A stretch of 41,650 bases of DNA from a virus: IMG/VR virus record IMGVR_UViG_3300023171_000023, positions 1-41,650 of that record. The stretch is one strand, 5' to 3'. The position numbers were made by a program, and so were the translations under genes. Within the stretch, counting starts at the first letter, position 1, and every line of letters starts with the position of its first letter. Positions 1 to 41,650 of this stretch are shown in pieces. The notes beneath the pieces were generated by a model. It saw only the letters and a list, made by a program, of their open reading frames with translations. It searched no databases and had not been told where the DNA came from.

Positions 1-2
1 TG

Positions 3-785
3 GGATCTAAACAGTTTACCAATAATACTCCGGATGTAACTACACAGGAATACACGGGCGGCGTACTTAGTGTAGTCCGTAACGGAAAACCACAATACCA
101 GTTTGATTACGATAACGGTATCGGTTTTCATAAAGCACTATACTCTAAAAACGGGTTTAATAAATTTGATATCGGTATCGTTGATGATTCCGGTACGCTT
201 ATTTTAGCGCTTACGCCGGACGGTTTGTACGTTACAGGCTTAACTGCTGGCATGGTTAATGCCGCCACGTTTACGCCACGTACAGGAGATACAGACTCAA
301 TGACCGGTTTTTCATTCCAGTTAACGAATGAGCAGCAGTTTAACCGCCGTATGGTTACTTATAACATCGACCAATCAGAGGTCGATTTTAATGATTTACC
401 GGCAGTTACAGGAACTACCATAACAGGTATCGCAGCGGTTGCAGGAATAACTATTCAGGTTAACGCAGCTACTAACACCTCTTACGGTATTGAAGCTCTT
501 ACAGCAGCTAATTTTAGGGTATACAACCCGGTAACAAACGCAGCTATAACAATAGCCACCGTAGTGCCGCTTGTAGCAGAGGGGACTTACCGTATAACTA
601 CCACGCCTGTGCTTACAACCGGTACTCCTGTAGTGGTACAATTATGGGACGCAACAGCAACACCGCCTGTAAATGTAGCCTTGGTGGGAGACAACCAACT
701 GTACAAAGGAATTTCAGATTTAATTACCGTTACCGCAGCAGTAGTTATGGTATTCTCAATGGTGTTTAACTCCGTATTTGCATAA
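3..785 (+). CDS. Probable major tail (tube) protein, 5' end cut off
   Basis: The frame is open from base 3 to a TAA at 783-785, so the start lies outside the window and at least 260 residues are visible. The visible part begins with a beta-rich section (residues GKPQYQFDYD and FDIGIVDDSG), followed by a Thr/Ala/Val-rich section with an Ig-like look. It holds no enzyme motif and no membrane segment apart from a hydrophobic C-terminus (VVMVFSMVFNSVFA). In siphoviruses the tail-tube gene lies a few genes ahead of the tape measure gene, which is the arrangement here. The stop overlaps the next start in TAATG. The tail-tube role is inferred from position and composition; another virion protein is possible. 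Confidence 0.55.
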   Translation, partial: GSKQFTNNTPDVTTQEYTGGVLSVVRNGKPQYQFDYDNGIGFHKALYSKNGFNKFDIGIVDDSGTLILALTPDGLYVTGLTAGMVNAATFTPRTGDTDSMTGFSFQLTNEQQFNRRMVTYNIDQSEVDFNDLPAVTGTTITGIAAVAGITIQVNAATNTSYGIEALTAANFRVYNPVTNAAITIATVVPLVAEGTYRITTTPVLTTGTPVVVQLWDATATPPVNVALVGDNQLYKGISDLITVTAAVVMVFSMVFNSVFA

Positions 786-1255
786 TGCCAACTAACATAG
801 AGTTATTTGAGCAGATAGATGCTGCGATAACAGATAAGACCAGCCCAGGCAGTATTTCACCTATAGATATAGGGGATAATATGCGGGATATTGTTAGTTA
901 TGTAGATCAGGAAACTGCAGGCATACCTCCTTATAAAACCTTTATAGGATTATTAACGCAGTCTGGTACTTCAGCACCTACAGTTACGGTTAAATTCAAT
1001 AATACAGGCGTCACTCCATCTATAGGTTATGTAGGTGTAGGCACAAGCGGTTTTATATTTGTGGGACTGGGGCTTACCGAGGCTAATTGTCAGGTAATAA
1101 CATCAAATAAAACTACATCAGCCAAAAACCTGCATTGCAATTATTATTTTAACGCAACACCTATATTGCTGTTAAGAACTTACAACTTAGTTAATAGCGC
1201 GTATGAAAACGACATGTTATCCAATACTCCTATAGAAATAAGATTTTATCCATAA
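785..1255 (+). CDS. Virion-associated protein of unknown function
   Basis: A 156-residue protein translationally coupled to the preceding gene through TAATG. The N-terminus (NIELFEQIDAAI, then ISPIDIGDNMRDIVSYV) is helical and of a kind common in small Bacteroidota phage structural proteins. Residues 50-156 are beta-rich with many Gly and Thr. There is no signal peptide and no membrane segment. Its place between the probable tail tube and the tape measure suggests tail assembly or decoration. I do not recognise a named family. Confidence 0.7.
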   Translation: MPTNIELFEQIDAAITDKTSPGSISPIDIGDNMRDIVSYVDQETAGIPPYKTFIGLLTQSGTSAPTVTVKFNNTGVTPSIGYVGVGTSGFIFVGLGLTEANCQVITSNKTTSAKNLHCNYYFNATPILLLRTYNLVNSAYENDMLSNTPIEIRFYP

Positions 1256-1267
1256 ATTAAAACAACT

Positions 1268-1540
1268 ATGAAACGTAAAAAAATACCAGCCGTTGGTAAT
1301 ATTACTTTCGGCTCGCAGGAGGCATACGATAATTTCCTATCTTTACCTCATAAAGACCAGGTAGAGCAGGTTTACGAATCGTTAAGCCCTAAAGACTACG
1401 TACTGGCTGAAAAAATCTTAAAAGATGGGAATATCAGCAGCGGAAATGCTACGCAGGTTAAACCGGGTGGTAACGGAAATACCGGAGGAAACACGAAAGA
1501 TAATCCAAAGGGATCCGCAGACGATAGCGGCAAAGTATAA
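1268..1540 (+). CDS. Small protein with low-complexity tail, overlapping the next gene
   Basis: A 90-residue protein. Residues 1-52 are a compact, charged, helical section (GSQEAYDNFLSLPHKDQVEQ). Residues 53-90 are low complexity, rich in Gly, Asn, Lys and Asp. The low-complexity tail is encoded by the same bases (1425-1540) that encode the N-terminal helix of the next gene in another frame. It starts 12 bases after the previous stop. The function is unknown; given the position it could act in tail assembly. Confidence 0.65.
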   Translation: MKRKKIPAVGNITFGSQEAYDNFLSLPHKDQVEQVYESLSPKDYVLAEKILKDGNISSGNATQVKPGGNGNTGGNTKDNPKGSADDSGKV

Positions 1541-1868
1541 AGAATTTCAACGTGGCGACAGACCCGATGGCACAGCTATAGGATTTTATCGTAATTCAGG
1601 TTACGGATTATTCAAGCGTAATTTAAACCCTCTTGCAGGCGGTACAGTCGATTTGATATTGACGGGTTCGTTTACAAGGGGGTTATTTGTTGAGTCATTA
1701 GGGAACAGCCGGTATATATTTGACAGTACCGATGATAAAACAGATGATTTAATTGGTAGGTACGGTCAGGATATTATGGGATTGAATCAGGGAGAATGGT
1801 ACAGGTTGCAGCGTGAGGTACACGCGCCGTTATTAATTAGGTTCATTAAAAGACAGTTGGGGCAATGA
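1425..1868 (+). CDS. Probable tail morphogenesis or tail-completion protein
   Basis: A 147-residue protein starting at ATG 1425 inside the previous gene (116-base out-of-frame overlap). The N-terminal 45 residues form a basic amphipathic helix. A beta-rich core follows (GGTVDLILTGSFTRGLFV, RYIFDSTDDKTDDLI), and the end is basic. The LTGSF and DDK.DDLIGRYG patterns resemble small head-tail connector or tail-completion proteins, but I cannot place it in one family. A later start near 1530 would avoid the overlap, but it would lose the helical section, which looks like genuine protein. The stop overlaps the next start in ATGA. Confidence 0.7.
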   Translation: MGISAAEMLRRLNRVVTEIPEETRKIIQRDPQTIAAKYKEFQRGDRPDGTAIGFYRNSGYGLFKRNLNPLAGGTVDLILTGSFTRGLFVESLGNSRYIFDSTDDKTDDLIGRYGQDIMGLNQGEWYRLQREVHAPLLIRFIKRQLGQ

Positions 1869-2506
1869 TAAAATTATTCAGAACTAAGAGAGGTATTAAA
1901 ACCGTACCAATAATATACTGGCATAACTGCGATATACCTGCCAAAATATTTTTTGAGGTTATGTATTCAGGGGATTACAGTAAGTTAGGTACTGCGCCCG
2001 ATGTAGAGCAAGTGTTTGATAAAATATTCGATGAATACTATATTTTATCACCTAATACACAGTTAAAATCGTGGATTCAGAAACATAAACGCATATCAGC
2101 TATCAGGGCGGCTATAGCAGGCATTACAGCTACTATATCGCAATTAGAGTTCGTACCTATGAACCCTGAACAAATGTCGCGCGTAGTGGCTATATTGAAT
2201 AATTATTCTGAGGTAAAACCTAAATTCAACACTAAAGACCCGATAAAAGAAATTGCCAGGATAAATAATAGTATTATCGGCCAGCTAAAAAATAAATTGA
2301 ACCAAGAGATAGCAGGCGAAAAAGTAAAGTCAGAAAAAATAGCTTATAATTTCCACAAAGACCGAATTAATTTACGGCTATCTCTTGAAGGTATAACCAT
2401 AGATGAAAATTGCAGCCTGTATGAATGGGTTGAGTACGTGAACGCAGCTAAAGAACGTCATGCCGCCCAAAAAGCCGCTATGAGTAAAAATAAAACCAAA
2501 AAGTAA
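1865..2506 (+). CDS. Candidate tail assembly protein (chaperone position)
   Basis: A 213-residue, mostly helical and basic protein with no membrane segment. It overlaps the previous gene by 4 bases (ATGA) and is the last full-sized gene before the tape measure gene, the position of the tail assembly chaperone in siphoviruses. The C-terminus is Ala/Lys-rich (AAQKAAMSKNKTKK). The section with WIQKHKRISAIRAAIAGIT and EFVPMNPEQMSRVV is helical. I saw no convincing frameshift into a longer product, unlike the classical gpG/gpGT arrangement. The role is inferred from gene order only. Confidence 0.6.
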   Translation: MIKLFRTKRGIKTVPIIYWHNCDIPAKIFFEVMYSGDYSKLGTAPDVEQVFDKIFDEYYILSPNTQLKSWIQKHKRISAIRAAIAGITATISQLEFVPMNPEQMSRVVAILNNYSEVKPKFNTKDPIKEIARINNSIIGQLKNKLNQEIAGEKVKSEKIAYNFHKDRINLRLSLEGITIDENCSLYEWVEYVNAAKERHAAQKAAMSKNKTKK

Positions 2507-2527
2507 TTAATATGTTCTAAAAATAAT

Positions 2528-2535
2528 TACCTTTG
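2528..2535 (+). promoter_or_regulatory. Possible -7 element TACCTTTG
   Basis: TACCTTTG fits the Bacteroidota TAnnTTTG element. It lies in the 72-base gap after the 2506 stop and 43 bases before ATG 2579. No good -33 TTTG is present, so this is a weak call. Confidence 0.35.
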
Positions 2536-2578
2536 GCAACTATATACCTGTTTACAGTAAATTTAAAAACTATTAGCC

Positions 2579-2734
2579 ATGATTAATTTTATAAATTCAG
2601 AAACCAAGAAAGTAACTGATAAAATAAATAAAGCTAAGCAATGCTTGAAAGAAATAAAGCATCAGGAGAAGTTGCTGAAAAGGGCGGGATTTAATTATAA
2701 AGTGTTGATAAAGGATGAGGGTGTAAATATATAG
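2579..2734 (+). CDS. Microprotein, helical and basic
   Basis: A 51-residue protein rich in Lys and Glu (ETKKVTDKINKAKQCLKE), predicted to be one long helix or short coiled coil, with no membrane segment. It stops two bases ahead of the next start, so the two genes probably form a pair. Function unknown. Confidence 0.6.
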   Translation: MINFINSETKKVTDKINKAKQCLKEIKHQEKLLKRAGFNYKVLIKDEGVNI

Positions 2735-2736
2735 TT

Positions 2737-3051
2737 ATGGATAAAGCAGAATACGATAAATCAATTATAGCTATAGCAAGTATCTTACACGCTATGCCAG
2801 ATAGCTTTAGGTTGGCTGCAAATAACGCTTTGTTAGCATTTACGGATAATGATTTTTTGAAGGGTTTTATTGAAAATGCAACGATTGATAAATCTAAAAT
2901 AACCGGATTACCAGAGTGTAAAGATCAGGAAACTGTATTTAATATTTTGAAGTGCCTTTCAGGTTACCCTGCAGATAAGTCTAAGAGAATATTAGATTTA
3001 GCTAAAGACAGGATAGAAATTAATGCTTTTGTTGAAATTAAGGGTTTATAG
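2737..3051 (+). CDS. Hypothetical protein
   Basis: A 104-residue helical protein (DKSIIAIASILHAM, FRLAANNALLAFTDNDFLKGF) with no recognised family. It starts 2 bases after the 51-residue microprotein. Its end overlaps the end of the convergent minus-strand gene 3038-3271 by 14 bases, with no terminator between them. Position suggests an accessory or tail-assembly helper. Confidence 0.65.
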   Translation: MDKAEYDKSIIAIASILHAMPDSFRLAANNALLAFTDNDFLKGFIENATIDKSKITGLPECKDQETVFNILKCLSGYPADKSKRILDLAKDRIEINAFVEIKGL

Positions 3052-3271
3052 CGTAATTAGCGTATTCTAATAGTCGTTCTTTTATATATTCGTTGCATTC
3101 GTTTTGATAACTGTCTTTAGGAATAAGCGAAGATAGTTTATTGTGGTGTTCATCTAAAACATTAGTAAGATGATACAGGCGTTCCCAGCGATTTGACGAA
3201 CATAAGTCGATAAGGTTTTTAAATGCTTGTATATTTTCGTCGACTTTGAGTTTAAATGGTTCTATAGTCAT
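3038..3271 (-). CDS. Hypothetical protein of minus-strand island 1
   Basis: A 77-residue helical protein (IQAFKNLIDLCSSNRWERLYHL), no recognised family and no membrane segment. It is convergent with the gene before it. Upstream on its own strand are a possible TACATTTA -7 element (3286-3293) and the box TTTGTGAAA (3303-3311). Confidence 0.6.
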   Translation of the reverse strand: MTIEPFKLKVDENIQAFKNLIDLCSSNRWERLYHLTNVLDEHHNKLSSLIPKDSYQNECNEYIKERLLEYANYAINP

Positions 3272-3285
3272 ATAGTAGTTTTAAG

Positions 3286-3311
3286 TAAATGTAAAAATAA
3301 TTTTTCACAAA
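3286..3311 (-). promoter_or_regulatory. Possible minus-strand promoter for 3038-3271
   Basis: Read on the minus strand, TTTGTGAAA (3303-3311) is followed after a short gap by TACATTTA (3286-3293), 15 bases before the ATG of the 77-residue gene. The spacing between the two boxes (14 bases) is shorter than usual for the -33/-7 pair, so the call is tentative. Confidence 0.35.
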
Positions 3312-3330
3312 AATATTTTATATGAAAATA

Positions 3331-3352
3331 ATAGGTGTATATTTGTATGTAT
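3331..3352 (+). promoter_or_regulatory. Plus-strand promoter, identical to the one at 39600
   Basis: A 22-base string with core GGTGTATATTTGTATG contains the Bacteroidota -7 element TATATTTG (3338-3345). The same 22 bases recur at 39600-39621, where they precede a gene. Here no long plus-strand reading frame follows; the nearest plus-strand terminator is at 3732-3760. Confidence 0.6.
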
Positions 3353-3353
3353 G

Positions 3354-3380
3354 AAAAAGCCCCCGTTGTAGCGGAGGCTG
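3354..3380 (-). terminator. Minus-strand terminator
   Basis: Read on the minus strand, a GCCTCCG / CGGGGGC stem (one mismatch, loop CTACAA) is followed by a TTTTT run at 3353-3357. It lies directly beyond the stop of the 33-residue minus-strand gene 3397-3498, so it probably ends that transcript. Confidence 0.55.
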
Positions 3381-3396
3381 CTTCATTAATTAGCGG

Positions 3397-3498
3397 TTAT
3401 TTTTTATTGTCTTTCGTATCATCCTCGTCAAAGTCTTTTACGAAATCATAAATCAATACTGCAATCAGAAGCCACTGATAAAGTTCATCAGGCTTCAT
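3397..3498 (-). CDS. Microprotein with one hydrophobic helix
   Basis: A 33-residue frame: short polar start, hydrophobic stretch (WLLIAVLIYDFV), acidic then basic end (DFDEDDTKDNKK). This looks like a tiny membrane-associated protein. A minus-strand terminator follows at 3354-3380, which supports it as a real transcription unit. Function unknown; a holin-like or signalling micropeptide is speculation. Confidence 0.45.
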   Translation of the reverse strand: MKPDELYQWLLIAVLIYDFVKDFDEDDTKDNKK

Positions 3499-3557
3499 AG
3501 ATATTAGAGTTAGTATTAATTAAAAAAGTAATCATTCCCAGCAACCGGGATGGTTTT

Positions 3558-3580
3558 TTAGAAGATAATTTATCTTCTAA
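3558..3580. repeat. Perfect 11-bp inverted repeat
   Basis: TTAGAAGATAA and TTATCTTCTAA flank a single base. It overlaps the end of the 24-residue minus-strand frame (3570-3644). It could be an operator or an RNA hairpin; no T-run follows on either strand to make a standard terminator. Confidence 0.6.
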
Positions 3581-3644
3581 CGATGGTAGTGATTTTAACC
3601 CTCACTCCATTAACTGTAATGTACTTTACAGAGGTTGTTGCCAT
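3570..3644 (-). CDS. Possible 24-residue microprotein
   Basis: The frame reads MATTSVKYITVNGVRVK followed by ITTIVRR. It alternates polar and hydrophobic residues like a beta hairpin with basic residues, which looks more like a protein than chance. The small size and lack of a clear minus-strand promoter keep confidence low. It lies antisense to the transcript expected from the 3331 promoter. Confidence 0.35.
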   Translation of the reverse strand: MATTSVKYITVNGVRVKITTIVRR

Positions 3645-3731
3645 AATATCGTTGATTATGGTTAATAATTAAGTATCGGCAGCAATCGCCGTGATCTTTT
3701 AAGGGTTAAGAAACTTAGTGAACTACTCTAA

Positions 3732-3760
3732 AAACCGCAGCTTCGACCTTGCGGTTTTTT
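3732..3760 (+). terminator. Rho-independent terminator
   Basis: AAACCGCA pairs with TGCGGTTT across a 10-base loop and is followed by TTT. It is the first plus-strand terminator after the 3331 promoter. Confidence 0.75.
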
Positions 3761-3782
3761 AATTTTGTAAAGATTTTATTTG

Positions 3783-3790
3783 TATATTTG
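3783..3790 (+). promoter_or_regulatory. Promoter -7 element TATATTTG
   Basis: TATATTTG preceded by T-rich sequence, lying between two strong terminators (3732-3760 and 3836-3872). The only thing it could transcribe before the second terminator is a roughly 75-base RNA without a reading frame. Confidence 0.45.
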
Positions 3791-3796
3791 CTTTAG

Positions 3797-3872
3797 AAAT
3801 CGAAGTTTCCATTTGGAATTATTTAGTTAAACACAAAAATCCGTAGTCTCGCTACGGATTTTTACTTTTTTA
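3797..3872 (+). ncRNA. Candidate small RNA
   Basis: The stretch from about 7 bases after the TATATTTG element to the terminator at 3836-3872 holds no reading frame. It contains a TTCC-ATTT-GGAA hairpin, then ATTATTTAG, then the terminator hairpin. A similar arrangement lies at 26921-27006, directly before the endolysin gene. Confidence 0.35.
3836..3872 (+). terminator. Strong rho-independent terminator before the tape measure gene
   Basis: A perfect 11-bp stem (AAAATCCGTAG / CTACGGATTTT) with a 5-base loop, then a T-rich tail to 3871. It insulates the tape measure transcription unit from what lies upstream. Confidence 0.8.
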
Positions 3873-3890
3873 ACGTAAATCATTATTCAC

Positions 3891-3898
3891 TATCTTTA
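3891..3898 (+). promoter_or_regulatory. Promoter of the tape measure gene (TATCTTTA)
   Basis: TATCTTTAC lies 20 bases before ATG 3919 and straight after a terminator. The same TATCTTTAC string lies before the endolysin gene (27008), and TATCTTTG precedes the lysis cassette (24985). Confidence 0.5.
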
Positions 3899-3918
3899 CC
3901 GGTATAATTTATACGGAA

Positions 3919-6900
3919 ATGGCAGATAACGGATTTGTATCGGTAATAGATAAGAACGCGGTAAGTGAGGTAAATACCCTTATTGATAAATTAACCGACG
4001 TTGAAGGCGCTGTTAAGCGTATTAACGCCATGAAAATAACTGTACCCTCACAAGCTAAAACCGCTTCAGGAGATAGTGCGGCTACGGTGCAGAAAGCGAA
4101 CGCGGCCATGACTGAACAGGAAAGGTTATCGCTAAGGCTTAGTAATCTTAGAAAATCAGAAGCTATTGAAAATGCTAAGTTAAAAGTGCAAATATCAGAA
4201 CTTACGGCTGCTCAAAAAAAACAAGCAAAAGAAGTTTTAGGGGTAATGAATGCTTACCAGAAACTTGATGCAGAGCTTGGCGAAACAAGAATGAACGCTA
4301 AAGCTCTTGCTGCTGAGATGTTTAATTTGGAACAAGTCGGAGAAACTAACAGCCAACAATATAAAGATTTAGCAGCTACATATTCTACGGTTGCCGCAAG
4401 GGTAAGCCTTTTAGATACCGGTTTAAAAAAAATAGATGGCAATTTAGGATTGAACCAAAGACATGTAGGAGATTACGCGAGGGGCTGGAATGGACTTGGG
4501 AATGCAATAAATCAGTTAACACGTGAAGCTCCTGCATTCGCTGTATCACTTAATACAGGCTTTTTAGCAATATCGAATAACTTACCTATACTTTCAGATG
4601 AGATAGCTAATCTTGTAGCAAGAAATAAAGAATTAGCAGCGTCAGGTCAACCTACGGTAAGTGTGTTAAAGCAATTAGCAACAGCTTTTTTTAGCTGGCA
4701 GACGGCTTTATCCGTAGGAGTTACGATACTTACTTTATACGGAAAAGAAATAGTTACATGGGCAAATAATCTATTTAAAGGTGTGAAAGCCTTAAATGCA
4801 TTAGCTGATAGTCAAGCAATATTAACAACAGCAAGGGAAGCTTCTAAAAAAAGCATAATTGATGAAAAAACCACTATCGGACTTTACCTACAAACAGCCA
4901 GAGACAGCCAAAAATCCGATGAAGAAAGAGCTATAGCGGTTAAAAAACTACAAAATGAATATGCGTTTTATTTTGGTAAACTAACAGAAGGGGAAATATT
5001 ATTAGGAAAAACAAAGGATGCGGAACTGGCTGTTAATTCAGCATTAGAAGCCAGGTCAAATAGTATAGCTATTTCTGAAAAATACAACAATAGCCAAAAA
5101 TCATTAATTGATATAAATACAGCTATAGCTAAACAGACTAAGTTAGTAAACACAGAGCAGGAGCGACAGCGAAATATTCGTAAAGCCGCTACTGCCGGCA
5201 CTATAAGCGCTGCCGCCGCAACAGATCAGTTACTGGATTCTTACAACAGAGAAAATGCGAACACAGCCGCTATAACTGAAAATATAAAGCGAAAAAATTA
5301 CCAGGAATCTGTAAGCAATAATCTAATAAAAGAAGCTATACGTTATAAAAAGGAGTCTATAGGGTTAGAGTATCAACCTGAATCAGGACAACAATCTTTA
5401 GATTACCAAAAATTAGTAGATTTTCAGGCGAGTGCTTATGAATTAAATCGAACCCGTTTAGAAAACGAAGCAGCGTTTCAAAAAGATATATTTGAAAATG
5501 AGGAAAACGGTTACGCTGATAGGGAAGCCGCCGCTGAAAAATACAGCAAAATAATCACAAATTTAGCAGACATAAAAAGAGTTGAGACACTAAGAATACT
5601 GGCATTACAATTAAAACAGGAGGAATCTGAAATTAATAAAAGCGTTTCAGATCAAATAGTAAGAATAAGGAATAGTGCTGAAAAAGGAGAATTGTCCCAA
5701 AAAGAAGCTAACGCCAGTATCTACGCATTAACTCGAAATAAAAATCAAGCTATAGGAGCATTAGAACAACAATATGAATATGATAGCTTAAAAGCATACG
5801 AGGATTATTCTCAGGAAATGATAGGCGTTGCCCACGAAACCGAAACCGCATTAAAAGGGGTTTGGGAGCAACTATCAGCGCAGCAACGTCAGAATAATAT
5901 AGATAGCAAACAGATAGATAATCTTAGAGAAATATCTTTATTGCTTAAAAATGTCGGTGTAGATACCGATATGAAAGGTTTTGATGCTATACAGAACCGC
6001 ATAAGGCAAATAGAAAGAGACCGACAAGATACGGAGCTGGAAGAAATAAGTAATCAAAAAATAATATTACAGGGCGAAATAGATAAAATATCTACACAAG
6101 AGAAATCAAAGGAAAATAATGAAGCCATAGAAAAATTACAGGCAAAACAAAACGATTTAAGTATAAAAGGATTAGAGATAGAGAAAAAAAGGCTTGAAGA
6201 AGTAACTAACCTTAGGCTTCAAATGAAAATAGCCACAGAACAGTATTTTTCAGGTATAAAATCAGGATTTCTTAGTAATTTAGGATTGGATTCTTTAAGT
6301 AAATTTACCGACCAAGTTACTTATGAGTATTTGGACGCTAACGATAAGATTATCCAAAAAACAGGTAGCACCTTTGACAAAATGGTAGACCAAGCTCAGG
6401 GGGCTTCTGAAAAATTAAAAGTTGTAGGACTGGAAGCTATGTCCGCATTTCAAGAGGTGTTTAATTTCCTACAGCAAAACAATCAGGCGCGCTTCGATGC
6501 TGAGTTAACGAATATTGAACGTGAATATGAGATACGTAAAAAATTTGCAGGCGGTAATGCTGATGCGGAGGCAGAATTAGAACGACAATTAGCGGACAAA
6601 AAACGCGAGATACGTGTCAGGGAAGCGAAAGCCGCCAAAGAAACAGCATTGTTTAACGCGATTATAAACACCGCCAGCGCGGTCGTGGCGGCATTACCTA
6701 ATATTGGTGCTTCCATATTAGTTGGTGCGTTAGGAGCCATACAAATCGGTTTGATAGCGTCTAAACCATTACCGGCGTATGCTGAGGGTACGGATAACCA
6801 CCCCGGAGGACGCGCGATAGTAGGGGATGGTGGAAAACACGAGGTTATCCGTTACCCTGACGGCAGAATGGCATTAACACCAAATAAAGATACGTTGATT

Positions 6901-7164
6901 GATTTACCTAAAGGCTCACAGGTTTATCCTGATATTGCCAGTAGCGGTATTTTAGGTAGTGGATTACCTGCGGTAGCCATGAATCGTATTGAGGGCGTTA
7001 GCGCGCCTGATATGGAGCGCATAATGAATAAAACGTTAGCGAAAATGCCTGTAAATAATCTGGTGGCTGATGCTGAAGGATTACGAGCATACAGCGAACG
7101 TCAGGGACAGCGAACGGAATATAAAAACAGGACGGTAAGGTTTGAAGGGAGAAAAATACGGTAA
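3919..7164 (+). CDS. Tail tape measure protein
   Basis: A 1081-residue protein that sets tail length and lines the tail tube before DNA ejection. The N-terminal 200 residues are Ala/Lys/Glu-rich helices. Hydrophobic segments follow (SWQTALSVGVTILTLY near residue 260). The central 600 residues are long charged helices and coiled coil. A hydrophobic section near residues 915-955 (ALFNAIINTASAVVAALP, GASILVGALGAIQIGLI) leads into a Gly-rich end with GGRAIVGDGGKHE, the C-terminal signature seen in many tape measure proteins. It is the longest gene in the window and has its own promoter (3891) and flanking terminators (3836-3872, 7169-7204). Confidence 0.93.
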   Translation: MADNGFVSVIDKNAVSEVNTLIDKLTDVEGAVKRINAMKITVPSQAKTASGDSAATVQKANAAMTEQERLSLRLSNLRKSEAIENAKLKVQISELTAAQKKQAKEVLGVMNAYQKLDAELGETRMNAKALAAEMFNLEQVGETNSQQYKDLAATYSTVAARVSLLDTGLKKIDGNLGLNQRHVGDYARGWNGLGNAINQLTREAPAFAVSLNTGFLAISNNLPILSDEIANLVARNKELAASGQPTVSVLKQLATAFFSWQTALSVGVTILTLYGKEIVTWANNLFKGVKALNALADSQAILTTAREASKKSIIDEKTTIGLYLQTARDSQKSDEERAIAVKKLQNEYAFYFGKLTEGEILLGKTKDAELAVNSALEARSNSIAISEKYNNSQKSLIDINTAIAKQTKLVNTEQERQRNIRKAATAGTISAAAATDQLLDSYNRENANTAAITENIKRKNYQESVSNNLIKEAIRYKKESIGLEYQPESGQQSLDYQKLVDFQASAYELNRTRLENEAAFQKDIFENEENGYADREAAAEKYSKIITNLADIKRVETLRILALQLKQEESEINKSVSDQIVRIRNSAEKGELSQKEANASIYALTRNKNQAIGALEQQYEYDSLKAYEDYSQEMIGVAHETETALKGVWEQLSAQQRQNNIDSKQIDNLREISLLLKNVGVDTDMKGFDAIQNRIRQIERDRQDTELEEISNQKIILQGEIDKISTQEKSKENNEAIEKLQAKQNDLSIKGLEIEKKRLEEVTNLRLQMKIATEQYFSGIKSGFLSNLGLDSLSKFTDQVTYEYLDANDKIIQKTGSTFDKMVDQAQGASEKLKVVGLEAMSAFQEVFNFLQQNNQARFDAELTNIEREYEIRKKFAGGNADAEAELERQLADKKREIRVREAKAAKETALFNAIINTASAVVAALPNIGASILVGALGAIQIGLIASKPLPAYAEGTDNHPGGRAIVGDGGKHEVIRYPDGRMALTPNKDTLIDLPKGSQVYPDIASSGILGSGLPAVAMNRIEGVSAPDMERIMNKTLAKMPVNNLVADAEGLRAYSERQGQRTEYKNRTVRFEGRKIR

Positions 7165-7168
7165 ATGA

Positions 7169-7204
7169 AAAACCCTGTAAAATTAATTACAGGGGTTTGT
7201 TTTT
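7169..7204. terminator. Bidirectional terminator
   Basis: AAACCCTGTAA pairs with TTACAGGGGTTT (one bulge), with A-rich sequence on the left and a GTTTTT run on the right. It can end both the tape measure transcript and the convergent minus-strand island starting at 10612. Confidence 0.75.
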
Positions 7205-8510
7205 AGTTTGACAAGGTTATTGGTTCGCCGGTGTAGAGTTTATAATGATGCTTACCCCAATCTGTATCGTAACCCAAACGGAAAGCACCATCAGTAACAA
7301 TTAAAGTACCGCTAAATATTCCACCTAAATGTTTGCCATCAGTATATACTATTCTGTTGTATTGTTTGTGACTAAGTAGCTGCCCCGGCTTACTCCAATC
7401 AATTTCCTCTATAGCAGGCTCGATTATTTCTGCCCAGATGCCGTTAATAAATACAGGCACACACGAAAGCGCATCATAAAAATAAAGAAGCCTGTTAGCG
7501 TTAGCATCGTATTTATACCTATTAAATGCTTTAAGCGTAGCGTTATAGTCTGCGCCAGGAGAATGTATTATCATCCCCTCTTTAAACCCACGCTTCTTAG
7601 CCTCGTTTATCAAAGCGGTTTCGATTTGCTCTTTAAACGCAGACGTAAATTCTCCATTATGAGAATAATTTAACCACTCGACAGCTTTACACCATTCTTT
7701 ATCTCCTGAAGAAATGCCATAACCTTTACCGTCTTTAATATTAAACATCAATGCTCCTGATTTATAGATATACCAAACATTATCTTCCAAGACATTTTCC
7801 TTAAGCACCAAGCGTTTAAATTCTTCGGTGGATATTTCGGTGTAACCTGTAATTATAACGAATGTGGTATGCATGGAGTTGTTAAATTCAGGATAATGAA
7901 AATAATTAGCTAATAATTCATGAGCACCATAACCGATGCCGTTTTTAATATTTTCTTTAATCCATTTTAAAATAACATTAGCTTCATCAACATTCTTAGG
8001 TTTTATACACCACTTTTCAGGCAATTCAGTAAGCGGATGTGTAGGTTCGAATAGTAATGCTTCAGGTTGGTTTAAACCGTTAGATGTACTGGCATCACTA
8101 AAGTTTACCGTATCTCCGGCTTTTAATCCCGGTATATTTACTTTAACAACACCGTTATTACCCCAATCGACGGACGGCAGTGAATCAACATTTTCAGCTA
8201 ATATTTTAAAAGCCGATTGCAATGCCTGTATATCATTCGTGTTATCATAAACCCTCGAATCCAAATTAGCAATCTCATCTTTGAGTTTTGATTTTTTAGG
8301 AAGGAATTCGGAGGCGGGTGTAATGTTTGAACCAAAAGGAATAAAGTCCTTATTTGAAGAAACCATTCCTGCTATATTAATATAAATAGGGGTCTTATAA
8401 TCTATAAAAAAAGAATAATCAAATCCTGTAAGATTAAATATTCGTTTAGCCTCTTTTTTAGTTTTGATGTGTATAACATCATTCGGATTTAAATCTTTAA
8501 TGTTTCTCAT
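7203..8510 (-). CDS. Accessory protein with repeated small alpha/beta domains
   Basis: A 435-residue protein, last gene of minus-strand island 2. It appears to hold several related units. Residues 1-75 include NDVIHIKTKKEAKRIF. Residues about 165-240 include CIKPKNVDEANVILKWI and later TEISTEEFKRLVL. Residues 280-360 include FKEQIETALINEAKKRGF. The first unit resembles the neighbouring 85-residue protein (8515-8772). The middle has a helical NTNDIQALQSAFKILAENVD stretch typical of oligomerising virion proteins, and the C-terminus is beta-rich and Gly/Trp-rich. A virion decoration or host-adhesion role is possible, but its minus-strand position apart from the tail genes argues for caution. Confidence 0.65.
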   Translation of the reverse strand: MRNIKDLNPNDVIHIKTKKEAKRIFNLTGFDYSFFIDYKTPIYINIAGMVSSNKDFIPFGSNITPASEFLPKKSKLKDEIANLDSRVYDNTNDIQALQSAFKILAENVDSLPSVDWGNNGVVKVNIPGLKAGDTVNFSDASTSNGLNQPEALLFEPTHPLTELPEKWCIKPKNVDEANVILKWIKENIKNGIGYGAHELLANYFHYPEFNNSMHTTFVIITGYTEISTEEFKRLVLKENVLEDNVWYIYKSGALMFNIKDGKGYGISSGDKEWCKAVEWLNYSHNGEFTSAFKEQIETALINEAKKRGFKEGMIIHSPGADYNATLKAFNRYKYDANANRLLYFYDALSCVPVFINGIWAEIIEPAIEEIDWSKPGQLLSHKQYNRIVYTDGKHLGGIFSGTLIVTDGAFRLGYDTDWGKHHYKLYTGEPITLSN

Positions 8511-8514
8511 AATT

Positions 8515-8772
8515 TTAATTTATTAGGTATTCGGATAGGTTTTCGATAAACGGCATAGTTTTGATTCCTGATAGTCTTTGGTGTTCAGCTAAACCAACGC
8601 TACCTGATGAAAAATCGCTTTTTTCATCAGCTTTTAAAACTATAGCAGTTTCGTTATCGATCATAGCTGTGTGCCAATTTACGTAAAGCACTGTGTCTGT
8701 TAAAAACTCCTGTACTTTTTTGTATTCCGCTTCGGTTTTTACTATAACGGAAATTCCTTTAGATTTTCTCAT
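8515..8772 (-). CDS. Small alpha/beta protein related to the next gene's N-terminus
   Basis: 85 residues. The start (ISVIVKTEAEYKKVQEFL) resembles the start of the 435-residue protein (VIHIKTKKEAKRIFNL), including the strand-KT-helix pattern. This suggests a duplicated domain. It lies four bases from the next gene, so the two are probably cotranscribed. Function unknown. Confidence 0.65.
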   Translation of the reverse strand: MRKSKGISVIVKTEAEYKKVQEFLTDTVLYVNWHTAMIDNETAIVLKADEKSDFSSGSVGLAEHQRLSGIKTMPFIENLSEYLIN

Positions 8773-8784
8773 AATATTTGGTTT

Positions 8785-8961
8785 TTATTTTATTTTAACG
8801 ACATAGCTATTAAAGCCGCTTGCTATATATGTGTCGTGAGTTATACTTAAACGGGTTAACTCATAATTTTCTCCGCCTCCATCATCATCTACCATAATTA
8901 CCCCGCTTCCGTCTCTTAATATCTGACTTATAAATATAAGTTCGTTTGATTTTTTAGTCAT
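8785..8961 (-). CDS. Hypothetical small protein
   Basis: 58 residues from the ATG at 8961, which lies two bases after the stop of the upstream gene. A longer form starting at 8997 would overlap that gene by 34 bases and is less likely. The sequence is beta-rich (IFISQILRDGSGVIMVDDD). No family recognised. Confidence 0.55.
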   Translation of the reverse strand: MTKKSNELIFISQILRDGSGVIMVDDDGGGENYELTRLSITHDTYIASGFNSYVVKIK

Positions 8962-8963
8962 AT

Positions 8964-9353
8964 TTATTTTGTTGGTGTTTGTGGAAGGGGTTGCCAATGG
9001 GTTACATTCATATCGCTTATAGGATCTATGCCTGCACCGTAAACCTGAAATAAATTACGTTGTTTTTTATAGTAACAAACATATATGTCGTTAGTATCCT
9101 TCATTAAGCCTAAATATTGACCGCTTAGAGGTGGTAAGCTAATCATAACATCAACCCATACGGGCGCAGTTTCCCTCATGTGCCGCAGGTTCTCGTAATC
9201 CCATATCAGGCGTTGCATGCGTTCCTGAAACGCTTTCGGGGTGTAGTGTTCATAGATATTCACGTACTTAATTAATTCCGCAATTTCATCTATACTCAAC
9301 GGAACGACATTAGCGCGTTCCTTTTGGTGTTCGGGGCTGTTGTAGTGTATCAT
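8964..9353 (-). CDS. DUF551-like protein
   Basis: 129 residues. The first 60 are helical and charged. The C-terminal part (VWVDVMISLPPLSG ... THWQPLPQTP) matches the DUF551 pattern, in which a Trp-Val start and a THWxPLP end frame a small beta domain common in phage accessory proteins of unknown function. Its start overlaps the stop of the upstream gene in ATGA, so the two are translationally coupled. Confidence 0.65.
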   Translation of the reverse strand: MIHYNSPEHQKERANVVPLSIDEIAELIKYVNIYEHYTPKAFQERMQRLIWDYENLRHMRETAPVWVDVMISLPPLSGQYLGLMKDTNDIYVCYYKKQRNLFQVYGAGIDPISDMNVTHWQPLPQTPTK

Positions 9354-9616
9354 TGCTTAGAATAATAAACGTGTCCTACAAAAATTCCTGATTGATATGT
9401 AGCTAAATAACTTATTTTATTATCAGTATGTGTTATTTCGTGCCCAGTACCAAAAGTATAGATATTGAATTTATCCGTAACCGAATTTGAGTTGTGTTCA
9501 TACCACAAGCAAGGAACGCCGTCCTGCATTTGAATAGTTAAAAACTTAGAATTTACAGGCAATTCAACGACCTGTAAATCTGTTACATCTAATTTCTGCT
9601 TAAATATTGTTTTCAT
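9350..9616 (-). CDS. DUF7352-like small protein
   Basis: 88 residues from ATG 9616 (MKTIFKQKLDV). An upstream ATG at 9649 is less likely because it would extend into the preceding 48-residue frame. The order of elements (VVELPVNSKFLTIQMQDG, LWYE, then TFGTGHEI and GIFVGHVYY) matches the small phage family in which a beta-rich domain carries a GTGH motif. I recall this as DUF7352. Function unknown. Confidence 0.6.
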   Translation of the reverse strand: MKTIFKQKLDVTDLQVVELPVNSKFLTIQMQDGVPCLWYEHNSNSVTDKFNIYTFGTGHEITHTDNKISYLATYQSGIFVGHVYYSKQ

Positions 9617-9746
9617 AATTTCTATTTTTAAATAATTTTTCAGTAGCACATATCATTAAAAATCCAGTAATAGCCAGCGCGGCACAAGTCCACCAAGCCA
9701 CCGTTAAATACCGGTGTAATAACGATTCGAAGGCGGCGGAAAACAT
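9600..9746 (-). CDS. Small membrane protein
   Basis: 48 residues with one transmembrane helix (YLTVAWWTCAALAITGFLMI, about residues 13-32) and a basic, polar C-terminus. It overlaps the start of the following gene by 17 bases in another frame. Topology looks like N-out/C-in. Function unknown. Confidence 0.5.
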   Translation of the reverse strand: MFSAAFESLLHRYLTVAWWTCAALAITGFLMICATEKLFKNRNYENNI

Positions 9747-9790
9747 TAACAGCTGTCAGTTAATTAGGAATAGCGATGGCAGGCAGCGTT

Positions 9791-10192
9791 TCATATCTCA
9801 TATAATTTAAATTCCTCCTCATTCCATCGCCTGCTGTATGCCTTACCATTTTCAAACCGCCAAAACCGAGATTCGCGTATTTTAGGTTCGGGTATCATAA
9901 GTGTGTAGCATTCGCCTTCCGGTAATTTTGTTATTTGGTGTATAGCGTTAGCTGAAACATAGTGACAAGTGCCAGAGGCGTGAGTTTGAGTGTAAAATTC
10001 TCCTTTAGTATTATAAACCTTTTCTTCGTAGCAGCCTTTCAGGATATAGGTTGTAAATCCAAACGGATGATCGTGCGGGTCGCCTGTGTCAGGTTCCTTG
10101 AAATGATTAAACGATGCAGCGAAGGGTAATCCCTGTACGTGGAATTTCTCGAATGCAGGGGATAGGGATTCATGGTGGGTAGTTAGGTTCAT
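9791..10192 (-). CDS. Cupin-fold protein
   Basis: 133 residues. A cupin motif 1 is visible: PHDHPFGFTTYILKGCYEE (residues 39-57), with His40, His42 and Glu56/57 as likely metal ligands and the Gly-Cys-Tyr turn typical of this phage group. A second motif lies near CHYVSANAIHQI. Cupins of this size in phages are of unknown substrate; isomerase, dioxygenase or sugar-binding roles are possible. It is in the middle of minus-strand island 2, 9 bases from the HNH gene. Confidence 0.75.
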   Translation of the reverse strand: MNLTTHHESLSPAFEKFHVQGLPFAASFNHFKEPDTGDPHDHPFGFTTYILKGCYEEKVYNTKGEFYTQTHASGTCHYVSANAIHQITKLPEGECYTLMIPEPKIRESRFWRFENGKAYSRRWNEEEFKLYEI

Positions 10193-10201
10193 GATTATTT
10201 T

Positions 10202-10612
10202 TTATTTTTTTAAATCTCTTAATTCTTTATTGGTAATTATTGAATGTTCAGAGTGAGTTAATAACTGGAGGTTTTCAATCCTATTATCTGTTTTTATATT
10301 ATTTATATGATGAACGTCTTCGTTGATATTTAACTTTCTACCCAAATGCTGTTCCATTATAAACCTGTGTTGGTAATATTTTGTAGGTTCTATATTTACG
10401 CCGTCATATACCCTACCTTCTATATGCCCTCCTGTTCCAATGTACCAGGATTCTCTTTTTACTCCCCGAGGAAACTTTAAATTAGGATTTGGTTTTCTAT
10501 TTTTGTTTTTGTTTATATCCTTCAAAAGCAAAGAACAATCAGTACCACATGTTACGGAGCTTCCTTTAGCTTTAAATTCAGTATTACATATTTTGCATTG
10601 CTTATTATTCAT
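10202..10612 (-). CDS. HNH endonuclease, probably free-standing homing type
   Basis: 136 residues. The N-terminal zinc knuckle has Cys6, Cys9, Cys22 and Cys26. The C-terminal HNH core has [13 protein letters not shown], then [19 protein letters not shown] (His101-His102, Asn110, Asn114) and TH.EH. This is the HNH_3 type found in phage homing endonucleases, which cut DNA at a specific site and spread themselves. No split gene or intron was found around it. It is the first gene of minus-strand island 2, behind a promoter at 10725-10758 and a structured leader. Confidence 0.85.
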
Positions 10613-10645
10613 TACTACATATTTAAATACATAAACCCGTATAAT

Positions 10646-10720
10646 CGGTAGCGTCTCACTTCTACTTCATATACGGGCTCGTATAATTTTTTGTTGTTAC
10701 GTATAGTGAGACGGTAACCG
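10646..10720. repeat. Long imperfect inverted repeat, structured leader
   Basis: The arms CGTCTCAC (10652-10659) and GTGAGACG (10706-10713) extend outward with interruptions to 10646 and 10720. Inside is a second hairpin, TATACG-GGCT-CGTATA (10670-10685). CGTATA recurs at 10638 and 10700. The element lies between the minus promoter at 10725 and the HNH gene, so it would be in that gene's 5' leader. Confidence 0.6.
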
Positions 10721-10724
10721 ACCA

Positions 10725-10758
10725 CAAACATACAATTTATATTTCATTATTTCACAAA
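10725..10758 (-). promoter_or_regulatory. Promoter of minus-strand island 2
   Basis: Read on the minus strand, TTTGTGAAA (10750-10758) lies upstream of TATGTTTG (10725-10732), matching the -33/-7 layout of Bacteroidota promoters with a 22-base spacer. The leader to the HNH ATG is about 105 bases. Confidence 0.55.
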
Positions 10759-10887
10759 AAAAAATACAGACATTTAAAAAATATCTGTATTTCTAAAAAC
10801 CATCTCCCTAAAAATTTAATTATGAATACAATTAAAGCCTAACCCATCAGACTGAAATTACAGCTACAAACATACAAATAAATTTAT

Positions 10888-10895
10888 TACTTTTA
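10888..10895 (+). promoter_or_regulatory. Promoter of the tail-tip gene (TACTTTTA)
   Basis: TACTTTTAC ends five bases before ATG 10901. If transcription starts about 7 bases after the element, as in other Bacteroidota promoters, the mRNA would be nearly leaderless. Confidence 0.4.
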
Positions 10896-10900
10896 CAACC

Positions 10901-13555
10901 ATGATACAGTTTTATTTAGATTTCATCACATCGGGTCACGGCATCAAGGAAATTGAAGAACCACAAGGGACTGACGGCGTGGCGTTCTCTATAAAACAGG
11001 ATGACGGCAGGAAAGGTAGGGATACCATCAGCACCGAGGGCAGTAAATACCGGATAACCGATAAAATGAATGGCTATTTGGATTTAATCCTTCTGAATAT
11101 AAAACTTAAAGGACATCAGGCTAAAATACGTGTCAGCATCGATTATGGCGATGGTATACAGATTTTAGGCTTAATGAATATTCAGGACGTTGATACTGAC
11201 GGTAAAACGTTTATTGAGTTTTCAATAATACAGGATTCCTCGGAATCTAAAATTAAAGAAACGATTGAAGTGCCGGTGGATTTATTTTCTGCGACGGATT
11301 TAAAGGGTAATCCGATAATTCCATGCAGTAAATATAAATTATTCATGCCGGCGAAACCATACGTTAGGGTATCCGAGTGGAATAATCAACCGAAACTAAT
11401 ACAGGCACAAGGCTCTGCGAGTTTCCCATCATTTTTCAATCCCATAAGTAATTTAGTTCAATATTCAGTACGGGAATCGCTTACATGGTTACAAGAATAT
11501 TCATATAGCGTTACAGGTAACTCAAATACCTACAGCACGCCACCACAAAACTTTAAAGTAATACGTGCTGCCAGTAATCTTAAAGGCGGTAAAGCTATCC
11601 TGAAATTAAAACTAAAAACAGTCCGAAACCCGAACGGTGTAGGCGGTACTTTAGGGGTGCGCGGCAGGTTTGGAAAAGGCAGGGACGGCGACAGCGTACA
11701 GGATTTCGCTAATAACTTAGCATACAGTAACCCTAACGTGCGCGAGTTCTACACCACCCCTGTTTTAACGGCTTCTAATCCATCGTATGAAGTGGATGCA
11801 ACGTTAACTATAGATTTACCGGATTTAGACCGTGGCGAAGTTTTATATTTCACGTTTATACATTTAGGTGCGGATAATAACTCGATAATCGCCTCTGACA
11901 ATACTTTCGGAGAATGCGACCTGCAAATTATATATACAGAAAACGCCTATAATATCGTAACCGATGCCGTGCGTTATATTGATGCGATTAAATACGTGGC
12001 ATTATCTACTGCCGGGATGCAGGTAAATGCGCCTCGCTTTGAATATGGCGGCGAATTTTACGACCAGTTTATCACGAATGCGCAATTAATGCGGGGATTA
12101 AACCGACCGTTTTATTTGTCGTTTAAAGATATTTTAGATAAACAATTACGCCCTGAATTAAATGGGGATTTTCAGGTTATAGAAAGCGGTCAGATATTTA
12201 TCGGGTTACGTCCTGATTTTTACCGCGAGGTTAATATCGGTACGTTTTTAGTCAGGCAGTACGACACGTTCAGGAATTTAATTATAAATGATAGGTACGC
12301 CTGTAACAAATTAAATATAGCGTTCACTAATTATGCCTCACAGAAGGAATCAGTTGCCGGTAATACGCTGGATATTGTTCACGGCGAATCTGAAAATTAT
12401 ATCCCTAACGACATCGTATCGAATACCAGAGAAATAACAATAGGAATAATTAGAGATCCGTTTCTGATACAGGATATGCTCGATAAAATTGCTGATTCCC
12501 TTAAAAATACAGATACCGCGACGCAGGATGATGATAAATTAGTTATGGTAGATGCGGTTAATTTTACACCCGCCCCGATTACAGAAACATCACAGTTAGA
12601 ACATGACGCGGTATATTTCGTGAGGCTGATTTTAAGGAATGATTTATCATTTAGCTGGGTAAGGCTCGGTTTAGCGGTTGGAAGTGATTTTACGATACTT
12701 TCAGGGTTAAATGCAGGAGTATTTACCGTAGAGAGTTTCACGGATCAAACACTAACACTGTACAGGCAGGACAGCAATCAGGTTATTTTAGACGGTCTGG
12801 ATATATCGACTAAATACCGATACATAACCACAGGTGTAAACCTTAAGATGCGCACTAATGAGGGTTTTACTATTATCAGGAATTTAGCAGAGCCGAATAA
12901 TTATGGAAATTTAAGATTTACGGTTGCCCGTATATTAAGAGATTATTATAATTCAGAAGCCGCCACGATGCTGCTGAATAATCCACTACCCGTTAAAAAC
13001 ACCAAATATTTGTACAACCGTGATGCGGTTACACAATACAATAATGGCACGGTAATAACCGAGGGAGAATCATGGACACCTACAGGATTAATAGTAACGC
13101 AGTTTAAATTTAGCTGTGAGCTACAATTGAATATTAAAGAATATTTCACGCTACAGAACGCAGTTAAAACACAACGAGGGTATATCGAAACATACGACCA
13201 GGACGGTTTAATAATTCAGGGTTACCCAACCTCTTTAGAATGGACAGGGTTAATTTTTGGTACAGAAACACCTGAAGAATTTGGAGGTGTAATGAAAGGT
13301 GAGTTTGAGGAGCGATATAACCAGTTTCAGGTACAGATAACAGCGGAGGGTGTTAATAAGGTAATAAACGGCGTATCGTACCCGAATGGTTTTACGTACC
13401 GCGTTGACGGCTTAGGATACGTGAAATTAATGGATCATAACGGTAAAAAAATATTGCCACCTGTACTATACAACCGTATTAGGGTTAATGATAGTCAGGC
13501 GGCAGTAAGCGCGCAGGAAATTAGCGGGTGGTTGAATATGTTTTCGGTGCGTTAA
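10901..13555 (+). CDS. Tail tip / distal tail protein
   Basis: 884 residues, directly following the tape measure gene in the structural order (island 2 aside), where distal-tail and tail-associated proteins lie in siphoviruses. It is beta-rich throughout. Residues 1-150 form a compact N-terminal domain (FYLDFITSGHGIKEIEEP). The middle has several beta-sandwich-like units. A section near 390-480 (GEFYDQFITNAQLMRGLNRP, FIGLRPDFYREV) resembles the baseplate-hub part of tail-associated proteins in Bacteroidota phages. There is no peptidase motif and no signal peptide. The exact subunit identity is inferred. Confidence 0.7.
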   Translation: MIQFYLDFITSGHGIKEIEEPQGTDGVAFSIKQDDGRKGRDTISTEGSKYRITDKMNGYLDLILLNIKLKGHQAKIRVSIDYGDGIQILGLMNIQDVDTDGKTFIEFSIIQDSSESKIKETIEVPVDLFSATDLKGNPIIPCSKYKLFMPAKPYVRVSEWNNQPKLIQAQGSASFPSFFNPISNLVQYSVRESLTWLQEYSYSVTGNSNTYSTPPQNFKVIRAASNLKGGKAILKLKLKTVRNPNGVGGTLGVRGRFGKGRDGDSVQDFANNLAYSNPNVREFYTTPVLTASNPSYEVDATLTIDLPDLDRGEVLYFTFIHLGADNNSIIASDNTFGECDLQIIYTENAYNIVTDAVRYIDAIKYVALSTAGMQVNAPRFEYGGEFYDQFITNAQLMRGLNRPFYLSFKDILDKQLRPELNGDFQVIESGQIFIGLRPDFYREVNIGTFLVRQYDTFRNLIINDRYACNKLNIAFTNYASQKESVAGNTLDIVHGESENYIPNDIVSNTREITIGIIRDPFLIQDMLDKIADSLKNTDTATQDDDKLVMVDAVNFTPAPITETSQLEHDAVYFVRLILRNDLSFSWVRLGLAVGSDFTILSGLNAGVFTVESFTDQTLTLYRQDSNQVILDGLDISTKYRYITTGVNLKMRTNEGFTIIRNLAEPNNYGNLRFTVARILRDYYNSEAATMLLNNPLPVKNTKYLYNRDAVTQYNNGTVITEGESWTPTGLIVTQFKFSCELQLNIKEYFTLQNAVKTQRGYIETYDQDGLIIQGYPTSLEWTGLIFGTETPEEFGGVMKGEFEERYNQFQVQITAEGVNKVINGVSYPNGFTYRVDGLGYVKLMDHNGKKILPPVLYNRIRVNDSQAAVSAQEISGWLNMFSVR

Positions 13556-13556
13556 T

Positions 13557-13952
13557 TTAATTACACTCCGTTAATAATGTCTCTCGTGAAAATTGTTTTT
13601 GCATATATTTTTCTAAATCCATTTCCGTTACAAACTTAAATTCATATTTTTCGTTTGATGTAAAAGGAAAATAAAAATCTCCATTAAAACCAAACCGGCC
13701 CACAGATGCGCTATATGTTAAAACGGGATATTCATAATATGGGTATTCGTCTTGTTTTCTGATACATTCAAAAACAGCAAAGGATTCAGTAAAACTATTA
13801 CCGCCTTTAATTTTTATAGTATACATTATAGATTCTTCTTTACGGAATTCATTGGGGGCTAAAAGATTTTTTATTATAATGTAATTGTAAATACCATCTG
13901 TTAATTCAAACTTTCTATCAAAAGGCAATCTTCGGAAGTCTCTATTTTTCAT
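13557..13952 (-). CDS. Hypothetical protein of minus-strand island 3
   Basis: 131 residues, beta-rich, aromatic and charged (DEYPYYEYPVLTYSASVG). No family recognised. It is convergent with the tail-tip gene, the stops being 1 base apart with no terminator seen. Its start overlaps the stop of the 55-residue gene upstream in ATGA. Confidence 0.6.
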   Translation of the reverse strand: MKNRDFRRLPFDRKFELTDGIYNYIIIKNLLAPNEFRKEESIMYTIKIKGGNSFTESFAVFECIRKQDEYPYYEYPVLTYSASVGRFGFNGDFYFPFTSNEKYEFKFVTEMDLEKYMQKQFSRETLLTECN

Positions 13953-14116
13953 TTCCTCTTTTTCTTTTTAGGTTGTAAATGTGTCTTTTTATTTCGGTTT
14001 TTTCGTGTGCTGTTGTTTTTGAAACCTTGAATTATTGCGTCGGCTGTTTTTGTTACAGAATCAAATAATTTCTGTTCACGTTCAGCTTTTCGAGGGTCGT
14101 ATTCGTAGTGATACAT
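13949..14116 (-). CDS. Basic microprotein
   Basis: 55 residues: helical N-terminal half (RKAEREQKLFDSVTKTADAI) and a very basic tail (NRNKKTHLQPKKKKRK). It is coupled to the next gene by ATGA. A nucleic-acid-binding role would fit the charge but is a guess. Confidence 0.5.
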   Translation of the reverse strand: MYHYEYDPRKAEREQKLFDSVTKTADAIIQGFKNNSTRKNRNKKTHLQPKKKKRK

Positions 14117-14123
14117 TTCGATG

Positions 14124-14501
14124 TTATTTTAGTTTTTTAAGTTCAATATCTACAGAATCCGTATATTTTTTAAGTAATGCTAAATTTAACTTAGCTTGCC
14201 TATCGTGTTTTTTATAAGTCCTGTTTAACTTAGTATTTTCTGCCAGAATATCATCCCTTTCATAATTTCCTGACCTTGCTTTAGCTTCAAGTACAGGCTG
14301 CTCAAATAAAACTATATCTTGGCATTTATCAAAATGGTACTGAACTACCGATTTTATGCTATCTGCTTCGTGCTTATATAAATCCAATTTAAAAGTATTC
14401 GCTACAGGCGGCTCATAAGCTAATTTTACAGATAGTTTTTCTATTTTAGAATCTTTGCACGAATACATCGCGGCTAAGGCAATTAATAATAGGTATTTCA
14501 T
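14124..14501 (-). CDS. Putative lipoprotein
   Basis: 125 residues. It begins with MKYLLLIALAAMYSC, a lipoprotein signal sequence with Cys15 as the lipid-attached residue; the lipobox (M-Y-S-C) is not ideal. The mature part is charged and helical (DDILAENTKLNRTYKKHDRQ), like a spanin or other periplasmic coiled-coil protein. It would be anchored in the inner or outer membrane of the host. A superinfection-exclusion or lysis role is possible. Confidence 0.6.
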   Translation of the reverse strand: MKYLLLIALAAMYSCKDSKIEKLSVKLAYEPPVANTFKLDLYKHEADSIKSVVQYHFDKCQDIVLFEQPVLEAKARSGNYERDDILAENTKLNRTYKKHDRQAKLNLALLKKYTDSVDIELKKLK

Positions 14502-14519
14502 AATTTTAATTTTTAATAA

Positions 14520-14696
14520 TTAACATTTACAATCTCCAAATTCTACATCATAGGAATTTAATCCAGTTTCGTGTATATCTCCTTTTGACGTAGCTTTTTC
14601 TATATTTTTATGCCACTTTTTATCTTTTTCAGGATTTGCGTTTGCTGCGTATACTGCTTTACAAGTTCCGCACGCTAAGGTTTCTGTTTTTCCCAT
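14520..14696 (-). CDS. Small Cys-rich protein
   Basis: 58 residues with CGTC at the start (Cys9, Cys12) and CKC at the end (Cys56, Cys58), a pattern that could bind one zinc ion. The middle is basic and helical (DKKWHKNIEKATSKGD). It lies in a chain of small frames that touch end to end, which supports it as a real gene. Confidence 0.5.
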   Translation of the reverse strand: MGKTETLACGTCKAVYAANANPEKDKKWHKNIEKATSKGDIHETGLNSYDVEFGDCKC

Positions 14697-14697
14697 T

Positions 14698-14817
14698 TTA
14701 TTCTAAATTTATTATTTTTTCGTAGTTAGGATTTTCCCCGTAATCTGTAAATAAATTACTTAAAGGTAGTGCGTAATTTGGGTCGGGGTGGGTTTGGGTT
14801 ATTTCAATAGTTATCAT
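14698..14817 (-). CDS. Microprotein, 39 residues
   Basis: The sequence (MITIEITQTHPDPNYALPL ...) is acidic and Pro/Asn-rich. It stops one base before the next gene's start and has the spacing expected in this minus-strand operon. Function unknown. Confidence 0.45.
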   Translation of the reverse strand: MITIEITQTHPDPNYALPLSNLFTDYGENPNYEKIINLE

Positions 14818-14819
14818 AG

Positions 14820-14987
14820 CTATATTTTTTTATTATGTTCGGCTATTTCATTATGGAGTTTTAAAGGCATGTTGCTCATTATAGAAACCCTTATTTGAGA
14901 ATTAGGATTATCTTTCATTAACTGTCTAATCTTATTAGGCGTTATGTTTTCAATTCTGCCTTGAATGTTTATCTGATACTTAGCCAT
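14820..14987 (-). CDS. Microprotein, 55 residues
   Basis: A basic protein with a beta strand (YQINIQGRIENI) and helices (NKIRQLMKDNP, LHNEIAEHNKK). It has good spacing with its neighbours in a compact operon. No family recognised. Confidence 0.5.
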   Translation of the reverse strand: MAKYQINIQGRIENITPNKIRQLMKDNPNSQIRVSIMSNMPLKLHNEIAEHNKKI

Positions 14988-14991
14988 AACT

Positions 14992-15309
14992 TTAAGATTT
15001 ATAATTTTTAATGAAATCCGCTACAGCAGCATAGGCGGCTTGTATTTTTGTTTCCGATTTTGAATCACATAATGCGGGCGAATTAAAACCATCATCAAGA
15101 TATATCTGCGCGCGATGCCTGCATATCTGAAACTTATAACCCAAAGATTCTATTTTCTCTATTACAGGCATTAACCAATCCCATGATTTATGATACTTTG
15201 CTTTGTAAAACTGAACGTTTCCGCTCTCGGTCATAAAGGCGCCGAAATGTTCTGAGAATTTAAAACCGATAAACTCCGCAATAATTTTATTATTTTCTAT
15301 TGTATTCAT
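14992..15309 (-). CDS. Phage ABA-sandwich-like protein
   Basis: 105 residues. The HKSWDWLMPVIEKIESLG motif, followed by beta strands and a final helix (IQAAYAAVADFIKNY), is found in many phage proteins of the Phage ABA sandwich type, whose role is unknown. Its start overlaps the stop of the upstream 46-residue gene. Confidence 0.6.
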   Translation of the reverse strand: MNTIENNKIIAEFIGFKFSEHFGAFMTESGNVQFYKAKYHKSWDWLMPVIEKIESLGYKFQICRHRAQIYLDDGFNSPALCDSKSETKIQAAYAAVADFIKNYKS

Positions 15310-15446
15310 TTCTTAAGTTTATTTAAATACCTGTTAAACAATACTGATATGTGCGCCGCCCTCGATACCGGTAAGCGGAATGTTTGTGGTTTGGTAGGCT
15401 CGCCGAAGCCTTCTTTACGTCCGGCGTTTTTTGGGTTTTTTTTCAT
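15306..15446 (-). CDS. Small basic, possibly DNA-binding protein
   Basis: 46 residues: basic Gly/Pro-rich start (GRKEGFGEPTKPQTFRLPV) and a basic helix (AHISVLFNRYLNKLKK). The strand-helix order and the TFRLPV stretch are reminiscent of small ribbon-helix-helix regulators, but the protein is short. It is coupled to the next gene by overlapping ATG/TGA and lies just after the methyltransferase gene. Confidence 0.5.
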   Translation of the reverse strand: MKKNPKNAGRKEGFGEPTKPQTFRLPVSRAAHISVLFNRYLNKLKK

Positions 15447-15450
15447 TTAT

Positions 15451-16836
15451 TTAGTTTTTATATTTATCTGATAGCGTGAATCCCTTTAGTTTTCCGTAAG
15501 CCTGATTAAGCAAGTACCATTGCTGGGTATCTATAAATTTAATATGCATAGTGCCTTTTTTGAAAAATTTAATTTCAAAGAAACCCCATTCATACCATGT
15601 GTTAGGTGTTAATTCAAATTTTTTATTGTAATCCTTTCCATAATTGAAACGATACAAAGTACCTATATCATCATAATTAACACCTGTAATATTACACATT
15701 ACTTTTGTTAAGTCATCTATGTGTTTGCTATTTCGGCTATCATATTTAATCTCAAAACCCATGTAGCCTCCTATTACGTTTTCAACAATAAACTTTTTAT
15801 TAAGCATGTAACCTGAATTAGTCTTCCAACCTTCAATACCGAATCTATTTTCATGCGTATGTTTAGTGAAATTATCAACAGCTTCTTCTAATGCGCGTTT
15901 AAATGTTTCTTCTCTGGTTCCGACAATTATATCAAACATCCTGTAAATGTTTTTCATTGTAAATGGCACATTGTTTTGAGTTTCAACGAATTTGTTTATA
16001 TCTTTCATTACGCCTGATGTAACGTATTTTTCGAGCTTCATTTTACTAAATATATAAGCCCATGATTTACGCTGTATAAGTTTTGAAAATTGCTCCTTAG
16101 TAGTGATATTATCATTATGTCCAACATTTATATCAATACCCCTCATTCCAATAGCGTCTAATGTATAATTAAGCGCGTCAACCTGATCTTTTAGTTTATC
16201 AAATATTTTCATAGCTCCAACATGCCTATTAACAAGAGCTTGAACCTCGTTATACTGCATAACTCCCGGGGTATCATCTGATTCACTTTGTTCTTCATCC
16301 ATAAAAAACCCGCTAAAATCAAATTCACTACTTATTACAGGTTTATATAGTTTTACGCATGCTATTTCTACTCCTGTTGATCTTTCTGCAGTCGAAAAAC
16401 AATCCCCTAAGTTTACTACCGTTCCATAATTAGTTATAATACTATTTATTTCTCTATATAAATAATCTTTATTAACTGTTTCATGATTACATAGGGCAAT
16501 AATTTCGCAGCCTTCAGGAGCTATTTTCCACGCATGGCAAATATGCTTATCGGCATTTGAGAACGGAGGGTTCATGACGATTAATTGAACATGGCTAATA
16601 TCCTCTGCTTTTGAATTTAGGAAATTATCCCCCAATATCTGACACTTGCTGGTAATTATTTTTTGTAGATCCGCGTTAATTTCATAAGCAAAAACATCTT
16701 TAGCGCCCTGAATGCGGCAGAAATCTATAATATCGCCTTTCCCAGCGCTTGGCTCTAAAACTATTTTATTTTCAGCATCAATATCCATCATCTGGAGCAC
16801 ATTAATCGGAGTGGGGTAAAATTCTTTGTGAAACAT
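15451..16836 (-). CDS. DNA methyltransferase, adenine-specific type
   Basis: 461 residues from ATG 16836. An upstream ATG at 16884 is rejected because the promoter element TATATTTG (16853-16860) lies between. Motif I, which binds S-adenosylmethionine, is LEPSAGKGD (residues 28-36), the acidic residue after strand 2 is Glu52, and the catalytic motif IV is NPPF (89-92), the N6-adenine/N4-cytosine signature. Residues 200-461 are a long helical and beta C-terminal region, perhaps for target recognition. No restriction endonuclease is visible, so protection of phage DNA against host restriction is the likeliest role. It is the first gene of island 3. Confidence 0.88.
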   Translation of the reverse strand: MFHKEFYPTPINVLQMMDIDAENKIVLEPSAGKGDIIDFCRIQGAKDVFAYEINADLQKIITSKCQILGDNFLNSKAEDISHVQLIVMNPPFSNADKHICHAWKIAPEGCEIIALCNHETVNKDYLYREINSIITNYGTVVNLGDCFSTAERSTGVEIACVKLYKPVISSEFDFSGFFMDEEQSESDDTPGVMQYNEVQALVNRHVGAMKIFDKLKDQVDALNYTLDAIGMRGIDINVGHNDNITTKEQFSKLIQRKSWAYIFSKMKLEKYVTSGVMKDINKFVETQNNVPFTMKNIYRMFDIIVGTREETFKRALEEAVDNFTKHTHENRFGIEGWKTNSGYMLNKKFIVENVIGGYMGFEIKYDSRNSKHIDDLTKVMCNITGVNYDDIGTLYRFNYGKDYNKKFELTPNTWYEWGFFEIKFFKKGTMHIKFIDTQQWYLLNQAYGKLKGFTLSDKYKN

Positions 16837-16860
16837 AATTAAATATTTTTCACAAATATA
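16825..16860 (-). promoter_or_regulatory. Methyltransferase promoter with inverted-repeat operator
   Basis: The -7 element TATATTTG (minus strand, 16853-16860) follows GGTG, as in the 3331 and 39600 promoters. A perfect 9-bp inverted repeat, TTTGTGAAA (16825-16833) and TTTCACAAA (16848-16856), overlaps both the -7 element and the ATG (16834-16836). That layout would suit a repressor site. Confidence 0.6.
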
Positions 16861-16921
16861 CACCTTTATCTTAATTACGTACACATAATTTAATTTATTT
16901 TTTACATATCTTTTTATTCGG

Positions 16922-16929
16922 TATATTTA
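16922..16929 (+). promoter_or_regulatory. Promoter of the distal tail operon (TATATTTA)
   Basis: TATATTTAC ends 8 bases before ATG 16938. It is back to back with the methyltransferase promoter. It is similar to the other structural-gene promoters. Confidence 0.45.
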
Positions 16930-16937
16930 CACCCAAT

Positions 16938-18305
16938 ATGCAGCAACCCACATTCATATCGTTATACAACACTCTTAACGAGGCTATGTACTACCGTAAC
17001 AGCCCGTTTATGGATATATACTGTTTTGAGGGTGTGCAGCTATTACCTACAACGATATACAGGTATATTCAGCGCACTTACGCTCCCGATGGCATAGAAC
17101 TGGAAATTAACGATGCTGTTTTACGCGATATATGCGGAAACGCCCTTGCATTTATACCTGTAGAGTGTTTCGAGATAATACAGACGTTTAACGACTACCT
17201 TACAGGTTTACCACAAGTAGATTGGTCATTCTTACCGACTACGGATTTAGATTTTGGGTTACAGCCTGTATATATTGAATTTCGACAGGCTGCAGGCTCT
17301 ATATTCAGTACTCCATTTTATTTAACGCAGGATAACGCCGAATATACCGCCAGGGTAGATTATTGCAACGACCTCGAAGATACCATGCTGTCCACACAGT
17401 TATTTATATGGTTCAGGCAGAAAAAATCAGACCTTACATTAGTTAATTACAAACAAATCGGCAGTGGTAAAGAAACCAACCGAGTTAGCCAAATCAGTAA
17501 ATATGAACGCTGGCAAACAGGGGTTATCGATATTGAGGTTTTCGAGCGTTTTAAAGAAATATTTCGCAACCAATACGTATATGTAGATTTACAGGCAACC
17601 GACCTTAAAGAAGCGCCTGAAACACCCGATACCGAGGGGCGCGAGAACTTTATAGAATCAGAAATTTTATTACTTCGTGATCCGTTTGATGTATACGATC
17701 CTAATTATGTGCCGCCGATACCACCTGATCCGCCTTTACCGGTATACGAGATAATTTTATCGAGTGTAGAATCTTTAAATCAGAATGTAGTTCAGTATGC
17801 CCACGAGCAGGTAGGATTTAATCCTGATATACTTCAATTTCAATGGAGTATCGATGGCGTGACGTGGAGTGATACAATGAGTGTTAGTAACACGTCTTTT
17901 CCTGAAAATATAGTAGGAGTTCCTGATCACATAAATGCAGGATTTTACTATAGTGTTTACGACCCTGTGACAGGTACGCGTTCAAACGTGTTACAGTTAG
18001 AACCGTTTGTTATCAATTTAACACAGTTACAAACTCAGGATGCTAAATTCAATGGTTCGCCTGTAAATATTACTGTTTATTTCAACGCTAATTTCACGCC
18101 TGCTCCGGGGACTGGATTTAATATTCAGTATTTCGACAGCGGTACAGGTTCTTGGCAAAACAGATATTTTGGAGCCGCAACATCGCCGCAGGTTATACAG
18201 ACCTATGCAACAAGCGGGGATAATAATGTTTTCCAGGTTCGCGTGGTATACGATCCTTATGGGTTGGTATCAAATACGCTTTCATTAACAGTACCCTTAA
18301 CTTAA
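16938..18305 (+). CDS. Tail structural protein with C-terminal Ig-like domains
   Basis: 455 residues. Residues 1-245 form an alpha/beta part containing a sequence (IWFRQKKSDLTLVNYKQIG) typical of virion proteins. A Pro-rich hinge follows (PPIPPDPPLP, near residue 257). The remainder is two Ig-like beta sandwiches, the first with ILQFQWSIDGVTWSD. Such domains on phage tails often bind carbohydrate at the cell surface. It opens the distal tail operon. Confidence 0.7.
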   Translation: MQQPTFISLYNTLNEAMYYRNSPFMDIYCFEGVQLLPTTIYRYIQRTYAPDGIELEINDAVLRDICGNALAFIPVECFEIIQTFNDYLTGLPQVDWSFLPTTDLDFGLQPVYIEFRQAAGSIFSTPFYLTQDNAEYTARVDYCNDLEDTMLSTQLFIWFRQKKSDLTLVNYKQIGSGKETNRVSQISKYERWQTGVIDIEVFERFKEIFRNQYVYVDLQATDLKEAPETPDTEGRENFIESEILLLRDPFDVYDPNYVPPIPPDPPLPVYEIILSSVESLNQNVVQYAHEQVGFNPDILQFQWSIDGVTWSDTMSVSNTSFPENIVGVPDHINAGFYYSVYDPVTGTRSNVLQLEPFVINLTQLQTQDAKFNGSPVNITVYFNANFTPAPGTGFNIQYFDSGTGSWQNRYFGAATSPQVIQTYATSGDNNVFQVRVVYDPYGLVSNTLSLTVPLT

Positions 18306-18309
18306 TATT

Positions 18310-19167
18310 ATGCAGGTAGACAGATTAATAATTACCCGTAAATCAGCTAATCATTGGGTGTATGTATTGAATGATGAACCGGGAACACGGGATGCTAACG
18401 CATACACAGGAAATCGTAATGGTAATTTCATTACTATAAATACTATTACCGGCGCAATAATATTACCGAGCGTATATTATGGAAACATATCGTATTATGA
18501 CCAAACAGATCCAGGCAACAACATGGTTAATCCTGTAAGTGCCGAGATATTACAGGGTTATTTAATAGCGCAGGGGTTTTTTAAAGATACAGTTTCGGGT
18601 GGTAGCGGAAGTGGTTCAGGCGGGGTAGATGAATTTAAGGAACTTATCGACGTTCAGATACCATCGTTTACAGGCAGAACAGGACAGTTATTATATATCG
18701 ACGGGTTATATATTAAATCGATGGCTAACCCAGCATTAAATATAAAAATTGAAGATTTAGTAAACTGGAGAGGGGGTGTGTTACTGCCTAACCAGTATAT
18801 TTTAAGCAGTAGCCAAATAAACCCTGATGGCAGTAGCATCGGTTTAGTGCAATCCAGTATAAATAATATTATAAACCGACCACCTGCATTTAACGAAATA
18901 CGAATAGACTACAAGGGTTATAACTGGACAGTAGGAAATCCACCTACAGGTAATTTAGAAGAATATTCGATGCAACCAGGGGATTTAATATCGAAATGGT
19001 TTATACTACCATATTCGGTAGGCAATCCTGAATACCCTTACGGCAGGATAGCATTTATGTTAAGTGGTAGATGGAATGGTGGCGACGTTAATTCACTTGA
19101 TAGTTTCGCTGACGGGCATATCATATTATACCAACCATTCACTACGGATCCTGATTATATAACTTAA
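18310..19167 (+). CDS. Virion structural protein with Gly-Ser linker
   Basis: 285 residues, 4 bases after the previous stop. An N-terminal domain of about 95 residues is joined by a flexible Gly-Ser linker (VSGGSGSGSGGVDEF, near residue 100) to a C-terminal domain of 180 residues. No signal peptide. Its place between an Ig-like tail protein and the fibres suggests an adaptor between the tail tip and the fibres. Confidence 0.65.
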   Translation: MQVDRLIITRKSANHWVYVLNDEPGTRDANAYTGNRNGNFITINTITGAIILPSVYYGNISYYDQTDPGNNMVNPVSAEILQGYLIAQGFFKDTVSGGSGSGSGGVDEFKELIDVQIPSFTGRTGQLLYIDGLYIKSMANPALNIKIEDLVNWRGGVLLPNQYILSSSQINPDGSSIGLVQSSINNIINRPPAFNEIRIDYKGYNWTVGNPPTGNLEEYSMQPGDLISKWFILPYSVGNPEYPYGRIAFMLSGRWNGGDVNSLDSFADGHIILYQPFTTDPDYIT

Positions 19168-19177
19168 AATTAAAAAT

Positions 19178-20062
19178 ATGAAATTTAAAATATTAATAAT
19201 AATGCTGTTTATCAGTTTAGGATTACAGGCGCAAGACCTTACCGGTATTGTGCGCATGACGCGTGTTATGTTGCAGGCATCCGATACAACAGCATACATT
19301 CCGATAGTAAAACAACGTGTAGGCGGCAGAATCGTTGAAGCCGATTGGTCGATGTTCGGCGGCAGCGGGGGTGGCGGCGGCTCATGCTCATTTACTCCAG
19401 AGCAATGCGAGGCTTTAGCAGCTTTAATTTACCGAAACTCTACATCAAGTATATCGGTTTTACCTACAGCGGGCGAACGCGGAGTATCAACAGCTATAAC
19501 ACTAACCTATAATATAACCAGTAATCAGGACGTTTATACAGCAGCCTCAATTAATCAAGGCATAGGATCTGTTTTGTCTAATGTAAATGCCGGTAATGTA
19601 ACTATTTCGGGTGGTAATAAATCGAATACTACAGCGTATACGTTGTCTATGACGTACACCCGAAACGGTGTGAGTACTAACGAAAGTAAAACCGCTACCT
19701 ATACAACCTATGTACCGCAATGGATAGGAGTAAGCACAGCGACTGATTTTACTACATACGCAGGTATAGCATCGGCAGGATTAGATAAATTTGTACAGGC
19801 ATCGCCTTCACTTCAAAAAATAGTAAATCCATCAGCGCAATACGTTTACTTAATTAGTAATAATCCTGCGACACGTGTTTATGACGGAAATAATTTCCTG
19901 CAAACATCAGGTACTTTTGGTGACGGTGTAAGTGAGTTTTACACACGTAGTTTTAATTTAACGCTTTCGGATGGCACGACAACCGGGACGGTTTATTTAT
20001 ACCGAAGCCGTAACTTAAAAACCTTAACTAACATAACCTATAAACTCGCAATACCTAACTAA
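19178..20062 (+). CDS. Putative fibre protein with N-terminal signal peptide
   Basis: 294 residues. Residues 1-19 (KFKILIIMLFISLGLQAQ) form a textbook Sec signal peptide with a QAQ end, which is unusual for a tail protein. A Gly-rich hinge lies near residue 65, then CSFTPEQCEAL. The remaining 200 residues are Thr/Ser-rich beta sandwich (ISVLPTAGERGVSTAITLTY). It lies in the tail-fibre operon. Either the protein is exported and acts at the host surface, or the N-terminus anchors or assembles the fibre. Confidence 0.65.
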   Translation: MKFKILIIMLFISLGLQAQDLTGIVRMTRVMLQASDTTAYIPIVKQRVGGRIVEADWSMFGGSGGGGGSCSFTPEQCEALAALIYRNSTSSISVLPTAGERGVSTAITLTYNITSNQDVYTAASINQGIGSVLSNVNAGNVTISGGNKSNTTAYTLSMTYTRNGVSTNESKTATYTTYVPQWIGVSTATDFTTYAGIASAGLDKFVQASPSLQKIVNPSAQYVYLISNNPATRVYDGNNFLQTSGTFGDGVSEFYTRSFNLTLSDGTTTGTVYLYRSRNLKTLTNITYKLAIPN

Positions 20063-20063
20063 T

Positions 20064-23000
20064 ATGAAAAAATATTTTTATTTAATACTACTATTAACTG
20101 GTTTATGTTTTGGGCAGCAGCAAACAGGCGGCGTTAATATACCTACTGGTTTTCATTTACAGGATAACCAGCATTTAGATGATAGAGAAAATACAGTAGC
20201 TACAGTTGCTGATTTACAAAACATACATAATAAGGTGGATGGCTTGACGTGTAAAGTTACCGCAACACCAGGTAAATTATACCTGTATGATGAACCTACA
20301 AATACATGGTCAATAGTAGGCGGTACAGATATAAATCACACGGGATTATTTGTTAACTATACAGCTCCATTTGATGTTACTGTAGGCGCTATACACACCT
20401 TTGTAAACCAAAACAATAGGATTCCATCAGGTTCATTTACGGTTACAGAAACTACTAAACCTGTATATATAATAGTTACAGAGAATTTAGCTAATGGGAG
20501 TAGTAAAAAATACACCTACGCGTTTATAGGCGGTACCGGCACATGGGGTAATAGTTCAGGTTTTAGCCCTACAGGAACAGCAACAACAGCCCCAATGTTC
20601 ACTTTAATTGGTGCGCCTAATTCACTGACAAATACAGATATATCAAACGACCCTAACACACAGACTATATCCTTAGGTAATCTGCCAACGGGGGATTATG
20701 TAGCGGCAGCAAATAGCGTAATCAGGGATTTATCTAATGATAATTTAGTTTACTATTTCAGTTATACACAAGATAGTGTTTTATATTTAGTGCAGTTTAT
20801 TGGTACAAATGGGATTTACGGAGGTTCTGGAACGCAGTTGGTATCAGGGGATTTTGCAGCCAGTACTAATAGCGGCGTTACGCCTGCTCAAAATCTGGAA
20901 AGTGTTTTAGGAAATGGTAATCATACAGGTAATGATAACGACATCATATTTGATAACGAAAGAGCCGCTATATTTAAAGGTGGTAATTCAGGCGATGAAG
21001 CAATCTTTAGTTTTAATGATGAATTAAATCTAACTATAACAGACCCTACATTTAAGGTTAATAATAAATATAGCCCTCTTACTGTATTAGGAGTTGAAGC
21101 AGACGTGAATGGGAATATAGACCCCATAGAGGCTTTAAGCGATCAGTTTATACCACTTACAGGCACTACAGAGGGTAATCCTGTTACTGGGGATATAGAA
21201 TTTATAAATGATGGTGACGCTCACGGACTTGTACTTAAGGTAAATGACGAGGATAACAATAAAAGCTATGTATCCGTAGATTCCACAGGGGCTTTTTTGT
21301 ATGGCGAAAACAACAATGGATCGTCTACTATAAATGTTAGTGCAAGTGAAATAGTGGTAGCCTCTACTTATCCGCAATCAAGAGGTATAAAAAGCCCTGT
21401 TGAATTCAATAACGATAGTGCCGATAGAACGCAATTTACCCAAACAGGGTTCGTTTTAGATAAAATCACAGGACACACAGATATACCAGATGATTTTTAT
21501 ATAGCATGCACATATCAATCAGACCCTACAATAAGAGGTCGTTACTTAACTTATAAAACAGACACTTATAGAACATTTGATTTATCTCCTTATATACCTG
21601 ATTTTGTTGATGGTAAGATATTCTCTACTAACGGTATTGAAATAGTTGATAAAAACACAATAATATTATCAGGGCAGCTAACAGGTACAACAGGAAATTT
21701 ATTTATTTTAACATTGAAAGGAGGCTACATAAATGATAATGTATTCACTATAGATAGCTCTGAATTTAAAGAATTGCCAGATATATTACGAGATAATAAC
21801 AATGAGCCAAGCAAAATACAATTAGCAGGATACACAAGAGGATTTTATTATTTTGTATGTAGAGCAACACAACAAACGCCATCTGTACCAACTCAAATAA
21901 TAAAAATAAATCCTTTTAACCTTTCTCAAATAAAAACCACAAGCCTGCCTACGACATCAGATTTTATAGGTAGCGTTCAAAATGCACAAGTTCATGATGG
22001 AAACATTTATTTTTTATCCACAAGCAACACTGTAGCAGCTAAATTTTTAAGGATTGGTGAAAACTTAGATGATCCTGAAGTTCTATTTACAGCTAATAAT
22101 CCAGGAGCAAATGAAAGGGTTTTTAGAAACTTCCCGTTTGTAGTTTATAATGGTAAAGTTTTTGTCCCTACTATTCAAAACACTACTGCAGGAACAAGTA
22201 AAATAGGTTTATCGTCCTATGATTTAGCCAAAAAAACATTTTTAAATTCAGTACCTACGCAAACAATAAACTCTAATATCGTAGGCTCTCCAAATTATCC
22301 TTATCCACATTGGATGACATGTTTTGGAGGCAAAATTTATATACACACGGCAGCTAATAATGCAAATCAAAGCAGGAGTTTAATAAGGTTTGACCCTAAC
22401 ACTTTACTTGTAGAGGCAAGTACGCCTGTGCCGTTTAGGATTACAGACGACAATACTATTACTAACGATGGTTTTATTTATTTAAACCCCGAAGCAGAAA
22501 CAACAGCTTCACTGCTTAAAATAAAGGCTGATTTTGCAAACAATGAAACGTTTACCTATGTTAACGAGGGTGCCGCAACTACAGGGTATTACTCACTTGG
22601 GAGTCCCTCTAATTTAGTTTATGCAGAAAATTTTAAAACTAAATTATCTGAATTTAATGATGATTACCCTTTAAAAACCATAAACGGGCAATCGATTAAA
22701 GGCACAGGGGATATAATTATTTCAGGTGGCGGCGGTGGAGGCGCTACAAATTACCCCAAAATATTAGTATTAGATACGGCACCCGCTACTTATACAGGCA
22801 CATCTACACAAACTATACTTAAAGTACACACGATACCTGCAAATACATTAAGTGCAGGAGTCTTATCCGTAAAATTTATATTTAGCAATACAGGAGTAGC
22901 CGGAACTAAAGCCGTAATGTGCTATATAGGTAATACAAACACGTTACCATCTACTCAGTATGGAAGAATAACACCAAGTGCAACGGGTAGGTTTCATGAA

Positions 23001-23222
23001 ATAACCAGAGATTTGATTATAAACGCATCAGGAGTTATTACAGCCTCAAACGCCGCCGCAAGTGCGCCAACTGATGAAGCAATAAACGGAAGTGCTAAAA
23101 CGACTATTTCAGGTTTAAATTTTACACAACCAATATATATATTCTCAACCGTAACATTAGCAAACCCAGCGGACGATATGACACAGGAATCAGCAGAAAT
23201 AATTTTTAAACCACAACAATAA
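20064..23222 (+). CDS. Large tail fibre or receptor-binding protein with signal peptide
   Basis: 1052 residues, starting one base after the previous stop. Residues 1-18 (KKYFYLILLLTGLCFGQ) look like a secretion signal. The N-terminal part (NTVATVADLQNIHNKVDGL) has a helical stretch typical of fibre trimerisation. Residues about 450-860 contain repeated beta units (NGKVFVPTIQN, GGKIYIHTAANN) that resemble a beta-propeller. The linker INGQSIKGTGDIIISGGGGG (near 870-890) is a common phage-fibre joint. The C-terminal 150 residues form a separate, probably receptor-binding, domain. No chaperone or peptidase motif was seen. Confidence 0.75.
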   Translation: MKKYFYLILLLTGLCFGQQQTGGVNIPTGFHLQDNQHLDDRENTVATVADLQNIHNKVDGLTCKVTATPGKLYLYDEPTNTWSIVGGTDINHTGLFVNYTAPFDVTVGAIHTFVNQNNRIPSGSFTVTETTKPVYIIVTENLANGSSKKYTYAFIGGTGTWGNSSGFSPTGTATTAPMFTLIGAPNSLTNTDISNDPNTQTISLGNLPTGDYVAAANSVIRDLSNDNLVYYFSYTQDSVLYLVQFIGTNGIYGGSGTQLVSGDFAASTNSGVTPAQNLESVLGNGNHTGNDNDIIFDNERAAIFKGGNSGDEAIFSFNDELNLTITDPTFKVNNKYSPLTVLGVEADVNGNIDPIEALSDQFIPLTGTTEGNPVTGDIEFINDGDAHGLVLKVNDEDNNKSYVSVDSTGAFLYGENNNGSSTINVSASEIVVASTYPQSRGIKSPVEFNNDSADRTQFTQTGFVLDKITGHTDIPDDFYIACTYQSDPTIRGRYLTYKTDTYRTFDLSPYIPDFVDGKIFSTNGIEIVDKNTIILSGQLTGTTGNLFILTLKGGYINDNVFTIDSSEFKELPDILRDNNNEPSKIQLAGYTRGFYYFVCRATQQTPSVPTQIIKINPFNLSQIKTTSLPTTSDFIGSVQNAQVHDGNIYFLSTSNTVAAKFLRIGENLDDPEVLFTANNPGANERVFRNFPFVVYNGKVFVPTIQNTTAGTSKIGLSSYDLAKKTFLNSVPTQTINSNIVGSPNYPYPHWMTCFGGKIYIHTAANNANQSRSLIRFDPNTLLVEASTPVPFRITDDNTITNDGFIYLNPEAETTASLLKIKADFANNETFTYVNEGAATTGYYSLGSPSNLVYAENFKTKLSEFNDDYPLKTINGQSIKGTGDIIISGGGGGGATNYPKILVLDTAPATYTGTSTQTILKVHTIPANTLSAGVLSVKFIFSNTGVAGTKAVMCYIGNTNTLPSTQYGRITPSATGRFHEITRDLIINASGVITASNAAASAPTDEAINGSAKTTISGLNFTQPIYIFSTVTLANPADDMTQESAEIIFKPQQ

Positions 23223-23686
23223 TGAAAAAAATCACTTTACTTTTATTTTTAATTACAACCTCCATGCAGGCGCAAAGCTTCTTAACTTATGACTGTAGCA
23301 CCTTTGATTTTATAGGGTATTCGTACACCTCGCCTACTTCTGGGTGTTACACTACAGTACCTTTCGATCTTTTAAGATGTTTCCCTAAATTTAACACCAC
23401 AACACAGAAGTGGTATGAATCAGGAAATACAGCGCAGCTTGAGGAATGCTATACGTTCAATGATTTTCAAACTATAGAAATTGGACAGCAGTCTTTTGTA
23501 AATCCTCATTTTACAGTTTTAAAAACAGACACACAACTCAATTACTATTACGGAGATGTAGTGCCACCGTTTCAATTGTTTTGTCCTAATACGCCATACC
23601 CTAACTTTACCGGCGCATCAGTAACGTATATAAAAATAACCCCAACAAAATGGAGGCGTTCATTTTCAACCGATAATCAACCATAA
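23222..23686 (+). CDS. Secreted or tail-associated protein with signal peptide
   Basis: 154 residues. It begins with KKITLLLFLITTSMQAQ, a clear flavobacterial-style Sec signal. The mature part has six Cys (in YDCS, SGCYTT, LLRC, LEECY and LFCPN), suggesting disulfides in the periplasm or outside the cell. It overlaps the previous stop by one base. The Cys pairs fit an exported protein better than one assembled in the cytoplasm. Confidence 0.65.
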   Translation: MKKITLLLFLITTSMQAQSFLTYDCSTFDFIGYSYTSPTSGCYTTVPFDLLRCFPKFNTTTQKWYESGNTAQLEECYTFNDFQTIEIGQQSFVNPHFTVLKTDTQLNYYYGDVVPPFQLFCPNTPYPNFTGASVTYIKITPTKWRRSFSTDNQP

Positions 23687-23688
23687 TT

Positions 23689-24477
23689 ATGAAAAAGATA
23701 GTAGGAGTTGCAGCGTTATTTGGCTGCTTAGGATTTTTAATTATTTTTATGTTTTCAGCAGGAAACAAACCTTTTGAGATATTTAATATTGCGCCAAATG
23801 ATAATGTAGTTGTTTATAACGCGAATAGTATGCAGTATTCGGGTTACGCTCTGGATGCATTAGCTAAAGTTAGTGATGTGCCGGTAAATAATAATCAGCT
23901 AACGAATGGGGCGGGGTACATAACAACTGTGCCAGCGCAGACATTTGGTAGTCTATTGAGTAAACCTACTACTATTTCAGGATATGGAATAACTGATAGC
24001 TACACCGATACCCGCGCCCGTAATTCGATAAACTTAACAACTACAGGTACATCGGGATTTGCCGCGTATAACGCTACTACAGGTGTTTTAAATGTGCCTA
24101 ATTATACGTTTACACCTTTATCCCCAACATATAGTAATACGCCCGCAAGAACACTAAATGCTACAGGGGCTATATTATCGACAACAAAGCCTACATGGGT
24201 ATCTTATAGTATAACGCATACGGTAACATTAACATTGGTTGTACTAAACGGCACAAGTAATGTTTATTTAGAAATAAGCCCTAATAACACAACCTGGACT
24301 ACAATTAGCCAAGCAGGATTTAGTGATGGTGTAGCTGTTGCTGTAGCTATTACTAAAAGCCAAACAAATAATATACAAGGATATATTCCGGCTAACTATT
24401 ATTATCGTATAAGGAGTGTTGTAACAGGTGGCGGAAGTGCTACATTTGCAAATGGACAAGAAGTAACTATAAATTAA
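23689..24477 (+). CDS. Tail fibre-like protein with N-terminal membrane segment
   Basis: 262 residues. Residues 4-23 (IVGVAALFGCLGFLIIFMF) are a transmembrane or signal-anchor helix. Residues 75-110 carry the phage-fibre repeat signature NGAGYITTVPAQTFGSLLSK followed by ISGYGITD, very common in tail fibres and their chaperone-linked tips. The C-terminal 120 residues are a Thr/Ser-rich beta domain. Together with the three preceding genes this is the fourth tail-region protein with an export-like N-terminus. Confidence 0.7.
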   Translation: MKKIVGVAALFGCLGFLIIFMFSAGNKPFEIFNIAPNDNVVVYNANSMQYSGYALDALAKVSDVPVNNNQLTNGAGYITTVPAQTFGSLLSKPTTISGYGITDSYTDTRARNSINLTTTGTSGFAAYNATTGVLNVPNYTFTPLSPTYSNTPARTLNATGAILSTTKPTWVSYSITHTVTLTLVVLNGTSNVYLEISPNNTTWTTISQAGFSDGVAVAVAITKSQTNNIQGYIPANYYYRIRSVVTGGGSATFANGQEVTIN

Positions 24478-24482
24478 ATATT

Positions 24483-24935
24483 ATGAGTACAATTAAAAAA
24501 GAAGGGTTTTTTGATAATTTTTGGAAAAAACGTTATTACAAGAATATGTTTACGGGTGGGGCTTTAGCGTGTTTACCGTTGATTATTTTTCTTCTAATTT
24601 GCGCTGCATGGCCTAAATCTGAACCTTTTGTCGGTAATTACTGGATTGCTTATGTCATAGGTAGTTTTATAGGGTTAGCCGCTTCATTTTGGATTCAGTC
24701 TTACTGGAACGAATACCAAAGAGTTAAGTATCGTGAGATGCCAGACGATAAAGAAGTATGGTACAGTTTATTCGGTGGAGTAGTAGCTCTTGTAATAGCA
24801 GCCGTATTATTACTTCTTAAAAAAGAAAATAATACGCTGTATGCTAAAATAATCGAGATAGCTATATTAGCTGGAGTATCTTTTGGTTTGGGTTTTCTTG
24901 TACATTTAGGTAAATTAGTATTCAAAAAGAAATAG
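24483..24935 (+). CDS. Membrane protein with four transmembrane helices
   Basis: 150 residues with hydrophobic helices near 26-43, 50-68, 92-111 and 121-141, and a charged loop between helices 2 and 3. It ends the distal tail operon, ahead of a terminator. Possible roles are a holin-like protein or a superinfection-exclusion membrane protein; I do not recognise the family. Confidence 0.65.
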   Translation: MSTIKKEGFFDNFWKKRYYKNMFTGGALACLPLIIFLLICAAWPKSEPFVGNYWIAYVIGSFIGLAASFWIQSYWNEYQRVKYREMPDDKEVWYSLFGGVVALVIAAVLLLLKKENNTLYAKIIEIAILAGVSFGLGFLVHLGKLVFKKK

Positions 24936-24955
24936 CATGCAATTAAATAAACACT

Positions 24956-24982
24956 AACCAACTCTTAACGGGTTGGTTTTTT
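24956..24982 (+). terminator. Rho-independent terminator
   Basis: AACCAAC pairs with GTTGGTT across a 9-base loop, then TTTT. It ends the distal tail operon; the lysis promoter follows at once. Confidence 0.75.
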
Positions 24983-24984
24983 GT

Positions 24985-24992
24985 TATCTTTG
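24985..24992 (+). promoter_or_regulatory. Promoter of the lysis cassette (TATCTTTG)
   Basis: TATCTTTG lies 20 bases before ATG 25013 and 2 bases after the terminator tail, the same terminator-promoter layout as at 3836-3898 and 26981-27015. Confidence 0.5.
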
Positions 24993-25012
24993 TTTAATTA
25001 AAATTAATACTT

Positions 25013-25237
25013 ATGAAATGGCTACAGGACAACATTAAGCCGCTTTTAGCGATAGTTATAGTACTACTTGGGTTTACGTACTACTTTGTAAATCAATTCA
25101 GTCACACAAAGCCTAACGATCAGGTATTGATTGCTATTGTAGGTTTAACCGGTAACGTTGTGGGTTATTACTTTGGTGCATCTACAGGCACAAGTAAGAA
25201 AGATGAAACTATTTCTGATTTGGCTAAAAAGCAATGA
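25013..25237 (+). CDS. Holin-like membrane protein
   Basis: 74 residues with two membrane helices (LLAIVIVLLGFTYYFV, 10-27, and VLIAIVGLTGNVVGYYFG, 38-55) and a short charged tail (KKDETISDLAKKQ). The GNVVGYYFGASTGTSKK segment is common in small membrane proteins from Bacteroidota phages near lysis genes. It opens the lysis cassette, so a holin role is the best guess. Confidence 0.6.
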   Translation: MKWLQDNIKPLLAIVIVLLGFTYYFVNQFSHTKPNDQVLIAIVGLTGNVVGYYFGASTGTSKKDETISDLAKKQ

Positions 25238-25386
25238 AAAACTTTAAACGTTTCTGTTATATTTGCATCGCGGCATTCGTAGTGATTATTTGGTCAGGTG
25301 GATGCCATTTTATAAGTGAAAACGAAGAAACTAAAAACTATGTACGAAAAACTGATAGCGTTAAGCACCCAGAACGTTATAACTAA
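25234..25386 (+). CDS. Small lipoprotein, candidate outer-membrane spanin
   Basis: 50 residues, overlapping the previous stop in ATGA. The N-terminus is basic and hydrophobic (KRFCYICIAAFVVIIW), ending in SGGC; Cys24 is a plausible lipid-attached residue. The mature part is only 27 charged residues. It overlaps the next gene by 47 bases in another frame. Small overlapping lipoproteins in lysis cassettes are typically outer-membrane spanins. Confidence 0.55.
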   Translation: MKNFKRFCYICIAAFVVIIWSGGCHFISENEETKNYVRKTDSVKHPERYN

Positions 25387-25498
25387 CATTACAGACTACC
25401 TTGAGTTGAATAGAAAATTTGCGTATGCATTTATGATATTTGCACCTGTATTTACTGCAACAATATTTTTAATTTTATACTATATTATTTATGCCTAA
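25340..25498 (+). CDS. Small membrane protein overlapping the lipoprotein gene
   Basis: 52 residues from ATG 25340; a GTG at 25316 is a less likely start. The N-terminus is polar (YEKLIALSTQNVITNI) and the C-terminus ends in a transmembrane helix (AYAFMIFAPVFTATIFLILYY, residues 31-51). It is nested out of frame with the end of the lipoprotein gene and overlaps the next gene by 8 bases. It could be a holin or antiholin. Confidence 0.5.
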   Translation: MYEKLIALSTQNVITNITDYLELNRKFAYAFMIFAPVFTATIFLILYYIIYA

Positions 25499-25745
25499 CG
25501 ATGTTTTAAAAATCAGTAAAAAATCAGCTTACAAATTAGCTAAAGACGGCTTAGAAGTAGCATTCTTTCTTGATGAGCAGACTACACCAATTTATCTAAC
25601 TTACACAGATGTTAATGCTCCTTATACTACACAGCCTTTTGTGTTGCAAGATGCTGATATAGCTAAAACAGGATTAGTAACCTATATAGGTGCCGATGGT
25701 AGTTACCCGGTGCGTAAAGACAGGAAAATGTTTCCTCGTTATTAA
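25491..25745 (+). CDS. Hypothetical small protein of the lysis cassette
   Basis: 84 residues, soluble, beta-rich with a helical start (KISKKSAYKLAKDGLEVAFF). No family recognised. It overlaps the previous gene by 8 bases and abuts the next gene exactly, so it is cotranscribed with the lysis genes. Confidence 0.6.
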   Translation: MPNDVLKISKKSAYKLAKDGLEVAFFLDEQTTPIYLTYTDVNAPYTTQPFVLQDADIAKTGLVTYIGADGSYPVRKDRKMFPRY

Positions 25746-26147
25746 ATGCAGGATAAAATAAAATATTTAGGGGGTGTGCTTGGTAAATATACTAAGTACG
25801 CCCCTTTAGTATTAATGGAGTTTCATGTTTTAGGAATAGCCGCAACCGCCCGTTATGTTTTTGGTTATCCTGAACCTGAATGGTTAACAGTCGTTGATTT
25901 ATTGAGTGCGCAAATATCTAAAGTTGGATTTATAACATTACTGGTTTTGTTGACCACGTGTAAAGACTGGAATTTTTATCAATGGCTATCATTTTACTGC
26001 ATAACAGCTTTACTGGTTCTGAACTCTGTTTATAAAATATCCAATTGGGATGTAGACATTTATTTTGTAGGCTTATCTGTAATTGTAGATTTGCTATTTA
26101 CAATACTGTCTTTATACCAACTTACCAAACAGTATAACAATAAATAA
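25746..26147 (+). CDS. Membrane protein, holin-like
   Basis: 133 residues with about four hydrophobic helices (near 18-38, 58-76, 80-96 and 104-125). It lies between lysis genes without a gap. Holin or another membrane role is inferred from context. It has two Cys (TTCKDW and FYCITA). Confidence 0.6.
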   Translation: MQDKIKYLGGVLGKYTKYAPLVLMEFHVLGIAATARYVFGYPEPEWLTVVDLLSAQISKVGFITLLVLLTTCKDWNFYQWLSFYCITALLVLNSVYKISNWDVDIYFVGLSVIVDLLFTILSLYQLTKQYNNK

Positions 26148-26171
26148 AGTGTTTTTGCGTATTTTTGAACT

Positions 26172-26579
26172 ATGCAAAAGACTTTTATAGAATTATTCAG
26201 GGAAATAATGAAACTGCCTGCCGCCAAACGTGCGGGTGCATTCATGGTTGCTTTGCCTTTCGCTATCATTATTTTTTACGAATCAAGAGATAATTACGCC
26301 CGTAACCGTGTTAAGGAATTGGAATTAGCGTTAAATATATCTGAAATAAAACGAGAAAAAGAACGTAATCAGTACATTAGCAGCGTAAAACAATGCGACA
26401 GAGAGAAATCAGCCATAGTAGAAAAACTGAATGGCTTATTAAACGAGTATAAAGAGGAACAGCGCCAAAGAGACGAACAGCGGGCAGCAGAAATGCAATC
26501 GGAATTAAACCAGTTACGCAGAGGTGTTAAACAAACAGATATTATTTTGCAGAAAACAATACAAATACAAAAAAATTAA
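26172..26579 (+). CDS. Membrane-anchored coiled-coil protein, candidate inner-membrane spanin
   Basis: 135 residues. One transmembrane helix (GAFMVALPFAIIIFYE, 22-37) is followed by a long charged coiled coil (about 45-130; IKREKERNQYISSVKQ, EQRQRDEQRAAEMQ). This is the layout of an inner-membrane spanin (Rz type), which bridges the membranes in the last step of lysis. It lies two genes before the endolysin. Confidence 0.6.
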   Translation: MQKTFIELFREIMKLPAAKRAGAFMVALPFAIIIFYESRDNYARNRVKELELALNISEIKREKERNQYISSVKQCDREKSAIVEKLNGLLNEYKEEQRQRDEQRAAEMQSELNQLRRGVKQTDIILQKTIQIQKN

Positions 26580-26582
26580 GAC

Positions 26583-26897
26583 ATGAAACATTTATTATTT
26601 TTAGGGTTATTCATGTTTTTTGGAAGCTCAACAGTTAAGCAGGATAAGCCGGTAACGGATAGTATCAACGAAACACCTGTAAGGCGTGATATTCCGATAG
26701 ATACATCTATATTCGTGCTGCCCGAAACGATGCCGTCTGATAAAGTTCTGCAGCAGCTTAAAGAAACTAACGTTATTGTTGATAAGGCTAAATTAAAAGC
26801 TATACAGGCAATGAAAAATGCTGAAAAATATAGGGTACAACGCCAAACCTATGAAGCTTTTAAAACGCTTGAAAATTTGTCTGGTAAAACTGATTAA
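26583..26897 (+). CDS. Small exported helical protein of the lysis cassette
   Basis: 104 residues. Residues 1-16 (KHLLFLGLFMFFGSS) form a signal-like hydrophobic start with no Cys for a lipobox. The mature part is helical and basic (VDKAKLKAIQAMKNAEKYR). It starts 3 bases after the spanin candidate. It may be a partner of the spanin that lost its lipobox, or a separate periplasmic protein. Confidence 0.55.
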   Translation: MKHLLFLGLFMFFGSSTVKQDKPVTDSINETPVRRDIPIDTSIFVLPETMPSDKVLQQLKETNVIVDKAKLKAIQAMKNAEKYRVQRQTYEAFKTLENLSGKTD

Positions 26898-26906
26898 TAT
26901 TTTTAT

Positions 26907-26914
26907 TATATTTG
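26907..26914 (+). promoter_or_regulatory. Promoter -7 element TATATTTG
   Basis: TATATTTG lies 10 bases after the 26897 stop and upstream of a terminator at 26981, with no reading frame between except a 2-codon ATGAAATGA. Confidence 0.4.
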
Positions 26915-26920
26915 TTGTAT

Positions 26921-27006
26921 TAAAAATGAAATGAGATAATCTTTATCTTAAATTTATTTAGCTCCCCGGCAAAATAATTAAACCCCGATCGTACCGGGGT
27001 TTTTTA
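26921..27006 (+). ncRNA. Candidate small RNA before the endolysin gene
   Basis: The non-coding stretch after TATATTTG contains an AGATAA-TCT-TTATCT hairpin, then ATTTATTTAG, then a terminator hairpin at 26981-27006. The order of elements matches that at 3797-3872. Confidence 0.35.
26981..27006 (+). terminator. Rho-independent terminator
   Basis: AACCCCG pairs with CGGGGTT (loop ATCGTAC), followed by TTTT. It lies between the spanin-like genes and the endolysin promoter. Confidence 0.75.
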
Positions 27007-27007
27007 T

Positions 27008-27015
27008 TATCTTTA
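27008..27015 (+). promoter_or_regulatory. Promoter of the endolysin gene (TATCTTTA)
   Basis: TATCTTTAC lies 15 bases before ATG 27031, immediately after the terminator tail. Its sequence is identical to the tape measure promoter element at 3891. Confidence 0.5.
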
Positions 27016-27030
27016 CTTAAAATACAACCC

Positions 27031-27663
27031 ATGAACTACATCTTAGAATTTCAGGAAAAATATAAAATACCGCTTACCGGTACGCTCGACAGGAAAACAT
27101 TGCTTAAAATGAAATCGGTTTGGGGTATCAGTAATAATCAACTTACCCATGTACTGGCGAACGTAGATAATGAAACTGGAAATTTTACTGTAGCGCATGA
27201 GAATTTAAATTACAGTTCTGCAGGTTTAGCTAAAACATGGCCATCAAGATATTCATCAGGAGGAAAACCTAACGCTCTGGCTAAAAAAATATCGGGTAAG
27301 CCTGAATTAATAGCAAATTACACTTATGCTAACCGGTACGGAAATGGAACACCTGAAAGCGGAGATGGCTGGCGTTTTAGGGGGCGTGGCGGTATCCAAT
27401 TAACCTTTAAGGATAACTATAAGGCTTTCTCTAAATTCGTTCAGGATGCAGCTATAATGACTAACCCTGATTTAGTGGCTACAAAGTATTTTTGGGAATC
27501 TGCTATATTTTTCTTTACACACGCTAAATTGTGGGGGCAAATGTTATATAGCGATCCTGCCAGTATAAAATCAGTTAGAAAGGTTCTGAATGGCGGGTAC
27601 ATAGGGCTTTCAGAAGTGCAGGAAAAATTTAAATATTATAGTAAATTGTTGAGTGAGTTATAA
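27031..27663 (+). CDS. Endolysin, GH19 chitinase/lysozyme-like
   Basis: 210 residues. The N-terminus (EFQEKYKIPLTGTLDRKTLL) resembles a short peptidoglycan-binding helix pair. The GH19-type catalytic domain shows Glu48 in VDNETGNF (general acid), Glu57 in HENLNYS, ANRYGNG (100-106) and FRGRGGIQLTFKDNY (116-130), all hallmarks of the family. It hydrolyses glycosidic bonds in peptidoglycan. There is no signal peptide, so release depends on a holin, matching the membrane proteins upstream. Confidence 0.92.
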   Translation: MNYILEFQEKYKIPLTGTLDRKTLLKMKSVWGISNNQLTHVLANVDNETGNFTVAHENLNYSSAGLAKTWPSRYSSGGKPNALAKKISGKPELIANYTYANRYGNGTPESGDGWRFRGRGGIQLTFKDNYKAFSKFVQDAAIMTNPDLVATKYFWESAIFFFTHAKLWGQMLYSDPASIKSVRKVLNGGYIGLSEVQEKFKYYSKLLSEL

Positions 27664-27694
27664 ATATTAATTCCACACGGAATTAGTTTCGAAG

Positions 27695-27728
27695 CCCGGC
27701 ACATTGAATTGTTGTCGGGTTTTGCGTT
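27695..27728 (+). terminator. Terminator after the endolysin gene
   Basis: CCCGGCA pairs with TGTCGGG (one G-U) and is followed by TTTT and TTTTT. A TTCC-ACAC-GGAA hairpin lies 20 bases before it. Confidence 0.65.
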
Positions 27729-27762
27729 TTTAAAAGACGTCGGATTCTACAGGTTATAAAAA

Positions 27763-27791
27763 ACCCTCACGAATATAAAAAACGTAAGGGT
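27763..27791 (-). terminator. Terminator of the minus-strand recombination cluster
   Basis: Read on the minus strand, ACCCTTACG and CGTGAGGGT form an 8-bp stem with one mismatch, followed by TTTTTT. It lies beyond the stop of the 27823-28143 gene. Confidence 0.65.
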
Positions 27792-27822
27792 AAAAAATAA
27801 AAATTATGATGTGGTAAATATA

Positions 27823-28143
27823 TTAATAAACATGCATACCACCAACTAAATCAACTTCGTTATCAAATTCAATTTCTTTTTCTTTCAGGAATTTATATAA
27901 TAAATCTATTTTATGATTAAGCCCTGAATATCCGTTTTCAAAAGGATTTTTTATAACAACATAAATATCGTTTTCTTCTCCGGTATAACTACCCTCGCCT
28001 ACTTCAAAATATTCATAACTTGAATCTTGCAGCAAGTCATCAAGATAAGTTAAGAAATCATCTTCGTACTCGTGCCCTTCTTCGAATTCTTTTCTTTTTA
28101 TAAGAACTCCTATTCCGTAATTAGATTGGTGGTCTACTCCCAT
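27823..28143 (-). CDS. Hypothetical acidic protein
   Basis: 106 residues, strongly acidic in the middle (EYEDDFLTYLDDLLQD, then YFEVGEGSYTGEENDIYVVI). It ends the recombination cluster before a terminator. Acidic phage proteins sometimes mimic DNA or inhibit host enzymes, but nothing here shows this directly. No family recognised. Confidence 0.65.
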   Translation of the reverse strand: MGVDHQSNYGIGVLIKRKEFEEGHEYEDDFLTYLDDLLQDSSYEYFEVGEGSYTGEENDIYVVIKNPFENGYSGLNHKIDLLYKFLKEKEIEFDNEVDLVGGMHVY

Positions 28144-28189
28144 AATAAAAATTAGCGATTAACCTGCGTATCGCGAGATTTTATGTATT

Positions 28190-28936
28190 TTAAAATTCCT
28201 CGTCCGATGGTAACGGAGGTACAGCTGGTATTATCGGTTCTGGTGCAGGCGGAATTTCAACTTCAGTTAATAGCTCTGACGATACGATTTCAGGCTGTAT
28301 AACTTCATAATCATGAGTTTCTTTTACAGGCTGCTTAACGAGTTTATTTATATCGTCGATAACGGTATTCGATATTTCGTCGGTATAACCTATGTCGGTT
28401 ATTTCGTCGGCGGTTTGCATACCCATCGTTATATCCGGGCAATAGATACGGCTGAAAAATGTTGCGGCACGGTAACGTATCATTAGTTCCGGCATGGTTT
28501 TCCATTTAGATCCGTTTTTGGTAGTCCACCCCTCCGATACAGCCATTTTCATAGTTACCTCTGGCCCCGATATTTTAACACCATCTTTTTTATAAGTGAA
28601 TGCGCTGCATGTAAGTGTATCGCCTGCGCCTGTAATATCGAAATCTAAAGGCTCGGCATAACGTTTCGATGCGTTTATAAGCGCAATAATAAATTTAGCA
28701 TCAAGCCCTGGTTTACCATGTATAATACTGGTGTTTTGCATAACCATTAAAACCGACTGATTTAAACGGTGCGCCATTTCCATAGCCACAAGCACGTTAG
28801 GCAGGTTGTTTTTATAATCGTTAGGTATCATACTTGATTGCGCAAGAGGGGCAGCCATGCGTTGCGCCTGCTCGAACGCGTGTGCATCGTTGAAAACGGA
28901 TAAGCCGCTGTTTTGGGTTGTAATATCTGTACTCAT
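28190..28936 (-). CDS. recT: RecT-family single-strand annealing protein
   Basis: 248 residues. The core (ANVLVAME-like NVLVAMEMAHRL, SIIHGKPGLDAKFIIALIN, then the hallmark KTMPELMIRYRAATFFSRIY) matches the RecT family, which anneals complementary single strands during phage recombination and replication. The C-terminal 60 residues are Pro- and acid-rich, ending in PLPSDEEF, similar to the acidic tails with which SSB recruits partners. It lies 19 bases after the SSB-like gene and in the same cluster as a RecE-like protein, the normal RecE/RecT association. Confidence 0.9.
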   Translation of the reverse strand: MSTDITTQNSGLSVFNDAHAFEQAQRMAAPLAQSSMIPNDYKNNLPNVLVAMEMAHRLNQSVLMVMQNTSIIHGKPGLDAKFIIALINASKRYAEPLDFDITGAGDTLTCSAFTYKKDGVKISGPEVTMKMAVSEGWTTKNGSKWKTMPELMIRYRAATFFSRIYCPDITMGMQTADEITDIGYTDEISNTVIDDINKLVKQPVKETHDYEVIQPEIVSSELLTEVEIPPAPEPIIPAVPPLPSDEEF

Positions 28937-28955
28937 TGTTTCTTATATTTTTAGA

Positions 28956-29456
28956 TTAAAAAGGCAGCCCATCGTTATCGTCTACAGCAGCAACTGGAAC
29001 GCCAGTCTCCCACACCCCTTTACCCTGAGCAACCAAAACATCATACGTCCACCCTGGCGTTGCCAAATACCTATCTAACGGTATTGTTGCATCGGTATGT
29101 TTATATGTTTTCGGTGGTGCGGCAGCGCGTACTGAAGGGGCAGCGGGTGTAGCAGGCGATTGTGGTGCTGCAGAACCTGCAACGGCATTTATTTTCCAGC
29201 CCTGAATGGTGTTAAAATATTTTGTTTCGCCTTGTGGATTTACCCAAGCCCGACCCCGGAGGTTATAAGCGATTTCCACCTGTTGCCCAATGCTATATTT
29301 GTCAAGTAAATCGCATTTGTCTTTTACGAATTGTAGCGATATTAATTGTGGGTACTGCTCCTCTGTGCTTACTACGATATCGCGGCTGCTGAAATCGCCT
29401 TTAGTAATCATTTCGCCTATGTGTGCGACTCTCCCTGTAATTGTTACGTCTGCCAT
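28956..29456 (-). CDS. Single-strand-binding-like protein, DUF3127 type
   Basis: 166 residues. Residues 1-95 (TITGRVAHIG, EEQYPQLISLQFVKDK, VEIAYNLRGRAWVNPQG, KYFNTIQGWKI) match DUF3127, an OB-fold family related to SSB and typical of Bacteroidota. A Pro/Ala linker follows. The end is DDNDGLPF, an SSB-type acidic tip for binding partner proteins. It probably covers single-stranded DNA and hands it to RecT, encoded directly downstream. Confidence 0.88.
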   Translation of the reverse strand: MADVTITGRVAHIGEMITKGDFSSRDIVVSTEEQYPQLISLQFVKDKCDLLDKYSIGQQVEIAYNLRGRAWVNPQGETKYFNTIQGWKINAVAGSAAPQSPATPAAPSVRAAAPPKTYKHTDATIPLDRYLATPGWTYDVLVAQGKGVWETGVPVAAVDDNDGLPF

Positions 29457-29489
29457 AATTTTATGCGTTACCCCGCCGGATTTAAATTG

Positions 29490-29813
29490 TTATTTGATTA
29501 TTAAATAAGTTAAATAAGTTATACCCCAAGCTAAAAGATAAAAGAAAGTAATGTCAATCAAGCTAAAAAACCCTTCAAGTAAAGAATCAGTGAATTTTTT
29601 ATCTTCTGATTTTTCAGACTTAGATTTAGGTTTATATTTTATGATACCTATAACTAAACAGAGTCCAAGAATCTGAATAAATGTAAAGTCCTTTAAATAA
29701 GGAATTTCAAATAAATCAGAAATATTTACAATAATATACGTGCTTAATAAACTGAGCATAAACCCACATACTATAAGTATGATTGCTAAAAATAATTTTC
29801 CTAAATTTTCCAT
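29490..29813 (-). CDS. Membrane protein
   Basis: 107 residues with three membrane helices (near 6-30, 42-60 and 80-105) and a basic loop (KPKSKSEKSEDKK). It is an odd member of a recombination cluster. A superinfection or host-takeover role is possible; no family recognised. Confidence 0.6.
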   Translation of the reverse strand: MENLGKLFLAIILIVCGFMLSLLSTYIIVNISDLFEIPYLKDFTFIQILGLCLVIGIIKYKPKSKSEKSEDKKFTDSLLEGFFSLIDITFFYLLAWGITYLTYLIIK

Positions 29814-29840
29814 AATAATAACCTTTACCCGTCGGTGTTT

Positions 29841-30257
29841 TTAAATTTTTACAATTCTGCTAGGTATTCCTTTTTTCTCTGCCAAATCAATCGTGTGTTT
29901 TGTACCTCTGCTTTCTCCATCCCAAAACGCAATTAGCATATCTGAATTATCCACTATTTCCTGATTACGAACTAACGGGGCTCTTTTCGAGTACTGGTAA
30001 TAATCAGGATAAAATATTAATATCGGTAGATTATTATCGTTACAGTACCGTTCAATTAAATTATCCGCACCCGTTTTACAGCCGCCACTAACGAAACATA
30101 TATCAGGAATGTTTTTAGTGAAATAATCTATCTTAGCAGCGAATAAATTATAATCGTAGAAATTACGAGAACCTATGACGGCTACGCGATTTCCTACGGG
30201 GCTAACACCGTAATTTGCTTCGAATAGGTTATTAAATGTTTCGATGTGGTCGCTCAT
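29841..30257 (-). CDS. SLOG-family (DUF2493/YspA-like) nucleotide-binding protein
   Basis: 138 residues with a Rossmann-like fold. RVAVIGSRNFYDYNLF (residues 24-39) and FVSGGCKTGADNLIERY (near 55-71) are the signatures of the DUF2493 SLOG group, which binds nucleotides or their derivatives; the Gly-Ala-Asp loop is intact. RNQEIVDNSDMLIAFWDGES (near 97-116) completes the domain. Such proteins are common in phages, and related SLOG proteins sense nucleotide signals in immunity. The ligand is unknown. It overlaps the next gene by 4 bases. Confidence 0.85.
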   Translation of the reverse strand: MSDHIETFNNLFEANYGVSPVGNRVAVIGSRNFYDYNLFAAKIDYFTKNIPDICFVSGGCKTGADNLIERYCNDNNLPILIFYPDYYQYSKRAPLVRNQEIVDNSDMLIAFWDGESRGTKHTIDLAEKKGIPSRIVKI

Positions 30258-30445
30258 GGTTTGCGATTTTGTTTAGTGCCTTTAGGCTGCCATCTGCCTG
30301 CTGTAAAATGATTAGCGTTTTTTTTATACACAACCTCGTATACAGGAATTAAATTAATTTCATTTAATGAAGGGTAATTTTGAACCATTATATTTTCATA
30401 CGGACCAAAATTAAAATCAGTTTTTATCTTAAATCCTTTCCTCAT
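30254..30445 (-). CDS. Hypothetical small protein
   Basis: 63 residues, basic, with an aromatic beta-like middle (LIPVYEVVYKKNANHF) and a basic end (PKGTKQNRKP). It is coupled to the SLOG gene by a 4-base overlap (ATGA type). No family recognised. Confidence 0.55.
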   Translation of the reverse strand: MRKGFKIKTDFNFGPYENIMVQNYPSLNEINLIPVYEVVYKKNANHFTAGRWQPKGTKQNRKP

Positions 30446-30449
30446 AATC

Positions 30450-31202
30450 CTATTTATTAAATACCCATTCAGGTAAACTTATTGTTTTAATTTCTTCACT
30501 CACGCCGCCCCACTTGCCCGATCCCATGCATTCCATATATAATTTACTGGCAGCGATATATTCCTCACGACCTAACTGTATGCTTCGGTCGTTTAAAACT
30601 GAAACCTGTATATTATAAGGCGGTTTTTCTTCAATGACTACAAAAACCACAGGCATGTGAAATAAATCCATTAGAATAGCTGCTTTACGATGCCTATTGA
30701 ATAACGCTGCGTCCTTAGCTGTTGTTTCAGTATCTTTGGTACTGGTTAAATTAACGATTAAACCGGTATCTGAAATCCAATGCGGTTTTACAGATATTAC
30801 AGCTTCACTTTCAGGGTGGCAAAATTCCGTTGTTTCTCCTACGTTCCCTGAATTTAATAATATTTTACAGGTTGCGTGTTCGCAGATAGCTGCGGTCATT
30901 GCCAGTATACTATCGTATCTATCTGCGGGTATTAGGAATTGATTATTGGCAGCGCATGTAGCAATCAGTACGTCGTCGTCGTGTTTCTCTAACATTTTGG
31001 TTCGATTATACTTCGGTTTTCTAACATACAGCCGTTTAAACTCCGCATAATCTAAAACCGATGCCCGTAATGCATTATCGAAAACCGTAGCTGCTGATGG
31101 AACGTATTCATCCCTGTCCTCACGCAGGTAATGATACCAGTATTGCTTAGGGGATTTCAGGATAAGGTCTAAGCCGTGTTTAGTTATCGAATTAGACTGC
31201 AT
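30450..31202 (-). CDS. RecE/DUF3799-like PD-(D/E)XK protein lacking catalytic residues
   Basis: 250 residues. The start (SITKHGLDLILKSPKQYWYHYL) and the whole order of motifs match the RecE C-terminal/DUF3799 exonuclease family, which resects DNA ends for RecT. The active-site positions differ from the family pattern: the RPD Asp is His141 (KPHW), VDLKTT is VNLTST (Asp to Asn151, Lys to Thr153), the G.AxH His is Arg46, and the QAA Gln is Lys173. The frame is open, and the PPYNIQV and SLPEW ends are kept. It is thus probably a maintained but inactive nuclease, perhaps a DNA-binding or regulatory partner of RecT. Confidence 0.75.
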   Translation of the reverse strand: MQSNSITKHGLDLILKSPKQYWYHYLREDRDEYVPSAATVFDNALRASVLDYAEFKRLYVRKPKYNRTKMLEKHDDDVLIATCAANNQFLIPADRYDSILAMTAAICEHATCKILLNSGNVGETTEFCHPESEAVISVKPHWISDTGLIVNLTSTKDTETTAKDAALFNRHRKAAILMDLFHMPVVFVVIEEKPPYNIQVSVLNDRSIQLGREEYIAASKLYMECMGSGKWGGVSEEIKTISLPEWVFNK

Positions 31203-31704
31203 GCTGTTTCAGGTAAAAATCCATTTTTTCAAACATATCTCTATATACAGGCAGAAATAATAAAGTTTTGAAATTTGCAGCCTCCTTACGGTAAACCTCA
31301 ATCATTCGGCTATTTGTCGCAACCGAATATTGAAGATTAGCGATACGGTCACATATTTTTACAAACGTAGCATATTGGCAGTCACGAATACCTTTATAGT
31401 ATTTTTCGTTAGCGCGTTCTTTCCTTGTTTTTCCTTTTTCGTTAGTCACAGCATAAACTATTTCAGCGACCTGAAAACCTGCGGCTCCTTTAATATCATT
31501 ATAAGTTTTTCTGCAATCTTCGATTAAATCATGACACCAGCACGCCTGTATAACAATATCTATATCCGAAACCGGTATAAGGTACGAAAACTGTTTAGCG
31601 GTGTTAGCCACCATTTCTAAATGCAATTGATACGGTTTACCATCGTATTTGTGGTTGGCATCTTCATGGCAGGATATTGCCCATTCTTTTATTAGGTTTG
31701 TCAT
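31192..31704 (-). CDS. HD-domain hydrolase, SpoT-like alarmone hydrolase fold
   Basis: 170 residues. The metal-binding residues are complete: His28 (YQLHLEMV), His58-Asp59 with Glu62-Asp63 (CHDLIED), and Asp119 (KICDRIANL). HDxxED and CDRxxNL are typical of the ppGpp hydrolase domain of RelA/SpoT proteins and small alarmone hydrolases. The likely reaction is removal of the 3' diphosphate from (p)ppGpp or a related nucleotide; another nucleotide is possible. It overlaps the RecE-like gene by 11 bases. Confidence 0.82.
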   Translation of the reverse strand: MTNLIKEWAISCHEDANHKYDGKPYQLHLEMVANTAKQFSYLIPVSDIDIVIQACWCHDLIEDCRKTYNDIKGAAGFQVAEIVYAVTNEKGKTRKERANEKYYKGIRDCQYATFVKICDRIANLQYSVATNSRMIEVYRKEAANFKTLLFLPVYRDMFEKMDFYLKQHAV

Positions 31705-31706
31705 GA

Positions 31707-32084
31707 TTACAATTCAATTATTTCATTAATATTTTCCCTAACCAAATCCTTGTCCAAACCGGAACGAACTGCTAAAACACATATTGCGTTACTTAAGTTT
31801 AATTCGTTTTTGTTTTTAATAGATATTTTAATCATATCAATTAAACCGTTAGATTTAATTATTGCAGATCGCAGCATTGTTTTTTCAAAAGGCAATAAAC
31901 CTATAACTTTACTGGCATTTTCCCAGCATTCGGATTCGGTTTCTGCTTCAGCGATGGATTTAAAACGCTCAAACTCGTCTGTTATATTATCGTTGCCAGC
32001 GTTTATGTGGCACACCTTTAAATTACCTTTAAAACCGATGGTGGCGTGTGGGTAGACTTTTAACACTCTTTCTTTTGGGTTCAT
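31707..32084 (-). CDS. Protein with KExVL-type domain, paralogue of two others
   Basis: 125 residues. The first 65 (PKERVLKVYPHATIGF to AETESECWENASKVI) resemble the proteins at 35481-35684 and 39637-39828: a KExVLxxYPxA start and a TExxxWxxA helix. The remaining 60 residues are a helical extension unique to this copy. Function unknown. Confidence 0.6.
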   Translation of the reverse strand: MNPKERVLKVYPHATIGFKGNLKVCHINAGNDNITDEFERFKSIAEAETESECWENASKVIGLLPFEKTMLRSAIIKSNGLIDMIKISIKNKNELNLSNAICVLAVRSGLDKDLVRENINEIIEL

Positions 32085-32308
32085 AAGTCGCGTTGTTTTA
32101 GCATTAAATCGGCATAAGTATAAGCGTTTATAGCCAAGTCGTCTACAAAATCAGCTACAACATCTATACTTAACTCATTTTTAGCAGAAATACCCGTAAT
32201 CATAGCCTGCATGGCTTTAGCAGCAAAATAATCTCTTAATGTCATTCCGTTAACTACGGTTTCTTTTGAAATAGGGAATGCAGCTTGATTTTTAATGTAA
32301 TGGTTCAT
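32081..32308 (-). CDS. Small phage protein with LRDYFAAKAMQA motif
   Basis: 75 residues. The motif MTLRDYFAAKAMQAMI and the final AYTYADLMLKQR helix occur in a very common small phage protein family of unknown function, usually encoded in early clusters. It is the first gene of the minus-strand early cluster, with a promoter at 32329. Confidence 0.65.
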   Translation of the reverse strand: MNHYIKNQAAFPISKETVVNGMTLRDYFAAKAMQAMITGISAKNELSIDVVADFVDDLAINAYTYADLMLKQRDL

Positions 32309-32328
32309 AATTTCATATTTTAGTTCAG

Positions 32329-32336
32329 CAAACCTA
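32329..32336 (-). promoter_or_regulatory. Promoter of the leftward early cluster
   Basis: Read on the minus strand, TAGGTTTG fits TAnnTTTG and lies 20 bases before the ATG of 32081-32308. The T-rich sequence upstream is shared with the divergent plus promoter. Confidence 0.55.
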
Positions 32337-32366
32337 CAACTAACATTTTAAATAAAAAAATATTTT

Positions 32367-32382
32367 CTGAAAATATTTTCAG
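32367..32382. promoter_or_regulatory. Palindromic operator candidate
   Basis: CTGAAAATATTTTCAG is a perfect 16-bp palindrome that directly abuts the -7 element of the rightward promoter, between the two divergent promoters. This is the position expected for a repressor site controlling both early clusters. Confidence 0.6.
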
Positions 32383-32390
32383 TATATTTG
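32383..32390 (+). promoter_or_regulatory. Promoter of the rightward early cluster
   Basis: TATATTTG immediately follows the palindrome. Transcription would begin about 32397, only 8 bases before the tRNA-like element. Confidence 0.65.
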
Positions 32391-32404
32391 CAGAGTAAAT
32401 AAAT

Positions 32405-32518
32405 GGAAGCGTGGCGAAATGGTAAACGCTAAGTACAGTATAAACATAGACCCAAATAAACTGTATTAACCGAATGGCGGTCGATAGGTATTTGCAGGTT
32501 CGATTCCTGCTGGTTCCA
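32405..32518 (+). tRNA. tRNA-Leu-like element with abnormal anticodon arm
   Basis: The 5' arm begins GGAAGCGTGGCGAAATGG and pairs with TGGTTCC near 32517 (six of seven positions, one G-G). The D arm (32414-32429, loop with GG) and the T arm (GCAGG-TTCGATT-CCTGC) are canonical. The TGGCGAAAT, GGTA, ACGCTA order resembles Leu tRNAs. In place of a 5-bp/7-base anticodon arm is a stem of about 8-9 bp (TAA-G-TACAGT with ACTGTATTA) and a 20-base loop without a recognisable anticodon. A long variable region carries an ACCG/CGGT stem. CCA is not encoded (ends A-CA). It is about 20-30 bases longer than a normal long-arm tRNA, so it may be a degenerate tRNA or a tRNA-like regulator. It ends 23 bases before the next ATG. 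Confidence 0.6.
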
Positions 32519-32541
32519 CAATTAACTTTAAAATAATTATT

Positions 32542-32751
32542 ATGCCCGAAATTAAAGAAACATCCGCACAGGAAATTGAACGTCTGTGTTTAGAAAACAG
32601 TTTGGACGTTAAACAGGTGCTTAGGCTTGCCGACGTAGAATCCAGAACCTTCCAGAACTGGAAGAAAAAAGATCCTGAATCGATCGAAATTAAAAACAGG
32701 ATATTAGCTAAAATCAGCGAAATGTCTGCCAGTAAATCTGAAAGTTTATGA
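32542..32751 (+). CDS. Small helix-turn-helix-like regulator
   Basis: 69 residues, helical. DVKQVLRLADVESRTFQNWKK (residues 23-43) reads like a helix-turn-helix with a recognition helix (RTFQNWKKKDP). It is the first gene of the rightward early cluster, after the tRNA-like element, so it is a reasonable candidate to bind the palindrome at 32367. It overlaps the next gene by 4 bases. Confidence 0.65.
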   Translation: MPEIKETSAQEIERLCLENSLDVKQVLRLADVESRTFQNWKKKDPESIEIKNRILAKISEMSASKSESL

Positions 32752-33110
32752 TTGCTGGTAGATTAAATAAAGGAGACTATATTTTATTCGATGAAAATAT
32801 AGTACAGGTAGAAGGTGTTTTAAATGACACGGTTTATGTGGTTAACGGTAACAATTTAGATGAACTACCGATACAATTTTGTTCAGGAATACCAATAACC
32901 GAAGATATTTTATTGAAGGCTGGGTTTGAGAAAAACGGAAGTTATAAAGAGATAAAACTAAATCAGGTATCAATTACTATTAAATTTTTAGATGGAGAGT
33001 ATTTTTTAGTGGATGCTTCAGGATGGTATGGTAAGGGTTTTATTTACTTGCATAGTCTACAGAATTTAATATACGCCCTTACTGGCACAGAACTAACTAT
33101 TAATTTATAA
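32748..33110 (+). CDS. Conserved phage protein of unknown function
   Basis: 120 residues, coupled to the previous gene by ATGA. The order RLNKGDYILFDENIVQVEGV, then IPITEDILLKAGF and HSLQNLIYALTGTEL matches a small protein family common in Bacteroidota phages. It starts with an SH3-like beta barrel and ends with a helix. Function unknown. Confidence 0.7.
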   Translation: MIAGRLNKGDYILFDENIVQVEGVLNDTVYVVNGNNLDELPIQFCSGIPITEDILLKAGFEKNGSYKEIKLNQVSITIKFLDGEYFLVDASGWYGKGFIYLHSLQNLIYALTGTELTINL

Positions 33111-33114
33111 CCTC

Positions 33115-33249
33115 ATGGGATTACAGGAAATTTTAAACACACGAAAGCAGCCGTTTCCCGACCCGAGGTACGTGCCGCCTGCTCCTGAAAAAATAATCAG
33201 GGATGTCAGGGAAATTGAAGTTATTTATGAATTAGTTACAGGCAAATAA
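33115..33249 (+). CDS. Microprotein, 44 residues
   Basis: A Pro-rich middle (KQPFPDPRYVPPAPEK) and a helical end (REIEVIYELVTG). It fits the 140-base gap between two genes, with a start four bases after the preceding stop and a stop two bases before the next ATG. Function unknown. Confidence 0.5.
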   Translation: MGLQEILNTRKQPFPDPRYVPPAPEKIIRDVREIEVIYELVTGK

Positions 33250-33251
33250 TT

Positions 33252-34781
33252 ATGAGCTTAAAACTTCGCCACTATCAACAAACCGGAGTTAACGGAATAC
33301 GGGAATGCTTCAGGCGTAAAATTAAATCCGTATTATTTGTACTCGCCACAGGCGGCGGTAAAACTGTGGTTTTCACGTACTTAGCACAGCAATCATCCCT
33401 TAAAAAAAAACGCGTTCTAATACTCGTACACCGCATAGAATTACTACGTCAAACATCATCCGCACTGCTTAAATTCGATGTAGAGCATGGGATGATAAAT
33501 CCGCAGTACACTCCAAACTTTAATACCAACGTCCAGGTTGCAAGCGTACAGACAATTATTAAACGCCTTAACTATATGACTTCGGTTAATTGGGAGCCGG
33601 ATTTAATTATCGTAGACGAAGCGCACCACGGAACAGCGGGAAGCTGGCGTAAAATCATAGACCATTTTTCAAACGCTTTGGTACTTGGCGTAACAGCTAC
33701 ACCTATACGTGCAGATGGTCAGGGATTAGGCAGGCAATGGGGCGGGTTATTCGACGACCTTGTAGAAGGGCCTAGCGTTATGGATTTAATAAACGAGGGT
33801 TATTTGGTTAAGCCGAGAATATTTACACCGCCTAACGAATTGGATTTATCTGATATAGGTACTTCAATGGGTGATTATAAAAAAGATGATTTAGCGAAAT
33901 TAGTTGACAAACCAACTATTACAGGCAGCGCAGTTGAACATTACTCAAATTTATGCGCCGGCACTCCTGCTGTTGTATTCTGCGTAAACGTAGCACACGC
34001 TGAACACTCCGCAGAGCAATTCAGGCAGGCAGGATTTAGGTTTTACGCAGTCGATGGCTCAATGGATGATGATAAGCGTAAAACAATATTAGGCGGTTTA
34101 GCTGACGGTTCTGTACAAGGTGTTTGCAGCTGTGACCTGATAAGCGAGGGAACAGATATACCTGCAATTGGCTGCGCTATTTTATTACGCCCAACGCAAA
34201 GTAAGGGTTTGTACTTGCAACAGGTAGGGAGGGCGCTAAGACCTTGTGACGGCAAGGAATACGCTTTTATATTAGACCATGTCGGAAATACTATCGCTCA
34301 CGGTTTACCGTATCAAGATCAGGATTGGTCACTTGAAGGCGAACGCAAAAAACGCGGTGCTAAAAAACAGGAAACCGCCGTAAGGGTTACGCAATGCCTT
34401 AGTTGCTTCGCGGTACATGAGCCTGCGCCCGTATGTCCTGAATGTGGACACGTTTATCCGATACGCGATACCACACCGAAACAGGTTGAAGGTAAATTGC
34501 AGGAAATTACAGAGGTGGACATTATTAAGAAGCACAAACGCCAGGAAGTAGGGCGTGCCAGTACGTTAGAAGAATTGGTTAAGATATCGAAAGAACGAGG
34601 TTACGACCCGAAGTGGGCAACGATACAGTATATGTTAAAGGCTAAAAAATTAGAAAAAATAATGCCTAAAATGCCTGTAATTGTTGAGGCGGTACCGGTT
34701 GTAGCGCCTGAATTGGAAGCGGAAACTGAACTGGTAAATCACGAGGCAGAACATGAATTTAGTAACGATTTAGAATTTTAG
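33252..34781 (+). CDS. SF2 DEAD/DEAH helicase with zinc ribbon
   Basis: 509 residues. Motif I ATGGGKT (32-38), motif II DEAH (about 122), motif III TAT, and motif VI QQVGRALRP (about 324) define a superfamily 2 helicase of the RecQ/RecG-like restriction-type group. A zinc ribbon (CLSC and CPECG) lies near residues 380-396, followed by about 110 charged residues. It probably unwinds DNA during replication start or recombination. It lies ahead of a DNA-binding protein, exonuclease and primase in the same strand. Confidence 0.9.
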   Translation: MSLKLRHYQQTGVNGIRECFRRKIKSVLFVLATGGGKTVVFTYLAQQSSLKKKRVLILVHRIELLRQTSSALLKFDVEHGMINPQYTPNFNTNVQVASVQTIIKRLNYMTSVNWEPDLIIVDEAHHGTAGSWRKIIDHFSNALVLGVTATPIRADGQGLGRQWGGLFDDLVEGPSVMDLINEGYLVKPRIFTPPNELDLSDIGTSMGDYKKDDLAKLVDKPTITGSAVEHYSNLCAGTPAVVFCVNVAHAEHSAEQFRQAGFRFYAVDGSMDDDKRKTILGGLADGSVQGVCSCDLISEGTDIPAIGCAILLRPTQSKGLYLQQVGRALRPCDGKEYAFILDHVGNTIAHGLPYQDQDWSLEGERKKRGAKKQETAVRVTQCLSCFAVHEPAPVCPECGHVYPIRDTTPKQVEGKLQEITEVDIIKKHKRQEVGRASTLEELVKISKERGYDPKWATIQYMLKAKKLEKIMPKMPVIVEAVPVVAPELEAETELVNHEAEHEFSNDLEF

Positions 34782-34784
34782 ATT

Positions 34785-35048
34785 ATGGGAGTTCCGAAAG
34801 TTAAATTATTTACCCTTGAAGAAATATCAAAGAATACAGGCGTAAAATTACCGTGCTTAAACAGCAGATTTAAATCCAGAGGTTTGAAAGGAAAAGTTAT
34901 AACGATAAGAAACACACGCTATTTCACTAAAGAGCAGGCAGATTTATTATCGGTTAAAAAAATAACCCTTTACAGGGTAATTAAAAAACCTAAAAAACCA
35001 TATTTCGAGTTTGCCAGTATAACCGTAGAGTCAAATGTTCGTGCCTAA
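34785..35048 (+). CDS. Helix-turn-helix DNA-binding protein
   Basis: 87 residues. LFTLEEISKNTGVKLPCLNSRF (9-30) is a helix-turn-helix start of the MerR/excisionase type, and FTKEQADLL follows the wing. The basic end (RVIKKPKKPYFEFA) may add DNA contacts. Its end overlaps the start of the next gene by 14 bases. Confidence 0.65.
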   Translation: MGVPKVKLFTLEEISKNTGVKLPCLNSRFKSRGLKGKVITIRNTRYFTKEQADLLSVKKITLYRVIKKPKKPYFEFASITVESNVRA

Positions 35049-35466
35049 AAAAATATTATTCCAAATTTCACAAAACAAAAAGAATGATGGCGTATATTGC
35101 TGCGCTATTTCATGCCGTAATAAACCGTGCGCTAAGAAAGCAGGTCTATGTCATAAACACTATCACAGGCATAGGCGTATTGTAGATCCTGTATACGACA
35201 GATACGCGAATTTTAGACAGAAAGCGTTATCACGAAAAAAAGAATTTACAATAACATTAATGGAGTTCAGAAAGTTTTGCGAAGAAACAGGATATATTAT
35301 TACTAAAGGAATGCGCGGTTACCGGTACACCGTAGATCGAATAAATAATAATTACGGTTACCATATCTGGAATATCCAGTTATTGAGCCTAATTGCAAAC
35401 ATTGAAAAATACCACGAAATAGATAAATTATTAACTGAACCCAATGAGGGGGAAATATTATTTTAA
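35035..35466 (+). CDS. HNH-like endonuclease
   Basis: 143 residues. A basic zinc-type start has CC.ISCRNKPC and GLCHKHYHRHRR (Cys and His ligands). The nuclease core is YTVDRINNNYGYHIWNIQLL (about 100-119) and ANIEKY, matching the DRI..N.GY...N pattern of phage HNH proteins. It could be a replication-linked nuclease or a homing enzyme. Confidence 0.7.
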   Translation: MFVPKKILFQISQNKKNDGVYCCAISCRNKPCAKKAGLCHKHYHRHRRIVDPVYDRYANFRQKALSRKKEFTITLMEFRKFCEETGYIITKGMRGYRYTVDRINNNYGYHIWNIQLLSLIANIEKYHEIDKLLTEPNEGEILF

Positions 35467-35480
35467 AAACCAAAGAAATT

Positions 35481-35684
35481 ATGACAGCAAAAGAATTAGT
35501 ATTACAAAAACATCCGAATGCATCTTGTGAAAGTGGAATTAGAGGAAATTGTAAAACTTTTAGAAATGTGTTTTTTGTATCTTATAGAAAGGATAATTAC
35601 ACACAATCAATTGAGCGTTTATCTTGGGCTACAGCAGAAGATAGAGCGTGGTATAAAGCAGCTAAAAAACTAAAATTAATTTAG
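35481..35684 (+). CDS. KExVL-type domain protein, paralogue
   Basis: 67 residues (TAKELVLQKHPNASCESG ... SWATAEDRAWYKAAKKL). It shares the KExVLxxxPxA start and the TAExxAWxxA helix with proteins at 31707-32084 and 39637-39828. It is the minimal form of the domain. Function unknown. Confidence 0.6.
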   Translation: MTAKELVLQKHPNASCESGIRGNCKTFRNVFFVSYRKDNYTQSIERLSWATAEDRAWYKAAKKLKLI

Positions 35685-35686
35685 CC

Positions 35687-35878
35687 ATGAACCAATTAAC
35701 AGAATTAGCATGGTACTGGCGTTTCCTGATATTCAGCGGCATCATACTATGGATTATAATCCTGATATGGATATACTGGATTATAGAAATAAAAATATCT
35801 GATTGGAAGGATAAGCGGAAACGAGATCATGATATTGAGAATTTGAAACGGATAAATAAAAACATCCGGCATGAGTAA
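35687..35878 (+). CDS. Small membrane protein
   Basis: 63 residues. Trp/Ile-rich membrane helix (YWRFLIFSGIILWIIILIW, 9-29) followed by a basic helical tail (KRKRDHDIENLKRINKN). One membrane pass with the tail in the cytoplasm. It starts two bases after the previous stop and overlaps the exonuclease start by 8 bases. Confidence 0.6.
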   Translation: MNQLTELAWYWRFLIFSGIILWIIILIWIYWIIEIKISDWKDKRKRDHDIENLKRINKNIRHE

Positions 35879-36425
35879 CATCCTAATAATAGACATAGAA
35901 ACCACCGACTTCCAAGCCCGTAATGGTAAAATAGTTGAAGTCGGCATCGTAAACCTTAACCTGAATACCGGCGAACGTAAAATTATATTTGATAAAGTTT
36001 GCCACGAACGCCCCATAACCCGCGAACACGTTGAAAAATCATGGATCGTAAATAATTCTGATTTAACCGTTCAGGATATACAGCGCAGCCCTCAATTAAT
36101 ACATATACAGGCGGAAATTCAGGATATAATTAATAGCTACCCATTAGGCGCAACGGCGTTTAATAACGCTTTCGATTTCGGGTTTTTAGAATCCAGGGGA
36201 TTTATATTTCCTAAGAAATTAGCATGCCCGATGAAATTAAGTACTGATTTATGTAGGCTACCTAAAAAAACTGGTTACGGCTGGAAATGGCCATCGGTAG
36301 AAGAGGCGCACCGTTATTTTTTCGGCGACGCTGGGTATATTGAAAAACACAGGGGCGCGGATGATGCGTATTTTGAGGCAGAGATAGTTTACGAATTGTA
36401 TAAAAGAGGAATATTTAAAATTTAA
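35871..36425 (+). CDS. DEDD 3'-5' exonuclease (DnaQ-like)
   Basis: 184 residues. Exo I is DIETT (Asp8, Glu10), Exo II is FNNAFDFGFL (Asp102), and Exo III is HRGADDA (His160, Asp164): the full DEDDh set. It degrades or proofreads DNA 3' ends. No polymerase domain is attached and no polymerase gene is visible in the window, so it may serve recombination or a polymerase encoded elsewhere. Confidence 0.9.
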   Translation: MSNILIIDIETTDFQARNGKIVEVGIVNLNLNTGERKIIFDKVCHERPITREHVEKSWIVNNSDLTVQDIQRSPQLIHIQAEIQDIINSYPLGATAFNNAFDFGFLESRGFIFPKKLACPMKLSTDLCRLPKKTGYGWKWPSVEEAHRYFFGDAGYIEKHRGADDAYFEAEIVYELYKRGIFKI

Positions 36426-36427
36426 GC

Positions 36428-36841
36428 ATGGAACATAAATCAGAATCAAATATAATGCGCCTAATCCAATTAACCCTATCGAAAGCCGGGGTTAAAATAT
36501 TCCGCAATAATCAGGCGGTATCATGGGTAGGTGCTTCAAAAAAATTCACCTCGAAACAATCAGTTAATGTACAGGCAGGCGATGTATTAATTCAAAATGC
36601 TCGTATACTACATGCTGGCTTATGCGTGGGCAGCAGCGATTTAATAGGCTGGAAAACCATAACAGTAACTCCTGAAATGGTAGGCAATAAAATTGCCGTA
36701 TTCGTAGGTTGCGAAGTTAAAAACCAGTCAGGGCGCGCCACAAAAGAACAGATTGCATTTATTAACGTATTGAACGAATCAGGAGGACGCGGTTTTATAG
36801 CCCGTAACCCTGAAGAGGCATTGAAGGGGGTAGGGTTATGA
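36428..36841 (+). CDS. VRR-NUC nuclease
   Basis: 137 residues. The motifs GSSDLIGW (Asp71), EVK (Glu96, Lys98), then GRATKEQIAF and GGRGFIAR match the VRR-NUC domain, a PD-(D/E)XK fold often fused or next to phage helicases and primases. It probably cuts branched or structured DNA. It is coupled to the primase gene by ATGA. Confidence 0.92.
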   Translation: MEHKSESNIMRLIQLTLSKAGVKIFRNNQAVSWVGASKKFTSKQSVNVQAGDVLIQNARILHAGLCVGSSDLIGWKTITVTPEMVGNKIAVFVGCEVKNQSGRATKEQIAFINVLNESGGRGFIARNPEEALKGVGL

Positions 36842-39570
36842 CCATAGCCGAAATAAAATCCACCTACGATATAGCCGAGGTTATAGGTAAACACATACCT
36901 CTTAAAAAAGACGGACAGAACATGGTAGGCGTTTGCCCTTTCCATACTGACGACCGCGCCTCGTTAATTGTAAATACAAAACGCCAATGTTATAATTGTT
37001 TTTCGTGCGGAGCTAAGGGCGATGTGGTAGGTTTTTTTATGCGCTACAATACCGTAGACGCTAAAGAAGCTATGAACATCATTACGGGCGGTTTAACTAC
37101 TGCGCCTAAATACATACCACCTGCACCCGTTAAACAGGATATAATAGATACCGTTCCTGACCAGAATTTTCTGCCGAACGTGGCAAATATAGATTTTACG
37201 ATTAAACAGGTGTTATTAGGTAAACCATCGCGTTACTGGACATACCACAACGCAGCATCCGAAGTTATCGGTTATATATTACGTTTCGATTGCACCACGC
37301 CAAAAACTATTTCGCCTTATGTGCATAAAAATACAGGCTGGACTACATTAGGTTTTAATACGCCGCGTCCGTTATATAACTTGCATCTGATACATAAATA
37401 CCCTGACAGGGATATAATGCTTGTTGAGGGAGAGAAAGCCGCTGACGCAGCCGCTATACTATTCCCTGAATTTATATGTACTACATGGATAGGTGGGGCA
37501 GACGGTATCGGAGCAGCAGATTTTACGCCACTTGCAGGACGGAACGTTTACGGTTGGGCGGATAACGATGTTGCAGGCGTGGTGTGTATGTTTGGAGGCT
37601 GGCGTAAAAATGAACAGTCAGGAGAGTATAGACGTATCAAAGGAATCGTAGAACGTGTGGAGGCGAATTTTAAACGCATTAATAATCAGCGTGATTTCCC
37701 TAATAAATGGGATATTGCTGATGCCGAATGGACTCAAACCGAAGCACGGGTTTATTTCGAAAATAATATATCTGACATCCCGTCTATATCGGAATATCCA
37801 CCTAATGAATTACCTTTACCATCCGTTACACCAGAACCGCCAGTAATAACCGTGCCTAAATCCCTGCCTAAAACCGAAAAATACACTATGGAAAACACTT
37901 ATTTTAAATGCCTGGGCTTTGAGAATGTAAACTCCGGCGCACATTACGTTTTCTACGTTTTCCAAAGTAATGTTATCGTCAAACTATCTTCGAGCAGCAT
38001 ATCGGTAAATAATTTATTTCAGTTAGCACCATTGAACCATTGGGAGCATGAATACCCGTCAAAAGGAAAATTAAACATAACTGATATAGCCGACAAATTA
38101 ATATGGGCGTGTAAAAAAATAGGAATTTTTAATCCTAAAAATATTCGTGGGCGTGGTGCATGGATAGATAATGGCGTACCTGTAATTCATTGTGGCGACC
38201 ACTTAATTGTTGAGGGCAAAATACAATCCTTAGGAAAATATAAATCGAAATATATTTATGAGGCAGGGGAGGCATTGGATTTTTCCGTAACCGACCCGCT
38301 GCCTAAAGAACGCGCAGGATTATTAACCGACACGTTGGAGCGTCTGAATTGGGCGCGCGATGTAAATTCACGATTGCTCGCAGGATGGATAGTTGTTGCG
38401 CCATTGTGCGGGGCGTTGGATTGGCGTTCGCATTTGTGGCTCACAGGAGCATCAGGTTCTGGAAAATCACACGTACTCCAGATGTTTATAAAACGTTTTA
38501 CAGCGGGTATAGGCGTACATGCGCAGGCAGACACTACGGCGGCGGGTATTCGTGGTTATTTAGGGATGGATGCAAGGCCGGTAACGATTGATGAGATTGA
38601 AGGCGAAAATAAAGCTGCCCAGGAACGTACGCAGATGGTTATGGAATTGATGCGCGCCAGCTCCACGTCAGAGGGCGGCTTTATTTTAAAAGGCACAGCG
38701 AATGGTGGTTATAACCAGTACGACTTACGTTCGATATTCGCGTTCTCGTCGGTAGGGATTAATTTAACCCAGCGTTCCGATATATCCAGAATTACAGTTG
38801 TAGAATTGCTCGAAGATAAATCCGAAAACAAGCGTGATAAATGGAAGGAAACCCTGCGTATTTACGCCGAAATATTTACAGATGAATATGTACAGGCGTT
38901 TATATCGAGGTCTATAAAAATGCTTCCTGTAATATTAGAAAACAGTAAAATGTTTTCTACAGCCGCCGCAGCCGAATTAGACAGCCAGCGTGCCGGCGAC
39001 CAGATAGGTATTTTATTAGCCGGGGCATATAGTTTAAAAAACGACGGTTCAATAACCTATGAAAAAGCCTGTGAGTTTATCCGACAAAAAGACTGGTCAG
39101 GCGAAAAATTACAAGATAACACTAAAGATGAAATTAAGGTAGTTAATAAATTGATGGAGGCTGATATTATCGCAGAAGTTAGCGGAACACGATTTACGCG
39201 CACCGTAGGCGAATTAATTGGTGTGGCTATAGATAATTCCGATAATGATTTTATAGGCAAGGAAACAGCATTAAAGACATTGCTTCGCGCCGGTATTTAT
39301 ATAGATGGAAAATACATATTATTCAGCGACACATCGAAATTCATATCTAAAGTTTTCGTTAATACACAGCACGAAAATAACTATGGAGCGTTTTTAATGC
39401 GATTAGAAGGCGCAATTAAAGTCGAAGGTGTAGTATTCGGTTCTCGCACTAAATCACGAGCCACAAAGGTTAATAGTGAGGTTATATTCGGGGCTGCACC
39501 TGTAGTGGAGGGTAAGCCATTTGAAATCATACGCAACGATGGAGAGCAGGCAGAAATTAAATTTAAATAA
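36838..39570 (+). CDS. Primase-helicase (CHC2 zinc finger, TOPRIM, P-loop)
   Basis: 910 residues. The CHC2 zinc finger is near 33-60 (CPFH ... CYNCFSCGAKGDVVGF). A TOPRIM domain (about 190-250) has LVEGEKAADAA and GWADNDVAG. A P-loop helicase part has GASGSGKS (Walker A, about 537-544) and PVTIDEIEGE (Walker B, about 580). The N-terminal part makes RNA primers and the C-terminal part is a helicase of the DUF927-like type. It is the largest replication gene and the core of the rightward early cluster. Confidence 0.92.
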   Translation: MTIAEIKSTYDIAEVIGKHIPLKKDGQNMVGVCPFHTDDRASLIVNTKRQCYNCFSCGAKGDVVGFFMRYNTVDAKEAMNIITGGLTTAPKYIPPAPVKQDIIDTVPDQNFLPNVANIDFTIKQVLLGKPSRYWTYHNAASEVIGYILRFDCTTPKTISPYVHKNTGWTTLGFNTPRPLYNLHLIHKYPDRDIMLVEGEKAADAAAILFPEFICTTWIGGADGIGAADFTPLAGRNVYGWADNDVAGVVCMFGGWRKNEQSGEYRRIKGIVERVEANFKRINNQRDFPNKWDIADAEWTQTEARVYFENNISDIPSISEYPPNELPLPSVTPEPPVITVPKSLPKTEKYTMENTYFKCLGFENVNSGAHYVFYVFQSNVIVKLSSSSISVNNLFQLAPLNHWEHEYPSKGKLNITDIADKLIWACKKIGIFNPKNIRGRGAWIDNGVPVIHCGDHLIVEGKIQSLGKYKSKYIYEAGEALDFSVTDPLPKERAGLLTDTLERLNWARDVNSRLLAGWIVVAPLCGALDWRSHLWLTGASGSGKSHVLQMFIKRFTAGIGVHAQADTTAAGIRGYLGMDARPVTIDEIEGENKAAQERTQMVMELMRASSTSEGGFILKGTANGGYNQYDLRSIFAFSSVGINLTQRSDISRITVVELLEDKSENKRDKWKETLRIYAEIFTDEYVQAFISRSIKMLPVILENSKMFSTAAAAELDSQRAGDQIGILLAGAYSLKNDGSITYEKACEFIRQKDWSGEKLQDNTKDEIKVVNKLMEADIIAEVSGTRFTRTVGELIGVAIDNSDNDFIGKETALKTLLRAGIYIDGKYILFSDTSKFISKVFVNTQHENNYGAFLMRLEGAIKVEGVVFGSRTKSRATKVNSEVIFGAAPVVEGKPFEIIRNDGEQAEIKFK

Positions 39571-39571
39571 T

Positions 39572-39580
39572 TTTGTGAAA
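39572..39580 (+). promoter_or_regulatory. TTTGTGAAA box
   Basis: TTTGTGAAA lies just after the primase stop and ahead of the 39600 promoter. Equal or inverted copies lie at 3303, 10750, 16825 and 16848, all next to promoters, and another at 35066 inside a gene start. Confidence 0.4.
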
Positions 39581-39599
39581 AATGTTTGTGGATTCAAAA

Positions 39600-39621
39600 A
39601 TAGGTGTATATTTGTATGTAT
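39600..39621 (+). promoter_or_regulatory. Internal promoter, identical to that at 3331
   Basis: The 22-base string with core GGTGTATATTTGTATG equals 3331-3352. TATATTTG is at 39607-39614, with TTTGTGG 18 bases upstream as -33. It would transcribe the small-protein genes from 39637 onward. Confidence 0.65.
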
Positions 39622-39636
39622 AAAACAATAGGAATT

Positions 39637-39828
39637 ATGAAAGCAAAAGATGTAGTATTAGAAACATACCCTGATGCAGTTTGTGAAAAGGTGAGATCTC
39701 AAGGTACATTAAATTGGTTATATATCGTTTATGATAAACATTGGTGCGCGAGTAGAAAAAGAATATCTGTAGGAAAAACAGAATCTAATGCATGGGCTAT
39801 TGCTAAACAGGAAATAGAATTAAACTAA
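39637..39828 (+). CDS. KExVL-type domain protein, paralogue
   Basis: 63 residues from ATG 39637. A start at 39604 lies inside the promoter and is rejected. KAKDVVLETYPDAVCEK and GKTESNAWAIAKQEI repeat the pattern of the proteins at 31707 and 35481. It is driven by the 39600 promoter. Function unknown. Confidence 0.65.
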   Translation: MKAKDVVLETYPDAVCEKVRSQGTLNWLYIVYDKHWCASRKRISVGKTESNAWAIAKQEIELN

Positions 39829-39864
39829 CACAGGAGGTTAACACTCCTAATAATTAAATAACCC

Positions 39865-39999
39865 ATGACACTAAAAACCTTCATCGAAACCCAAACAACC
39901 CCAGTTGAAACAATAACCCGTAAAAAATACCGATTTCAGGATCGGTTTTATACGGAGGGGCAGATTACGGAATTATATAACACACTGAATATCAATTAA
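39865..39999 (+). CDS. Microprotein, 44 residues
   Basis: Thr-rich start (LKTFIETQTTPVETITRKK) then a basic aromatic part (YRFQDRFYTEGQITELY). An AGGAG/CTCCT hairpin lies just upstream (39832-39848). It is aligned with the following small genes. Function unknown. Confidence 0.5.
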   Translation: MTLKTFIETQTTPVETITRKKYRFQDRFYTEGQITELYNTLNIN

Positions 40000-40025
40000 T
40001 CCATAAAAACCATAAAATCCATAAA

Positions 40026-40199
40026 ATGAAATTACGAGTATCTGCGCCATCGAAAGAAAAACTAATAGAAGAAATAAATAAATATTTTTATAGTACATCT
40101 TTCAGGATTGAAAATGGAAAGTTATTTAATTGTAAAGGTGAAGTTCCTGGATTTACGGTTAAGGTACAAAAGGGAAGATATAAATTATACCAAAATTAA
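40026..40199 (+). CDS. Microprotein, 57 residues
   Basis: A basic protein with a helical start (SKEKLIEEINKYFYS) and beta-like end (FTVKVQKGRYKLY). It lies between two small genes in an even row of frames. Function unknown. Confidence 0.5.
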   Translation: MKLRVSAPSKEKLIEEINKYFYSTSFRIENGKLFNCKGEVPGFTVKVQKGRYKLYQN

Positions 40200-40201
40200 A
40201 A

Positions 40202-40453
40202 ATGGAAACTAAAAAACTATTATACAATACCAGAACAAACAGTATAATGCTCGGTAATTTAGAGGGGTGCTCCCAATGGATTATATTAGCTGAATATTGC
40301 ACGGAAATAGAGGCTGAGATATTTTTGATATATTTTAACTCTAAAAAAATAAAATCCACTTTAAATAGGGTAAAAAAAGCATTATCAGAATTAAAATCTT
40401 TTCAAACCAGCCTTATGGAGAGAAATTTTAATATAGAAAAATTAAATAAATAG
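40202..40453 (+). CDS. Hypothetical small protein
   Basis: 83 residues, starting 2 bases after the previous stop. A helical C-terminal half (TLNRVKKALSELKSFQTSLM) follows a Trp/Cys-containing front part (MLGNLEGCSQWIILAEY). No family recognised. Confidence 0.6.
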   Translation: METKKLLYNTRTNSIMLGNLEGCSQWIILAEYCTEIEAEIFLIYFNSKKIKSTLNRVKKALSELKSFQTSLMERNFNIEKLNK

Positions 40454-40459
40454 AAAGCC

Positions 40460-40888
40460 ATGAACCTATACCAATTAAATTTTACTCATTACGCCCAAAA
40501 AGGCGACAAATCAGGAATTAGAGCTTTTATATTAGCAGATAACGACGAGCAGATTTTTAACTATTTAGCTCATGAAAGCAACCCTTTAAAAACTTACTGG
40601 TATGATGATACCAAAATAATTTACGATTCTGAAAAAGAAGAATTTATCAATCCTGAAGATGATGAATCTGATGAAGAATACGATGGTTGGTACGATGAAA
40701 ATTACGAGCCTGTAACATTTAAAGAATGGTGTTTAGTGAATAAAGGCGATGGACAAAAAGAACTACACGACTTATATTACGGACAAACAGTTTATTTTTG
40801 GGAACTTAAAAAAGAAAATTGCACGGAGCAGGAGTGTGATATTTTAAAGGAAATTAATTTATTACACAAAGCAAATGAAATACACTAA
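40460..40888 (+). CDS. Hypothetical acidic protein
   Basis: 142 residues. A long acidic stretch (EEFINPEDDESDEEYDGWYD, about 68-87) follows an alpha/beta start. Strong acidity may help a protein bind a basic partner, but no function can be assigned. It overlaps the next gene by 14 bases. Confidence 0.65.
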   Translation: MNLYQLNFTHYAQKGDKSGIRAFILADNDEQIFNYLAHESNPLKTYWYDDTKIIYDSEKEEFINPEDDESDEEYDGWYDENYEPVTFKEWCLVNKGDGQKELHDLYYGQTVYFWELKKENCTEQECDILKEINLLHKANEIH

Positions 40889-41204
40889 ACGATATTTTAT
40901 CGATAAATTTCAGGCTATACATGAAGAAAAATGGTGTGTAGGAATTTTAACAAGTAAGCTGGATCCTGAATGCCATTGTGCTTTAGGACATTGCGGAATT
41001 ACAACCTTAAGTACCGAGGATGAAACAATCGAGGCTATTGCCTTAGGAGATTTATTAGCGCCTGTATATAAACAGATTTATGGTGAAACAAGCGATTTCA
41101 TAGATCACGTATATAAAATTAATGACAGCGCAAAATCATTAGGCGACACCCCGAAACAACGCATTTTAAACGCGCTTAACCTCGTGCCGGATGAAACCCC
41201 TTAA
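40875..41204 (+). CDS. Conserved hypothetical phage protein with CALGHCG motif
   Basis: 109 residues. ECHCALGHCGI (residues 32-42) with its Cys and His residues is likely to bind a metal, and the pattern KWCVGILTS...CALGHCG...ND recurs in small phage proteins of unknown role. It overlaps the next gene by 14 bases. Confidence 0.65.
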   Translation: MKYTKRYFIDKFQAIHEEKWCVGILTSKLDPECHCALGHCGITTLSTEDETIEAIALGDLLAPVYKQIYGETSDFIDHVYKINDSAKSLGDTPKQRILNALNLVPDETP

Positions 41205-41650
41205 ACGCGGCAACACCGCCTCAGCCCATTATGAAACTATAACCATCGATGGTAAAAATTATAAATTTTACAACTTATATACATCGGGTTTATTGCGCAG
41301 AAATACCATCCTGATTGAAATAGACGACTCACTCCGGGAAATTACATCACCATCCGATTTACTAGCTTTTAAAAACCGTATTATTACCGAAAAATTATCA
41401 CTTTCTGATTTAGGTGTTTTCGACGCGATACCTGAAAAAACAGATTACAGCATCAAACCTAAAGATTTTCAAGACTTATCAGAATCATTCCCGCCACATA
41501 CGCCTGATGAAATAATGGAATTGCATAATTATTTACTGGCAGACCATCAGAAGTCAGGTGTTTATTTATTACGTACCGAGCTAAAATATATGGCAACTAA
41601 AAATTTAACCGTTAAAGAAAGAATACAAGAATCTAAAAATTTTAAAATAG
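41191..41650 (+). CDS. Unknown protein, 3' end cut off
   Basis: The frame opens at ATG 41191 and runs past the window edge, at least 153 residues. It starts basic (KPLKRGNTASAHYE), then an alpha/beta part (TITIDGKNYKFYNL), then helical sections (DEIMELHNYLLADHQ, YMATKNLTVKERIQ). No recognised motif in the visible part. It continues the early cluster. Confidence 0.6.
   Translation, partial: MKPLKRGNTASAHYETITIDGKNYKFYNLYTSGLLRRNTILIEIDDSLREITSPSDLLAFKNRIITEKLSLSDLGVFDAIPEKTDYSIKPKDFQDLSESFPPHTPDEIMELHNYLLADHQKSGVYLLRTELKYMATKNLTVKERIQESKNFKI

Follow-up and report, generated by a model that had tools for sequence, protein, structure and literature searches.

The window is the whole stretch of 41,650 nucleotides that was analysed (positions 1 to 41,650 of the IMG/VR virus record IMGVR_UViG_3300023171_000023). 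On its plus strand, a putative rightward early promoter with a Bacteroidota-type -7 box (TATATTTG, 32383-32390) is followed by a tRNA-like element (32405-32518) and by the first gene of an early operon, encoding a 69-aa HTH-like regulator (32542-32751). The box starts 22 nt upstream of the element, and 23 nt lie between the end of the element and the regulator ATG at 32542, as the initial annotation had counted. Immediately upstream of the box is a perfect 16-bp inverted repeat, CTGAAAAT/ATTTTCAG (32367-32382, CTGAAAATATTTTCAG), which is operator-like and may act as such; different palindromes occupy this place in the viral relatives L124 and L128. The regulator has no Pfam or PHROG match. The operon continues with a DEAD/ResIII helicase (33252-34781, plus strand; PF04851, PHROG 16) and a primase, as indicated by the Pfam/PHROG scan.

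A tRNA body without an anticodon

The Rfam tRNA model RF00005 matches 32405-32518 on the plus strand from end to end (model positions 1-71 of 71) with 33.3 bits, above the cut-off of 29, which places the tRNA-Leu-like element exactly where the initial annotation had put it. The covariance-model search proposed there thus recovered the tRNA body, and with it an insert of 59 nt between the D and T arms, where about 17 nt are usual (Rfam alignment). The Leu-type D arm, GCG-AAATGGTAAA-CGC (32414-32429), has a GCG/CGC stem, and the T arm, GCAGG-UUCGAUU-CCUGC (32494-32510), forms 5/5 pairs and is directly preceded by U48. The acceptor strands GGAAGCG (32405-32411) and TGGTTCC (32511-32517) form 6/7 pairs; the arms are tRNA-like as first described, with a G5-G68 mismatch and a G7-U66 wobble in the acceptor that had gone unmentioned. 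The 3' strand runs on into the discriminator A73 (32518) and C74 (32519), CCA is not encoded, and base -1 is T, in agreement with the class consensus U(-1).

In the anticodon position, RNAfold predicts an 8-bp stem, AGUACAGU/ACUGUAUU, with a 20-nt loop (32432-32467; strands 32432-32439 and 32460-32467). The stem and loop had been described before, and the base then taken for a bulged G is part of a G-U pair. A variable-arm hairpin, ACCG-AAUGG-CGGU, follows at 32469-32481. Its GGUC could alternatively pair with GACC in the large loop (32449-32452). This GACC/GGUC kissing pair is not significant alone (p 0.37; crossing-helix score rank 0.05), and a pseudoknot is not supported for the window's own inside. 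The minimum free energy of the element, taken alone, is unremarkable (z -0.96).

In its acceptor, D arm and T arm the element is a cloverleaf body (RF00005); it lacks the 5-bp anticodon stem, the 7-nt loop and the anticodon of a functional tRNA. ARAGORN calls zero tRNAs in the whole window, and the 20-nt loop contains no anticodon, so normal decoding is precluded, as had been noted. A body finder based on acceptor pairing, T arm and D loop returned the element as its sole match in the window, and matched 2 times when the window was dinucleotide-shuffled 200 times. The tmRNA covariance model RF00023 has no match in the window, and the inside of the element has neither an Rfam intron match nor a homologue among viral contigs; the 11 matches to it all apparently fall in coding regions, and their surroundings are in no case tRNA-like. 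Searches of whole elements against phage records with blastn gave no match, or cellular tRNA-Leu only. As regards a possible attachment site, no integrase was recognised among the proteins scanned, and the whole element, with both halves, sits between promoter and regulator.

Five viral relatives of the window (L124-L128) were retrieved via the helicase. All have a similar -7 box at the same place and, as judged by eye, a regulator homologue behind the same promoter; L122 and L123 were rejected as carriers of regulator homologues, being chance coding matches. In L124, L125 and L127 the promoter is directly followed by the regulator, and in L126 one small gene separates the two; none of the four has an element. 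At exactly the same position, L128 carries an element of Leu type, 180 nt long, with 7/7 acceptor pairs and an inside unrelated to that of the window's element. The comparison with related phages proposed in the initial annotation thus shows an element that is optional and specific in position, with an inside that differs even among relatives. To the left of the promoter, L127 (5380-5560) and L128 (5290-5400) carry short tandem repeats (GGTAAAGGTTGCGCCCTCTTGAACG; CTAAGGTCTGCGCCA), possibly of the pentapeptide type.

A widespread class of viral elements

Viral contigs were searched with a pattern in which a Leu D arm and a T arm are separated by 48-78 free bases. Only D-arm and T-loop bases were fixed; neither the acceptor nor bases -1 and 74 were selected. 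At least 120 viral contigs match. Among the matches listed, 96 of 122 elements have 7/7 acceptor pairs and 9 more have 6, and the T stem is fully paired (5/5) in 115 of 122. Acceptor sequences are wholly different between elements, and pairing is nonetheless kept. Base 48, the partner of A15, is U in 107 of the 112 well-formed elements listed. Only 79 of these 112 carry discriminator A, which led us to reject general leucylation of the class; it argues against leucylation, not against processing. ARAGORN calls a tRNA in 3 of the 122 listed. The elements are numerous and largely missed by tRNA finders. A wider survey of the same contigs also revealed bodies of class I that lack a normal anticodon arm, for example in L010, L015 and L021. 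The anticodon-arm classifier used scored 73/73 host tRNAs as canonical, and shuffled contigs yielded none.

A pattern of this kind gave 84 matches in bacterial genomes. Many of these are duplications from assembly, N-gaps or genuine tRNAs whose variable arm is long; likely prophages are among the remainder. Two isolated phages carry elements: that of the Bacteroides phage BS-TP3 (21345-21454 of L258; 27702-27811 of the phage record) reaches 53.9 bits with Rfam, and that of the Riemerella phage PJN03 (22677-22808, minus strand) falls below the Rfam threshold. Both are unannotated in the phage records. We found no account of such phage elements in Rfam or the open-access literature, most subscription journals lying outside the search, and the class is apparently undescribed.

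Bases -1 and 74 border the cuts made by RNase P and RNase Z. Among the matches listed, U occupies position -1 in 74/110 elements (67%); at -2 and -3 its share is about 33%. Position 74 is C in 94/110 (85%), against 12% C at 75. Ordinary tRNA genes on the same viral contigs have similar values, U(-1) in 79/116 (68%) and C74 in 105/116 (91%). The tRNA genes of five Bacteroidota host genomes have C74 in 55/55 and U(-1) in 23/55, with CCA as a rule not encoded. Of all the observations, the conservation of -1U and C74 speaks most strongly for a handling of the elements as tRNA precursors.

The elements tend to lie at gene ends. The ATG of a frame of at least 40 codons follows 8-40 nt downstream in 45 of the 109 elements listed, compared with 8 of 109 on the opposite strand, and all 45 of these ATGs lie on the sense strand, 13-37 nt from the element end. 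A stop codon occurs 0-40 nt upstream in 49 of the 109 listed, compared with 30 on the opposite strand. The closeness to start codons may partly reflect the density of phage genomes. In L109, five elements are placed between successive small genes. Several elements, including that of the window, lie directly at a promoter, with the box 11-22 nt upstream, and about 20% of non-canonical elements are found within 150 nt of another tRNA body and not beside a gene.

Structured sequences also accompany the elements. A hairpin of the form TGACRG-stem-GGAAAGAC-stem-CAAAY recurs 5-30 nt upstream of elements in unrelated phages (L002, L005, L017, L023, L035, L047, L076, L082, L105, L118); its complementary stem varies and the loop GAAAGA is fixed. 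A second leader hairpin (L010, L016, L021, L048, L059) consists of an outer stem, an internal loop UGG/UAG and a GUGA-capped inner stem. On the 3' side, L258 (21455-21660), L021 (after 7408, minus strand), L257 (22480-22676) and the L148 homologue share a structured-looking non-coding stretch, GTGAGG..GAG..CCCTC-TTTA followed by a TCCCG..CGGGA hairpin.

Exchangeable insides

In most elements the inside bears no relation to those of the others. Compared with shuffled insides, crossing helices are in excess (mean z -0.89; 27/99 at p<=0.05, among the matches listed); typically, the loop of an anticodon-position stem pairs with a stretch 5' of the T arm. Nested helices are likewise in excess over shuffles (mean z -0.69), and the statistic therefore shows structure more surely than topology. 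By inspection, pairs covary between L010, L076 and L254: the stem GAGTA/TACTC is constant, and the second helix is GTTGTAAT/ATTACAGC in L010, GAGCTTT/AAAGCTC in L076 and GTAATCAC/GTGATTAC in L254. L017 and L108, which have entirely different acceptors, covary in three helices, again by inspection. These patterns point to covarying pseudoknots in some families.

Homologous loci differ chiefly in the middle. Between the Riemerella prophage L148 and phage PJN03, 291/301 upstream positions and 25/26 positions of T arm and acceptor are identical, compared with 48/108 inside. In Bacteroides, L021 and L174/L180/L186 have flanks, D arm, acceptor and T arm in common at one position, and unrelated insides; the inside of L180 at that position recurs in a different element of L021. 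In both cases the frame stays and the insert is exchanged as a cassette.

Probable processing and possible roles

The best explanation, with a probability of about 0.55, is that the window element is a non-decoding tRNA body belonging to this class, which is transcribed early and excised by host RNase P and RNase Z in the manner of a t-element. Body, maturation-site signature, position, orientation and variable inside are read directly from the sequence, and from them we infer transcription, cleavage and purpose. Transcription from the early promoter would reach the element first. Its acceptor stem, elbow and cleavage-site bases would be recognised by the host's RNase P and RNase Z, which would cut the element out and leave the regulator mRNA with a leader of about 23 nt. 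Excision from the early transcript seems most likely because conservation falls on the parts that RNase P, RNase Z and the CCA enzyme recognise; this reading is weakened by the G-G mismatch in the window's acceptor. The anticodon and variable arms would have been replaced by an exchangeable structured insert with no part in decoding, and the freed tRNA-like RNA could be put to further use.

Such a cleavage signal would be akin to plant mitochondrial t-elements. These tRNA-like sequences lie at the ends of mRNAs, where RNase P and RNase Z cut them; they receive a CCA tail and stay uncharged (PMC11658184 and works cited therein). Like them, the phage elements have a tRNA-like body without translational role, lie in sense orientation at gene ends, in the window as across the class, diverge in the middle and do not encode CCA. 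As in tRNA genes, the cleavage-site bases -1U and C74 are conserved. Unlike t-elements, which belong to plant mitochondrial genomes and are homologous to their tRNAs, the window comes from a virus record, and more than 100 elements occur in many phages, here in phage and bacterial genomes; their insides are replaced by other structures, with likely pseudoknots in some families and cassette exchange, and their cleavage is predicted from sequence. As mere punctuation between genes, excision is less convincing, because in the window and a few other cases the element is transcribed first and has no upstream gene to separate. The roughly one fifth of elements near another tRNA body also fit a product RNA better than punctuation. 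Tandem and promoter-proximal cases favour a product RNA, and gene-flanking cases favour the cut.

More tentatively, the tRNA body may be a constant self-processing frame for exchangeable inserts in viruses of Bacteroidota and other bacteria, giving modular, stable, non-decoding RNAs, possibly decoys in a contest between phage and host over tRNA. The engineered tRNA scaffold, a processed tRNA body in which foreign RNA replaces the anticodon arm, is built alike; the elements differ in being natural and viral. Canonical phage tRNAs have the same body and the same -1U/C74 flanks and sometimes stand in the same arrays, whereas the elements have no anticodon arm and do not decode. Phage tRNAs are usually explained by codon use or by the replacement of cut host tRNAs. 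Elements that keep all but the anticodon fit neither explanation, and it seems that tRNA bodies serve phages in some way other than decoding. Resemblance to tmRNA (RF00023) extends to tRNA-like ends, pseudoknots and the absence of decoding, but the elements have a normal D stem, a length of about 100-130 nt and no recognised tag ORF. Viral tRNA mimicry is also known from plant viruses, where tRNA-like structures sit at the genome 3' ends of RNA viruses; the phage elements, in contrast, are internal in DNA phages and have an ordinary acceptor.

A decoy is a minority possibility, in which an early, stable, anticodon-less tRNA body occupies or absorbs host enzymes acting on tRNA or escapes anticodon nucleases, and the inside varies by an arms race. 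Proposed targets are defence nucleases and tRNA-end-modifying toxins acting on bodies or 3' ends. The hypervariable inside, swapped as a cassette within a constant frame, is consistent with this, as is the placement in early or accessory operons, sometimes in tandem and, in the window, next to the promoter. In addition, evasion of tRNA-targeting defences is reported for canonical phage tRNAs (PMC10264068, PMC11555353). However, known tRNA countermeasures act by decoding, which is impossible for these elements, the variation of the inside could be neutral, and no defence or partner gene is linked to them: their neighbours, read by eye, are ordinary phage replication, recombination and methyltransferase genes.

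It is unlikely that the fold stays on the mRNA as a cis-acting leader and controls the downstream gene through translation, stability or HK022 put-like antitermination. The order promoter, element, first gene in the window and L128, the promoter boxes just upstream of several other elements and the common spacing of 13-32 nt to an ATG would suit a leader; an uncut RNA, however, would not need conserved cleavage-site bases. Control of this particular regulator, as first suggested, is weakened by the four relatives that keep promoter and regulator without the element, and elsewhere elements precede many unrelated genes.

The initial annotation had also considered a decaying tRNA, which we regard as improbable. 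One acceptor mismatch, the missing anticodon and an inside without homologue would fit a degenerating tRNA-Leu gene in the window. Against this, more than 100 elements keep the body and both maturation-site flanks although their acceptors have diverged, the inside alone varying freely; shuffled sequence yields none, and homologous elements show covariation in their insides. For the class as a whole, decay is unlikely, though the window's mismatched member, taken by itself, may be a decaying one. A precursor of functional tRNA-Leu, its inside spliced or trimmed, is the least probable reading: the body is of Leu type and group I introns occur in tRNA-Leu elsewhere, but the inside is far below group I intron length, has no Rfam intron match and is not bordered by conserved, exon-like anticodon-arm sequence.

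A few bodies show other architectures. Two class-I elements, at L172 4548 and L021 5200 (minus strand), contain a second T arm on an extended anticodon stem, with two tRNA elbows on a single stem; the inside of the former also holds a D arm in permuted order. In L109 (4270-4460), a long hairpin is inserted in the D loop and not in the anticodon arm. Leu-type bodies in L012, L084 and L057 have a long variable arm and an anticodon loop of the normal 7 nt, with GTT (Asn) as anticodon, and are possible missense tRNAs.
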